Shown here in pieces: positions 1-49,489 of a DNA stretch of 49,489 bases. Position 1 is the first letter of the stretch; every line of letters starts with the position of its first letter. Position numbers and translations under genes: made by a program. The notes beneath the pieces were generated by a model, which was not told the DNA's origin, made no database searches, and saw only the letters and a program-made list of their open reading frames with translations. Source of the stretch: Methanosuratincolales archaeon (lineage in GTDB: Archaea > Thermoproteota > Methanomethylicia > Methanomethylicales > Methanomethylicaceae); assembly GCA_014361445.1 (NCBI GenBank), contig JACIVQ010000004.1:1-49489 (forward strand), given 5' to 3'.

Positions 1-220
1 TTCCATCTCTTTTTGAGGCTCCAAAGCTTTCCCCTCCAGAATATTTGAAAAGTGTCAAACCAACCCCTTATATAAATACCGCAAGAAAACTCGTTTTTAA
101 CCATGGGATCAAGTGCGGTCAGGCTCAAATACCCCTGTTTATAAACACATCAATCCTCACAATGGATTTAGGCGAACGTCTTTGCCGCGCGCTTTTCGGA
201 AGTCACTACTGGTCCATTAG

Positions 221-718
221 TGTATTTTTGGCGGTTCCTGCCTACCAAAAGATACAAAAGCGCTAGTCGCCCTAGCCAAGCACTTAAACCTCAAACCCAA
301 GATTCTAAAGGCTACATTAGAGACCAACGAAGAACAGCCAATAATAGCAATAAGCCTCGCAGAAAAACATCCGGGGTCTCTCAAGGGTAAAAAAATAGGC
401 ATCCTTGGTCTATCATTTAAACCCAAATACCGACAACATAAGGGAAGCAAGATCTATAATCATCATAAAAGAGCTGCTGAATAAAGGCGCATTCATTCAT
501 GCACATGATCCAAAATCCATAGAAAATATGCAGAAAATCTTTCCAAACATAACTTACGTCGACAAACCCGCAAAAATTGATCGACATAAGCGACGCAATA
601 ATCATTACCACAGAATGGTCCGAATATGAGAACCTAAACTATCAAGATCGTTATCGACGGCAGAAGAGTAAAAAAAGCAGAAAAAGAAGCCAAAGTATAT
701 GAAGGCTTATGCTGGTAA
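221..718 (+). pseudogene. Decayed C-terminal part of a UDP-glucose/UDP-sugar 6-dehydrogenase
   Basis: Three or more reading frames must be joined to follow the homology. From 230 one frame reads GGSCLPKDTKAL, which contains the catalytic-cysteine motif of UDP-glucose/GDP-mannose dehydrogenases, and runs to GKKIGILGLSFKP near 412. A +1 shift leads to NTDNIREARS and HDPKSIENM. Another shift near 585 gives DAIIITTEWSEYENL, and a last one gives the ending VYEGLCW and stop TAA at 716-718. These match the family's C-terminal NAD and UDP-binding domains in order. The N-terminal Rossmann domain is missing or unreadable upstream. With several frameshifts in under 500 bases this is a dead remnant, probably of a surface-polysaccharide gene. 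Confidence 0.8.
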
Positions 719-891
719 ATGCCCAAACAATAACAAAACCCAGATGATAATCACACATAATTTTTGAATAGAATAATGCTCAACCCGCATATATTAAAAC
801 AACTTAAGCGGACACGCCAGCCCTGATAAAGCGAATTAACCTTCAGCCTTTGTTAAATATTAGAATGAAAAGTTTACCCATTTATGGTAAA

Positions 892-902
892 ACTTTTATA
901 AT
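892..902 (+). promoter_or_regulatory. TATA box of the AAA ATPase gene
   Basis: The A/T-rich element CTTTTATAATA lies 22-32 bases before the ATG at 924. That spacing suggests a leaderless or nearly leaderless transcript. Confidence 0.5.
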
Positions 903-923
903 AAGTTTCCCCCTTAATAAGTC

Positions 924-2201
924 ATGGAATTGAGAGAATACCTCTTAACCAAAAAAGAGGACATAAAAACCTTAGAGGTGAAGGAAAGGCTAAGAGAGGT
1001 TAAAGAGAACAAAAATTTCATCATAGCCGTTGTTGGTCCTCGGAGAGCCGGAAAAACCTATTTCCTCTACAGCCTAATCAAGAGAAGGGATCTAAAGGAC
1101 GAGGACTACCTCTTCGTGAACTTCGAGGAAAACGTCGCAATAAAAGATCCCGTTGAGTTGCCCATAATCCATCAGGAAATTTATGGGAGGCTGCCCGAAT
1201 ACCTTTTCTTCGACGAAATCCAAGCCCTGAACAACTGGCAAAAAGCCGTATACACGCTTTATGAAAAGAAGAGGTACTACATTTTCATAACAGGCTCCTC
1301 CTCAAAACTCTTAAGCAGAGAAATCGCAACGCAGCTGCGTGGGCGAGCGGTTACAGTGAAAATTCACCCATTCTCCTTCGCGGAAATCCTGTCACTAGAA
1401 AATATAGAGCGGAAAAACTATTACTCAGCCTACGAGATTGGACGAATAAAAAACATTGCCAGAAATTATGTTGAGAGGGGCGGCTTCCCAGACATCGTGT
1501 TGGGACATGTGGCACCTTCAACATTCTTCAGCGACTATCTAGACCTAATAGTCTACAAGGACATCATCGAAAGGTACGGGATCAAAAACAGATACGCCTT
1601 GGACTATACCATAAAAGTGGTGCTATCCTCCTTCACCAAAATATTTTCAGTAAACAAAACCTATGCCACCCTCAAATCGACGGGCGTTAAAGTGAGCAAG
1701 AAAACCCTATACAGCTTCCAGAAGATCCTCGAAGACATTGGATTCGCAGTATTCCTAAAAAGAATCGGCAAAAGCCTTAGGAAAACCGAGCTCACCCTGC
1801 CAAAGGCATACCTCGCCGACAACGGAGTTTTCCGGTTCACAGAACACAAGCTGGACATGGGGAAACTATTAGAAAACGCTGTATTGCAAGAACTATGCAA
1901 GATCGGCCTCGAACCGAACAAGCAGATCTTCTACTGGAGGGACAACACAGGCAAAGAAGTCGACTTCGTAATCCAAGAAGATGGGCCTAAACAACTGATT
2001 CAAGTAGTCTATGCTTCAGATAAAGGCGAGATCGAAAAGAGGGAAATCGAATCACTTCTAAAAGCCAGTAGCCAACTTAACTGCAACAGCCTAACCATAA
2101 TCACATGGGACTACGAAGACGAATCCCAACACGAAAACAAGACCATAAAGTTCACACCCTTCTGGAAATGGGCGATAAACCTGCCAAATAGGCTTTTATA
2201 G
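924..2201 (+). CDS. Archaeal AAA-family ATPase with DUF4143-like C-terminus
   Basis: A 425-residue protein of the large, mostly uncharacterised ATPase family common in mobile archaeal and bacterial DNA. Walker A is GPRRAGKT at residues 38-45, the conserved VNFEE strand is near 64-68, Walker B is YLFFDEIQ at 93-100, and the sensor-like ITGSSS is at 122-127. The C-terminal third is DUF4143-like, with the PD-(D/E)XK-like signature [15 protein letters not shown] near 335-350. Such proteins are proposed to act in DNA transactions or genome defence, but their substrate is unknown. It is intact while its neighbours are decayed. It has its own TATA box and no operon partner. Confident of the family, not of the role. 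Confidence 0.9.
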
Positions 2202-2865
2202 ATGGCCGCTACAGCCATAAGCCTTAAAATGTTCATTCGGAGAAGCAAGACAGCACATTCAGTTGTGGCGATTGTCCTTTTTAGTCGCTATAATAGCCTC
2301 AACAAACGCAGTGACAAATTACTTGAGCCTTTAGGCTGAAACCCTTGCAGGACTAGTAAACCCGGCAGGGAACCTACATTATCTTAAGCGGAAACTCCTC
2401 AGCCATAACGGACGGTCAAATACTCATAAGCTTAGCCCAAAAGCCTGCTCTATGGGTAGCCTTTCCATAATGAGATCATTCTTATTACCTTGCCGTCTGA
2501 CTTGTCTCATCCTCATTTTTCCACTACCCGTTACCTAATTCTCTACATCCTTTAGCCAGGAATTCTGCCTCCTTATACCTAAAGTCTTTCCAGTAGTAGC
2601 CCTCGCCCAAAGCCCTCACATTTGTAAGCTCCGAAAGTTCTCTGAAGCCGCTGTTTTCCATGAACCTCCCGGTGTTTGCAAAGAACCTCGCAATCTTGAC
2701 CTGTGCCACAAAGGTAGACCTTCTTCGGTCAGCTATTCGTGGTTATGGTTGGAAATTGTTTAAAGTGAAGAATGCTGCCAAGTCTTGCATAGTCGGGTTA
2801 TCTAACAGGGATTAATGGGCGGATAAAGGGTAAATACAAACCCTAGACACGATTCTGATCAACAT
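2202..2865. other. Non-coding stretch with decayed coding traces
   Basis: No credible intact gene. Around 2280-2400 a plus-strand frame reads like a hydrophobic segment (AIIASTNAVTNYLSL, then after a stop AETLAGLVNPAG, then after a shift IILSGNSSAITDGQ), suggesting a broken membrane or exported protein of unknown family. On the minus strand 2524-2709 is open for 61 codons, ending GYYWKDFRYKEAEFLAKGCRELG. I do not recognise it; it may be the tail of a lost gene. Treated as decayed accessory DNA. Confidence 0.4.
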
Positions 2866-2868
2866 CCC

Positions 2869-3140
2869 CTACTGCGCCTCACCAAAATGATCGAGTGCGG
2901 GTCTATAATCAGCGGCTTATCAATAATCTTAACGAGCGAAGCCTGCACATTGGTAACATACCACTTTTGATTTTCCGGAGGTAAGCGCCCAAGTCAAGGC
3001 TTGTTCGTCTGCGATTACTGTGACGAGTAAAGCGCTAATCTAAACGCAGCCACAAACATCACAAAACGAGGTGACGAACAATAAGCCTGTTTACAGTCAG
3101 CCCATAACTTATACGGCTAGGAGCTCCCCACTTTACTCGT
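2869..3140 (+). pseudogene. TnpB (IS605 OrfB-like) C-terminal remnant
   Basis: One frame from 2869 resembles the end of TnpB: LLRLTKMIECGSIISGLSII corresponds to the conserved helix and strand before the zinc ribbon. Further on, LFVCDYC followed by ANLNAATNITKRG corresponds to the second CxxC of the ribbon and the invariant ADxNAAxNI RuvC-III segment. In-frame TGA at about 2968 and TAA at 3028 interrupt it, and the first zinc-ligand pair is lost. The damage is by substitutions, not frameshifts. TnpB is the RNA-guided nuclease of IS200/IS605 elements. This copy cannot be functional. A hairpin follows, as expected for the element's right end. Confidence 0.6.
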
Positions 3141-3150
3141 GGAGTAGCTC
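3121..3150 (+). repeat. Hairpin at the end of the TnpB remnant (possible IS605-type right end)
   Basis: GAGCT at 3121-3125 pairs with AGCTC at 3146-3150, and inside it CCAC at 3128-3131 pairs with GTGG at 3139-3142 around a TTTACTC loop. IS200/IS605 right ends and the RNA made from them carry such subterminal hairpins just after tnpB, and this one sits in that position. It could also serve as a terminator for the minus-strand gene ending at 3149. Confidence 0.45.
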
Positions 3151-3526
3151 ACTCTCTTTCTTGCACTCGCTCTAGCTTCTCCCCAGCCCTCTTATCAATA
3201 GCCTTTATAGCTCTAAGCGCAAAATCCGCCTCCATCCTGTCAATATCATCCTCTAAGGTCCTCACGCCCAGAAGCTCATATTCCCTTAAAACTTCTCTGA
3301 TAGGCTTACCTTTCCTCTGTTCGACTTCCCTGATCTTCGCCAAAAAGTAACTCTTGACAAAACCTCCCATCTCTTGAACACATGCTGGCGGCTCCAAGTC
3401 AAGCTCCCTACAATGCTCGATAAGGGCTAGGCAGATCTCTGGATCTCTATCAGCAGGGCATCTGTCCTCGCAGTGCGCCCTTGCATAGGTTATTATTCTG
3501 ATCAAGTCTTTTTCACTTATATTCAA
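3149..3526 (-). CDS. Small Cys-rich alpha-helical protein of unknown function
   Basis: A 125-residue protein I do not recognise. The N-terminal third holds four cysteines in the pattern AHCEDRC, then DPEICLALIEHC, with a fifth in EPPACVQ. That suggests a metal site or disulfides. The rest is strongly charged and helical (KIREVEQRKGKPIREVLREYE). The start is TTG at 3526-3524, about 9 bases after a purine-rich AGGAG, and this ribosome-binding site supports a real gene. It points away from the ribosomal superoperon and is divergent from the 24-codon ORF at 3681. A palindrome and TATA box lie in the shared upstream region. Confidence 0.6.
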   Translation of the reverse strand: MNISEKDLIRIITYARAHCEDRCPADRDPEICLALIEHCRELDLEPPACVQEMGGFVKSYFLAKIREVEQRKGKPIREVLREYELLGVRTLEDDIDRMEADFALRAIKAIDKRAGEKLERVQERE

Positions 3527-3612
3527 TCAGATACACTCCTTTTTGGCCTCCGCACAGTTTTTTCTACATCGCCATAGGCTCTGCGAACTCGGCAAATTCA
3601 TCATTGGCCAAA

Positions 3613-3637
3613 TATCTCTATTGCGAGGATAGAGATA
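3613..3637. promoter_or_regulatory. Perfect 8-bp inverted repeat next to the TATA box (operator candidate)
   Basis: TATCTCTA at 3613-3620 and TAGAGATA at 3630-3637 are perfect inverted repeats separated by 9 bases. They end 2 bases before the TATA element at 3640. The place is where a BRE or a dimeric regulator would bind, so this may be an operator for the transcript entering the methyltransferase/L3 region. Confidence 0.4.
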
Positions 3638-3639
3638 AA

Positions 3640-3647
3640 TTTTATAG
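3640..3647 (+). promoter_or_regulatory. TATA box upstream of the 24-codon ORF and SPOUT methyltransferase
   Basis: TTTTATAG lies about 34-41 bases before the ATG at 3681. The same TTTTATAGTCC core recurs before rpo7 at 40655. Confidence 0.5.
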
Positions 3648-3680
3648 TCCCTGCTGTGAATTACCGATCGGGTGTTACTC

Positions 3681-3755
3681 ATGGGTGGCAGACAACGCAC
3701 TACGCTCCTGAACCCTGTCAGTAAAGAAGAGGAGAAGAAGAAAAAACAAGAGTAG
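3681..3755 (+). CDS. Possible 24-residue basic/charged microprotein
   Basis: A short ORF that starts MGGRQRTTLLN and ends in a Glu/Lys run. It is the first ORF after the TATA box at 3640 and ends 8 bases before the ATG of the methyltransferase. Its MGG-plus-basic start with a lysine-rich segment loosely recalls the N-terminal tails of some archaeal ribosomal proteins such as S25e, but no folded domain follows. It could be a leader peptide, a microprotein, or the stub of a lost gene. Confidence 0.35.
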   Translation: MGGRQRTTLLNPVSKEEEKKKKQE

Positions 3756-3763
3756 AATTGATC

Positions 3764-4597
3764 ATGGTTCCAAGGAGGCCCTACTCCTTAACAATTTGTT
3801 TACCCTCGTCGGTACTTTCCTTAGCGCATACGCTAGTGGAGAAGACGATGCTTGCGGGGCAGATCGCAAGGGCAGCCTCAATATACCGCGTTGACAATAT
3901 TGTGATCTACCTTGACAAGCCCTCAGCAAAAGACGATGCGATGCTAATGAAAGATATTTTGGCATATGCTGAAACCCCTCAATATCTAAGGCGTTACCTC
4001 TTCCCCCTCACAAAGAACCTTCGATACGCTGCTCTAGTCCCCCCTCTGCGGACCCCTCATCATCCCCTTTCTGGGGAGGACTCAAAATTTCGCGAAGGTT
4101 TTGTCCTAAAAAGTGGGGAGAAAGACTCGCTCGTGGATGTAGGGTTGCAAGAGCCTGTAAGGTGTCCAAGACCTTTGCCTTTAAACAGGCGCGTCTCCAT
4201 GAAGTACGTGGAAGGCACCTGGCTCCCTGCCTCAAGAGAGGAGATCCCATATTATTGGGGCTATCAAACTCAAATCGACCTGAAGGGACTAGGACACCAT
4301 CTTACGAATACAAACCATGACTATGTTATATCGACCTCGCGCCTTGGTGTTCCCGTAAGCCAAGTAGCCAAAGATATACGGGGTGCCCTCCTCAACAACC
4401 ATGACATCGTTATTCTATTCGGCTCCCCCGACGAGGGTCTTCATGAGATACTCCGTAAGTCCGGTCTCGATTTAGAGCAGGTCTCTGACTTGATTGTGAA
4501 CACAGTCCCCCACCAAGGGACCGAGACTGTGAGGACTGAGGAAGCGCTTTTGATCTCTCTCGCGGTCTTCACACTGATAGAGAATATGGATTTATAG
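3764..4597 (+). CDS. Archaeal SPOUT RNA methyltransferase (DUF171, COG2106)
   Basis: A 277-residue protein of the DUF171/COG2106 SPOUT family, related to human C9orf114/SPOUT1 and annotated as a putative rRNA uridine-N3 methyltransferase. Recognisable parts are the N-terminal SPOUT strand with IYRVDNIVIYLDKP, the central LRYAALVPPLRTPHH segment, the inserted beta domain (VDVGLQEPVRCPRPLP), and the knot region DIVILFGSPDEGLHEIL and IVNTVPHQGTETVRTEEAL near the C-terminus, where SAM binds. This gene commonly precedes rpl3 in archaea, as here. TTG at 3758 is an alternative start; ATG at 3764 is preferred. Confidence 0.9.
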   Translation: MVPRRPYSLTICLPSSVLSLAHTLVEKTMLAGQIARAASIYRVDNIVIYLDKPSAKDDAMLMKDILAYAETPQYLRRYLFPLTKNLRYAALVPPLRTPHHPLSGEDSKFREGFVLKSGEKDSLVDVGLQEPVRCPRPLPLNRRVSMKYVEGTWLPASREEIPYYWGYQTQIDLKGLGHHLTNTNHDYVISTSRLGVPVSQVAKDIRGALLNNHDIVILFGSPDEGLHEILRKSGLDLEQVSDLIVNTVPHQGTETVRTEEALLISLAVFTLIENMDL

Positions 4598-4612
4598 GGG
4601 TTCACAGATCGC

Positions 4613-4621
4613 TTTTTTTTT
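4613..4621 (+). terminator. T-run after the methyltransferase gene
   Basis: Nine consecutive T residues begin 15 bases after the stop at 4597. Archaeal RNA polymerase terminates at such U-tracts. A new TATA box follows 25 bases later, so transcription is probably reset before rpl3. Confidence 0.5.
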
Positions 4622-4645
4622 AAAATGAGACCCTCGAAAGGATAG

Positions 4646-4657
4646 AAATATATTTTA
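4646..4657 (+). promoter_or_regulatory. TATA box of the rpl3 ribosomal operon
   Basis: AAATATATTTTA lies 39-50 bases upstream of the rpl3 ATG at 4696. AAAGGGGAGA before the start is a good ribosome-binding site. Confidence 0.6.
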
Positions 4658-4695
4658 GTTATGCTGCTAATCACAAGCCAAAAGGGGAGATAATA

Positions 4696-5706
4696 ATGGG
4701 ACATAAGAGTAAGAGCGCGCCTAGAAGAGGCTCATTGATGTACTATCCTAGAGTAAGGGCCAGGCGCATTAGCGGAAGGATAAGGACTTGGCCCCATTTG
4801 GGCGGTCCTCCCCGGCTTTTGGGTTTTGCTGGTTATAAGGTTGGCACCACTCATCTTGTTATGGTCGAAAACCGGGCTAAGAGCCCATTATTTGGCAGAG
4901 AAGTAATTAGGGAAGTAACCGTAGTGGAGGTCCCTCCCCTCTTCATTTACGGATTTAGGGCGTATACAAAAACCCCGAAGGGTCTTAAAACACTAGGAGA
5001 GGTTCTTCACACGCCTCTACCGAAGTTTGCCGACCGAATACTTACTCCCCCAAAGAAGAATGACTTCTCAAAGATCCAGACGTTCATTGAAAACAACTTG
5101 AGTAAAGTTGTGGAGTTCCGGGTCTTGGCTCTAACCCAGCCACAAAAGAGCGGTCTTGGAAAGAAGACCCCTGAAGTCCTAGAGATTAAAGTAGGGGGAG
5201 ATGATGTTAAAGCAGCTTATGATTACGTTAAGGGGATCCTCGGAAAAGAGATCAGGGCAAAGGACTTCTTCGCAGAGGGTCAGTTGTTGGACGCCATATC
5301 AGTGACAAAGGGTAAAGGATTTGCGGGTGCTGTGAAGAGGTTTGGCGTCAAGATCCAACCAAACTGGCACAAACACAGGAAGGGCAAACGAGTTGTAGGT
5401 GCGATAAGCCCGTCCAGACCCCACATGATGTTCACTATCCCACGCCCAGGCAAGATGGGCTTCCATCAGCGAACAGAATACAACAAGTTGATCCTGAAGG
5501 TCGGCGAGAACCCTTCAGAGATCAACATAGCTGGAGGCTTTTTGCATTACGGTTTAGTCAAGAGCGACTATATCCTTGTCAGCGGGACCCTTCCAGGTCC
5601 ATCGAAGAGGCTGGTGCGGTTCAGATACCCCGTGAGGGCGAAAACCCCGAAGTTGGAGCCTCCCAAAATCCTGAGTGTGAGCCTCGCCTCAAAGCAGGGG
5701 GTGTAA
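4696..5706 (+). CDS. rpl3: Large ribosomal subunit protein L3
   Basis: A 336-residue archaeal-length L3, the large-subunit protein that reaches the peptidyl-transferase centre. The N-terminus GHKSKSAPRRGSL, the SVTKGKGFAGAVKRFGVK segment and the NWHKHRKGKR and PGKMGFHQRTEYN loops are the family's rRNA-binding core. The start follows GGGGAGA. It opens the S10-type cluster; L4 starts 3 bases after its stop. Confidence 0.97.
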   Translation: MGHKSKSAPRRGSLMYYPRVRARRISGRIRTWPHLGGPPRLLGFAGYKVGTTHLVMVENRAKSPLFGREVIREVTVVEVPPLFIYGFRAYTKTPKGLKTLGEVLHTPLPKFADRILTPPKKNDFSKIQTFIENNLSKVVEFRVLALTQPQKSGLGKKTPEVLEIKVGGDDVKAAYDYVKGILGKEIRAKDFFAEGQLLDAISVTKGKGFAGAVKRFGVKIQPNWHKHRKGKRVVGAISPSRPHMMFTIPRPGKMGFHQRTEYNKLILKVGENPSEINIAGGFLHYGLVKSDYILVSGTLPGPSKRLVRFRYPVRAKTPKLEPPKILSVSLASKQGV

Positions 5707-5709
5707 GCT

Positions 5710-6501
5710 TTGGAAATCGAAGTAATTGAGAAGCGCTCAGTTCCTGTATATTCCCTCGATGGGAGCATTAAGGGCGATGTAGAATTACCTAAAGTCTTCC
5801 TCGAGGAAGTCAGGCCAGACCTTATAAGGCGCGCATTCATATCTTCCCTCACCGCCAGGGTTCAACCCAAAGGGCGGGACCCGATGGCTGGAAAGCGGAC
5901 CAGCGCGGAGAGCCTGGGTGTAGGTCTGGACCTTGCGAGGGTTCCGCGGGTGAAGGGCGGTGGACCTGCCGCATTTGTACCGAATGTGGTCGGTGGAAGA
6001 CTGGCCTTCCCGCCAAGACCAGAAAAGATCTTTCACGAACGAATAAATGAAAAGGAGCGGACACTTGCTCTAAGATCTGCCATAGCTGCCACAGGCATCA
6101 GAGATCTTGTGACAAGCCGAGGGCACGTGATCAAAGAGAACATTCACCTTCCAATAGTGGTCTCAGACGAAGTGAAAAAATTAAAGAAAGCCTCTGAGTT
6201 CAGGGAGTTCCTCAAGAAAATTTCCCTGTGGGACGATGTCTTAAGGGCGAAAAATGGGATAAAAGAGCGCCCAGGGAAGGGGAAGTATAGGGGGAGGCGT
6301 TGGGTAAAACCCAAGACGATCTTATTGGTCACAGACGAGCTTAACCCTCCAGTGAGGCTAGCTGCGAGGAACTTCTCTGGTCTTGACTTCGCAGAGGTGA
6401 GCTCGTTGAACATAGAGAGGTTAGCTCCGGGCGGTCATCCTGGGCGATTAACAATATGGACTGAGTCTGCTCTAAAGAAGCTCGAGGAGATATTCGCATA
6501 A
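5710..6501 (+). CDS. rpl4: Large ribosomal subunit protein L4
   Basis: A 263-residue archaeal L4 (eukaryotic uL4 type), which lines the exit tunnel. The TTG start gives MEIEVIEKRSVPVYSLDG, the normal N-terminus. The long tunnel loop is represented by GKRTSAESLGVGLDLARVPR and GGGPAAFVPNVVGGRLAFPP. The globular end has LLVTDELNPPVRLAARNFSG and VSSLNIERLAPGGHPGRL. The stop overlaps an upstream in-frame start of L23 (TAATG). Confidence 0.97.
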   Translation: MEIEVIEKRSVPVYSLDGSIKGDVELPKVFLEEVRPDLIRRAFISSLTARVQPKGRDPMAGKRTSAESLGVGLDLARVPRVKGGGPAAFVPNVVGGRLAFPPRPEKIFHERINEKERTLALRSAIAATGIRDLVTSRGHVIKENIHLPIVVSDEVKKLKKASEFREFLKKISLWDDVLRAKNGIKERPGKGKYRGRRWVKPKTILLVTDELNPPVRLAARNFSGLDFAEVSSLNIERLAPGGHPGRLTIWTESALKKLEEIFA

Positions 6502-6512
6502 TGGTGGTTGCC

Positions 6513-6773
6513 ATGGATCCCACAGAAATTATAATAAGGCCTGTATCATCAGAATCTGCTCTAGACCGCCTAGAGAGGGAGAACAAACTCACTTTCATAG
6601 TCAGTAGCAAGTCCAATAAACAAGCCATTAAAGAGGCGTTCGAGAAGCTCTACGGCGTCAAAGTAAAATCTGTGAACACATGCATTACTACCTCAGGTGA
6701 GAAAAAGGCGATAATTAGGCTTGAAAAGGAGTACAGCGCATCAGAACTCGCAACAAAGATAGGTCTACTTTAG
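6513..6773 (+). CDS. rpl23: Large ribosomal subunit protein L23
   Basis: A short L23 of about 86 residues, the exit-tunnel protein that docks SRP and other factors. Sequence signposts are IIIRPVSSESAL at the start and KQAIKEAFEKLYGVKVKSVNT and KKAIIRLEKEY after it. ATG at 6513 gives the usual spacing before the IIxRP motif and follows GGTGG. An upstream in-frame ATG at 6501, overlapping the L4 stop, would add four residues. Confidence 0.96.
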   Translation: MDPTEIIIRPVSSESALDRLERENKLTFIVSSKSNKQAIKEAFEKLYGVKVKSVNTCITTSGEKKAIIRLEKEYSASELATKIGLL

Positions 6774-6783
6774 GTGATGTAAA

Positions 6784-7506
6784 ATGGGAAAGAGACTCTT
6801 GGTTCAGAGAAGAGGGCGCGGAGGATCAGTATTTAAGTCTCCATCATGGAAGCGTGTTGGAGATGTGAAGTATCATCCCATATTGGAAGAGGAGCTGAAC
6901 TCATCTGTGGAATTTCAAGTTAAAGATATAGTCCATGATCCTGGAAGGGGCGCCCCTGTTGCTGTTTTAACAAACAATAAGGGTTTAAAGACGTTAATGG
7001 TGGCTCCTGAGGGCCTGTTCGTAGGTCAGAAGGTATACTTTGGCGCACAAGCCTCACCCAACGTAGGCAACGTCCTCCCCCTTAAGAGCATACCAGAAGG
7101 GACATTGGTCTGCAACATAGAGGGTCTGCCAGGTGACGGTGGGCGCTATGTGCGGTCCGCAGGGAGCTATGCAACTGTGGTTTCCCACTCGGGCGATTCT
7201 GTGATAGTCCAATTTCCGTCTGGCATGGTAAAGTCTTTCAGCGGATCATGCAGGGCTACTGTGGGTCTAGTTGCCGCCGGGGGTATTGTGGAGAAACCTC
7301 TGTTGAAGGCCGGAGCCAGTTACCACAAATACAGGTCGAAGTCAGTGAAATACCCGCGCGTTCGTGGCAAGGCTATGAGCCCATACGCTCATCCACACGG
7401 TGGTGGGAGCCATCCCAAGGGAGGCAGGCCTGTTAGCAGGACTGCGCCACCAGGTCAGAAAGTTGGAATGATCGCACCAAAGAGGACTGGAAGGAAGAAA
7501 AAGTGA
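6784..7506 (+). CDS. rpl2: Large ribosomal subunit protein L2
   Basis: A 240-residue L2, needed for subunit joining and peptidyl-transferase assembly. It has the MGKRLLVQRRGRGG start, the central SH3-like domain (GLPGDGGRYVRSAGSYATVVS) and the C-terminal HPHGGGSHPKGG loop, which contains the histidine-rich segment near the catalytic centre. GTGATGTAA precedes the ATG. Spacing to S19 is 15 bases with a GAGGTGAG-like site (GAGGGGTGAG). Confidence 0.97.
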   Translation: MGKRLLVQRRGRGGSVFKSPSWKRVGDVKYHPILEEELNSSVEFQVKDIVHDPGRGAPVAVLTNNKGLKTLMVAPEGLFVGQKVYFGAQASPNVGNVLPLKSIPEGTLVCNIEGLPGDGGRYVRSAGSYATVVSHSGDSVIVQFPSGMVKSFSGSCRATVGLVAAGGIVEKPLLKAGASYHKYRSKSVKYPRVRGKAMSPYAHPHGGGSHPKGGRPVSRTAPPGQKVGMIAPKRTGRKKK

Positions 7507-7521
7507 TAGAGGGGTGAGTTT

Positions 7522-7926
7522 ATGTCAAAGGAATTTACCTACCGGGGATATACAATCTCTCAACTTGCCAATATGCCAATGGACGAGTTCATTAAACTGC
7601 TTCCAAGTAGGCAGCGAAGGTCTCTAATGAGAGGTCTCAACCCCGAACAGAGAACTCTCTTCGAAAAAATACGTAAAGCTAAGCTCCTGGCAGCAAAGGG
7701 CAAAAAAGTAGTGATAAGGACTCACTGCCGTGACATGATAATCCTCCCAGAGATGGTAGGTCTGACAATATCCGTGCATAACGGTAAGGAGTTCGTCCCT
7801 GTCGAGATCATTCCGGAGATGATCGGTCGATACCTCGGAGAGTTTGCGATAACGACTGCCAAGGTCACACACGGTGCTCCTGGTTTGAAGGCTACCAGAA
7901 GTTCAATGTTCGTACCACTCAAGTGA
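7522..7926 (+). CDS. rps19: Small ribosomal subunit protein S19
   Basis: A 134-residue archaeal S19 with the N-terminal extension [20 protein letters not shown] that bacteria lack. The conserved head-binding core [20 protein letters not shown] and [24 protein letters not shown] follows, ending [12 protein letters not shown]. The usual next gene, L22, does not follow directly; a 426-base gap separates them. Confidence 0.97.
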
Positions 7927-7995
7927 TTTTTTCGAGCGGTCCATACATACACTTTTTCACTATGCTGCACACTTTTTTCGATCGGTCTATACATA
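7927..7995 (+). repeat. Pair of 23-bp imperfect direct repeats after rps19
   Basis: The two copies lie at 7927-7949 and 7973-7995 and differ at two positions (cgaGcggtcCat against cgaTcggtcTat). Each begins with six T residues, starting right at the S19 stop. They could act as tandem U-tract terminators or as a protein-binding repeat. Confidence 0.6.
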
Positions 7996-8289
7996 AAAGT
8001 CTGCTCTATGATTCACAATTCTCTCTTATGATTGCTTTGCCCATAATTACTGGCAGTGCTTTGTCTGTTATCCCTGCTAAAAAGTAGGGGCATTGACAAC
8101 CGCCTTGAGTAAACACATGAAAATAAAAATGAAAATGGAAGCCTTCTCAAAACACTTCTCTTACCAAGGCGCAACTACAAATTGTTTTTGATCCCACAAC
8201 TTGCTCTACGAGTAGGACAAACAGTTAAACAACAAGGATCGCCGATACTAGTTTTTCGCATGTGAAAACTTTCAAACATTGTAAAAAAC
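7996..8289. other. Gap between rps19 and rpl22: one hairpin, no gene
   Basis: No ORF with a recognisable product. A hairpin lies at 8072-8089: CCCTGCT pairs with AGTAGGG around an AAAA loop, including one G-U pair. The rest is unstructured A/T-rich leader sequence up to the rpl22 TATA box. Confidence 0.5.
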
Positions 8290-8298
8290 TTTTTATAT
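8290..8298 (+). promoter_or_regulatory. TATA box of rpl22
   Basis: TTTTTATAT lies about 55 bases before the rpl22 ATG at 8353. It restarts transcription after the gap in the S10 cluster. Confidence 0.6.
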
Positions 8299-8352
8299 CC
8301 CTCCCAAGTTTTAAACTTGCGATTCGACCTATCATGATAAATTGGAAGTGGT

Positions 8353-8832
8353 ATGATGCCCGAATGGGGATATTCAACCTTGGAGTATGATCCTGACAAA
8401 ATGGCTAGGGCTAGTGGGAGGGACCTTCGCATTTCCCCAAAGGAGGCCAGAGAGATATGCAATGCTATAAGACACATGCGACTCGATGATGCTATAGAAT
8501 ATCTGAAGCGCGTGATCGACAAGAAGGAGGGGGTCCCCTATCGGAAGTTCAAAAGTAACGTTCCACATCACTCTGAGATAGCAAACAGATTTGGAATCCC
8601 CTCGGGCAGATATCCCGTCAAGGCTTGCTCTGAGATCCTCAAAGTGTTAGAGAACGCAAAGGCAAATGCCGAAAATAAGGGTCTCGACATAGAAAGTCTG
8701 CGCATCCGTCATGCATGCGCACAGGCTGCCATGAAGATAAGAAACTATATACCGCGCGCTTTCGGCAGAGCCACTCCTTTCTTCCATCCCTTGACCCACA
8801 TAGAAATTGTAGTTGAGGAGGTTGGCGCATGA
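8353..8832 (+). CDS. rpl22: Large ribosomal subunit protein L22
   Basis: A 159-residue archaeal L22 (uL22), an exit-tunnel protein. It shows ARASGRDLRISPKEAREICN, the AIEYLKRVIDKKEGVPYRKF segment, and the C-terminal hairpin with RAFGRATPFFHPLTHIEIVVEE split around the loop. Two ATG codons occur in tandem at 8353 and 8356. The stop overlaps the S3 start as ATGA. Confidence 0.97.
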   Translation: MMPEWGYSTLEYDPDKMARASGRDLRISPKEAREICNAIRHMRLDDAIEYLKRVIDKKEGVPYRKFKSNVPHHSEIANRFGIPSGRYPVKACSEILKVLENAKANAENKGLDIESLRIRHACAQAAMKIRNYIPRAFGRATPFFHPLTHIEIVVEEVGA

Positions 8833-9440
8833 GTATAGCAAAATTCTTTATCAACAAATCTTCAAAAAACATGATAATTGACAATTATCTCAGGAATGAG
8901 CTCAAGAGAGCGGGTTATGCCGGAGTAGAATTTCAAAAGACCCCCCTCGGGAACAGGGTTGTGATATATGCAGAGAGACCTGGTATGGTCATAGGTCGAC
9001 AGGGGGCTACCATAAGGGAACTTGCACACGTAATAGAAACTAAATACGGACTCGAAAACCCCCAGATAGCAGTCGTCCCTGTCCAAAACCCTGAATTAAA
9101 CGCCAGAATAATGGCAAGCAGAGTGGCCTCTGCCTTGGAAAGGGGCATACATTTCAGGAGGGCCGCATTCGTTGCGTTGAGGCAGATCATGGAAGCAGGC
9201 GCACGAGGCGCTGAAATAGTAATTCGGGGCAAGCTTTCAACCGAGCGTTCTAGGTATGAGAAGTTCAGGTCAGGGGCAATATTGAAGGCTGGAGAGCCAA
9301 AAAAGTATGCCGTTGACAGGGCTGTAACGAGCGTTCTCCTAAAGCCTGGCGTCTTTGGGATCCAAGTTAGCATATATCTGCCAGTTAAGACCGTCGACGA
9401 CATCTCCATTGTTGAAGCCCCACAGCAGGCGGCTGGGTGA
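8829..9440 (+). CDS. rps3: Small ribosomal subunit protein S3
   Basis: A 203-residue S3, which helps form the mRNA entry channel. The KH domain carries VIYAERPGMVIGRQGATIREL with the GxxG-like GRQG loop. The C-terminal domain has EIVIRGKLSTERSRYEKFRSG. The start ATG overlaps the L22 stop, indicating translational coupling. Confidence 0.97.
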   Translation: MSIAKFFINKSSKNMIIDNYLRNELKRAGYAGVEFQKTPLGNRVVIYAERPGMVIGRQGATIRELAHVIETKYGLENPQIAVVPVQNPELNARIMASRVASALERGIHFRRAAFVALRQIMEAGARGAEIVIRGKLSTERSRYEKFRSGAILKAGEPKKYAVDRAVTSVLLKPGVFGIQVSIYLPVKTVDDISIVEAPQQAAG

Positions 9441-9799
9441 TCGAATTGGCAATCTTTAGGATCCAAGAAATCAGGAAGATGAGCAAGGAGGAGCGGAGTA
9501 AGAAGCTCTCGGAACTCAGGGCCGAGCTCTCCAAAATGAAGGCAATGCAGGCCATGGGCGGCTCGCTAGAAAATCCCTCGCGAATAAGGCTGCTCAGGAA
9601 AACAATAGCCCAAATTCTCACAGTCAACCGGGAGGAGGAACTCGGGCTGAAGAGGGCTGAGCCGCGGGAGGAGCCTCCAGCCAAAGTTGCAAAGGGTTCG
9701 ACCAAAGAGGCACAGAAAGAAGTTTCCAAAACCAAAGCCGGGCCTGCTAAACCCCAAGTAAGTAACATTTACGAAAAAGAGGAATCGGAGGAAAAATAA
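9437..9799 (+). CDS. rpl29: Large ribosomal subunit protein L29 with a long charged tail
   Basis: The first ~70 residues are a normal L29 (IQEIRKMSKEERSKKLSELR, then NPSRIRLLRKTIAQILTV). About 50 further residues rich in Lys, Glu, Ala and Pro (EEPPAKVAKGSTKEA, ending EKEESEEK) have no counterpart in typical L29. GTG at 9437 overlaps the S3 stop. In many archaea the translation factor aIF1 follows here; in this window rnp1 follows at once. Confidence 0.93.
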   Translation: MIELAIFRIQEIRKMSKEERSKKLSELRAELSKMKAMQAMGGSLENPSRIRLLRKTIAQILTVNREEELGLKRAEPREEPPAKVAKGSTKEAQKEVSKTKAGPAKPQVSNIYEKEESEEK

Positions 9800-10078
9800 A
9801 TGAACGTTAATCCTTCAAACCTCATTTATCATGACCTCGTTGGTCTTCCAGCCAAAGTAGAGTTCTCCTCAGACCCTACCCAAATAGGCTTGGAAGGTAT
9901 GGTTGTTGACGAGACAAAGAATATGCTCGTTCTCTCCACCAAAAGAGGCTATAAGAAAGTCAGTAAAAAAAACGCTCTATTCACTTTTTACATACCTCAA
10001 CCAGTGACTGTAGACGGGACTAAGATCGCCTACCATCCAGCTGAACGTTTAAAGCGCATTCAAAGGAGGAAGAAGTAA
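9800..10078 (+). CDS. rnp1: RNase P protein component 1 (Rpp29/POP4)
   Basis: A 92-residue archaeal Rpp29, the RNase P subunit that supports 5' maturation of tRNAs. Signposts are LIYHDLVGLPAKV, GLEGMVVDETKNMLVL and the Sm-like barrel end KKVSKKNALFTF. It sits between L29 and S17 as in most archaea and abuts both genes with no gap. Confidence 0.95.
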   Translation: MNVNPSNLIYHDLVGLPAKVEFSSDPTQIGLEGMVVDETKNMLVLSTKRGYKKVSKKNALFTFYIPQPVTVDGTKIAYHPAERLKRIQRRKK

Positions 10079-10399
10079 ATGTCACAGACGTTGAAGGAGA
10101 CAAAGTCTACCCAATGTTCCGACAAGAACTGTCCATTCCATGGAAGCTTATCCATTAGAGGGAAGACCCTGACCGGTCGAGTTGTTAGTGATAGGATGCA
10201 CAAAACGGTCGTCGTCCAAGTCGATTATCTTTACTACTACCCCAAATACAGGAGATATGCAAAACGGAGGTCAAAGATCCACGCACACAACCCTCCATGT
10301 GTGGGCGCAACGAAGGGGGACGTCGTCAAGATAGCTGAATGCCGCCCCCTCAGCAAGACTGTGGGCTTCGTCGTAGTTGAAAAGTTTGGTGGTGAATGA
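10079..10399 (+). CDS. rps17: Small ribosomal subunit protein S17
   Basis: A 106-residue archaeal S17. The OB-fold has [20 protein letters not shown] and [15 protein letters not shown]. The N-terminal extension has [10 protein letters not shown], a short Cys/His segment seen in archaeal homologues. It directly follows rnp1 after a GGAGGAAGAAG ribosome-binding site. Confidence 0.96.
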
Positions 10400-10401
10400 G
10401 G

Positions 10402-10830
10402 ATGGCAAAGAGAGGGAAGGGTCTCGGTGGTGGTATAACCTACAGACCAGGAATAAGTCCTGGTTTGCCCATGGGTGCCTTATTGAAATGCGCAGATAAC
10501 AGCGGAGCCAAGATAGTCCAGCTCATTGGTGTTCCTAAGATTAAAAGCAGGATCCGCCGCCTCTCAGCAGCTTCCGTTGGAGACAAAGTAATAGTCTCCG
10601 TTAAGGAAGGCACGCCAGAAGTTCGCCGCCAGATATTTCACGCCGTCATAATAAGACAAAGAAAACCCTTCAGAAGGCTAGACGGGACGTGGATTCAATT
10701 TGAAGATAATGCGGCTGTGATCGTTACAGAGGATGGTGAATGTAAGGGTACCGAGATAAGAGGGCCTGTGGCAAAGGAAGCCGCCGAGCGATGGCCAAAA
10801 GTCGCAGGTCTAGCATCGATGGTAATTTGA
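10402..10830 (+). CDS. rpl14: Large ribosomal subunit protein L14
   Basis: An L14 of about 142 residues, part of the factor-binding and intersubunit face. It has LKCADNSGAKIVQLIGVP, GDKVIVSVKEGTPEVRRQ and the conserved end GPVAKEAAERWPKVAGLAS. The start is taken at the ATG giving MAKRGKGLGG, seven bases after GGTGGTG. An in-frame ATG at 10396 would add two residues. Confidence 0.96.
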   Translation: MAKRGKGLGGGITYRPGISPGLPMGALLKCADNSGAKIVQLIGVPKIKSRIRRLSAASVGDKVIVSVKEGTPEVRRQIFHAVIIRQRKPFRRLDGTWIQFEDNAAVIVTEDGECKGTEIRGPVAKEAAERWPKVAGLASMVI

Positions 10831-10840
10831 GGTGTTATAT

Positions 10841-11206
10841 ATGACCAGTATTAAACCTAAACTCCAAAGGAAACCTGCCCCACTCCATTTAAGGAGAAAG
10901 AATATGCGTGCCCCTCTCTCAGATGAGCTAAGAGAACGCTACGGAACTAGAACCGCCGCTCTTCGGAAGGGAGATACTGTACTAATAGTGAGAGGTGACT
11001 ATAAAGGGCACGAGGGGAAGGTCTCATCAATAGACCTATCAAAAATGCGTATAACAGTTGAGGGCGTGACAATGAAGAAGACAGATGGAACGACCAAGCC
11101 GGTCCCAATCAAGCCTTCTAAAGTCATAATCACAAAACTTGATCTCTCCGACAAGAAACGGAAAGAGATCTTTGAATCAAGACTAAAGCGGAGGGAATCC
11201 TCTTGA
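10841..11206 (+). CDS. rpl24: Large ribosomal subunit protein L24
   Basis: An archaeal L24 (eukaryotic L26 type) of about 121 residues. LHLRRKNMRAPLSDELRERY is the archaeal/eukaryotic N-terminal extension. The KOW domain has LRKGDTVLIVRGDYKGHEGKV. TGAGGTG lies seven bases before ATG 10841, so that start is preferred over GTG at 10832. The stop overlaps the TTG start of S4e. Confidence 0.96.
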   Translation: MTSIKPKLQRKPAPLHLRRKNMRAPLSDELRERYGTRTAALRKGDTVLIVRGDYKGHEGKVSSIDLSKMRITVEGVTMKKTDGTTKPVPIKPSKVIITKLDLSDKKRKEIFESRLKRRESS

Positions 11207-11937
11207 AGCGACACTTGAAGACTTACCCTGCACCTCGTTTCTGGCCGATCAGAATAAAAGAAAGGGAATTTACTGTCCGTCCTTCCCCTGGTCCACATCC
11301 CGTGAACTACTCCATCCCATTAGGGATAGTGTTGAGGGACGTCCTAAATTATGCCACGACCATCGGGGAAGCAAAGAAGATACTCTCTGAAAGGAAAGTA
11401 ATGGTGGATGGCAAAGTCAGGACTGACTACAAATATCCGTTGGGACTAATGGATGTTTTGTATCTTCGTCCATCCAATGAGTATTATAGGGTCCTCCCCC
11501 ACCCCGTAAAGAAGCTATCTTTAGTAAAAATATCCCCCGAGGAAGCCACCTTCAAGTTAGTAAGGGTGGCGGGGAAGCGGATACTCAAAGGTGGGAGGGT
11601 TCAGCTGAACTTTCATGACGGGAGAACATATAGCATAAAGGTCGACGACCCCTTCAACATCCAAGTTGGATATAAGATATACGATGCTGTGAAACTTACC
11701 ATACCTGATGGGGAGATCGCCGATCACATACCTCTCGAACCTGGGACTTTTGTATGCGTAATAGGTGGTAGCAACATAGGCAAATATGGGGAAGTAGTAG
11801 AGCTCCCGGCGACTAGAAGCAAAGACCAATTAGTCAAGGTCAGAATAGAGGGTGTTGAAAGTACCGTTACGCTTAAGTACTTATTCCCGATAGGTAAGGG
11901 AAGTCCAATAATAAACATTAGTGGAGAAGTGGCGTAA
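11203..11937 (+). CDS. rps4e: Small ribosomal subunit protein S4e
   Basis: A 244-residue S4e, specific to archaea and eukaryotes. It has the N-terminal RHLKTYPAPRFWPI, an S4-like RNA-binding domain (ATTIGEAKKILSERKVMVDG), the central domain with YPLGLMDVL, and a C-terminal KOW segment (ITGG-like CVIGGSNIGKYGEVVEL). TTG at 11203 overlaps the L24 stop. Confidence 0.96.
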   Translation: MKRHLKTYPAPRFWPIRIKEREFTVRPSPGPHPVNYSIPLGIVLRDVLNYATTIGEAKKILSERKVMVDGKVRTDYKYPLGLMDVLYLRPSNEYYRVLPHPVKKLSLVKISPEEATFKLVRVAGKRILKGGRVQLNFHDGRTYSIKVDDPFNIQVGYKIYDAVKLTIPDGEIADHIPLEPGTFVCVIGGSNIGKYGEVVELPATRSKDQLVKVRIEGVESTVTLKYLFPIGKGSPIINISGEVA

Positions 11938-11939
11938 AC

Positions 11940-12491
11940 ATGTCCGAGGGTGCTAAGGCCACTGAAGTTGGCCAATCGAACCCCATGCGATCAATAAGGA
12001 TCGGCAAGGTAGTTGTGAATATAGGGGTAGGGGAAGGAGGAGAACGTCTAGAGAAAGCCATGACCGTCCTCGAGTCCCTAACAGGAGCAAAGCCCTGCCC
12101 AAGGCGGGCTAAGAAAACCATAAGGGATTTTGGCGTAAGAAGGGGAGAAAACATCGGCTGCGTAGTCACGCTTAGGGGAGAAAAAGTTGAGGACTTTCTT
12201 AGAAGAGCTTTTGACTCCAGAAAGAACAGGCTAAAGGAGTCTTCTTTTGACGATTATGGCAACATCTCGTTTGGAATAACTGAGCACATAAACTTGCCCG
12301 GCACTAAATATGATCCATCGCTTGGAATATTCGGCATGAACGTCTGCATCGTTTTGGAAAGACCAGGTTACAGGGTCTCGAGGAGGCGTTACCGTCCATC
12401 AAAAATTGGACGCAATCACCGCGTAACGAAGGAGGAAGCCATCGCATTCATGACCGAGCGGTTTGGCATCAAAGTTGAGAGGGGGGCCTAA
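11940..12491 (+). CDS. rpl5: Large ribosomal subunit protein L5
   Basis: A 183-residue L5, which binds 5S rRNA at the central protuberance. Signposts are [37 protein letters not shown]-like [17 protein letters not shown], and the C-terminal [20 protein letters not shown]. It begins 2 bases after the S4e stop. Confidence 0.96.
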
Positions 12492-12493
12492 AT

Positions 12494-12661
12494 ATGGGAA
12501 AAATCCGGAAACCAAAGGAAAGGAAGTTTGGCAAGGGCAGCCGTGTCTGCAAGCGCTGCGGATCAAAAGGTAGCACCCTTATAAGGAGATACGGTCTCAA
12601 CATCTGCCGCCAGTGTTTCAGGGAGGCTGCGGAGACCTTAGGCTTCAAGAAGTACATGTAG
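12494..12661 (+). CDS. rps14: Small ribosomal subunit protein S14 (zinc type)
   Basis: A 55-residue protein with the N-terminus [15 protein letters not shown]. It has the two zinc-ligand pairs CKRC at residues 19-22 and CRQC at 38-41, spaced as in archaeal S14 and eukaryotic S29. It begins 2 bases after the L5 stop and is followed by S8, the expected spc order. Confidence 0.96.
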
Positions 12662-12665
12662 GTGC

Positions 12666-13064
12666 ATGACCATGTGGGTGCAGGATCCGCTGGCTAATGT
12701 TCTGATAAATATCATGAATAGCGAGGAGCGAGGCAGGAGCGAGTGTATAGTCACTCCCGCTCCAAAGCTCGTAGCGAACGTGCTTCGCGTCCTCCAGAGA
12801 CATGGTTATATCGGCGAGTTCGAGTTTATTGACGATGGTCGTTTAGGAAAATTGAGGATTCAACTACTCGGCAGGATCAACAAATGTGGCGTCATAAAGC
12901 CCTACTTTTCAGTCTCTTACAAAGAGATTGACAATTACGTTTACCAATATCTCCCTGCAAAGGACATTGGGATCCTCATATTGACCACCCCAAAGGGGAT
13001 CTTAACTCACAGGGAAGCCATCTCTAACAAAATTGGTGGTCGCCTATTGGCCTATGTCTACTAG
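12666..13064 (+). CDS. rps8: Small ribosomal subunit protein S8
   Basis: An S8 of about 130 residues that binds the central domain of 16S rRNA. It has DPLANVLINIMNSEERGRSE and the C-terminal GILILTTPKGILTHREA motif typical of archaeal S8. Two in-frame ATG codons (12666, 12672) compete as starts; the shorter product begins MWVQDPLANVL. Confidence 0.96.
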   Translation: MTMWVQDPLANVLINIMNSEERGRSECIVTPAPKLVANVLRVLQRHGYIGEFEFIDDGRLGKLRIQLLGRINKCGVIKPYFSVSYKEIDNYVYQYLPAKDIGILILTTPKGILTHREAISNKIGGRLLAYVY

Positions 13065-13073
13065 GTGATGGCA

Positions 13074-13601
13074 ATGACGAACTCATCATTATCTTTAAAG
13101 ATTCCAGAAGGGGTTAGCGTCTCACTGCAGGGATCATCAGTTACTGTCTCTGGCCCAAAGGGCACTATCTCAAAGGACTTCGCACACTCTGGGCTCAAGT
13201 TCACAAGAACTGAGGACTCCATAGTGTTGACCGCCTCTGGCAAAGGAAAGCGCTCCAAGGCAATCCTTGGGACAATAGCCTCCCACATAAAGAATATGTT
13301 CAAGGGAGTTACAGAGGGTCACCACTACACAATGAAGGTGATTTATGCCCACTTTCCAATTACTGTCAAGGTGGCAGGGAGAGAGGTTCACATAGAGAAC
13401 TTCATGGGAGAACGATCTAAACGGGTAGCCAAAATAGTTGGTAATGTCAAGATAACGGTCAGCGGGGACGAGATTATTCTCGAAGGAATAGATAAAGAGG
13501 AAGTGGGTCAGACCGCTGCCAACATACACTTGGCAACCCACGTCAAGAAGATGGATCCCCGCGTCTTCCAAGATGGCATCTATCTTGTGGAGAGGAGGTA
13601 G
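13074..13601 (+). CDS. rpl6: Large ribosomal subunit protein L6
   Basis: An L6 of about 175 residues with the usual two-domain repeat: LKIPEGVSVSLQGSSVTVSG in the first half and FPITVKVAGREVHIENFMGE in the second. The first half also contains the archaeal FKGVTEGHHYTMKVIYAHFP segment. The start is taken at ATG 13074, which follows GGTGATGG; ATG 13068 is possible. Confidence 0.96.
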   Translation: MTNSSLSLKIPEGVSVSLQGSSVTVSGPKGTISKDFAHSGLKFTRTEDSIVLTASGKGKRSKAILGTIASHIKNMFKGVTEGHHYTMKVIYAHFPITVKVAGREVHIENFMGERSKRVAKIVGNVKITVSGDEIILEGIDKEEVGQTAANIHLATHVKKMDPRVFQDGIYLVERR

Positions 13602-13606
13602 GTCAC

Positions 13607-14200
13607 ATGTCCGATCCAGACAAATTGGTTAGGGCTTTAAAGATCAGAGAGAAGATCTCTCAGAGAAGGCCAGATTTCATCAGACAAGAGGCTAACAGGT
13701 TCCCGCGCTTGGGAGAAAAGTGGCGGAGCTGTACGGGTATCAGGTCAAAGATGCGGCTAAAGAAGAAGGGCAGGGCTGCTATCGTCGAACCAGGATACAG
13801 GGGTCCTGTATTGGCTAGAGGACTTCACCCCTCCGGGAAACGCGAGGTCCTGGTATACAATGTTGAGGATCTGGGCAAAATAAACCCCGCAACAGACGTC
13901 ATTAGAATAGCGTCCACTGTTGGAAAAAGGAAGAGGCTCGAGATCATTGAAAAATCAAAAACCTTGGGTGTAACTGTAGTAAACATTCGCCCCTCCGAGA
14001 AGGCGCTTTTAGAAAAACCAGAGGAGCCTTCGAAAGAAGTTAAAGAGAAAGAAAAAGAGAAAGAAAAGGAAATTAAAGGAAAGGAGCCCGAAGAAGAGCT
14101 TCCAAAAGAGGCAGAGGGGGCGGAAAAGGAAACGGTGGAGAGAAAAGAAGAGGAATGGTCTGCTGAAAGAGAAGAGAAAGAGTTGGAGGGTCGAGAATGA
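13607..14200 (+). CDS. rpl32e: Large ribosomal subunit protein L32e with an acidic-basic tail
   Basis: Residues 1-130 are a normal L32e (FIRQEANRFPRLGEKWRSC, GYRGPVLARGLHPSG, VIRIASTVGKRKRLEI). About 65 extra residues form an almost pure Glu/Lys tail (KEKEKEKEKEIKGKEPEEEL and onward to EEKELEGRE). Family members usually end near the folded core. The stop overlaps the L19e start as ATGA. Confidence 0.93.
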   Translation: MSDPDKLVRALKIREKISQRRPDFIRQEANRFPRLGEKWRSCTGIRSKMRLKKKGRAAIVEPGYRGPVLARGLHPSGKREVLVYNVEDLGKINPATDVIRIASTVGKRKRLEIIEKSKTLGVTVVNIRPSEKALLEKPEEPSKEVKEKEKEKEKEIKGKEPEEELPKEAEGAEKETVERKEEEWSAEREEKELEGRE

Positions 14201-14631
14201 GTCTTAGGATTCAGCGCAGGATCGCCGCAAAAGTCTTGAAGGTTGGCGAGAGCAGGGTTTGGATGGACCCGGAACGCTTTGAAGACATTAGCATGGCTAT
14301 CACCCGAGACGACATTCGCGCATTGATCAAAGAAGGTGCCATAAAGGCCACTCCTGAAGCGGGAATAAGCCGTGGCAGATACAGGCGCATCCGTCAGCAA
14401 AAGAGAAAGGGCCTCAGGAAGGGTTACGGCAGTAGAAAAGGTCCCGTGGAGGATGATGATTGGACCGAAAGGATACGGTCTATAAGGGAGTTCCTCCGTC
14501 TTCTCAGGAAGCGGCGAATAATCACTCCATCGGTTTATAGGATGCTTTATATTAAGGCTAAAGGCGGGGCTTTTCACGACAAGAGGCAACTCAAGACTTA
14601 CATAGAAGAACATAACCTAGCGAGGAGGTAA
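14197..14631 (+). CDS. rpl19e: Large ribosomal subunit protein L19e
   Basis: A 144-residue L19e, specific to archaea and eukaryotes. It has QRRIAAKVLKVGESRVWMDP, the basic stretch SRGRYRRIRQQKRKGLRKGY, and RRIITPSVYRMLYIKAKGG. It overlaps L32e by 4 bases and is followed by L18 after a GGAGG site. Confidence 0.96.
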   Translation: MSLRIQRRIAAKVLKVGESRVWMDPERFEDISMAITRDDIRALIKEGAIKATPEAGISRGRYRRIRQQKRKGLRKGYGSRKGPVEDDDWTERIRSIREFLRLLRKRRIITPSVYRMLYIKAKGGAFHDKRQLKTYIEEHNLARR

Positions 14632-14635
14632 AAAA

Positions 14636-15226
14636 TTGGCAAAAGGACCGACTTATAGGGTTGCATTCCGGAGGAGACGAGAGGGGAGGACCGACTACCA
14701 CCTCAGGAAGCGCCTCGTCTCCAGTAGGAAGCCTAGACTCGTAGTAAGAAAGTCCCTCAAGCACTTGTCCGTCCAACTGGTGGAGGCAAGGGTTGATGGA
14801 GATAGGGTGTTGGCAAGTGCAACAACTATTGAACTGAAGGAATTTGGCTGGAAGGGTGGTACTGGCAACCTCCCTGCAGCTTACCTTGTGGGCTTCCTCT
14901 TGGGCAAGCGCGCACTGAGTAAAGGGTTTGAGACCGCGGTGTTAGATCTAAATGGTTATCCCATCACGAAGGGTAGCCGTCTATTTGCTGCCCTCAAAGG
15001 GGCGCTAGACGCTGGAATGCAGATTCCACATAGCGAGGAGATACTCCCTGCTGATGAGCGCATTAAGGGAGAGCACATTGCCAAATATGCAGAATTGCTA
15101 CAGAGGGAGAACCCTGCGAAATACCAGTCCCAATTCTCCAAGTACATCAGCATCGGTCTCCCGCCAGAGAGTATAGTCCAACACTTCGAAACGGTTAAGG
15201 AGACTATTTCAAAGAAGGTGAAATGA
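14636..15226 (+). CDS. rpl18: Large ribosomal subunit protein L18
   Basis: A 196-residue archaeal L18 (eukaryotic L5 homologue), the second 5S rRNA binder. It has YRVAFRRRREGRTDYHLRKR, RPRLVVRKS-like KPRLVVRKSLKHLSVQLVEA, and the C-terminal IKGEHIAKYAELLQ. The TTG start follows AGGAGGTAAAAAA. Confidence 0.96.
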   Translation: MAKGPTYRVAFRRRREGRTDYHLRKRLVSSRKPRLVVRKSLKHLSVQLVEARVDGDRVLASATTIELKEFGWKGGTGNLPAAYLVGFLLGKRALSKGFETAVLDLNGYPITKGSRLFAALKGALDAGMQIPHSEEILPADERIKGEHIAKYAELLQRENPAKYQSQFSKYISIGLPPESIVQHFETVKETISKKVK

Positions 15227-15227
15227 A

Positions 15228-15833
15228 ATGGCATATCAACAGTCGCAATGGGTTCCGAGAACCACTCTCGGTAAACTTGTCTTGGAAGGAAAGATCACCA
15301 GTATCAAGGAGGTCTTCGAACAGAACATACCGATTAAGGAGCCAGAGATTATCGACGCTTTACTTCCGGATATAAAGCACGAAGTCCTTGACGTTGGGAT
15401 AGTTCAAAAACAGACGGACGCTGGCGAAATCACAAAATTCAAGATCGGGGTCGTAATCGGAAACTTTGATGGTTACATTGGCATAGGAACCGGCAAATCA
15501 AAACAGATGAGATTTGCAATAGACAAAGCCATAGCCAATGCGAAGCTCAACATAACCCCTGTCAGGAGGGGTTGTGGGCATTGGAAATGCCCCTGCGGGA
15601 ACCCTCACAGTCTTCCCTTTGTCGTCACAGGTAAGAGCGGCAGCGTCACCGTAACCCTCATTCCTGCGCCGAAAGGGGTAGGATTAGTTGGTGGTGCAGC
15701 CGCAAAAACCTTGTTGACCTTTGCAGGGATCAAGGACGCTTGGGTCGTTTCCAGGGGCGAGACAAGAACTACCATGAACTTTGCAGGGGCTGTTTATGAC
15801 GCCCTGAGGAACACTTACAGATTTAAGAAATGA
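15228..15833 (+). CDS. rps5: Small ribosomal subunit protein S5
   Basis: A 201-residue archaeal S5. The double-stranded RNA-binding-like domain has KIGVVIGNFDGYIGIGTGKS. The archaeal insert RRGCGHWKCPCGNPHSLPF holds three cysteines, and the C-terminal domain has KGVGLVGGAAAKTLLTFAGI. It begins 1 base after the L18 stop. Confidence 0.97.
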   Translation: MAYQQSQWVPRTTLGKLVLEGKITSIKEVFEQNIPIKEPEIIDALLPDIKHEVLDVGIVQKQTDAGEITKFKIGVVIGNFDGYIGIGTGKSKQMRFAIDKAIANAKLNITPVRRGCGHWKCPCGNPHSLPFVVTGKSGSVTVTLIPAPKGVGLVGGAAAKTLLTFAGIKDAWVVSRGETRTTMNFAGAVYDALRNTYRFKK

Positions 15834-15844
15834 TGGTGGTAACG

Positions 15845-16303
15845 ATGAAGTTATTCCTCGCGATTCGAATTAGAGGTCTGACGGGTGTTTCCCCAGAGAT
15901 GCTGGATGTACTAAACCGCTTGAATGTCCCAAGAAAACACAACGCCTCACTCATTCCTGATACCCCCTCCATGGTTGGCATGCTTAAGAAGGCATCAGAT
16001 TACATAACCTGGGGGGAGATAAACAGAGAGAGCCTTATCGCCCTCCTTAAAAAAAGGGGACGGTTAGAGGGCAATAAACGGATCACTGAAGAGTCCCTCA
16101 GAAAAATTGGATTCAATAGCTTCGAAGAACTGGCAGACAAGATCATTGCTGATGGGAAGGTCCCCCCACCAATCAAAAAAACCTTCAGGCTCACACCTCC
16201 AAGTGGGGGCTTCAAGGGTCCTATAACTAAACATGTAAATGAGGGTGGCGAACTGGGCTATAGGGGCGAGGCAATAAACCAACTCTTGTCAAAGATGATA
16301 TAA
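15845..16303 (+). CDS. rpl30: Large ribosomal subunit protein L30
   Basis: An archaeal L30 of about 152 residues (eukaryotic L7 type). It has FLAIRIRGLTGVSPEMLDVL, LNRLNVPRKHNASLIPDTP and the C-terminal FRLTPPSGGFKGPI. ATG 15845 is preferred because GGTGG lies 5 bases before it and the product begins MKLFLAIRIRG. ATG codons at 15830 and 15833 overlap the S5 stop. Confidence 0.95.
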   Translation: MKLFLAIRIRGLTGVSPEMLDVLNRLNVPRKHNASLIPDTPSMVGMLKKASDYITWGEINRESLIALLKKRGRLEGNKRITEESLRKIGFNSFEELADKIIADGKVPPPIKKTFRLTPPSGGFKGPITKHVNEGGELGYRGEAINQLLSKMI

Positions 16304-16323
16304 AAGGTGAAAAAACAAAAACT

Positions 16324-16335
16324 AAAAATATATTA
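16324..16335 (+). promoter_or_regulatory. TATA box of rpl15-secY
   Basis: AAAAATATATTA lies 45-56 bases before the rpl15 ATG at 16380, in the 76-base gap after L30. Confidence 0.55.
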
Positions 16336-16379
16336 GTGAACGTCTTTCTGATTATCGCTAATCTCAGTGGTGTTTACAA

Positions 16380-16814
16380 ATGGTAGTTCGAAGGGATCGT
16401 AAAGTCAGGCGGCAACGGGGCTCTAGACTTTATGGTTGGGGTCAGGTTGGGCAGCATAGAAAGTCTGGAACCCGAGGAGGATTTGGTAACGCAGGCCTTC
16501 ACAAACACAAGTGGAGCTGGACGGTGAAGTATGGAAAGGATCACTTTGGAAAATACGGGTTTGTGAGGCCGCCTGCCGTGTCAAAGCCTGTTAGATCAAT
16601 AAATGTAGGATCACTGGCCACACTGGTTCAGGGCAAAATACTTGAAAAAGACGATAAAGGTAGGGCTGTTTTGGACTTAAGTGCCTTGGGCTACGACCGG
16701 CTGCTTGGAAGCGGGAAGATAGACTTTTCTATTGTGGTAAAGACTAACCATGCCTCAGAGATAGCGAAGAGAAAGATCGCTGAAGCTGGTGGGGAAGTCA
16801 TCGTAGCAGGATGA
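16380..16814 (+). CDS. rpl15: Large ribosomal subunit protein L15
   Basis: A 144-residue archaeal L15 with the Gly/Arg-rich rRNA-binding N-terminus (RRQRGSRLYGWGQVGQHRKS, TRGGFGNAGLHKHKWSW) and the folded end LSALGYDRLLGSGKI. It has its own TATA box after a 76-base gap and lies just before secY, the standard spc order. Confidence 0.96.
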   Translation: MVVRRDRKVRRQRGSRLYGWGQVGQHRKSGTRGGFGNAGLHKHKWSWTVKYGKDHFGKYGFVRPPAVSKPVRSINVGSLATLVQGKILEKDDKGRAVLDLSALGYDRLLGSGKIDFSIVVKTNHASEIAKRKIAEAGGEVIVAG

Positions 16815-16827
16815 GGTAGCGGTAATC

Positions 16828-18252
16828 ATGGCTCGTTTCCTTGACCTCATGGAACCAATAATGAAATACATCCCAGAGGTTCCAAAGCCTCAGCGGAAAG
16901 TGAGCCTCAAGGAAAAGGTATTCTGGACTGGGCTGGCGCTCGGAATATACTTGGTCATGTGCGAGATCCCGCTTTTTGGCGTACCGATCTACCAGACCGG
17001 CTACGAACAACTCTTTTTCTATCGAATTATATTTGCCTCCAAGAAAGGCTCCCTGATGGATCTCGGGATAGGTCCTATAGTCACTGCCGGTCTCATAATG
17101 CAAATCCTTGCCGGTTCTAAAATATTAAATGTGGATATGACAAAGCCTCGCGACCGAGGGCTATTCACAGGCACCCAGAAGTTCCTTGCGATACTTATGA
17201 CTGCTTTTGAGGGCACAGCATTCCTCATAGGAGGAAATTATGGGAACCCTGACACTTTGATTTCGGTTTTCATTATGCTTCAACTCATATGTGTGGGTAT
17301 TTTGGTTTTACTTCTTGACGAGATGATCCAGAAAGGATGGGGTCTTGGGAGCGGGGTGAGCCTATTCATCCTCGCAGGAGTTTCCCAGCAGGTCATCTGG
17401 CTCAGTTTCTCCCCATTCGGTCCAATCGCGGATGGTAAATCGCTTGGCGCTATAGTCGCCTTCTTCCAGACGATATTCAATGGCGAAAATATCCTCTCCG
17501 CCTTCTCAAGGTACCCGTACCCAGATATGACCGGGTTTATTACCATGATCCTAGTCTTCCTGCTGGTGGTCTACCTTGAAGGCATGAAGATAGAGATACC
17601 TGTGGCCTACGCCAAGTACGGTGGGATGCGTGCTAAGATCCCACTCAAGTTCATGTATGTCTCAAACATACCCATCATCCTCGCCTCGGCACTCTTTGCA
17701 AACTTTTACCTATTTGGTCAGATTCTTTGGCAGAACCTCAATATGGCAAATAACAATCCATGGCTGAATTGGTTTGTGATGTTCAATTCCACATCTACTT
17801 CTCGCGAGCTCTTACCAGGCTGCTTCTTATATTACATCTCTTCCCCAAGGAGTTTAACAAATGTAATTCAAGATCCAATACATGCCATCCTTTACACATT
17901 GATCCTCGTGACATTCTCGGTGATATTCGCTAAAGTTTGGGTCGAGGTCTCAGGCATGAGCGCGAAGGCGCAGGCAGAACAGCTCGTGAAAGCAGGCCTT
18001 CAGATACCTGGTTTCAGAAGGTCTCCGGGCATTATCGAACAGATCCTCCAAAGATACATCCCCTCTCTCACCATAATAAGCGGTATAAGCGTCGGTCTAC
18101 TCGCTGGCATCGCCGACATGCTCGGCGCAATAGGTAGCGGTATAGGTATACTCCTGTCCGTAGGTATTATTTACCAGTACTACCAAATACTTGCAAAGGA
18201 ACAACTCTCAGAGACATATCCTGGTCTCGGGAGATTTCTGGGTCAGGAGTAG
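16828..18252 (+). CDS. secY: Protein translocase subunit SecY
   Basis: A 474-residue archaeal Sec61-alpha/SecY, the membrane channel for protein export and insertion. About ten hydrophobic spans are visible. Characteristic segments are the plug and TM2 region IGPIVTAGLIMQILAGSKI, the loop KYGGMRAKIPLKFMYVSNIP, and VWVEVSGMSAKAQAEQLVKA in cytosolic loop C5, followed by IPGFRRS. It starts 13 bases after L15, so membrane translocation is co-expressed with ribosomal proteins. Confidence 0.97.
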   Translation: MARFLDLMEPIMKYIPEVPKPQRKVSLKEKVFWTGLALGIYLVMCEIPLFGVPIYQTGYEQLFFYRIIFASKKGSLMDLGIGPIVTAGLIMQILAGSKILNVDMTKPRDRGLFTGTQKFLAILMTAFEGTAFLIGGNYGNPDTLISVFIMLQLICVGILVLLLDEMIQKGWGLGSGVSLFILAGVSQQVIWLSFSPFGPIADGKSLGAIVAFFQTIFNGENILSAFSRYPYPDMTGFITMILVFLLVVYLEGMKIEIPVAYAKYGGMRAKIPLKFMYVSNIPIILASALFANFYLFGQILWQNLNMANNNPWLNWFVMFNSTSTSRELLPGCFLYYISSPRSLTNVIQDPIHAILYTLILVTFSVIFAKVWVEVSGMSAKAQAEQLVKAGLQIPGFRRSPGIIEQILQRYIPSLTIISGISVGLLAGIADMLGAIGSGIGILLSVGIIYQYYQILAKEQLSETYPGLGRFLGQE

Positions 18253-18260
18253 GGTTAAAA

Positions 18261-18866
18261 ATGGCAAAGAGAGTTTCTAGAGAGGGAAAGTTAGTAATAG
18301 TTACTGGCATACCTGGTGTCGGTAAGACGACCGTCCTTAATTCCGCAATATCTTACTGCAAAGAAAGCATGATCGATGTGATACATATCAATTACGGGGA
18401 TCTCATGTTTGAAGAGGCTATTGCTAATGGTCTTGTCAAGGATAGGGACGAGATGCGCAGGCTCTCAATCAACCATCAGATTTCTTTGCAGCTCAACGCC
18501 GCCAATAGGATAAGATCAATTTCAGAGAAGAATAATGTTCTGCTGGATACCCACATGTTCATAAGAACCATTGATGGCTATATGCCTGGAATACCGATTT
18601 GGATAGCCGAATCTCTTATGCCTGACACCATAGTCCTCCTAGAGGCCGACCCAGAGTCGATATCTAGACGTCGAAGGAAGGACGCTGGCATCAGAAATAG
18701 GGAGGAGGACTCCCCCCAAAAGATAGAGGAGCACCAACTCATGGGCAGGGCAGGGGCTGCCTCCTTGGCAATCCTCACAGGCTGCACTGTTTTGATAGTG
18801 GAGAACAGAGAGGGAGAACACGAGGCTGCAGGTCGTGCCATAGCCTCACTCTTTAGGAGGCAATAA
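18261..18866 (+). CDS. adkA: Archaeal adenylate kinase
   Basis: A 201-residue AdkA-type kinase (AMP + ATP to 2 ADP), distinct from bacterial Adk. The P-loop GIPGVGKTT is at residues 16-24. The segment LLDTHMFIRTIDGYMPGIP and the lid-like RRRRKDAGIRNRE are typical of the archaeal family. It follows secY by 8 bases, its conserved place in archaeal spc operons. Confidence 0.94.
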   Translation: MAKRVSREGKLVIVTGIPGVGKTTVLNSAISYCKESMIDVIHINYGDLMFEEAIANGLVKDRDEMRRLSINHQISLQLNAANRIRSISEKNNVLLDTHMFIRTIDGYMPGIPIWIAESLMPDTIVLLEADPESISRRRRKDAGIRNREEDSPQKIEEHQLMGRAGAASLAILTGCTVLIVENREGEHEAAGRAIASLFRRQ

Positions 18867-18867
18867 T

Positions 18868-19398
18868 ATGGCCTTGGAATTTCTCTCAGATCTTTATATT
18901 TCACTTGTAGCCTCCCTGTCTGCGCTGTTGGGTCCTGCCAAGGACTTCCCATTCTCTGCACTTACCATCCTCATCATATCCGTTGGGATGGCTTTAATCT
19001 CATCAGCGGTGACCCGTGCAGTGACAGATGTAGAACAAATGAGGCGAAGGATGGTTGAGGTGAGGGAATGGCAGAGCGCATACACAAAGGCTCTGCGCTC
19101 CAAAGATCAGAAGCAGATAGATAAACTTAAGAAAAAGGAGGCTACCATAAAGCGTGCCCAAGCCGAGATGATGCGAGAGCAGTTCAAGCCCCTCATATTC
19201 ACCATGGTCCCCTTCATAATCTTCTTCTACCTGTTTAATGGCGTATTTGGGTACAGCCAGATTACGGTGGCTATTTCCCCGATTGACCTCCCCGTGATCG
19301 GGACCAAATTCACCTTCTGGACATGGTACATTATAACTTCCTTCAGCTTCTCCGCCCTAATCCAGAGGTTGTTCAACCTCCCTTCAGCCTCTGACTGA
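18868..19398 (+). CDS. DUF106/EMC3-TMCO1-like membrane protein insertase
   Basis: A 176-residue membrane protein. It has an N-terminal span (LTILIISVGMALISSAVT), a charged helical hairpin (residues ~55-110, with DKLKKKEATIKRAQAEMM), and two more spans (PLIFTMVPFIIFFYLFNGVF and FWTWYIITSFSFSALI). This topology is that of DUF106 proteins, the archaeal members of the Oxa1/YidC/Get1/EMC3/TMCO1 superfamily of membrane-protein insertases. Its place after secY supports a role in co-translational membrane insertion. Confidence 0.88.
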   Translation: MALEFLSDLYISLVASLSALLGPAKDFPFSALTILIISVGMALISSAVTRAVTDVEQMRRRMVEVREWQSAYTKALRSKDQKQIDKLKKKEATIKRAQAEMMREQFKPLIFTMVPFIIFFYLFNGVFGYSQITVAISPIDLPVIGTKFTFWTWYIITSFSFSALIQRLFNLPSASD

Positions 19399-19431
19399 AA
19401 TCCTTATTTTGTTTTTGAAGACAAATTATGT

Positions 19432-20007
19432 GTGGTGCTCTCTTTGAGGTCTTTGGATAGCCTACTGATCACCATAAGCGGACCTGCTGGGTCCGGTAAA
19501 TCGCACTGCGCCTCAAAATTGGCCGAGTTGTATGGGATACCGTGCCACTCAGTGGGGTCGATCTTCAGGACGATGGCCTCAGAGCGCGGTCTCTCGGTGG
19601 AGGAATTTTCGAGGTTGGCAGAGAGAGACCCCACAATAGACCAGGAACTGGATCGCCGAACCTCAGAGATTGCTAGCAAGGGTGGGCAGATCATAGAAGG
19701 CCGTCTGGTATCATTCTTTTCCAAGTCGTTTCCCAACACCCTTAGGTTTTATCTGATGGCCCCCTTCGAGGAGAGGGTGAAGAGGATCGCCACACGCGAG
19801 GGTATACCTTTTGACGTTGCTGAAGTCCGCACCCGTATGAGAGAGGAGAGCGAGAGGCAAAGGTACAAATCTCTTTACAACATAGACATAGATGACCTTT
19901 CGGTCTATGACTTTGTCATAAACACGTCAAAGTGGGACAAAGAGTCTGTGGTACTCTTACTAAAAGAGATTATCGATCTATACCTTAAAACGTCCAGTAA
20001 AGAATAA
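19432..20007 (+). CDS. cmk: Cytidylate kinase (CMP/dCMP kinase)
   Basis: A ~190-residue archaeal Cmk that phosphorylates CMP and dCMP. The P-loop ISGPAGSGKS is at residues 15-24. GIPCHSVGSIFRTMASERG and the lid RTRMREESERQRYKSLYNID match the family, and VYDFVINTS is the C-terminal signature. The start is uncertain (GTG 19432, GTG 19435 or TTG 19444). In many archaea L34e and L14e genes flank cmk; neither is present here. Confidence 0.93.
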   Translation: MVLSLRSLDSLLITISGPAGSGKSHCASKLAELYGIPCHSVGSIFRTMASERGLSVEEFSRLAERDPTIDQELDRRTSEIASKGGQIIEGRLVSFFSKSFPNTLRFYLMAPFEERVKRIATREGIPFDVAEVRTRMREESERQRYKSLYNIDIDDLSVYDFVINTSKWDKESVVLLLKEIIDLYLKTSSKE

Positions 20008-20034
20008 GGGTCTCAACACTCAATATTTGTAATA

Positions 20035-20043
20035 ATTAAATAC
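20035..20043 (+). promoter_or_regulatory. TATA box of cbf5
   Basis: ATTAAATAC ends only about 12 bases before the ATG at 20055. Transcription should therefore begin inside or after that ATG, near 20064-20070, where an in-frame TTG at 20067 could start a leaderless message. Confidence 0.45.
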
Positions 20044-20054
20044 TACTAAGGTGC

Positions 20055-21032
20055 ATGGTGTTATTTTTGGAAAACTCAAACACACTCATTAAAGGGGAAG
20101 AACTCACAGATCCAAGGTACGGATGGGTACCAAGATCCCGTCCTCTCAAAGAATATTTGGAGACAGGTGTGATAAACCTCGACAAGCCGCCAGGTCCTAG
20201 TAGTCATGAGGTCGTCGCTTGGGTCAAGCGCCTCCTCTCAATTTCAAGGGCTGGGCACGGGGGCACGCTGGACCCAAAGGTGACGGGCGTCCTACCGATA
20301 ACACTAGGTAGATCTACTAGGATAATCTCGTTCATTATGAAGTCTGGTAAAGAGTACATCACCCTAATGGAGCTTCATGGGGATGTCGACGATGATCGAC
20401 TTCACCAGGTTGTTAAGGAATTTGTAGGACCCATATATCAGCTTCCCCCCGTCAGGTCCTCGGTAAAGAGAGCCCTCAGGGTCCGAACAATAAACTCCAT
20501 AAAAATACTTGAAAGGGAAGGGAAGTTTGTTTTGATGAGGGTCGATTGCGAGGCTGGCACTTACATTAGAAAACTCTGCCATGACATCGGCGAAGTCTTA
20601 GGATGCGGGGCCCACATGAGGGAGTTGAGGCGGACTCGGGCAGGTCCATTTAAAGAAGATAGTGGATGTGTAACCCTTCATTCGCTCCTTGACGCCATAA
20701 CTCTATGGAAGGATTCTGGCGATGAGTCCCTTCTCCGCCGCGCGGTTACACCAATAGAAGATGCATTAATAGGCATGCCAAAGGTTTATGTTAGGGACTC
20801 CGCCGTGGACGCCCTCTGCCATGGGGCTGATCTCGCCTCTCCAGGCGTGTTGAAATTAGACAAAAACATAAGAAAAGGGGGCACGGTATGTATTATGACC
20901 TTGAAGGGAGAGCTCGTCGCATTGGGTGTTGCTGAAATGTCCAGCGAGGAGATCTTAAAATCTGACCATGGGATTGTTGTGAAAACTAGGAGAGTTGTAA
21001 TGGAGCCTGGCACCTACCCGAAGAGGTGGTGA
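20055..21032 (+). CDS. cbf5: tRNA/rRNA pseudouridine synthase Cbf5 (dyskerin homologue)
   Basis: A protein of up to 325 residues, the catalytic subunit of H/ACA ribonucleoproteins; it also makes Psi55 in archaeal tRNA. Motif GHGGTLDPKVTGVLP carries the catalytic Asp at 73. The thumb and binding segments YQLPPVRSSVKRALRVR and CEAGTYIRKLCHDIGEVLG follow, and the C-terminal PUA domain spans about 245-325. The gene is continuous; crenarchaeal cbf5 often has an intron, but I see none here. TATA spacing suggests the true start may be TTG 20067, twelve bases inside the long ORF. Confidence 0.96.
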   Translation: MVLFLENSNTLIKGEELTDPRYGWVPRSRPLKEYLETGVINLDKPPGPSSHEVVAWVKRLLSISRAGHGGTLDPKVTGVLPITLGRSTRIISFIMKSGKEYITLMELHGDVDDDRLHQVVKEFVGPIYQLPPVRSSVKRALRVRTINSIKILEREGKFVLMRVDCEAGTYIRKLCHDIGEVLGCGAHMRELRRTRAGPFKEDSGCVTLHSLLDAITLWKDSGDESLLRRAVTPIEDALIGMPKVYVRDSAVDALCHGADLASPGVLKLDKNIRKGGTVCIMTLKGELVALGVAEMSSEEILKSDHGIVVKTRRVVMEPGTYPKRW

Positions 21033-21037
21033 TCTCG

Positions 21038-21670
21038 ATGTATAAGAATGAGCCTCTCTCCTCCCATTACTTCACTAAGCCAAAGACCAAAAAACCAAGA
21101 AAATACAATATACGCTTCGACTTCAAAGGTCACACGATCTCCTTGGTGAGTGGCAGCGGGGTATTCTCAAAGGATCACGTTGATCTGGGTACTCTCGTCC
21201 TCCTCGAAAGTGTTTCATTACCTGACGAGGGCGAAGTTCTTGACATGGGATGCGGTTACGGAGCTCTGGGCATTGCCATCGCAAAATCACGACCAAAGCT
21301 CAAAGTGACAATGGTGGACATAAACCCTTTAGCCGTGAAACTAGCCCGCGAAAATATAGAAATAAACCAGATATCCAACGCAACGGTACTCCGAAGCGAC
21401 CTTTACTCTCAATTGGAGGGTAAAAAATTCGACATTATATTCTCAAATCCTCCTTTAGCAGCAGGCTATAAGACCATATTCCCCATGATTGAAGGCGCAA
21501 AAGCTTTCCTCAAAGAGGGCGGCTCCCTAGTCCTTGTCCTAAGAAAGGGAACCAATGCCATCCCCAAGAAGATGAGGGAGGTATTTGATAATGTGGCACT
21601 CATATCTAGGAAGAGCGGCTATAAAGTGTTCTTGTCTATTAAAACAACAAATCAACCAAAAAGCCCTTAA
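21038..21670 (+). CDS. Class I SAM methyltransferase, RsmC/MTS type
   Basis: A ~210-residue methyltransferase with SAM motif I DMGCGYGALG at residues 69-78, acidic motif II MVDINPLAV, and the catalytic-type SNPPL at 135-139. SNPPL is typical of N6-adenine or N2-guanine methylation of RNA. It resembles the MJ0882/RsmC-like 'small methyltransferase' family. ATG 21038 follows GGTGGTG by a good spacing; GTG 21026 overlaps the cbf5 stop. Adjacency to cbf5 and the tRNA-Ser gene suggests RNA modification, but the target is unknown. Confidence 0.88.
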   Translation: MYKNEPLSSHYFTKPKTKKPRKYNIRFDFKGHTISLVSGSGVFSKDHVDLGTLVLLESVSLPDEGEVLDMGCGYGALGIAIAKSRPKLKVTMVDINPLAVKLARENIEINQISNATVLRSDLYSQLEGKKFDIIFSNPPLAAGYKTIFPMIEGAKAFLKEGGSLVLVLRKGTNAIPKKMREVFDNVALISRKSGYKVFLSIKTTNQPKSP

Positions 21671-21760
21671 CACCCCAAACCAGCAAAACTTATGAGTAAC
21701 ATTCTAGTCACATAAACTCGACCCGACAAGGCCGAGGTCTCCTAGTCTGGTAGGGAGCAG

Positions 21761-21777
21761 ACGTATGATCGGCTCAA
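21761..21777 (+). other. tRNA intron 1, 17 bases, position 29/30
   Basis: A bulge-helix-bulge is visible. Central helix GAGC (21755-21758) pairs with GCTC (21772-21775). The bulges are AGA (21759-21761) and AAG (21776-21778). The outer helix is AGG (21752-21754) with CCT (21779-21781), and the inner helix is CG/CG. Cutting after the second base of each bulge joins CAG to GC and gives a perfect anticodon stem. Position 29/30 is a known non-canonical archaeal site. Confidence 0.88.
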
Positions 21778-21785
21778 GCCTGGAG

Positions 21786-21798
21786 AGGATGCCTAGTC
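21786..21798 (+). other. tRNA intron 2, 13 bases, canonical position 37/38
   Basis: Central helix CTGG (21780-21783) pairs with CTAG (21793-21796), including one G-U. The bulges are AGA (21784-21786) and TCA (21797-21799), the anticodon stem is the outer helix, and one G-C pair closes a tetraloop inside. Splicing yields loop CTGGAGA. The central helix uses bases that intron 1's outer helix also needs. Confidence 0.88.
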
Positions 21799-21867
21799 AG
21801 CCTGTGACTCGCAAGGGTCTCGGGGGTTCAAATCCCCCCCTCGGCGCCATTATTATGCCTATGAAAT

Positions 21868-21923
21868 ATGACAAAAATTGACTTACGCAAAAATCTTGTC
21901 ATTGCTCATCAGGGCTTTTTTTT
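21868..21923 (+). terminator. Inverted repeat and T8 run after the tRNA
   Basis: ATGACAA at 21868-21874 and TTGTCAT at 21896-21902 can pair. AGGGC plus eight T residues at 21916-21923 follows. This fits termination of the tRNA-containing transcript before the V4R gene. Confidence 0.45.
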
Positions 21924-21986
21924 CAAAAATGGGATGGCTGAAAATAAAACCAAAAGTACAGAGCTTTCGTTTAAACGTAAAAATGG

Positions 21987-21996
21987 ATTTAAATAG
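21987..21996 (+). promoter_or_regulatory. TATA box of the V4R gene
   Basis: ATTTAAATAG lies 22-31 bases before the ATG at 22018, giving a leaderless or nearly leaderless message. Confidence 0.55.
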
Positions 21997-22017
21997 GGTA
22001 CTTTACATAGTCTAACC

Positions 22018-22812
22018 ATGTACTATACTTTTGACATTGGACGTTTTCTCATTCGCCTAGGCAGAACCCTTTTTGGATTTTTTGGGAGAATGAAATCAGA
22101 TGTTTCTTCCCTTCAGATTTTATTTTCATTACTGAAGGATCACAATGTAATGGTGGACCAAATTCTCTCTTACTCTGCAGAAGACTGTGAGGATGAGCTA
22201 ACAATCTTGGCATTTTTGGACCTGACTGACGCAAACATCGACATGGAAAAGCTTATAGAAGAGATAGACAAAACCAAGATCTTCAAAGTTTTTGAGGTAA
22301 TTAAACCTGTAAGCGAGGGTTTTATAATAGATACATTATCCGCTCCGATAGTGGCTGGCAAGAACAGGGTGATCATCTTTAGGGATCTTGGTTATCGCCA
22401 ACTCCTGATTGAGATCCGCAAGCTATTTGGCACAGGGGGTGAAGCCCTGCTGTACCATGTGGGGTTTAATATGGGCTTGGGTTTTGCTAAACTCCACAGA
22501 GAAGTTGCGGATAAAATTGGCATTAACGACCCTGCCATGATTTATCAAAAAGTAAGTTGCAGGGCGTTCCAGTGGGCAGGTTTTGGCCGTAAGGAGGTAA
22601 TAGAGTTCTCTCCAAAACAAGCCATCATTCACGTGTATGACTCATTTGAATGCGAAATTGGGTGCCCCTCAGTGCGCCCCTACAGCCAACTAATTCGCGG
22701 TTTGATATCTGGGACCTTGGCAGAGCTCTTCAACAGTGCTTTCAACGTTACAGAAGACCTTTGTATTGCGAAGGGTGATCCATTTTGCCGGTTCAAAGTC
22801 ATTAGAAGATAA
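22018..22812 (+). CDS. V4R-domain protein (small-molecule-binding regulator?)
   Basis: A 264-residue protein. The C-terminal ~150 residues form a V4R (4-vinyl reductase-like) domain: AFQWAGFGRKEVIEF, VYDSFECEIGCPSVRPYSQ, then the hallmark end ISGTLAELFNSAFNVTEDLC and CIAKGDPFCRFKV. Its cysteines are those that bind metal or ligand in the family. The N-terminal ~100 residues look like an archaeal ACT-like or ligand domain and are not diagnostic. V4R domains bind small hydrophobic molecules and occur in regulators and in tetrapyrrole or thiol biochemistry. Nothing in the ribosomal surroundings explains its role. It has its own promoter. Confidence 0.82.
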   Translation: MYYTFDIGRFLIRLGRTLFGFFGRMKSDVSSLQILFSLLKDHNVMVDQILSYSAEDCEDELTILAFLDLTDANIDMEKLIEEIDKTKIFKVFEVIKPVSEGFIIDTLSAPIVAGKNRVIIFRDLGYRQLLIEIRKLFGTGGEALLYHVGFNMGLGFAKLHREVADKIGINDPAMIYQKVSCRAFQWAGFGRKEVIEFSPKQAIIHVYDSFECEIGCPSVRPYSQLIRGLISGTLAELFNSAFNVTEDLCIAKGDPFCRFKVIRR

Positions 22813-22980
22813 TCATAAAAAAGATTCTTGATTAACGAATAGGAAATTTGCTTTCTACACAACAAAATTCGTACCATTCCCGATTTTCCCAAACACTAAG
22901 AAAATTAATGCTGCGAAACCTGAGTATCCCTTTTTGCCCCTCACTAGCAGCATTGCCTGTTGTCCAATCAAAAGAAATTC
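22813..22980. other. Intergenic region with an 8-bp inverted repeat
   Basis: No gene. AATGCTGC at 22907-22914 and GCAGCATT at 22947-22954 are perfect inverted repeats around a 32-base, C/T-rich spacer. The hairpin lies about 25 bases before the S13 TATA box and might be a regulatory or small-RNA element. Confidence 0.35.
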
Positions 22981-22988
22981 TTAAATAC
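22981..22988 (+). promoter_or_regulatory. TATA box of rps13
   Basis: TTAAATAC lies 43-50 bases before the TTG start of S13 and drives the alpha-type operon. Confidence 0.6.
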
Positions 22989-23030
22989 TTTTATTTTGTT
23001 CTTAATTTGCCTTAAAGTAGGAGATGTATC

Positions 23031-23501
23031 TTGAGCTCATCATACAGACATATCATCAGGATAATTGATACAGATCTGAAAGGGGAAGATAAAGTAGGGT
23101 ACGCCTTAGCTCGAATAAGGGGAATTGGGATCAACACTTCATACGCTATACTCAGAAGTTGTAATGTAGATCCTGAAACACGTGTTGGGCAACTTCAAGA
23201 CAGCGATATAAAGCGCATTGAGGAGGCTCTATCCACGATACCTGCCAGGTTCCCTCCTTACATGCTCAACCGGAGGAACGATCCATTCACAGGGAAGAAT
23301 CTACACTTGATGGGCTCAGATCTAGTTATTGGAATGAAGATGGATATCGATCACATGAAAAAGATCAAGTGTTGGAAGGGGATACGCCACTCTTTGGGCC
23401 TCAAGGTCCGTGGGCAGTGCACTAGGACCACTGGAAGGTTCGGCACTGCGGTCGGTGTCGTAAGAAAGGCTACACAACAACAGCAGCAAAAGAAGGAGTA
23501 G
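23031..23501 (+). CDS. rps13: Small ribosomal subunit protein S13
   Basis: A 156-residue archaeal S13. It has HIIRIIDTDLKGEDKVGYAL, ARIRGIGINTSYAILRS and the C-terminal GLKVRGQCTRTTGRFGTAVG that contacts the P-site tRNA. It ends in a poly-Gln/Lys tail. The TTG start follows AGGAGATG. It is the first gene of the S13-S4-S11-Rpo3 cluster. Confidence 0.96.
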   Translation: MSSSYRHIIRIIDTDLKGEDKVGYALARIRGIGINTSYAILRSCNVDPETRVGQLQDSDIKRIEEALSTIPARFPPYMLNRRNDPFTGKNLHLMGSDLVIGMKMDIDHMKKIKCWKGIRHSLGLKVRGQCTRTTGRFGTAVGVVRKATQQQQQKKE

Positions 23502-23513
23502 TGAGGTGTGAAT

Positions 23514-24017
23514 ATGGGCGATCCAAAGAAGAGCAGAAGGCGTTGGGAAGGACCACGGCACCCGTGGAAGAAAGAGAATCTCGAAAAAGAGATCGCTCTA
23601 GTTGGCAAATATGGTCTCAGGAACAAGAAAGAGCTCTGGGTTGCAAATTCGCTATTGAGAGCCTACAGAAAACAAGCAACATCAATACTCGGTCTTGAGG
23701 AGAGCGAGCGAGCAAAAAAAGAGAGGGAGCTCATTAAAAAACTCTCACGCTTGGGTCTTTTGGACGAGAATGCCGTTCTGGACGATGTTCTCGGTCTTAG
23801 CGTCGAGGACATTCTGGAGAGGCGTCTTCAGACGATGCTTGTAAAACTCAACCTTGCTAAGACGCCATACCAGGCTAGGCAACTCATAGTCCATGGTCAT
23901 GTTTATATTGGCGACAGACGGGTATCCGCCCCTGGCTACTTAGTGACCAAGGAAGAAGAGTCGATGATCAAGTGCGAGGCGGTCGTACCCGTCGAAACAC
24001 AAGTCAAAAAGGTGTAA
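23514..24017 (+). CDS. rps4: Small ribosomal subunit protein S4
   Basis: An archaeal S4 of about 167 residues. GDPKKSRRRWEGPRHPWKKE is the archaeal N-terminus. The S4 RNA-binding domain is RRLQTMLVKLNLAKTPYQAR and LIVHGHVYIGDRRVSAPGYL. ATG 23514 follows GAGGTG; GTG 23508 is an alternative. Confidence 0.96.
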   Translation: MGDPKKSRRRWEGPRHPWKKENLEKEIALVGKYGLRNKKELWVANSLLRAYRKQATSILGLEESERAKKERELIKKLSRLGLLDENAVLDDVLGLSVEDILERRLQTMLVKLNLAKTPYQARQLIVHGHVYIGDRRVSAPGYLVTKEEESMIKCEAVVPVETQVKKV

Positions 24018-24023
24018 TAGGCT

Positions 24024-24425
24024 ATGTCTAAAGCAGATAAAGGAATAAAATGGGGCGTTGCAAACATCTACAGTTCTTACAATAACACCATAGTGCACAT
24101 CACGGACCTCACCGGTGCTGAGACGATAGCGTTTCAGTCGGGTGGAAGGATCGTGAAATCAGACCGAGAAAAGCCATCGCCATATGCTGCCATGGTGGCT
24201 GCAACGAGGGCCGCCCAAGCTGCCCTAGAGAAGGGCATCACTGGTATCCACATAAAAGTCAGGGCACCAGGAGGGCACAAAAGCAAAACTCCCGGACCGG
24301 GTGCCCAGGCTGCCATTAGGGCGCTGGCAAGGGCTGGAATGATGATCGGAAGAATAGAAGATGTCACACCAATCCCCCACGACACGACCAGAAGGCCTGG
24401 AGGCAGGAGGGGGAGAAGGGTCTAA
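24024..24425 (+). CDS. rps11: Small ribosomal subunit protein S11
   Basis: A 133-residue S11, a platform protein. [28 protein letters not shown]-like [20 protein letters not shown], and the C-terminal [20 protein letters not shown] are diagnostic. It is 6 bases after S4. Confidence 0.97.
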
Positions 24426-24434
24426 CCATTAAAG

Positions 24435-24443
24435 CTTAAATAC
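24435..24443 (+). promoter_or_regulatory. TATA box of rpo3
   Basis: CTTAAATAC lies 39-47 bases before ATG 24482 but only 9 bases before an earlier in-frame ATG at 24452. This favours the downstream start. Confidence 0.5.
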
Positions 24444-24481
24444 CCTTCTTCATGTTTCAAAAACAACCTATGGGGATCAAT

Positions 24482-25288
24482 ATGGATATTGAGGTTCTCG
24501 GCTCTACTAACGATCAATTGAGCGTCATATTTAGGGGGGCTCAGCCCACTTTTGTAAATGCCATAAGGCGCATAATAATGGCGGAGATACCCATACCCGC
24601 CATAGAGAAGGTCTACGTGGCCGAGAACACAAGCGTCCTATACGACGAGATTTTGGCTCACAGGCTTGGTATGATCCCCATGAGAGGTGGCGAGACCCTT
24701 AATCCTCCAGATCGCTGTAGCTGTGGAGGGAAGGGTTGCAGCTTCTGTGAGTCCGTTCTGACACTTGAGGTAGAAGCAAAAGAGGACAATGAGATGGTGT
24801 ACTCAGGAAGACTCAAGGCAGAAGGATCTGTATTTCCAGCCAAAAATGACATACCTATAGTTAAGCTCAATAGCGGCCAAAAGATCGCTTTGGTAGCCCA
24901 CGCAAGACTAGGCACGGGTAAGGAGCACGCAAAGTGGCAGCCGGTCTCAATATGTGTCATAAAATACGAGCCAGTTATATTTGTTCAAGAAAATTGCGAC
25001 CTATGTGGTATATGCGTGGATCGCTGCCCACGAAAGATCCTCGAGATAAATGAAAATGAAAAGAAGCTCGTCGTAAGATCCATATGGGACTGTTCACTCT
25101 GTAAAGTGTGCAAGGAGGTCTGCCCTAAATCTGCAATAAAGATCTCCTATAATGATAGAACCTCACGTTTAACTATTGAGACCACGGGATCAAAGTCAAA
25201 CGAGGAGCTTCTAGTATCTGCCTTTGACTTTCTTATCAAAAAATGCGAGTCTTTGAGGAACTCAATTGGAGGCGCAGTAAATGGTTAA
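24482..25288 (+). CDS. rpoD: DNA-directed RNA polymerase subunit Rpo3 (RpoD) with two 4Fe-4S motifs
   Basis: A 268-residue homologue of RPB3/alpha. The assembly domain is FRGAQPTFVNAIRRIIMAEI. Cys 79, 81, 86 and 89 (CSCGGKGCSFC) form a metal-binding insert. A ferredoxin-like domain follows with two complete CxxCxxCxxxCP motifs at residues 172-182 and 204-214. Many archaea keep only one or neither. Subunit D dimerises with Rpo11 to nucleate polymerase assembly, and the clusters stabilise the fold. ATG 24482 is chosen over 24452 from the TATA position. Confidence 0.96.
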   Translation: MDIEVLGSTNDQLSVIFRGAQPTFVNAIRRIIMAEIPIPAIEKVYVAENTSVLYDEILAHRLGMIPMRGGETLNPPDRCSCGGKGCSFCESVLTLEVEAKEDNEMVYSGRLKAEGSVFPAKNDIPIVKLNSGQKIALVAHARLGTGKEHAKWQPVSICVIKYEPVIFVQENCDLCGICVDRCPRKILEINENEKKLVVRSIWDCSLCKVCKEVCPKSAIKISYNDRTSRLTIETTGSKSNEELLVSAFDFLIKKCESLRNSIGGAVNG

Positions 25289-25646
25289 GCGAACATTACC
25301 TACAAACCCAAGGACGAGGCGAATAGTAAAAATACTCAGGAAGGCGTCCAGATCTCACAACGCAGAGATCTGGAGGGCACTATCAGAAGCCCTTTGCATC
25401 CCATCAAGGAGAAGGATCACGATCAATTTGAGCAAGATAGATAAACTTACAAATGAGGGAGACTGTGTAGCAGTTGCTGGTAAAGTGCTTGGCTTTGGAA
25501 ACCTCTCTAAGAAAGTAGACGTGGCTGCCCTCTCATTCAGCCAAACGGCGAAGGCTAAGATCGTTCAATCGGGTGGCAGAGCCCTCTCTTTGGATGTCCT
25601 TGTTAAACTAAATCCAAGGGGCAGAAATATCAAGATATTGAGGTGA
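25281..25646 (+). CDS. rpl18e: Large ribosomal subunit protein L18e
   Basis: A 121-residue L18e (L15 superfamily), specific to archaea and eukaryotes. It has NPRTRRIVKILRKASRSHNA, INLSKIDKLTNEGD and GKVLGFGNLSKKVDVAALSF. It overlaps the Rpo3 stop by 8 bases. Confidence 0.95.
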   Translation: MVKRTLPTNPRTRRIVKILRKASRSHNAEIWRALSEALCIPSRRRITINLSKIDKLTNEGDCVAVAGKVLGFGNLSKKVDVAALSFSQTAKAKIVQSGGRALSLDVLVKLNPRGRNIKILR

Positions 25647-25650
25647 AACC

Positions 25651-26085
25651 ATGCCAGAGACCATTTATGTAGACGGAACAGACCTTAGACTGGGCAGAAT
25701 GGCAACAAGGGTAGCAAAGCATTTGATCAACGGCGACAAGGTCGTCATAGTTAATGTGGAAAAGATTGTGATTTCCGGCACCAGGGCTTCTGCCCTCAGC
25801 AAATATGAGCGTTGGATGAGTCTTAGAACTTACAAAAACCCAGAAAAGGTAGGTCCGAAGCAGCACAGAGGTCCAGACCGTCTGGTCCACTCTGCCATCA
25901 AAAATATGCTTCCAAAATCACCAATGGGTAAAGAAGCTCTCAAAAGGCTCAAAGTATACATAGGCGTCCCTGACGAGTTGAAGTCTGTAAAGTTCCAGCA
26001 ATTTGAGGAGGCCCATGTCAAAAACCTTCGAGGTCCATATGTAAGGATTGAAGAAGTATCTAAGAGTTTAGGATGGTGTGCATAA
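25651..26085 (+). CDS. rpl13: Large ribosomal subunit protein L13
   Basis: A 144-residue archaeal L13. It has DLRLGRMATRVAKHLINGD, VVIVNVEKIVISGT and GPDRLVHSAIKNMLPKSPMG. Its TAA overlaps the S9 ATG by one base (TAATG). Confidence 0.96.
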   Translation: MPETIYVDGTDLRLGRMATRVAKHLINGDKVVIVNVEKIVISGTRASALSKYERWMSLRTYKNPEKVGPKQHRGPDRLVHSAIKNMLPKSPMGKEALKRLKVYIGVPDELKSVKFQQFEEAHVKNLRGPYVRIEEVSKSLGWCA

Positions 26086-26489
26086 TGGCGGAAAAAGTTA
26101 TTGTTGTAAGCGGCAAGAGAAAGACTGCGATAGCCAGAGGGGTCGCTCACAGCGGGAGTGGCAAAGTTCTAATAAATGGTATCCCCTTGGAGCTCTACAA
26201 ACCAGATGTGGCGAAATTAAAGATTATCGAACCTATAGAGGTTGTAGGTCACGATCTTTTGTCTAAACTAGATATCAACATTAACACCGAGGGCGGAGGT
26301 TTTATGGGCCAAGCAGAGGCTGCGAGGGTCGTGCTCTCCACCATACTTGCAGAGTTCGGAGGGGAAGCCATACGCAACAAACTCATGGCATACGACCGGC
26401 GCATGCTGGTGGAAGATCCAAGGAGAACCGAACCGAAGAAGTTTGGCGGTTACAGCGCAAGGAGAAGAAAACAGAAATCGTATAGGTGA
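26085..26489 (+). CDS. rps9: Small ribosomal subunit protein S9
   Basis: An S9 of about 134 residues whose C-terminal tail contacts P-site tRNA. It has [40 protein letters not shown] and the end [12 protein letters not shown]. It begins at the last base of the L13 stop; an in-frame ATG at 26073 would overlap L13 further. Confidence 0.96.
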
Positions 26490-26713
26490 TGTTATTGATA
26501 ATCCCTGTTCGATGTTTCACATGTGGAAAAGTCATAGGTGATAAATGGGAGGAGTTCAAGAAGGCCACACTCGGTGGTAAGAACCCTGCCGAGGTTTTGG
26601 ACTCCTTAGGGATAAAGAGGTACTGTTGCAGGAGGATGTTCCTCTCCCACATAGATCTAATGGATGAAGCCCTGCAATTCCACGTTCATAGGAAGGAGGA
26701 AGAAAATGTATAA
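26489..26713 (+). CDS. rpoN: DNA-directed RNA polymerase subunit Rpo10 (RpoN)
   Basis: A 74-residue RPB10 homologue with zinc ligands CFTC near the start and the invariant [17 protein letters not shown]. It helps assemble the Rpo3/Rpo11 platform. It directly follows S9. In many archaea rpoK (Rpo6) and enolase lie between rpoN and S2; here only 70 bases and a TATA box do. Confidence 0.95.
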
Positions 26714-26728
26714 CGTAACACGCAAAGA

Positions 26729-26739
26729 AAAAATATAAA
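26729..26739 (+). promoter_or_regulatory. TATA box of rps2
   Basis: AAAAATATAAA lies 45-55 bases before the S2 ATG at 26784. Confidence 0.55.
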
Positions 26740-26783
26740 GAAGCAGACTTAATCAAATAAGCCATCTTAATAGGTGTTAACCC

Positions 26784-27437
26784 ATGTCCTCTCTTGAAAC
26801 TGCTGATCTCTTAATCCCCCTTGAAGTTTACCTAGCTGCGGGGATACACATAGGGACTCATGTAAAGACAAATGATATGCGTCCTTTTATTTACAGAGTT
26901 AGACCTGATGGTCTATATGTGCTTGATGTTAGGAAGACCGACGAAAGGTTGCGCATCGCCTCAAAATTTATTGCTAGGTTTAAAGGCGAGAAGGTCTATG
27001 CGGTCTCCGCAAGGCAATATGGGTTCAAGCCTGTGGAAAAATTCGCCTCCTTGATAGGCGGCAAGGCTCTAACTGGAAGGTTCATACCTGGGACTTTCAC
27101 AAACCCGAAACTCCCAACCTATGTGGAGCCTGAACTTTTGGTAGTAGCCGACCCAAGAGCCGACTGGCAAGCCATCCTGGAGTCTGCCGAGGTCGGCATT
27201 CCTGTTGTGGGGTTCTGCGACACAGATAACAGATCTCAGCTGATAGATCTCGTAATCCCCATCAACAATAAGGGGAGAAAGTCACTGGCTTTGGCTTATT
27301 GGCTACTCACGAGGCAGGTTCTTAGAGAGCGCGGCGAGCTGGCGCCCACTGCAGAGTTGCCCGCGACAATAGAAGACTTTGAGTCTAAAGTACTTGTAGC
27401 AGAGGAGGAGTACGGAGGATACGAGGTTGAAGGATAG
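26784..27437 (+). CDS. rps2: Small ribosomal subunit protein S2
   Basis: A 217-residue archaeal S2 (eukaryotic SA). It has [60 protein letters not shown] and [20 protein letters not shown]. It overlaps the MEMO1 gene by 11 bases. Confidence 0.97.
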
Positions 27438-28275
27438 GAGACCTTCAGTAGCTGGGTCTTTTTATGAAAGTTCGGCAGATGCCATAAGGAACCAAATGAT
27501 ATGGTGTTTTCTCCACAGGATCGGTCCGAGATCGCTCCCTACTGGTATCGAGTCCACTGAAAGGCGTATACTGGCGCTCGTCTCCCCTCATGCCGGGTAC
27601 ATCTACTCTGGTCCAGTGGCTGCCCATGGCTACTACCAACTCTCAAAAGAGCCGGTACCTGAGGTTATAGTTATAATAGGCCCAAACCACACGGGCATGG
27701 GTGCTGGCATATCTGTTTGGGGAGAAGGGACGTGGAGCACCCCTTTGGGGAGGGTTCCTGTGGATGCAGACATTGCAGAGGATCTCGCCAATAAGGGCAT
27801 AGTCGAGATAGACCAAGAGGCCCACCTGTATGAACACTCCATAGAAGTTCAACTTCCTTTCCTTCAATTCATATATCAGAACAAAGAGTTCAAGATACTT
27901 CCTATATGCATGATGCTCCAAGACTACATGACATCTCTTGAGCTCGGAAACGCTCTTGCCGAATCTCTCAAAGGAAAGTCTTCCCTAATAGTGGCCAGCA
28001 CAGACTTCTCTCACTATGTCCCCTATTCAGAGGCCTACAGGAAAGATTCCTTGGTCAGCGAATGCATAGTAAAAATGGACGCAAAAGCCCTGAGCGAGAC
28101 CGTTATAAGGGAGAACGTGAGCATGTGCGGTCCAGGTCCAGTGATGGCCACGATTGTGGCAGCGAAAAGACTGGGCGCAAAAGAGTGCAGGAAACTCTGC
28201 TACGCAACCTCTGGCGATACGTGCGGCTCAAAGGACGAAGTCGTCGGTTATGGATCCTACATAATGGTCCTTTAG
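27427..28275 (+). CDS. MEMO1 family protein
   Basis: A 282-residue homologue of human MEMO1, related to class III extradiol dioxygenases. The expected His/Asp/Cys set is present: [56 protein letters not shown] and CGPGPV near the end. Human MEMO1 binds copper and iron; the archaeal function is not settled. It regularly sits between S2 and the mevalonate kinase gene in archaea, as here. TTG at 27427 gives [14 protein letters not shown], the standard start. Confidence 0.93.
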
Positions 28276-28282
28276 CCTAAAA

Positions 28283-28305
28283 GGTGCGCTGTGATATACC
28301 GCACC
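28283..28305 (+). terminator. Hairpin between memo and the isoprenoid genes
   Basis: GGTGCG at 28283-28288 pairs perfectly with CGCACC at 28300-28305 around an 11-base loop. No T-run follows, so termination is a guess. Confidence 0.3.
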
Positions 28306-28348
28306 CAAACCACAAAGATTAATTCCCTTCTCTTAAACAAAGTCTATC

Positions 28349-29173
28349 ATGGAAAACATAAAATTGAGCATTCCTTTTTCACTACCGCTCTTAGGAGAAT
28401 CATTTATAGACGTTGGTAACCCTGTATTATTCTCAAACATCAACTTCTTCACAAAGGTTGATGTAACCATCAGCAAATTATCAGCAGCTCATGTACCACT
28501 GTCCTCTTCTTCCCTTAAGAGGCTGGTCGAAAATCATTTGAACTCAATCGGCAATACATTCGCTTTTCAAGTAACCCCTCCAGGCAATGACTATCTGACA
28601 CTAACTTCAGCACTCTACATAACAGACTCAGAATCTCTTGAAGACTCTGCTCCCGCCTTACTAAGCAGGCTTAGCGGAAGGCCGCTCATGACGATGGTCA
28701 GATCGCTTTCGGCTCTGTCTGGGGGCTTTGTAGTTTGCAGGAAGGGAGAGGGTCTAGTTTCTCTGAATGGCAACCCTGACGCCTCAGTTCTGCTCAGAAC
28801 AAAAGCCAGAAGAAAGTCTTTGAGCGGCACCATCGGTAGGTTTCATGAGACCTTCCCGGATCTCTCTCAGCCACTATGGCACACCATGGGTCATATTGTA
28901 ATAGAAGGCGGCAAAGCAATAAAGGAAAATAACGCAAAAAAGCTCGGCTACCTGATGATCCTTGAATCCTCGATCGGCTGTGCCATCGGGCTAATAAAAC
29001 CAAAAGACCTCGCCAGGCTCTCCCAGATAAAGACAGCCTATGGTGCTAAGATCTTCTCTTTCGGAGACTTGATGGGAGACCTTATATTGTCCCCGAGGGA
29101 AACCTCACCATGGGGCGAATATCAAAAGTTTTATTTTACAACAACGGGGGTGACCGAAGTTCACGAAAGTTGA
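28349..29173 (+). CDS. Degenerate mevalonate kinase homologue (GHMP fold, active site lost)
   Basis: A 274-residue protein that aligns with archaeal mevalonate kinases along its length. LPLLGESFIDVGNPVL stands for the usual LFGEHAVVYG region. LSGGFVVCRKG (124-134) stands for the FGGVV strand. HETFPDLSQPLWHTMGHIV (166-184) and YGAKIFSFGDLMGD (231-244) follow. Yet the family's P-loop GLGSSAA is absent, the catalytic SPTD aspartate region is LMTMVRSLSAL, and the C-terminal GAGGGGC has become SFGDLMGD. It occupies the mevalonate kinase place between memo and ipk. It is probably a pseudoenzyme or has changed substrate. The ORF is intact, so it is presumably expressed. Confidence 0.75.
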   Translation: MENIKLSIPFSLPLLGESFIDVGNPVLFSNINFFTKVDVTISKLSAAHVPLSSSSLKRLVENHLNSIGNTFAFQVTPPGNDYLTLTSALYITDSESLEDSAPALLSRLSGRPLMTMVRSLSALSGGFVVCRKGEGLVSLNGNPDASVLLRTKARRKSLSGTIGRFHETFPDLSQPLWHTMGHIVIEGGKAIKENNAKKLGYLMILESSIGCAIGLIKPKDLARLSQIKTAYGAKIFSFGDLMGDLILSPRETSPWGEYQKFYFTTTGVTEVHES

Positions 29174-29927
29174 GTTCGTCATAAAACTCGGTGGAAGCGC
29201 CATAACAAATAAGAAACAGCCATTCGCCCCAAACTTAGAGGTTATTAAAAACATTTCCCTCGAACTCTCCCAGATCTCTAACAGGCCGCCTTTGATTTTG
29301 GTTTATGGTGGCGGATCCTTCGGACATTACGTTGCAAGAAAATACATCGACAAAGGATTGATAACCGACGCCAAAGGGGTCGCTGAGATTCACTCCGCGA
29401 TGTTCTCTCTGACCAAAATCCTAACTGATCAGTTTCTCCAGCACGGCCTCCCCATCTTCGCGATAAATTCGTCTTCCTCCTTTGTTTTAAAGGACGGCGA
29501 TCTGCAAGATGCTTTTTATGAACCCTTTGAGCTATCCTTAGAACGCGGTCTTATCCCTGTGGTAGGTGGTGATGTGGTCTTTGATTCCTCGTCGGGCGTC
29601 CGGATACTATCAGGAGACAGAATAGCCTCACTGCTCGCCAAAACTTTTCAAGCAAGGGTTTTGGCCTTTGGTACTGATGTTGATGGGATCATATTGAAGG
29701 GATCAACAATCCCCAGGATTAGGGCAAAAGAGATTGGAGAGATTTTGGATCACATTGCGCAAACCCAAGAGGATGTTACTGGGGGGATGGTTGGGAAGCT
29801 CCAGGAGATCGCCTCCTACCTGCTCGAGGGTGGGAAGTTCGCCATAATCTTTAATATAACCCGCCCCGGTCAACTTACTAGACTCCTGTCGGGCAAGGAG
29901 GTATTAGGGACAAATTTTGAGAGTTGA
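29163..29927 (+). CDS. ipk: Isopentenyl phosphate kinase, probable ACG start
   Basis: An amino-acid-kinase-fold enzyme (isopentenyl phosphate + ATP to IPP) of about 254 residues. It has VIKLGGSAITNKK at the N-terminus, VYGGGSFGHYVA with the IPK-specific histidine, VVGGDVVFDSS, FGTDVDGI and DVTGGMVGKL. The frame is closed by TGA at 29151-29153. Between there and the conserved KLGGSAIT there is no ATG, GTG or TTG. ACG at 29163 would give MKVEFVIKLGGS-like spacing and lies nine bases after GGGGGTGA. It is the likeliest start, overlapping the previous gene by 11 bases. A sequencing error or +1 frameshift is the alternative. Confidence 0.88.
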   Translation, partial: TKVEFVIKLGGSAITNKKQPFAPNLEVIKNISLELSQISNRPPLILVYGGGSFGHYVARKYIDKGLITDAKGVAEIHSAMFSLTKILTDQFLQHGLPIFAINSSSSFVLKDGDLQDAFYEPFELSLERGLIPVVGGDVVFDSSSGVRILSGDRIASLLAKTFQARVLAFGTDVDGIILKGSTIPRIRAKEIGEILDHIAQTQEDVTGGMVGKLQEIASYLLEGGKFAIIFNITRPGQLTRLLSGKEVLGTNFES

Positions 29928-31024
29928 TTGCGTTGATATCTGATCGAAAACTATCTCATATTTTGATATGCAGGGATTTGGACGTCTCGTTCAAAAAGGG
30001 AACGCACTTTGACGACGTAGACCTGATCCACTGCGCGCTTCCAGAACTTAATTTAGAAGAGATTGACCTTTCAACAAAACTCTTCGGGAAGAAAATCTCA
30101 GCCCCGATTATAATCTCATCAATGACGGGGGGTCATCCCGAGACCAAAAAGATCAATGAACGCCTTGCAAAGGCAGCCAACAAGCTGGACATAGGGATCT
30201 GTGTGGGCAGTCAGCGTGCAGCTCTGGAAAACCATAGTCTAAGAGATACCTTTAGAGTTGTTCGCGAAATTTCAAAAGATCTGCTGGTCATTGCCAACCT
30301 AGGTGCTGCTCAACTCCTCTCACCCAAAGCCAAAGAATACGCAGAGGAAGCAATCTCTATGATAGATGCCGATGCCTTAGCCATCCATCTCAACCCGCTC
30401 CAGGAACTTGTTCAACCCGGTGGCGACGTCAGATTCAGAGGGATAATCGGTGCTCTCTCAGACCTTGCTAAGTCACTCAATAAGCCGCTTATAGTAAAAG
30501 AGATTGGGTGCGGGATCTCTAGAGAGGTGGCCCAAGAGATTACTAGGGCTGGAGCATCTGCAATAGATGTTGCCGGCGCTGGGGGTACAAGCTGGGCCGC
30601 TGTTGAATTTTACAACTCTAAGCAGAATGGCGAGATCCAAAAATCAGAGGTTGCCGAGACCTTCTGGAACTGGGGCATCCCAACCGCTATGAGCCTCTGC
30701 GAGGTCCTCTCACTTAAGCCAAAGTTGAAAGTGATCTCTTCGGGTGGTGTCCAGAACGGTATCCATGTAGCAAAGTCGATCGCTCTAGGAGCAGATCTAG
30801 CAGGCATAGCACGACCTCTGCTTTTACCTGCATTCTCGGGCGACGAGGCTATCGTTGCACGTCTGAACCGCATAATCACAGAGCTCAAAACGACTCTAAT
30901 GCTAGTGGGCTGCCGAAATCTGGACCAGCTGAAGTCTGCTCCACTCGTCATAAAAGGCGATCTCCTCAACTGGATCCTACAGAGAGGTCTGGAGGTGAAA
31001 GGGGTTGATAGAAGAAAAAATTAG
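29924..31024 (+). CDS. fni: Type 2 isopentenyl-diphosphate isomerase
   Basis: A 366-residue FMN/NADPH-dependent IDI-2 that converts IPP to DMAPP. It has RKLSHILICRDLDV, ISAPIIISSMTGGHPETKKI, VGSQRAALE, the Asn/Gln/Glu ligand segment LAIHLNPLQELVQPGGD, VKEIGCGISREVA, and the flavin-phosphate loop VAGAGGTSWAAVE. TTG 29924 overlaps the IPK stop by four bases, so the two enzymes are coupled. Confidence 0.96.
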   Translation: MIALISDRKLSHILICRDLDVSFKKGTHFDDVDLIHCALPELNLEEIDLSTKLFGKKISAPIIISSMTGGHPETKKINERLAKAANKLDIGICVGSQRAALENHSLRDTFRVVREISKDLLVIANLGAAQLLSPKAKEYAEEAISMIDADALAIHLNPLQELVQPGGDVRFRGIIGALSDLAKSLNKPLIVKEIGCGISREVAQEITRAGASAIDVAGAGGTSWAAVEFYNSKQNGEIQKSEVAETFWNWGIPTAMSLCEVLSLKPKLKVISSGGVQNGIHVAKSIALGADLAGIARPLLLPAFSGDEAIVARLNRIITELKTTLMLVGCRNLDQLKSAPLVIKGDLLNWILQRGLEVKGVDRRKN

Positions 31025-31970
31025 GCAAGTTGCTTCTCTCATCGACCCGCTCATAAGATCCGCCCTGCATGGAAGCGATAACTTACACAAGGCTGCCCTG
31101 CACCTTCCTAGCCAGGGCGGTAAAAGGATGCGCGCCTTCCTCGTTGTAAAATCTTGCGAACTGGCTGGCGGCGACATCAAATCCGCCCTCCCTGCTGCCG
31201 CAGCCATTGAAGTGCTCCACAACTTCACCCTCATACACGACGACATCATGGATGGCGACCTCTTGAGAAGGGGTGTACCTACCGTTCACACGCTTTGGGG
31301 GGTGCCTATGGGAATACTCGCAGGAGATCTGCTTTTTGCTAAAGCCTTCAACATTCTCCTCTCTGCTAATGTGGACTCGGAAAGGCTGAGGCGATCGGCC
31401 CAGATCCTCTCAGAGTCTGCCATCAGCCTCTCAGAAGGTCAGAGCATGGATATGGACTTCGAATCGAAACTCGATGTGTCTGAGGAGGATTACCTATTAA
31501 TGGTCAGCAAAAAAACCGCCTCCCTTTTCGAGGCAAGCGCAGAGATCGGTGCCACAATAGGGGGAGGAGAACCAGGTCTAGTATCACTTCTGGGCGAGTA
31601 CGGACGTAACCTGGGTATAGGGTTCCAGATCTTTGACGACTACCTAGGGCTGACCTCCAAAGAAGAGGTCTTGGGTAAACCCATAGGAAACGACATAAGA
31701 GAGGGCAAGAAGACTTTAATTGTTATCAGATGCCTGAACTCGCCGCTCAGGGAAAGAATTCTCCCACTCCTTGGAAAGAAATATGCTTCCGATGAAGAAC
31801 TAGCCGCATTAGTAGATGCCATTCGGCAAGAGGGCATAGACGATTATGTACTTGATAAGGCGAACTTTCATATAGCCCTCGCCCTTAAGGCACTTTCCCC
31901 TCTGCCAGACTCACCAACAAAGCAAGATCTCGTCGAGTTGGCAAAGTTTGCAATTTCCAGAACAAAATAG
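31005..31970 (+). CDS. idsA: Geranylgeranyl (polyprenyl) diphosphate synthase
   Basis: A 321-residue trans-prenyltransferase. The first Asp-rich motif is LIHDDIMDGDLLRRG and the second is FQIFDDYLGLTS. GGKRMRAFLV binds the IPP side. It makes the C20 (or longer) isoprenoid precursor of archaeal lipids. It overlaps fni by 20 bases. RNase J, which often lies between fni and this gene in archaea, is absent. Confidence 0.95.
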   Translation: MIEEKIRQVASLIDPLIRSALHGSDNLHKAALHLPSQGGKRMRAFLVVKSCELAGGDIKSALPAAAAIEVLHNFTLIHDDIMDGDLLRRGVPTVHTLWGVPMGILAGDLLFAKAFNILLSANVDSERLRRSAQILSESAISLSEGQSMDMDFESKLDVSEEDYLLMVSKKTASLFEASAEIGATIGGGEPGLVSLLGEYGRNLGIGFQIFDDYLGLTSKEEVLGKPIGNDIREGKKTLIVIRCLNSPLRERILPLLGKKYASDEELAALVDAIRQEGIDDYVLDKANFHIALALKALSPLPDSPTKQDLVELAKFAISRTK

Positions 31971-31983
31971 AGGCGATTATGCC

Positions 31984-33693
31984 ATGAGTGAAGACCTCCG
32001 TACTATATTGAAGAAACATGCCCTTCTCAACGCATTGAAATATGATGGAAAGGCTGACGTAAAGGCTGTGGTTGGAAAAGCTCTCTCTGAGAGCCCAGAC
32101 CTGAGAAAGAAGGCTCCCGTGGTCTTTAAAGTTGCAGAGGACGTGGTCGCAGAGATAAACGCAATGTCTCTCGCAGATCAGAGAGTTTTGGCGGAGGCTC
32201 TAGGCGTCCACATAGTAAAGGAGAAGCCAAAGAGAGAGGAACATTTACTCCCGCCCCTCCCAAACGTTCAAAAGTACTCTAGGGTCCATGTAAGATTCGC
32301 TCCTAATCCAGACTCCGTCATACACCTGGGCAACACTCGCGCAGCCTTGTTGAGCGATGAATATGCCAAAATGTACCGCGGGGTCTTCATTCTCCGTTTC
32401 GAAGATACCTCTCCTTCTGTGAAGCCTCCCATGCCTGAAGCCTATGAAGTTATACGTGAGGATCTGAGATGGCTTGGAGTGAACTGGCACGAGGAGTATA
32501 TACAGTCCGAGCGCCTCCCAATCTACTATGAATATGCGGAGAAGCTCATTAGCATGGGTAGTGCGTACGTCTGCACATGTCGCCCAGAACAGTTCCGGGA
32601 AATGGTCATTGCCAAGAGACCATGCCCCTGCAGGGATCTGCCTTTAGAAATCCAAATAAAGCGATGGGAAGGGATGCTTGATGGCACAATAAAAAAGGGT
32701 GGCGCAGTCCTCCGCATAAAGACTGACCTAACTCATCCGAACCCTGCCATCAGAGACTGGCCTGCGATGCGCATAGACACAAAACCCCATCCACTTCAGG
32801 GTAAAAAGTACAGAGTGTGGCCCCTATACAACTTTGCCTGTGGAATAGATGACCACCTTATGGGGATCACCCACATCCTCCGTGGGAAGGAGCACGAAGT
32901 CAACACTCAGAGGCAGCTTTACCTTTACAAATACTTGGGATGGGAATACCCTGAGGCAATACACTATGGGCGCCTCAAAATAGAGGGCGCGATCCTCAGC
33001 AAGTCCAAGATACGCCAAGGCATAGATTCTGGCATCTACAAGGATTGGAGCGACCCAAGGCTTGGCACGATCGCTGCCCTCAGGAAGAGAGGCTTTTTGC
33101 CCGAGACAATAAGGCGCCTAATACTTGAGGTAGGTGTCAAACCCTCAGAGGCTATGATCAGTTGGGATAATTTGGAAGCCATCAACAGAAAGTTACTGGA
33201 CCCAATCACAAAACGACTCATCTTTGTTCCAGATCCTGTCCCGCTCCAGATCATAGGTTTGCCTAAGGAATTTGTAGCACAGATACCATTACATCCCGAC
33301 CACCCAGAATGGGGCAATATTACCCACAAAGTAACCCCATCTTTGAACACAATTATGGTCTCCTCAAAAGACCTTTCATCGTTCAAACAAGGCACAATAT
33401 TTCGCCTTATGAACCTATTCAATGTTAAACTCTTAGACTCCTCAATATGTGCTTTCTTAAGCGAGAGTGTAGCAGAGATTAAATCGTTGGGTGCGCCTAT
33501 AATCCAATGGCTCCCCAAAGATGCTGGAACTCAACTATCTGTCATAATGCCCGATGCCAAGGTTACTGAAGGGCTGGTCGACACAAATATCCTCAATGAA
33601 ACTTTGCCCAACACATTCCAATTCTACAGGTTTGGATTTGTTAAGGTCTATCGAGAAGACTCCGGCTTGGTGGGATACTATTCCCACGATTAG
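31984..33693 (+). CDS. gltX: Glutamyl-tRNA synthetase (archaeal type)
   Basis: A GluRS of about 569 residues, probably non-discriminating in an archaeon that uses transamidation. Residues 1-90 are the archaeal N-terminal appendix. The class I HIGH-like motif is RFAPNPDSVIHLGNTRAA. The tRNA-binding region is YVCTCRPEQF with paired cysteines. The KMSKS equivalent is GAILSKSKI. The C-terminal beta-barrel domain is present. ATG 31984 is preferred; an upstream in-frame start at 31948 lies inside the prenyl synthase gene. Confidence 0.95.
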   Translation: MSEDLRTILKKHALLNALKYDGKADVKAVVGKALSESPDLRKKAPVVFKVAEDVVAEINAMSLADQRVLAEALGVHIVKEKPKREEHLLPPLPNVQKYSRVHVRFAPNPDSVIHLGNTRAALLSDEYAKMYRGVFILRFEDTSPSVKPPMPEAYEVIREDLRWLGVNWHEEYIQSERLPIYYEYAEKLISMGSAYVCTCRPEQFREMVIAKRPCPCRDLPLEIQIKRWEGMLDGTIKKGGAVLRIKTDLTHPNPAIRDWPAMRIDTKPHPLQGKKYRVWPLYNFACGIDDHLMGITHILRGKEHEVNTQRQLYLYKYLGWEYPEAIHYGRLKIEGAILSKSKIRQGIDSGIYKDWSDPRLGTIAALRKRGFLPETIRRLILEVGVKPSEAMISWDNLEAINRKLLDPITKRLIFVPDPVPLQIIGLPKEFVAQIPLHPDHPEWGNITHKVTPSLNTIMVSSKDLSSFKQGTIFRLMNLFNVKLLDSSICAFLSESVAEIKSLGAPIIQWLPKDAGTQLSVIMPDAKVTEGLVDTNILNETLPNTFQFYRFGFVKVYREDSGLVGYYSHD

Positions 33694-33724
33694 CTGTATT
33701 CTATTAGATTCTGACCAAAAAGCT

Positions 33725-33733
33725 CATAAATAC
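33725..33733 (+). promoter_or_regulatory. TATA box of rpl7ae
   Basis: CATAAATAC lies 55-63 bases before the L7Ae ATG at 33788, with GAGGGATTAAAA preceding the start. Confidence 0.5.
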
Positions 33734-33787
33734 CCTCCCTTTTCTCTTAATCGCAAATGAACGATGAAGTAAACTGAGGGATTAAAA

Positions 33788-34306
33788 ATGTCTAGTAAAC
33801 CAATATTTGTAAGGTTTGATGTGCCTCCAGAAGTTATGGAGCGCGCATATGAGTGTGTAAAACTAGCCGCAGAAGGCGGCAATATAAGAAAAGGCGCTAA
33901 CGAGTCTACCAAGGCTGTAGAGAGAGGCATGGCAAAGCTGCTTGTCATAGCAATGGACGTGGACCCGCCAGAGATCGTTGCCCATCTGCCCCTTTTGGCA
34001 GATGATAAGAAGATACCATACGTCTATGTTGATTCGAAGAGCAAGCTTGGAAAATCTGCGGGCATAGACGTCTCAACCTCTGCTGTTGCTGTCATAGACC
34101 CCGGAAAAGGCAAGCCGTTGATGGAAGAAGTAATATCGCGTGTCTCAGCCATTAGACTTAAGGGCGCTCCCGAAGCCGAAGCCAAACCAAAAGAGGCTCC
34201 CGAAAAAGAGAAACCAAAGGAAGAAGCGCCTAAAGAAGAAAAGCCTAAGGAGAAACCCAAAAAGAAAGCAGCGAAGAAACCTGAGGCTGAGAAGCCCAGC
34301 GAATAA
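33788..34306 (+). CDS. rpl7ae: Ribosomal protein L7Ae with a Lys/Pro/Glu tail
   Basis: L7Ae binds kink-turns in rRNA, box C/D and H/ACA sRNAs and RNase P RNA. The core has GNIRKGANESTKAVERGMAK, LLVIAMDVDPPEIVAHLPLL and KIPYVYVDSKSKLGKSAGID. Residues from about 122 form a repetitive tail of Lys, Pro and Glu (KPKEAPEKEKPKEEAPKEEK) about 50 long that typical archaeal L7Ae lacks. Confidence 0.94.
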   Translation: MSSKPIFVRFDVPPEVMERAYECVKLAAEGGNIRKGANESTKAVERGMAKLLVIAMDVDPPEIVAHLPLLADDKKIPYVYVDSKSKLGKSAGIDVSTSAVAVIDPGKGKPLMEEVISRVSAIRLKGAPEAEAKPKEAPEKEKPKEEAPKEEKPKEKPKKKAAKKPEAEKPSE

Positions 34307-34329
34307 CACCCTTTTTTTGGGGATAAAAT

Positions 34330-34548
34330 ATGAGCGGCGAATCAGGTGAGGCATACCCTGCTGAAGTAATACAAATAGTGGGTAGAACCGGAGTCACCGG
34401 CGAAGTTATACAGGTCAGGGTTCGTGTTTTAGAGGGCAAAGACAAAGGGCGCATCCTCACTAGGAACGTGAAGGGTCCTGTGAGAGTGGGGGACATACTC
34501 ATGCTCAGGGAGACAGAGCGCGAAGCCAAGAAACTCATACCGCGCTGA
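34330..34548 (+). CDS. rps28e: Small ribosomal subunit protein S28e
   Basis: A 72-residue S28e. [40 protein letters not shown] and the end [13 protein letters not shown] are diagnostic. The L7Ae-S28e-L24e-Ndk order is the conserved archaeal one. Confidence 0.96.
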
Positions 34549-34558
34549 ACCACAAAAG

Positions 34559-34567
34559 TTTATAAAT
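34559..34567 (+). promoter_or_regulatory. TATA box of rpl24e
   Basis: TTTATAAAT lies 35-43 bases before the L24e ATG at 34602. GGAGGGGAGG follows as the ribosome-binding site. Confidence 0.55.
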
Positions 34568-34601
34568 TCACTCCTTTAAAATGGAGGGGAGGCAATCTAT
34601 A

Positions 34602-34784
34602 ATGGTCCGAATATTCAAATGCTCCTTCTGCAATCAAGAGATCGAGGCTGGAACTGGTCTGATGTATGTAAAAAATGACGGGACGATCTTGAGGTTCTGC
34701 TCGAGTAAGTGCAGAAAGAATTTATTGAAATTGAAGAGAACTGCTAGACATCTGAAGTGGGCCTCCAAGGTGCCAGCTAAATGA
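34602..34784 (+). CDS. rpl24e: Large ribosomal subunit protein L24e
   Basis: A 60-residue zinc-ribbon protein: CSFC near residue 6, and FCSSKC further on (CX2C...CX3C). KCRKNLLKLKRTARHLKWAS follows. ATG 34602 is preferred over an in-frame 34581 start because the purine-rich site lies between them. The stop overlaps ndk as ATGA. Confidence 0.95.
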   Translation: MVRIFKCSFCNQEIEAGTGLMYVKNDGTILRFCSSKCRKNLLKLKRTARHLKWASKVPAK

Positions 34785-35230
34785 TCGAGAGAACATTTGT
34801 GATGATAAAACCCGACGCTGTGCTTCGCGGACTTGTAGGTGAGGTTATCTCGAGATTGGAGCGCAAAGGGCTAAAGATCGTCGGCATGCGAATGATTAAG
34901 ATGTCTGAGGAAGAGGCCTCCTCTCTGTACTCGGTCCACAAGGGAAAGCCTTTTTACGACGAACTCATTCGTTTCATCAGGTCTGCTCCCGTGGTCGTTA
35001 TGGCCATCGAGGGTGAGAGTGCCATCTCGGTTGTCCGCAGGCTAATAGGACCCACAGACTCCAAAGAGGCCCCTCCAGGGACGGTCAGAGGCGACTTTTC
35101 CTGCTCAAAGAGTATGAACATAATCCATGCATCAGACTCTCTAGACAATGCGCAGAGGGAGCTGTCAATATTCTTCAAGGACTCAGAGGTATTGAGTTAC
35201 TCTCGCCTAGATGAGTCGCTCGTAAGGTGA
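34781..35230 (+). CDS. ndk: Nucleoside diphosphate kinase
   Basis: A 149-residue NDK that balances nucleoside triphosphates. It has FVMIKPDAVLRGLVGEVISR, PVVVMAIEGESAI and GTVRGDF. The catalytic histidine is H116 in SMNIIHASDS. It is coupled to L24e by a 4-base overlap. After it, 245 bases of A/T-rich DNA precede aIF5B. Confidence 0.95.
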   Translation: MIERTFVMIKPDAVLRGLVGEVISRLERKGLKIVGMRMIKMSEEEASSLYSVHKGKPFYDELIRFIRSAPVVVMAIEGESAISVVRRLIGPTDSKEAPPGTVRGDFSCSKSMNIIHASDSLDNAQRELSIFFKDSEVLSYSRLDESLVR

Positions 35231-35475
35231 CCGCCCCTCCAGCAATGATTTTTAGTAATTTTTCTGCATTTTGCATTTTAATGATTCTGATTTAGAATCC
35301 GTTTCTAATAATGTGCATTTTTATATGCATTTTCTTGTGACTGTTAAATTTTACTAAGCCTTAAGGCAGAGATTTGCTGCTTTCCTTTTTCATGAATTTT
35401 TTTTTATTCTAGCGAATTTCTACTTTTTTGGCAAAATGTATAAGTCACGACGTTTTTTAAATCTCGGGTGAGACG
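35231..35475. other. A/T-rich intergenic region before aIF5B
   Basis: No ORF of note. T-runs at about 35392-35405 may end the ndk transcript. A short hairpin GATTCT/AGAATC lies near 35283-35299, and TGCATTTT recurs three to four times between 35264 and 35335. Two candidate TATA boxes for aIF5B are GTATAAG at about 35438-35444 and TTTTTTAAAT at 35453-35462. Confidence 0.45.
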
Positions 35476-37284
35476 ATGCCACTAAGGCAACCTATAGTCA
35501 CAGTCTTGGGTCATGTTGATGTAGGTAAAACTCTGTTGTTGGACAAGATCAGGGGCACAGCCGTGATGGCGCGCGAGGTTGGGGCCATGACCGCTCCTCT
35601 ATTTTAGCGGTGGCAGACCCAGCACATCGGCGCCAGCTTTCTCCCAATGGATGTTATTGTAAAGTATTGCAGCTCTGTTGTTAAAGGATTTGAATCAAAG
35701 ACTCAGCTACCAGGGATCCTGATAATCGATACACCTGGACACGAGGTCTTTTCAAACCTGAGAGTTAGAGGAGGGTCTGTCTCAGATATCTCTATCCTCG
35801 TCATCGACATACTCAAGGGCATTGAACGCCAGACTGAGGAATGTATTGAAATCTTAAGGTCCAGAAAGACGCCCTTTGTTGTTGCTGCGAATAAAGTTGA
35901 CCGGATAGAGGGCTGGAAGTCGCACCCAAACAAACCATTCTTAGAGTCCTATAAACTCCAGGAACCTTACGTCAGGGAAAGGGTAGACGAGATGATTTAC
36001 AGGATCGTTGGAGGACTTGCTAGGTTTGGGTTCTCGTCAGACCGATTCGATCGCATCCGGGACTTCACAAGGTCCGTAGCGATTGTGCCTACAAGCGCGG
36101 TGACAGGGGAAGGAATACCCGAGCTCCTTGCACTCCTATGCGGGCTGGTCCAACAGTACTTAACTCGACGTCTCTCAGTAACTGACGGTCCTGGCAAGGG
36201 GGTCGTCCTTGAGACCAAAGAGGAAGCTGGTCTTGGGACAACTATAGACGTGATATTATACGAAGGGATCCTGCAAAAGGGTGATAGGATCGTTGTAGGT
36301 GGTTTTGAAGGACCTATCGTAACTAAGGTCAGAGCGCTGCTCCTCCCCAAGCCCCTCAACGAGATCCGCGATCCAGAAGACAAGTTCCTATCGGCTGAAA
36401 AGGTCGTAGCTGCGGCGGGTGTGAAGGTTGTTGCGACCGGTCTAGAGGGCGCCGTCGGGGGCGCACCTATTATCGTGGCTAACGACGATTTATCCCTAGA
36501 ACAAGCAAAGAAAAAGATAACCGAGGAGATGTCTGAGCTTAGGTTCTCTACAGACGCCGACGGTATTGTCGTAAAAGCTGATACGCTAGGTTCACTCGAG
36601 GCACTCGTGAAATTCCTTAAGGACTCAGGCATCCCAGTTCGCATCTCAGATATAGGTCCTATTGGGAAGAGAGAGGTGATCGAGGCAGCGATCGTCAAGA
36701 GGAGGCGACCTGAACTTGCAGCAATCGTGGGTTTCAATATAAAGGTCACACCAGAGGCTGAATTAGAATCGCGGAATCGTGGCATCCCGATATTCACAAG
36801 TAATGTGATCTACCACATAGTCGACGACTTCAAGGCATGGTCCGCAAAGACCTTGGAGGATATTCGAACTAAGGAGTTCAGCCAGATAACTTTGCCTGGC
36901 GAAGTAAGGATCATTCCTGGCTGCGTCTTCAGAAAGAGCTCTCCACCAATATTTGGCGTCGAGGTATTAGCTGGCACAATTAAGCCTGGCTATCCTTTAA
37001 TGAAGGAGAATGGAGAAGTTTTGGGCGAGATAATGCAGATCCAAGACAGCGGCAAGACTATAGACCTCGCAAAGAAAGGCGACAAAGTGGCGATCTCGAT
37101 GAAAGGGAACTTTATGGTCGGCCGTCAAGTGAAGGAGGGTGATACACTCATGGTATCGGTGCCTGACAATGACATATTTCTGCTAAAAGAAAAGTTCAGT
37201 GACAAAATCTCTAAGGAGGAACTCGACCTTCTAGATAAGATCCTTAAAATTCGCTGGAAGGACTCGCCCCTTGGGACCTCCTGA
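35476..37284 (+). CDS. infB: Translation initiation factor aIF5B, split by a 27-base intron
   Basis: The GTPase that promotes subunit joining (IF2/eIF5B). Exon 1 (35476-35589) encodes [20 protein letters not shown] with the G1 loop at residues 12-19. Exon 2 (35617-37284) encodes [15 protein letters not shown] (G3), AANKVDR (G4), [10 protein letters not shown] (G5) and the full beta-barrel and C-terminal domains, ending normally. Between them the genomic frame contains nine extra codons with TAG at 35605-35607. Removing 35590-35616 restores GAMTQHIGAS, including the G2 threonine. Spliced length is about 593 residues, normal for aIF5B. Without splicing only a 43-residue stub would be made. Confidence 0.93.
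35590..35616 (+). other. 27-base bulge-helix-bulge intron in aIF5B
   Basis: All parts of a strict archaeal BHB are present. The outer helix pairs 35578-35583 with 35618-35623 (six pairs, one G-U). The central helix GCCA (35584-35587) pairs with TGGC (35611-35614). The 5' bulge is TGA (35588-35590) and the 3' bulge AGA (35615-35617). The inner helix CCGCT (35591-35595) pairs with AGCGG (35606-35610) around a 10-base loop. Cutting after the second base of each bulge removes exactly 27 bases, including the in-frame TAG, and rejoins ATG to ACC-CAG-CAC. Confidence 0.92.
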
Positions 37285-37296
37285 TGTGCGAAAGGG

Positions 37297-37304
37297 TTAT
37301 AAAC
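37297..37304 (+). promoter_or_regulatory. TATA box of rps6e
   Basis: TTATAAAC lies 50-57 bases before the TTG start at 37354. Confidence 0.5.
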
Positions 37305-37353
37305 AATATCATACTTCGAACTCTCTTAACAAAGAAATTAACGGTGATAATAA

Positions 37354-37716
37354 TTGGTGGAATTTAAGCTGGTGATCTCAAACCCCGAAGACGGAACGTC
37401 TAAGGCTGTTACAGTGAGCGATGCCCAGGCACAGTCCTTCATCGGACTCAAGGTTGGCGACTCCATAAGTGGAGAGGCATTTGGTTTTCCAGGAAAAGAA
37501 TTGGTGATCACTGGCGGCAGTGACAAAAGCGGGATACCTATTAGACCTGACGTGCCTGGTGGCGCGAAAAAGTATGTTCTGCTATCTGGTCCGCCTGGCT
37601 ACCATCCCAAAAAGAAGGGACAGAGGGAGCGGCGACTAGTGAGGGGGAACGTCATAACAGAGGATATTGTACAGATAAATCTCGTTGTTAAGGGAGTGGA
37701 GAAGAAGGGTGAGTGA
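37354..37716 (+). CDS. rps6e: Small ribosomal subunit protein S6e
   Basis: A 120-residue archaeal S6e. It has [40 protein letters not shown] and [19 protein letters not shown]. The start is TTG 37354, or GTG 37357 one codon later. It overlaps the aIF2-gamma start by 8 bases. Confidence 0.95.
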
Positions 37717-38941
37717 AGATAGGCAGCCCGAGTGTAACATAGGACTTACTGGTCATGTAGACCATGGAAAGACCACACTTGTGGCTGCATTGAGTGGTGT
37801 CTGGGCGGCCCATCATAGTGAGGAACTTAAAAGGGGAATCACCATAAAGTTGGGCTATGCCGACACGACCTTCAGGAAATGCCCAAAGTGCCCTCCTCCA
37901 GAGTGTTATACAACAAAGAAGATCTGTCCAGTCCACAATGTTGAAACAACCTTTCTAAGAAAAGTTTCATTCGTCGATGCTCCAGGACATGAGAGCCTCA
38001 TGGCAACGATGCTATCAGGTGCCGCCTTGATGGATGGTGCAATATTGGTGATCTCGGCGGCAGAGGAATGCCCCCAGCCGCAGACCCGTGAGCATTTGGT
38101 AGCTTTAGAGATTATTGGCGTAAAAGACATCGTCATAGTCCAAAACAAGATCGATGCTGTTGACAAACAAAGGGCTCTCGAAAACTACAAACAGATCCTT
38201 GCCTTTACGAAGGGCACTATCGCAGAGGGCGCGCCGATTGTTCCGGTATCATCCCTTCATGGCGCAAACATAGATTATCTGATACAAACCTTGGAAGAGA
38301 AGATCAAGACGCCCGTTAGAGACCCTTCAAAACCTGCAAGGATGTATGTAGCGAGATCCTTCGACGTCAACAAGCCTGGGACTTTACCAAAAGATCTTAA
38401 GGGTGGAGTGTTGGGCGGGTCGCTCATACAAGGCCGTCTCAAGGTTGGAGACGAATTGGAGATACGCCCTGGCATAAAGGTTGAACAGGGCGGGAAGACC
38501 TTCTATGAACCAATATTCACTTATATCTCAAGTTTAATGTCAGGCAATACTATGATGAATGAGGTGGGTCCTGGCGGTCTCATAGGGGTTGGAACCTACC
38601 TTGACCCATCGATCACAAAGGCCGATAATCTCGTGGGAAGCGTTGCCGGAAAACCTGGGACGCTGCCTCCAACTCGCCAGGAGCTGCAGCTCAAAGTGTC
38701 TTTACTTGATAGAGTCGTTGGAACAAAGGAGATGCAAAAGGTCGAGCACTTAAAGGCTAGAGAGAGTCTCATGCTTGTCGTCGGGTCAGCCGTCACAGTG
38801 GGGGTTGTGAGCGCAGCTTATAAGGACGATGCTCAGCTTCTGCTCAAGCGTCCAGTATGTGTAGAAAGTGGCATGCGCGTTGCATTGAGCAGGATGCTAG
38901 CAGGAAGGTGGCGGCTGATAGGCTATGGATACGTCCAGTAG
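37709..38941 (+). CDS. eif2g: Translation initiation factor aIF2 subunit gamma
   Basis: A 410-residue GTPase that brings initiator tRNA to the ribosome. G1 is [13 protein letters not shown], the switch region [10 protein letters not shown] follows, and [10 protein letters not shown]...KKICPVHN is the zinc-ribbon with four cysteines. [13 protein letters not shown] is G3 and VQNKIDAV is G4. Domains II and III follow, ending with [12 protein letters not shown]. The in-frame GTG at 37709 gives [15 protein letters not shown], and GGAGTGGAGAAG lies upstream. It is preferred over the far start at 37685. Confidence 0.96.
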
Positions 38942-39374
38942 ATTGAAAAATGAGGAAACAACCCCCGTACTTTTAGATACTAATATATTGATATATTCCG
39001 CCTCAGAACCATTTGAAATCAGGAGCCAGCTGGAGAGGCTTGGTTTTAAAAATATAATTGTTACAGAGGGCGTAAAACGGGAGCTAGAGCGACTTGCCCA
39101 GAGCGGTCGAACTAAGGAGAAAAAATTTGCAAAGCTTTCCTTAGAGATCGCCAAGAAATTCGGAACTATACCTGACCCTCCAATTCCTGGAAGCGTTGAC
39201 GATCAACTCGTTTACATTTCTAAGCAACATGGCTACATAGTAGCAACTTCTGACGCATCTTTGAGGAGGCGTCTAAAGAGAGAAGGTCTTCCGGTGATCT
39301 ACATAAAGGATAGGCGCCTTATCTCTGAATGCAACCTGGTAACAAAAGCCACGACCTCAAAAGTCTTGACTTAA
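38925..39374 (+). CDS. PIN-domain protein, Fcf1/Utp23-like
   Basis: A 149-residue PIN domain. It has [16 protein letters not shown] with the first catalytic Asp, a mid-protein Glu in [13 protein letters not shown], and [20 protein letters not shown] followed by [10 protein letters not shown] with further acidic residues. The family is related to the Fcf1 rRNA-processing nuclease and is often encoded beside aIF2-gamma in archaea, so an rRNA maturation role is likely. It overlaps aIF2-gamma by 17 bases. The four expected acidic positions look intact. Confidence 0.88.
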
Positions 39375-39507
39375 TGATGCACTTCCTTCAATTTTAAGTT
39401 GTCTTTGCCCACCCCCAACTGGAATTGACAAATTGGTTACGTTTTAGCACACTTCCAATAATGATAGAATATCTTTGCCCAAACATATCTTCAATGGTTA
39501 TAATGGT

Positions 39508-39515
39508 TATATAAA
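39508..39515 (+). promoter_or_regulatory. TATA box of the ferritin-like gene
   Basis: TTATATAA lies 51-58 bases before the ATG at 39566. Confidence 0.5.
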
Positions 39516-39565
39516 TTGAAGCTTTATTATTGACCTTCAAGAAATCTTTATTGAGTGAATCAACT

Positions 39566-40087
39566 ATGGCAAAAACAGATAAAAAGAAAGAATTGGCACG
39601 TCTCATTTACTGTTCAGGCTTGCTTGAGGAAAAATTGGCAAAGGTTTATGGAAATCTTGCCACCAGCGTATCCGATGATCTCATCAAATGTCTTTTCAGA
39701 TACATCGCCTTAGATTCCAATAAACATGCTGAATTCTTCAAATTACTAAGCGAATGGCTGGGTGCCAGTGTGGGGCCCAGTTTCGAAGAATGCGGAGAAG
39801 TTTGGGGTAAGAAGTGGAGTGATGTAATGTATGATGCAGAACTGCTTCTAAGTAAAAGCAAAATAACCTCGGAAGAGATCTCCTCACTTATAAGCAATCT
39901 AGAGAGATTGGAAGGGGCGGTTGCAGAGGAATATTTGACAATCATGCACATCAGATTAGTCGAGATAATGGCTGAGGAGGAGAAAATCGACCTCAAATAT
40001 TGTAAGGAGATACTAGAATTTATAGTGGAAGATGAAAATAAACACGAGCGGATCCTCAAAACAGTCAAAAATCTATTACAAAAGTAA
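39566..40087 (+). CDS. Ferritin-like four-helix protein
   Basis: A 173-residue all-helical protein with ferritin/rubrerythrin-like ligand spacing. Helix 1 is YCSGLLEEKLAKVYGNLA, helix 2 is RYIALDSNKHAEFFKLL, helix 3 is LEGAVAEEYLTIMHIRLVE, and helix 4 is FIVEDENKHERILKTV. The repeated acidic-x-x-H pattern could hold a di-iron centre, though helix 2 has DxNKHAE where a strict ExxH is usual. No rubredoxin domain is seen. A role in iron handling or oxidative stress is inferred. It has its own promoter and interrupts the conserved PIN-Rpo7 adjacency. Confidence 0.7.
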   Translation: MAKTDKKKELARLIYCSGLLEEKLAKVYGNLATSVSDDLIKCLFRYIALDSNKHAEFFKLLSEWLGASVGPSFEECGEVWGKKWSDVMYDAELLLSKSKITSEEISSLISNLERLEGAVAEEYLTIMHIRLVEIMAEEEKIDLKYCKEILEFIVEDENKHERILKTVKNLLQK

Positions 40088-40092
40088 ATTTT

Positions 40093-40530
40093 TTAACGTC
40101 TCCTCTCCCAGTCTTCGAGTCCTCCACTAATTACCCTAAAAATTGGATTCGCCTCAATTTTTTTGATATCCGCCCCCTTCAACTCATCAAACTTTTTCCT
40201 ATCCCTTAACTCAACCTTCTTCAAGAGATGGAAAAATTCATACTCCAATTGCCCGTCTGTGATCGTGACCGCCCCGTTGGCCTCGATTTCTCCGATCTTG
40301 GAAATATCAAAAGAATATCCCCTTCTTTTAGCTTCTAGGTAAATTTGAAATAGATAAGCATCTATCAAATCTACTGGCTTCTCATAACGCTCAAACCTCA
40401 AAAGTTGTGGATGATTTCTGTACCCTTTCACTTTGCCTTCTAATACTTTCTTCGCCAGCAGTCCTTCCCTCCAAACCGCCACCAAGCCTCTACAATCAAG
40501 ATATTTTGGATGAATTGACCACAACCTCAT
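40093..40530 (-). CDS. Pyrimidine-dimer DNA glycosylase (T4 endonuclease V-like family)
   Basis: A protein of about 145 residues matching the Pyr_excise/UV-repair family: MRLWSIHPKYLDCRGLVAVW, REGLLAKKVLEGKVKGYRNH, PQLLRF, and DAYLFQIYLEAKRRGYSFD. These enzymes excise cyclobutane dimers with an associated lyase activity. The start is taken at the methionine of MRLW (40530), since catalysis uses the extreme N-terminus in T4 endonuclease V; the open frame extends to 40590. It is convergent with the ferritin-like gene, 5 bases apart. Confidence 0.85.
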   Translation of the reverse strand: MRLWSIHPKYLDCRGLVAVWREGLLAKKVLEGKVKGYRNHPQLLRFERYEKPVDLIDAYLFQIYLEAKRRGYSFDISKIGEIEANGAVTITDGQLEYEFFHLLKKVELRDRKKFDELKGADIKKIEANPIFRVISGGLEDWERRR

Positions 40531-40654
40531 TGAAAAGCACCATTTTCCAAAACATTTGCCGTTAAAAATTTCTTTTCTACCAGTGAGCATTAAATATTAT
40601 ACCATAAAGCATAACTGAAAATATACAAATGCAAGGCATGATAAATGCATCAAG

Positions 40655-40663
40655 TTTTTATAG
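40655..40663 (+). promoter_or_regulatory. TATA box of rpo7
   Basis: TTTTTATAG lies 46-54 bases before the rpo7 ATG at 40709. Confidence 0.5.
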
Positions 40664-40708
40664 TCCTTCTGAATGTGCTATCCATAAATTGCCCATTTGG
40701 TGGGAATT

Positions 40709-41290
40709 ATGTTTAAACTTCTTCAAATAAATGACGTTGTAAGGATCCCGCCGGAAAAGTTCGAATCACCACTTGAAAGTGTGGCTGCTGAAGTGCTAAG
40801 ATCGACCTATGAAGGTGTGGTGATGCGCGAATTTGGCGCCATAATTGCGGTATTAAATGTAAAGGTCTCAAATGTTGGCAAGATCTTGCCGGGCGATGGT
40901 GCTGTTTATCATAAAGCCTCATTCGACCTTCTAGTTTATACCCCTCTAATTCAGGAGGTCGTAGAGGGCGAAGTGGTCGAGGTTACAGATTTCGGTGTAT
41001 TCGTCAGGATAGGTCCCATGGATGGACTTGTTCACGTTTCGCAAGTTATGGATGACTTTATAACCTACGATGAGAAGAGGGGGGCTCTGATAGGGAAGGA
41101 GACTCAAAGAGTTTTGGAGAAAGGATCATTGGTTCGAGCTAGAATCATCACAGTCAGCCTTACTGGCGGTCCGTCTCGAAGTAGCAAGATAGGGATGACT
41201 ATGCGGCAGCCCTACCTAGGCGCACTATCTTGGATCGAGGAGGACATCAGAAAAAGTATTGGAGAAAAGGTAAATGAGAAGGCAAAGTAG
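40709..41290 (+). CDS. rpoE: DNA-directed RNA polymerase subunit Rpo7 (RpoE')
   Basis: A 193-residue RPB7 homologue, half of the polymerase stalk. The N-terminal RNP-like domain has FKLLQINDVVRIPPEKFESP and GKILPGDGAVYHKASFDLLV. The S1 domain has VVEGEVVEVTDFGVFVRIGP and MDGLVHVSQVMDDF. ATG 40709 gives MFKLLQIND; an in-frame start at 40697 would add four residues. Confidence 0.95.
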   Translation: MFKLLQINDVVRIPPEKFESPLESVAAEVLRSTYEGVVMREFGAIIAVLNVKVSNVGKILPGDGAVYHKASFDLLVYTPLIQEVVEGEVVEVTDFGVFVRIGPMDGLVHVSQVMDDFITYDEKRGALIGKETQRVLEKGSLVRARIITVSLTGGPSRSSKIGMTMRQPYLGALSWIEEDIRKSIGEKVNEKAK

Positions 41291-41435
41291 CTTTAAAGAA
41301 AAAAGTAAGTGGGGATCAGTGTTAATGCAAATAGAAGTTGATATTTGCAGCCTAAATTGTGACCATGATCAAAATAATAAAACTCAAAATGTGCGCCTAA
41401 GTCTAAATAAAAGTAAAAATGTAAAATATTGTAAA
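41291..41435. other. Intergenic gap between rpo7 and spt4
   Basis: A/T-rich, no gene seen. In most archaea spt4 follows rpo7 closely, so the spacer is a small departure. A TATA-like GTATTTAAAAAC at 41436-41446 closes it. Confidence 0.4.
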
Positions 41436-41446
41436 GTATTTAAAAA
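41436..41446 (+). promoter_or_regulatory. TATA box of spt4
   Basis: GTATTTAAAAA lies 18-28 bases before the ATG at 41464, implying a leaderless spt4 message. Confidence 0.5.
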
Positions 41447-41463
41447 CTAATGAGTGGTTAAAA

Positions 41464-41673
41464 ATGAGTAAAGACAAGCCGTCCTCTACAAAGTTTGCAT
41501 GTAGAAAGTGCAAATATATTCTGGGCGAAGATGATGTTAAGTGCCCTATTTGTGGCGGCACGGATCTCACCGAGGAGTGGAGCGGATTAGTGGTTGTCCT
41601 AGATACTTCATCAAGTATTGCCCAGACGATGGGAGCAAAAAAACCTGGGCGATATGCTATAAAGGTACGCTGA
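41464..41673 (+). CDS. spt4: Transcription elongation factor Spt4 (RpoE'')
   Basis: A 69-residue zinc protein: ACRKCKYIL and CPICGGTDLTEEWSG give four ligands, followed by VVLDTSSSIAQTMG and GRYAIKVR. Spt4 pairs with Spt5 to raise RNA polymerase processivity. It is 12 bases before the DUF359 gene. Confidence 0.95.
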   Translation: MSKDKPSSTKFACRKCKYILGEDDVKCPICGGTDLTEEWSGLVVVLDTSSSIAQTMGAKKPGRYAIKVR

Positions 41674-41685
41674 ATATGCTCTTGG

Positions 41686-42207
41686 GTGTGTGTCTTGGGT
41701 TTACTTAGGCTGCCCGAGAGGCTAAGATCAGAGCTCTCAAAGCCTCATGGTCTCCTTCTAACAGGCGACCTAGACTCCAATGTTGACTCTGTTCTCTCCC
41801 TAATAAGACAGGAAAACCCTCCCAAAGTCGTCGTTGTTGGGGACTATGCCCTAACCGGCTTCATAAAATTTGGTTATATGCCTAGTCTCGGAATCTATGA
41901 TAGAAAGACCAAACGTTTCCCCTTCCCCTTGACCTTAGAGCCAACAGAGGTTACAAAAAACCCTCCTGGTCATATCTCAGACGAAGCTGTTCTTGCAATT
42001 AGGCGTCTCATCTCCTCCCCTTCTCCCTCACTTTTATATGTTGATGGAGAGGAAGATCTTTTGTCCATCCCCGCAATCCTTCACTCGCCTGAAGGCTCTT
42101 TCGTGATTTATGGTCTCCCATCGAAGGGAATGGTCGTTATAAAAGTTGACAAAGAGATAAAGAAAAAAGTTACAAAGATTTTGGAGGATTTTGAGAGGGT
42201 CTCCTGA
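41686..42207 (+). CDS. GTP-dependent dephospho-CoA kinase (DUF359)
   Basis: A ~173-residue member of the DUF359 family, shown in Thermococcus to phosphorylate dephospho-CoA with GTP, the last step of CoA synthesis. It has PPKVVVVGDYAL, YDRKTKR, NPPGHIS, LLYVDGEEDLLSIPA and VIYGLPSKGMVVI, which correspond to the family's conserved acidic and basic positions. GTG 41686 is the assumed start. It normally precedes S24e, but the reversed gdhA gene lies between. Confidence 0.88.
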   Translation: MCVLGLLRLPERLRSELSKPHGLLLTGDLDSNVDSVLSLIRQENPPKVVVVGDYALTGFIKFGYMPSLGIYDRKTKRFPFPLTLEPTEVTKNPPGHISDEAVLAIRRLISSPSPSLLYVDGEEDLLSIPAILHSPEGSFVIYGLPSKGMVVIKVDKEIKKKVTKILEDFERVS

Positions 42208-42209
42208 TC

Positions 42210-43454
42210 TTAAACCCACCCTCTCACTTTCATCGCTTCTGCCACTCTGTTAATGGCGCAAATATATGCCGCCATCCTCATCTCTGTGCCGTACTTCTTG
42301 TATGTCTCATAGACGTTGTTAAAGGCCTTAACTAACAACTTGTCTAATTTCTCTATTACCTCTTCTTTACTCCAGTAGTAGTTCTGCAGATTTTGCACCC
42401 ACTCGAAGTACGAAGTGCTAACTCCGCCTGAATTTGCCAGTACGTCAGGGACGACTACTATCCCCCTCTTGAAGAGGATCTCGTCGGCTTCTGGTGTAGT
42501 AGGTCCGTTTGCCCCCTCCAATATTAGCCTTGCCTTTATTTTGTCAGCATTCTTCTCTGTTATCTGGTTCTCCAGTGCTGCAGGTATCAGAATATCGCAC
42601 TCCTGCTCAAGCAGCTGCTCATTGGTCATGTCCTCCGCATCAGGATATCCCACCACGCTCCCAGTCTTCTCTTTGAATTTGCTGACATGTTCTACTGAGA
42701 GTCCTTTCTTGCTGTAAATCCCTCCCCTCGAGTCGCTCACTCCGACTATCTTGCAGCCTAACTTCTCCATGAAATAGGCAGAGTAGTATCCCACGTTGCC
42801 GAAACCTTGAACTACAACCGTTGCCTTTTTCAGTTCGATTCCAAGCTTCTTAGCTGCCTCTCTCCCTGTTATCGCCACTCCCATACCTGTGGCCTCGACC
42901 CTGCCCTCAGACCCCCCTATGATTATGGGCTTGCCTGTCACCGTGCCAGGGACGTTGTACCCTTTGACCTTGCTGTATTCGTCCATGAACCACGCCATCT
43001 CTCTACCAGATGTATTTACGTCACCAGCAGGGATGTCTATATCCGGTCCTACTATGGAAGAGATCGCATGGAAGTAGCCTCTAGAGAGCCTCTCGATCTC
43101 CCCCACACTCATCTCCTTGGGGTTACATATGACCCCTCCCTTGGCACCGCCGTATGGTAGCCCAGCAACTGCACACTTCCAAGTCATCCATATTGATAGC
43201 GCCATCACCTCCTCCATGGTAACGTTCGGGTGGTATCTTATCCCTCCTTTGAATGGTCCCAGAGCATCATTGTGTTGCGACCTAAACCCCGTGAAAACTT
43301 TGATTTTTCCGTTGTCCATCCGGACAGGCACATTAACACACAGCACTCTCTTTGGATATTTCAGGATCTCGTGGATGTTCGGGTCTAGATTCATTATCTT
43401 TGCGCATTTATCCAGCTGTTCTAAAGCCATTTGATATGGATTTCTCTCGGGCAT
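42210..43454 (-). CDS. gdhA: Glutamate dehydrogenase
   Basis: A 414-residue hexameric-type GDH (2-oxoglutarate + ammonia + NAD(P)H to glutamate). The active-site PYGGAKGG carries catalytic Lys105. GPFKGGIRYHP precedes it, DIPAGDVNTSGREMAW follows, and the Rossmann motif GFGNVG is at 217-222. NYYWSKEEV near the C-terminus is typical of archaeal enzymes. It runs against all neighbouring genes, ends 2 bases from the DUF359 gene and is divergent from S24e. This looks like a later insertion in the DUF359-S24e junction. Confidence 0.97.
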   Translation of the reverse strand: MPERNPYQMALEQLDKCAKIMNLDPNIHEILKYPKRVLCVNVPVRMDNGKIKVFTGFRSQHNDALGPFKGGIRYHPNVTMEEVMALSIWMTWKCAVAGLPYGGAKGGVICNPKEMSVGEIERLSRGYFHAISSIVGPDIDIPAGDVNTSGREMAWFMDEYSKVKGYNVPGTVTGKPIIIGGSEGRVEATGMGVAITGREAAKKLGIELKKATVVVQGFGNVGYYSAYFMEKLGCKIVGVSDSRGGIYSKKGLSVEHVSKFKEKTGSVVGYPDAEDMTNEQLLEQECDILIPAALENQITEKNADKIKARLILEGANGPTTPEADEILFKRGIVVVPDVLANSGGVSTSYFEWVQNLQNYYWSKEEVIEKLDKLLVKAFNNVYETYKKYGTEMRMAAYICAINRVAEAMKVRGWV

Positions 43455-43475
43455 ATAGTTTCATCTCGTTGAGAA

Positions 43476-43485
43476 GATTTAAAAC
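43476..43485 (-). promoter_or_regulatory. TATA box of gdhA
   Basis: On the minus strand GTTTTAAATC lies 22-31 bases before the gdhA ATG (43454), suggesting a leaderless or short-leader message. Confidence 0.5.
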
Positions 43486-43635
43486 CCCCTACTTATTAAG
43501 ATTTATTAAAACATGTTAACAATTAATAATGGAATACCGGGAAAAGATGGCTTAAAAAATCCTAAAAATGATCGACCAACAGATAAGCTAAAAAAGGAGA
43601 ACGCTTTTTTCTACAACGAAACGGATGTGCAAACG

Positions 43636-43983
43636 ATGTCCTCGGAAGAATATCAAATATCAATCGTAGAAGACCGATTCAATCCTCTTCTAGAGAGGAG
43701 AGAAGTTAAGATAGAGGTCGTTTCGAAATCAACGCCCAAAAGAGATCTTTTGAGGAAGGCTGTAGCGTCCTCTCTAAAGGTCCCTGTAGAGTGTGTTTAC
43801 GTGAGGAGCTGCCTATCCTCTTTTGGAACAAACATCTCCATGTGTAGGGTGCATGTATACAAAGATCCCGAGCGGGGTAAAAAATTAGAACCAAAGCACG
43901 TCCAGCTCCGGAATCTATCGAGAGAGGAGCGTGCACAGGCCCTATCCTCCCAATCAGCCTCAAAATCTAGCGAGAAAAAATAG
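43636..43983 (+). CDS. rps24e: Small ribosomal subunit protein S24e
   Basis: An S24e of about 115 residues. EEYQISIVEDRFNPLLERRE, VKIEVVSKSTPKRDLLRKAV and FGTNISMCRVHVYKDPE match the family. ATG 43636 gives the normal start. The frame is open for 41 more codons upstream, but that part lies in the divergent promoter region and reads like spacer. Confidence 0.94.
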   Translation: MSSEEYQISIVEDRFNPLLERREVKIEVVSKSTPKRDLLRKAVASSLKVPVECVYVRSCLSSFGTNISMCRVHVYKDPERGKKLEPKHVQLRNLSREERAQALSSQSASKSSEKK

Positions 43984-43992
43984 GTGATCTAA

Positions 43993-44157
43993 ATGACAAA
44001 ACCATCCGACCTTTACGAATATAACTACGAACAAAACAAGATAGTCCCAAAAAATAGAACCTGTTCGCGGTGCGGTAGATTCATGGCAAAGCACACAAAG
44101 CCTAGCCCTAGATGGGCATGTGGTTACTGTGGGTATACAGAATTCATACGTCAATGA
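43993..44157 (+). CDS. rps27ae: Small ribosomal subunit protein S27ae
   Basis: A 54-residue zinc protein: CSRC at residues 24-27 and CGYC at 43-46, with YNYEQNKIVPKNR before and KHTKPSPRWACGYCGYTEF around the second pair. It is the archaeal S27ae (eukaryotic S31 zinc part). It follows S24e by 9 bases. Its stop codon lies inside a 19-base tandem duplication. Confidence 0.95.
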   Translation: MTKPSDLYEYNYEQNKIVPKNRTCSRCGRFMAKHTKPSPRWACGYCGYTEFIRQ

Positions 44158-44185
44158 AGGCATAGAACGTCAATAAAGGCATAGA
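44148..44185 (+). repeat. 19-bp tandem duplication spanning the S27ae stop
   Basis: ACGTCAATGAAGGCATAGA at 44148-44166 is followed immediately by ACGTCAATAAAGGCATAGA at 44167-44185, one mismatch. The duplication lengthens the S27ae-kae1 spacer and ends 2 bases before the Kae1 ATG. Confidence 0.85.
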
Positions 44186-44187
44186 AA

Positions 44188-45177
44188 ATGAGAAAGCTCT
44201 ACGTAATGGGCATAGAGTCTACGGCTCACACTTTTGGTTGTGGTATAGTTTCCTCTAATGGTGAAATCCTCTCAAACTTGAGATCAGAGTATATCCCCTC
44301 TTCCGGGGGGATCCATCCCCGCGAGGCAAGCCAGCATCATGCCTCTAAAGCCTCGACAACGATTAAGCAGTCTCTTAATGAAGCTGCCCTCAGGCTAAAC
44401 GAGTTGGACGCCGTCGCTATATCTCTTGGTCCTGGTCTCGGTCCATGCTTGAGGACTGGTGCCACCGTTGCTAGAGCTATAGCATTGATGATTAAAAAAC
44501 CCCTTATACCCGTGAACCACTGCGTAGCCCATATTGAGATCGGCAGACTGACCACAAAGGAGGATGACCCATTGGTGGCATACGTCTCGGGCGGGAACAC
44601 TATCGTCTCGGCATACTCCGATGGGCGATATAGGGTATTCGGGGAGACTCTGGATATTGCTTTGGGGAATTGTTTAGACGCGTTCGCCCGCTCATTAGGT
44701 CTTGGTCATCCTGGTGTTCCAAAACTCGAAGCCTTGGCAGAGAGAGGTAAAAATTTCATCCCGCTCCCTTACGTTGTCAAGGGTCAAGACGTATCCTACT
44801 CAGGTCTATTGACTATGGCTACCAGAAAAATTCCAGAGAGTAACCCAAGCGACTTGAGTATGAGCCTCTTAGAGGTTGCTTATGGGATGTTGGCGGAGGT
44901 TGTCGAGAGGGCCTTGGCTCACACAGAGAAGCCCTCATTATTACTGACCGGGGGGGTCGCACGGAGCCCACGTCTGCAGAGGATATTAAAGGCAGTGTGC
45001 GACGAACACTCTGCAAGATTTCATGTTGTGCCACCAGATCTCGCTGGGGATAACGGGGCAATGATCGCTTGGACAGGCTACCTTGCGTTCAAAGAAGGGA
45101 TTAGCGTTCCTGTGGAGTCCAGCTACATAAGGCAGAGATGGCGCCTTGATGAGGTGGAGGTACCATGGAGAAGATGA
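44188..45177 (+). CDS. kae1: KEOPS subunit Kae1 (tRNA t6A synthesis)
   Basis: A 329-residue TsaD/Kae1, the catalytic subunit that transfers threonylcarbamoyl to A37 of ANN-reading tRNAs. It has MGIESTAHTFGCGI, the metal-ligand histidines H111 and H115 in NHCVAHIE, YVSGGNTIV, GVPKLEALAERG, and GDNGAMIAWTG with the last Asp ligand. It overlaps bud32 by 13 bases. Confidence 0.97.
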   Translation: MRKLYVMGIESTAHTFGCGIVSSNGEILSNLRSEYIPSSGGIHPREASQHHASKASTTIKQSLNEAALRLNELDAVAISLGPGLGPCLRTGATVARAIALMIKKPLIPVNHCVAHIEIGRLTTKEDDPLVAYVSGGNTIVSAYSDGRYRVFGETLDIALGNCLDAFARSLGLGHPGVPKLEALAERGKNFIPLPYVVKGQDVSYSGLLTMATRKIPESNPSDLSMSLLEVAYGMLAEVVERALAHTEKPSLLLTGGVARSPRLQRILKAVCDEHSARFHVVPPDLAGDNGAMIAWTGYLAFKEGISVPVESSYIRQRWRLDEVEVPWRR

Positions 45178-45806
45178 CGCTGATAAAGAAGGGGGCAGAG
45201 GCTGAACTTTACAGGATTACTTGGATGGGGCGCGACTCTGTACTGAAGCGGAGAATAAAAAAAGTCTATCGCAACCCAGACCTTGATTTGTACATACGTA
45301 CCACCAGGACTAGTTTAGAGGCGAAGCTACTTTCCGAGGCTAGAAGGCTTGGTGTACCAACACCAATAGTATACTCAATTGACCTCAAGAATACCGAGAT
45401 TATCATGAGTTTCATACCTGGGGTGCCGCTCAAGAAGATCATTCCTAATATGGAACGGAAGACCCTACATGAAACTTTTAGTCTAGTCGGCAGCCTTGTT
45501 GGCAGACTCCATAAAGGCGGAATAGTCCACGGTGACTTAACCACCTCAAATATGATTTTAAAGGACGGCGTCCTCTTCTTGATAGATTTTGGACTTGGCG
45601 ACCACACCTTCGATTTGGAGGCTAGAGGTGTGGACATCCACCTCATGCGAAGAGCTCTAGAGAGCTCGCACCACGAGGTCTCCAAGTGGGCGTATGATGG
45701 TTTCATATCTGGGTACGAGAAAATAATGGGCGACGAGATAAAAGACATATTGAGAAGGGTTAACGAGATCCGGCGAAGGGGGCGCTATGTCGAGGGTGGG
45801 CGATAA
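45165..45806 (+). CDS. bud32: KEOPS subunit Bud32 kinase/ATPase
   Basis: A 213-residue piD261/Bud32 atypical kinase. It has LIKKGAEAELYRI, the lysine in DSVLKRRIKKVYRNPDLD, the catalytic loop GIVHGDLTTSNMIL and the DFG-like LIDFGLGDHT. It activates Kae1 in KEOPS. In several archaea the two are fused; here they are separate and overlapping. Confidence 0.96.
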   Translation: MEKMTLIKKGAEAELYRITWMGRDSVLKRRIKKVYRNPDLDLYIRTTRTSLEAKLLSEARRLGVPTPIVYSIDLKNTEIIMSFIPGVPLKKIIPNMERKTLHETFSLVGSLVGRLHKGGIVHGDLTTSNMILKDGVLFLIDFGLGDHTFDLEARGVDIHLMRRALESSHHEVSKWAYDGFISGYEKIMGDEIKDILRRVNEIRRRGRYVEGGR

Positions 45807-45811
45807 GCGCT

Positions 45812-46384
45812 ATGGTCTCTATTCTCTTCATAACCAACAATGAACACAAAGTTGAGGAAGCCAACAGGATCCTCTCTCCGTTTGGAGTTCGGCTGGAGAT
45901 GTCCCCCCAAAAGAAGGTAGAGATCCAGTCCGATTCCCTCGTAAAGATAGCAAAATATGCTGCTCTGATGGCAGCAAAAAAGTTAAAATCCCCTCTCTTG
46001 GTCGAGGACTCAGGCCTCTTTATTAAGACATTAAATGGCTTCCCTGGACCATTCTCTTCCTACGTTCAAAAAACCATTGGATGTGAAGGCATACTCAAAC
46101 TTCTTCAAGGAAGAGAGGATCGGGATGCCGTCTTCAGATGCGCCGTTGCTTTTTGGTCTCCATCACTGGGTATTCACACATTTCAGGGCAGATCATTGGG
46201 AAGGATCTCTCTCAGTGTGCGTGGACACGCTGGATTCGGATTTGATCCAATATTCGTCCCCAGTGGTGAAGACCTAACTTTTGCTGAGATGCCACCAGAA
46301 CAAAAGGACCGTTTCTCCCATAGGGGCGCCGCTTTTAGGGCCTTTGGGTCGTGGCTCTCCTCAAAAAATATAGCTAAACCTTAA
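45812..46384 (+). CDS. XTP/dITP pyrophosphatase (HAM1/RdgB family)
   Basis: A ~190-residue enzyme that removes inosine and xanthosine triphosphates. It has FITNNEHKVEEANRIL at the N-terminus, LLVEDSGLFIKTLNGFPGP with the catalytic acidic residues, and GFGFDPIFVPSGEDLTFAEM. It begins 5 bases after bud32, a common archaeal neighbour. Confidence 0.95.
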   Translation: MVSILFITNNEHKVEEANRILSPFGVRLEMSPQKKVEIQSDSLVKIAKYAALMAAKKLKSPLLVEDSGLFIKTLNGFPGPFSSYVQKTIGCEGILKLLQGREDRDAVFRCAVAFWSPSLGIHTFQGRSLGRISLSVRGHAGFGFDPIFVPSGEDLTFAEMPPEQKDRFSHRGAAFRAFGSWLSSKNIAKP

Positions 46385-46390
46385 ATAATA
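46381..46390 (+). promoter_or_regulatory. TATA box of rps15
   Basis: TTAAATAATA lies 26-35 bases before the GTG start at 46416 and overlaps the stop of the preceding gene. Confidence 0.55.
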
Positions 46391-46415
46391 GCTCCTTTTT
46401 CTATCGTTTGCTTAG

Positions 46416-46874
46416 GTGGGCTCTTTGAGGAAGAGTAAGATAAAAGGCAAATCACATTCAATGAGGCCTGTGGAAAGTGGTGCACCAAAATGGGTGAAGG
46501 CCACTTCTGATGAGGTAGAGTCACTCATAATTGAATTCGCAAAGAAAGGCATACCTCCATCCCAGATCGGAGTGATCCTCAGGGACCAGTATGGTATACC
46601 GCTTGCGAAACAGATAACTGGAAAGAAGGTTTGTGAAACTCTTTCTGAGAAAAATTTGGCACCCAAGATTCCTGAGGACCTATTCAACCTCATAAAGCAC
46701 GCCTCCAAGATTCGAAGACACTTGGAGGAGCATCCGAAAGATATGAGTTCCAAAAGAGGTCTCCAGCTCATAGAGTCCAAGATAAATCGTTTGGCAAAAT
46801 ATTACACATCAGTAGGAAAACTCCCACGCGACTGGAAGTATTCGCCGGAGAAGGCATCAATACTTGCCAGATAG
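46416..46874 (+). CDS. rps15: Small ribosomal subunit protein S15
   Basis: A ~152-residue archaeal S15 (eukaryotic S13 type). It has the N-terminal domain with [20 protein letters not shown] and the S15 core with [38 protein letters not shown] and KLPRDWKY. The start is GTG 46416. It leads the S15-RecJ-Pcc1-S3ae group that archaea keep together. Confidence 0.95.
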
Positions 46875-46885
46875 GGGTAAATTTT

Positions 46886-48325
46886 TTGGACCAAGAAGGG
46901 GAGTCTCCATTACTGAAGAGGGCAGAGTCGATCGCGCGTGATATCCTCTCGATCCCTAAAGAAGAAGAGATCCTGATAATCTCGCACTTAGACGCCGATG
47001 GCATAGCTGCTGGGAGCATATTGCTCCATGCTCTCCTAGACTCTGGGGCAAACCCCTGCCTGAGGATCGTGAAACAATTAGACACGAACACTATAGAAGA
47101 GGTTGCAATTTCATCATCTAACTTCGTAGTTTTTGTTGACATGGGTAGTGGCCAAAAGTCGCTCCTAAAAAAACTCCAAGATAAAGGGAAAAAATTATAC
47201 ATAATCGACCACCATCAACCAGAACCTCCTGAGCTCAAGTCCGAGATCAACCCTCACATGTTTGGTTACAACGGATCAAACGATATCTCTGCGTCTGGGA
47301 CTGCCTACCTAGTGGCCAAAAAGATATCACGTGACAACAATTACATCCCTCAGCTCGCAATCGCTGGAGCTCTAGGGGATCTCCAGGATCGGGGGGAGCG
47401 CGCCTCACTCATTGGACTAAATAAATTGATAGCAGAAGAGGCCGAGGCGAAGGGCCTACTGAAGAGTAAACTGGGTCTGAAGCTTTATGGATTTGAATCC
47501 AGACCATTAGTGCACTGCCTAGCGAACACTATAGAGCCATACCTTCCAGGACTCAGTGGTGACGAAGGGGCCTCTCTTAAATTTATAAAAAGTCTTGGGA
47601 TCGATCCGATGAAACCTGATGGCACCTGGCGCTCTCAAGCAGACCTGTCCAGCAGCGAACTTAGAACACTTCTGAATGGTATAATCAAGTACCTAATCTC
47701 CCAAGGCCTCTCGAGTAAAGAGGCTGAGAGCGTGGTCGGGACGCTCTACATATTTCCTAACGAAGCGCCCGACTCGCCCCTCCGCGACGCTCGCGAATTT
47801 GCATCGTCAATAAATGCGTGCGGGAGGCTGGGCAAGTACGGTCTTGGCGTCTCCATATGCATGGGTGACAGGGGTAAAGCGCTCGAGGAACTCAAGCAGA
47901 CACTTCAAGAATACAGGAAGACAATCTCTAGATACCTTAACTGGATTCAAACCAACAACGAGTCCATTAAGATCTTGCCATACGTCCAGGCAATCAATGG
48001 TGGTAGAGTGGTAGACGATAGGATGATCGGAACTATAATCTCAATCACATATTCAACAAAGCCATTTTCGCTCGAAAAACCAATAGTCGGCTTTGCCATG
48101 TCTTCTGACTGCGTAAAAGTCTCAGCTAGAGCCTCCCCAAGCTTAGTTAAAAAAGGGCTAAACCTTGGCTCACTAATAAAGGAGGCTGCCGAGAAATTTG
48201 GTGGGGCTGGTGGGGGACACAATATTGCAGCTGGCGCACAAATACCCATAGGGACAGAGGAGGCTTTTCTCCAGCACTTGAACGAGTTGATTTCAAAGAA
48301 TATTGGTGAAGGACATGTTGGCTGA
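46886..48325 (+). CDS. Archaeal RecJ-like DHH phosphoesterase (GAN/Cdc45 group)
   Basis: A 479-residue DHH-DHHA1 protein. Motif I is ISHLDADGIAAG with D36 and D38. Motif II is VFVDMGSG, motif III is IIDHHQ at 107-111, and GALGDLQDRGE follows. DHHA1 GGAGGGHNIAAGA lies near residue 440. Archaeal members associate with the CMG helicase (GAN/Cdc45) or act as single-strand exonucleases. Intact catalytic motifs favour a nuclease. TTG 46886 is the start. Confidence 0.92.
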   Translation: MDQEGESPLLKRAESIARDILSIPKEEEILIISHLDADGIAAGSILLHALLDSGANPCLRIVKQLDTNTIEEVAISSSNFVVFVDMGSGQKSLLKKLQDKGKKLYIIDHHQPEPPELKSEINPHMFGYNGSNDISASGTAYLVAKKISRDNNYIPQLAIAGALGDLQDRGERASLIGLNKLIAEEAEAKGLLKSKLGLKLYGFESRPLVHCLANTIEPYLPGLSGDEGASLKFIKSLGIDPMKPDGTWRSQADLSSSELRTLLNGIIKYLISQGLSSKEAESVVGTLYIFPNEAPDSPLRDAREFASSINACGRLGKYGLGVSICMGDRGKALEELKQTLQEYRKTISRYLNWIQTNNESIKILPYVQAINGGRVVDDRMIGTIISITYSTKPFSLEKPIVGFAMSSDCVKVSARASPSLVKKGLNLGSLIKEAAEKFGGAGGGHNIAAGAQIPIGTEEAFLQHLNELISKNIGEGHVG

Positions 48326-48590
48326 GATCCTGATTCGTAGAGACTATCCTTCATCTTCAGTGGCGGAATCCATTAAGAATTCGCTTCAGCCAGACAACAT
48401 CGACGTTCCTGTCGGTACGACCATAGAACTGATCTTGGATAAGACCTCGCTACTGATAAAGGTCTCATCCAAAGACGACATCGCTTCTTTCCTTAGGACC
48501 GTGGATGACCTCCTTACATGCCTCCAGGCAGCAGAAACAACCCTCCATGAACTCGGGCTAGAGACCCCCACAAGACCCTCTGACGATTAA
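48315..48590 (+). CDS. pcc1: KEOPS subunit Pcc1
   Basis: A ~91-residue Pcc1, the KEOPS dimerisation subunit that helps hold tRNA. It has a beta-alpha layout with SSSVAESIKNSLQPDNIDVP, TTIELILDKTSLLIKVSSKD and DIASFLRTVDDLLTCLQAAE. ATG 48315 follows GGTGAAGG; TTG 48303 is possible. It overlaps the RecJ-like gene by 11 bases. With kae1 and bud32 it places three KEOPS subunits within 4.5 kb. Confidence 0.9.
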   Translation: MLAEILIRRDYPSSSVAESIKNSLQPDNIDVPVGTTIELILDKTSLLIKVSSKDDIASFLRTVDDLLTCLQAAETTLHELGLETPTRPSDD

Positions 48591-48592
48591 AA

Positions 48593-48601
48593 GCTTATAT
48601 T
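48593..48601 (+). promoter_or_regulatory. TATA box of rps3ae
   Basis: GCTTATATT lies 40-48 bases before ATG 48641. Confidence 0.5.
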
Positions 48602-48640
48602 GTTGTTTTACTTTTCACATTTGTTATCGCGGTGAAATGG

Positions 48641-49291
48641 ATGTCTGAACAGAAGGCACCGGCAAAACTGAAAGATAAATGGCGTCAAAAGAAGTGGTAT
48701 GTGGTAATAGCCCCTGCTGCCTTTGGCAACGTCGAACTAGGTAAGACAATGGCAGACGATCCGCAAAAACTTATTGGCAGGGTCCTAGAAACCACACTTT
48801 ACAACATCACCGAAGACTTTTCACAATTGCACATAAAGCTCTACTTTAAGATTGTCAAGGTGGAAGGGGACAAAGCATATACCATATTTAAGGGGCATGA
48901 CCTCGCCCGAGATTACTTGAGAAGCTTAGTCAGGCGTGGGAGCTCACGCATAGACGGGATCTATCCCATAACTTCAAAAGACGGGTACAGGATGAGAATT
49001 GGAATTCTAGCAATCTCGACTGTCAGAACTAAGAGCTCACAGAAACACGCCATTAGGAGGATAATGGAAGAGACTGTAAAGAAGAAGGACGGGCAGCTCC
49101 TCTACGATGAACTCGCCCAACAACTCGTCCTTGGCAAGATCGCCTCCGAGATTTACAACGCTGCAAAATCTGTCTATCCCTTAAGGAAGATAGAGGTTAG
49201 AAAAAGCGAGCTTGTTTCTATAGAGGCACCCGCGCCAGCACCAGCACAAGCACCTGCACCTTCCGTTTCAGAAGCCCAGACCACTCAATAA
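48641..49291 (+). CDS. rps3ae: Small ribosomal subunit protein S3ae (eS1)
   Basis: An eS1 of about 216 residues. KLKDKWRQKKWYVVIAPAAF, DFSQLHIKLYFKIVKVEGD, GHDLARDYLRSLVRRGSSRI and KIASEIYNAAKSVYPLRKIE are diagnostic. The C-terminus adds an Ala/Pro-rich tail (APAPAPAQAPAPSVSEAQ). ATG 48641 is preferred over GTG 48632. Confidence 0.95.
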   Translation: MSEQKAPAKLKDKWRQKKWYVVIAPAAFGNVELGKTMADDPQKLIGRVLETTLYNITEDFSQLHIKLYFKIVKVEGDKAYTIFKGHDLARDYLRSLVRRGSSRIDGIYPITSKDGYRMRIGILAISTVRTKSSQKHAIRRIMEETVKKKDGQLLYDELAQQLVLGKIASEIYNAAKSVYPLRKIEVRKSELVSIEAPAPAPAQAPAPSVSEAQTTQ

Positions 49292-49296
49292 AAGCA

Positions 49297-49302
49297 TTTT
49301 TT
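49297..49302 (+). terminator. T6 run after rps3ae
   Basis: GCATTTTTTATAAAGC starts a few bases after the S3ae stop and is a plausible U-tract terminator. Confidence 0.4.
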
Positions 49303-49313
49303 ATAAAGCGAGT

Positions 49314-49353
49314 GCCCAGAAAACCTAGAGCTTCAGCTCTGGGATGAATGGGC
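49314..49353 (+). repeat. Nested hairpin resembling an IS200/IS605 end
   Basis: CCTAGAGC (49324-49331) pairs with GCTCTGGG (49336-49343) around TTCA, and an outer GCCCA (49314-49318) pairs with TGGGC (49349-49353). Subterminal hairpins with short TTCA-like loops followed by GGGATGAATGGGC-type sequence are typical of IS200/IS605 ends and of RNAs made from them. No transposase is visible in the remaining sequence. Confidence 0.4.
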
Positions 49354-49357
49354 AAAT

Positions 49358-49366
49358 ATTAAATAC
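49358..49366 (+). promoter_or_regulatory. TATA-like box before the terminal short ORF
   Basis: ATTAAATAC lies 34-42 bases before the ATG at 49400; GAGGATG lies just upstream of that start as a ribosome-binding site. Confidence 0.4.
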
Positions 49367-49399
49367 TTCTATTTCAAAGTTAAAGTTGAGGATGTTCCG

Positions 49400-49444
49400 A
49401 TGACTGATGAAGCCGTGTTGGCTGAGGTGAGACGGGCAGATTAG
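49400..49444 (+). pseudogene. 14-codon ORF, possibly a gene start cut by an inserted hairpin
   Basis: ATG 49400 opens MTDEAVLAEVRRAD and stops at TAG 49442-49444, exactly where the next hairpin begins. It has both a TATA-like box and a purine-rich site. It reads like the first residues of a normal helical protein interrupted by an insertion, but the window ends before this can be tested. Confidence 0.3.
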
Positions 49445-49469
49445 CCCATGCCTTAACGAGAGGCATGGG
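49445..49469 (+). repeat. 9-bp perfect hairpin at the right edge
   Basis: CCCATGCCT (49445-49453) pairs with AGGCATGGG (49461-49469) around a 7-base loop TAACGAG. It is followed by ATGGGGGAGGAG. Its style matches the hairpin at 49314-49353 and could be the left end of an IS200/IS605-type element running out of the window. Confidence 0.45.
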
Positions 49470-49489
49470 ATGGGGGAGGAGCGACGCCC

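Follow-up and report, generated by a model that had tools for sequence, protein, structure and literature searches.

The yeast protein Gal3p derives from galactokinase. XOL-1 of C. elegans is an inactive protein of the GHMP fold that does not bind ATP in vitro, and Gal3p has been proposed as a parallel to it (PMC11349215). Both are GHMP folds turned into regulatory proteins, as is proposed below for an archaeal protein that we call X; the likeness is one of kind. Unlike X, XOL-1 and Gal3p are eukaryotic transcriptional or developmental regulators, are not known to derive from a mevalonate kinase (MVK) and do not lie in an isoprenoid operon. ForT (PDB 6yqq; PMC8183095) shares with X a GHMP fold without the classical kinase reaction. 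It is, however, an active PRPP-using enzyme of nucleoside antibiotic synthesis, and X shows no sign of such chemistry. Like X, MEMO/MJ0403 is a conserved neighbour without an assigned role in the archaeal mevalonate operon; it belongs to an unrelated protein family and showed no activity with phosphomevalonate (PMC3857490). Canonical archaeal MVK (TIGR00549/NF003036; PDB 4hac, 6mde and 8teb) resembles X in predicted fold, end-to-end homology, locus and gene order. It carries an ATP loop, a catalytic Asp, a substrate Lys and His and a third, Gly-rich loop, whereas X has none of these, is ∼50 residues shorter and occurs in a genome that also encodes a genuine MVK. Inactive GHMP-fold proteins are already a known kind, as XOL-1 and Gal3p illustrate; the X family itself is new. 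The literature covered here, in which subscription papers are under-represented, holds no report of an MVK-derived pseudoenzyme, of an MVK in the Methanomethylicia lineage, of the X family or of the Sulfolobus neighbour gene. Archaeal orthologue databases may hold the family as an uncharacterised cluster.

X is encoded in a stretch of 49,489 nucleotides from a Methanosuratincolales archaeon, which is called the window here. Open reading frames, with Pfam and NCBIfam models for memo, ipk and fni, give the gene order rps2-memo-X-ipk-fni-idsA-gltX (Table 1). An earlier, sequence-only reading of this DNA had described the order memo-X-ipk-fni and an intact frame for X, and both descriptions are correct. 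Annotation by operon position would name X mevalonate kinase, wrongly. The X protein matched no family in a Pfam search, and its scores against the NCBIfam models of MVK fell below the curated thresholds: the match to NF003036 was weak and C-terminal (32.3 bits, cut-off 403), and that to TIGR00549 reached 15.1 bits (cut-off 163). MVKs headed the matches when X was used to search PDB sequences (8teb, E 1.7e-4). The closest named relatives of X are found in metagenome assemblies of Candidatus Methanomethyliaceae/Methanomethylicota (Verstraetearchaeota), at 89% identity or less. An Rfam search of the window returned no match.

Table 1. Features of the X locus in window coordinates; indented rows in the gene for X are named by residue.
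Feature	Position	Strand	Evidence or remark
rps2 (ribosomal protein uS2), conserved upstream neighbour	26784..27437	+	ORF; syntenic in relatives
memo (MEMO1 family, AmmeMemoRadiSam protein B)	27427..28275	+	PF01875 E 2e-81; TIGR04336 302.7 bits
X, very probable MVK-derived pseudoenzyme, 274 aa	28349..29173	+	Intact ORF with ATG start; profile, AlphaFold2, Foldseek
X residues 9-25 (PFSLPLLGESFIDVGNP), counterpart of the MVK substrate segment PxK...GEH...P	28373..28423	+	Retains Gly and Glu, lacks Lys and His
X residues 76-83, site of the missing ATP-binding GLGSSAA loop	28574..28597	+	Asp81 invariant in the family
X Arg118, at the position of the MVK catalytic Asp	28700..28702	+	R in 18/18 family X, D in 29/29 MVKs
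X RKGEG (residues 131-135), X-family signature	28739..28753	+	All 25 Methanomethylicia X share the R and E
X SFGDLMGD, replacing the Gly-rich GAGGGG loop of GHMP kinases	29057..29080	+	Residue-level alignment
ipk (isopentenyl phosphate kinase)	29154..29927	+	NF040647 169.8 bits, cut-off 120
fni (type 2 isopentenyl-diphosphate isomerase)	29924..31024	+	TIGR02151 409 bits
idsA-like prenyl diphosphate synthase, end of the cluster's isoprenoid part	31005..31970	+	ORF and sequence; named by inspection

The similarity to MVK over the whole length of X, claimed in the sequence-only reading, is real and detectable by profiles only. The X-family profile aligned end to end, over 249 columns, with a profile of locus MVKs, by which we mean the canonical MVKs standing at the memo-?-ipk position in related families (hhalign, E 1.5e-21). 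It matched a second MVK type at E 7.4e-10, and control profiles of the shikimate, homoserine and pantoate kinases encoded in the window genome, Memo, IPK and Fni at E 0.005 or worse. The AlphaFold2 model of X (pLDDT 91.3, pTM 0.88) predicts an MVK fold: the top seven Foldseek matches were archaeal MVKs, with 8teb, 4hac and 6mde among them, at E values of 1.6e-13 to 7e-13 and TM scores of 0.64–0.70. An MVK fold is also predicted (pLDDT 87.9) for a divergent protein at the memo-ipk position of another family (f6). X and the locus MVKs of its class have in common an RxGEG hairpin and a GHL helix. We considered whether X arose by duplication of the second MVK; the profile scores favour descent from the locus-MVK type. 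A tree of X and the MVKs, with long branches and the root drawn inside X, does not place X firmly among the MVKs and leaves the branching unsettled.

We aligned 25 X-type proteins with 29 MVKs. Eighteen of the X-type sequences come from the window's family, the others of that family being 33–79% identical to the window protein; one more is from the same order and six are from another family of the class. The residue losses are computed, and the functional roles of the MVK motif positions are assumed from general knowledge of GHMP kinases. In motif 1, the substrate Lys (K10) is replaced by S, T or P and the His of GEH (H17) by A, S, P, T or F, the 18 family members having A, S, P or T there. 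The Glu of GEH is kept in all 18 family members and replaced by Gln in f6. Around these losses, P9, F10, P13, G16, E17 and P25 are invariant in the 18 relatives. The ATP loop GLGSSAA (motif 2) is absent from all 25 sequences, the Mg/ATP Glu (E146) is lost, and the catalytic Asp (D157) has become Arg in all 18 family sequences; the two remaining families have L or V/T at that position. Variable residues stand in place of GAGGGG (motif 3). The missing loop, the replaced Asp segment and the conversion of the C-terminal Gly-rich motif in the window had all been noted from the sequence, and each holds at the level of single residues.

Kinase motifs that are present at shifted positions were looked for by residue alignment and none was found. 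The column table rules them out, as does the lack of an acid at the catalytic Asp position in all 24 Thermoprotei-type homologues checked. In those homologues GEH has become G-[VIL]-P, and the Arg of RKGEG is retained. Other features that X keeps are RxGEG, a GG ahead of the hairpin and a single Lys of the C-terminal domain; 27 columns, Arg118 included, are invariant among the 18 family sequences at identities down to 33%. The retained GE and RxGEG residues could serve some other chemistry. As an MVK relative, X is very probably catalytically dead.

The sequence-only reading had offered that another kinase makes mevalonate phosphate, and a search of the genome supports this. A canonical MVK with all motifs is encoded on another contig (G000:C78:38457-39464; TIGR00549 259.5 bits, cut-off 163), so X is dispensable for the mevalonate kinase reaction. 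The window genome, which is 89.9% complete, encodes four proteins above the Pfam GHMP cut-off: this complete MVK and three others that by sequence and neighbours are the shikimate, homoserine and pantoate kinases. AcnX, the family to which the archaeal pathway's phosphomevalonate dehydratase belongs, was searched for and found at C23:34604-35755. With AcnX present, the pathway needs the MVK product, and the second MVK must therefore supply it. In the class, one canonical MVK was present in each genome of 90% completeness or more. Elsewhere in the phylum, the second MVK type (GLGTSAA, ASxMD) has a scattered occurrence (families f30, f31, f36, f45, f53 and f60), either by transfer or by old duplication. 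One relative (G012) encodes an additional GHMP kinase-like protein of 368 aa with a galactokinase-like start (L080 1083-2189).

X is not a local oddity, since homologues occur in at least two classes. The X profile, run against 349 genomes of the phylum at E 1e-18, recovered MVKs and no X beyond the window's own family, which indicates that the X family diverges fast. Two more Methanomethylicia families have homologues at the memo-ipk position: the f2 homologue gave a weak match (E 7e-8), and in f6 an ORF of 269–280 aa between memo and ipk matches X at a profile E value of 3.6e-10 and locus MVK at 3.6e-8. Families f31 and f53, picked as families of the phylum with the second MVK type, have an ORF of 258–279 aa between memo and ipk. 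Searches from these proteins gave matches in many families of another class (f20, f24, f27, f53, f62, f63, f64 and f67 included), nearly always directly 3′ of memo and 5′ of ipk. The combined set of 23 homologues gave E 8e-15 against X, 1.5e-11 against locus MVK and 4e-9 against the f6 protein, and the f31 set matched these 23 homologues at E 6e-23. Six of the homologues were tested against Pfam and matched no family. One family, f27, is probably Sulfolobaceae because the Fni and uS2 of its genomes are closest to PDB entries from Sulfolobus shibatae and S. acidocaldarius. In Saccharolobus islandicus, where IPK is SiRe_1929 (PMC10465181), X would be expected as its neighbour. Judged from sequence, X is an old family that extends over at least two classes and several families of Thermoproteota.

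The occupant of the locus varies among families. A canonical MVK stands at memo-?-ipk in f4, f8, f9, f10, f12, f13, f15, f16, f19, f22, f25 and f56, and X was seen in none of these 12. Where X stands at the locus, MVK lies elsewhere in the families tested (f1, f2, f6, f20, f24, f31 and f53). Neither is found at the locus in f60, where ipk follows memo directly. Among families with the second MVK type, there are further loci with neither MVK nor X after memo: L169 (G342), L170-L172 (G209, G113 and G204) and L177-L178 (f30). In f18 (G048, L227 2528-4251), the gene immediately preceding ipk encodes a prenyl diphosphate synthase and takes the place of memo-X. The f43 locus reads rps2-ORF-ipk, the ORF being a probable X, and has no memo. 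One Sulfolobaceae-like genome of f27 (G301, L223 4276-4941) has a tightly packed memo-X-fni with ipk gone from the cluster, and f63 has memo-X without ipk or fni nearby. These last two loci show that IPK is not an obligatory neighbour of X, and they weaken the idea of an obligatory X-IPK link.

X had also been described as tightly coupled to ipk, and this is right, with a qualification. We examined 17 other loci of the family, and in each the X and ipk frames overlap, by 8–20 nt, with ipk starting at TTG, ATG or GTG; in relatives, a TTG or ATG start of ipk is located inside the end of X. In the window, the ipk frame is likewise open within the 3′ end of X, and the conserved IPK protein runs from 29187. 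The ipk frame near the conserved N terminus (29154-29290) contains no ATG, GTG or TTG in the window, and the same is true of one relative (G001), which implies a rarer start codon or another translation route. The qualification is that in the window species no ATG, GTG or TTG start of ipk lies at the overlap. The link to ipk is usual and not obligatory, given the two loci without it. Locus MVKs overlap ipk as X does. The overlap is therefore inherited and says little about a new function.

We propose that X is an inactive MVK paralogue, a GHMP-fold pseudoenzyme left at the ancestral MVK locus. A second canonical MVK would have taken over the mevalonate kinase reaction, and the dead copy would have been kept. 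Since X has no ATP site and the genome encodes a genuine MVK, binding and not catalysis is the most likely mode of action of X. It is probably a regulatory or scaffolding protein of the first isoprenoid steps that touches IPK and/or the active MVK, and translation of X and ipk is probably coupled, which would yield matched amounts. We put the probability that X acts by binding, regulating or scaffolding the pathway kinases, at roughly 55%. Such a role fits where X is encoded and its overlap with ipk; against a strictly IPK-bound subunit stand the loci that have no ipk.

Next in rank is a sensor role comparable to that of Gal3p, in which X would detect mevalonate, phosphomevalonate or a prenyl diphosphate as a ligand and relay the signal to MVK or IPK. 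Within the family, the best conserved stretches of X include part of the former substrate segment (PxxxxGE...P), and feedback inhibition of MVK is known in other organisms, as the titles of PDB 2r3v and 2r42 indicate. Yet no X keeps the Lys or the His of the mevalonate site, and the Thermoprotei type has lost the Glu too, so that a sensor deserves consideration as a minority view. A kinase with a new substrate, the other option of the sequence-only reading, is unlikely because no ATP-binding motif remains in X. The broader form of this idea is that X catalyses a reaction on a new substrate or with a new phosphate donor, by way of residues that differ from those of GHMP kinases (Glu17, Asp81, Arg118, Arg131, Glu134, His178 and His182); it draws on the invariance of charged residues in the 18 X sequences. 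It also has precedent, as proteins of the GHMP fold have taken on chemistry other than that of kinases and the C-glycoside synthase ForT is among the Foldseek matches (PMC8183095). All three nucleotide-binding elements are nonetheless missing from X, and much of the charged set is lost in the Thermoprotei-type homologues, where GEH is G-[VIL]-P; we consider such an enzyme improbable. Slightly more doubtful still is a role for X as an RNA-binding protein that controls how the operon of ribosomal-protein and isoprenoid genes is translated. X sits directly in the rps2 cluster, and RNA or DNA binding has been proposed for the inactive XOL-1 (PMC11349215), but nothing in the sequence of X supports this, and its constant genomic company includes isoprenoid genes.

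The sequence-only reading also held that X has not simply decayed, and selection, invariant residues and wide distribution all bear this out. In eleven species pairs dN/dS of X was 0.09–0.21 (0.10–0.22 for ipk), values that are approximate because dS is high in several pairs; those of X are mostly somewhat above those of memo and fni, and all lie far from 1. Each family member in which the sequence upstream of ipk is assembled has X, and the three members without a match are incomplete or reach a contig end at the site. In G001, which matches Ca. Methanomethylicota WYZ-LMO10 (L008, L115), a one-base deletion splits X near codon 107; this may be an error of the metagenome assembly. A decaying remnant of a displaced MVK, kept because the operon is tight, would account for that deletion and for X ranking last or nearly last in conservation among the genes of the cluster when family members are compared, but the dN/dS values, the residues invariant across family-level divergence, the presence of X in many families of two classes and the possibly erroneous nature of the lone frameshift make it very improbable, and local decay is in the main refuted by the dN/dS values and the distribution.

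Every archaeal membrane lipid is built from isoprenoid precursors, and control of the pathway in archaea is poorly known. X presents a case of old displacement of a core enzyme with the dead copy retained. Since the X family is conserved across a large part of Thermoproteota, it probably has an undescribed, non-catalytic job in the synthesis of membrane-lipid precursors. More speculatively, the family traced here as one may be a Thermoproteota-wide non-catalytic subunit that assembles with IPK and/or MVK and controls the entry of carbon into archaeal membrane lipids, a proposal we hold only tentatively. If true, these kinases would work as pseudokinase-regulated complexes. The presence of the X family in genetically tractable Sulfolobus-like archaea would offer a direct handle on the control of this pathway.
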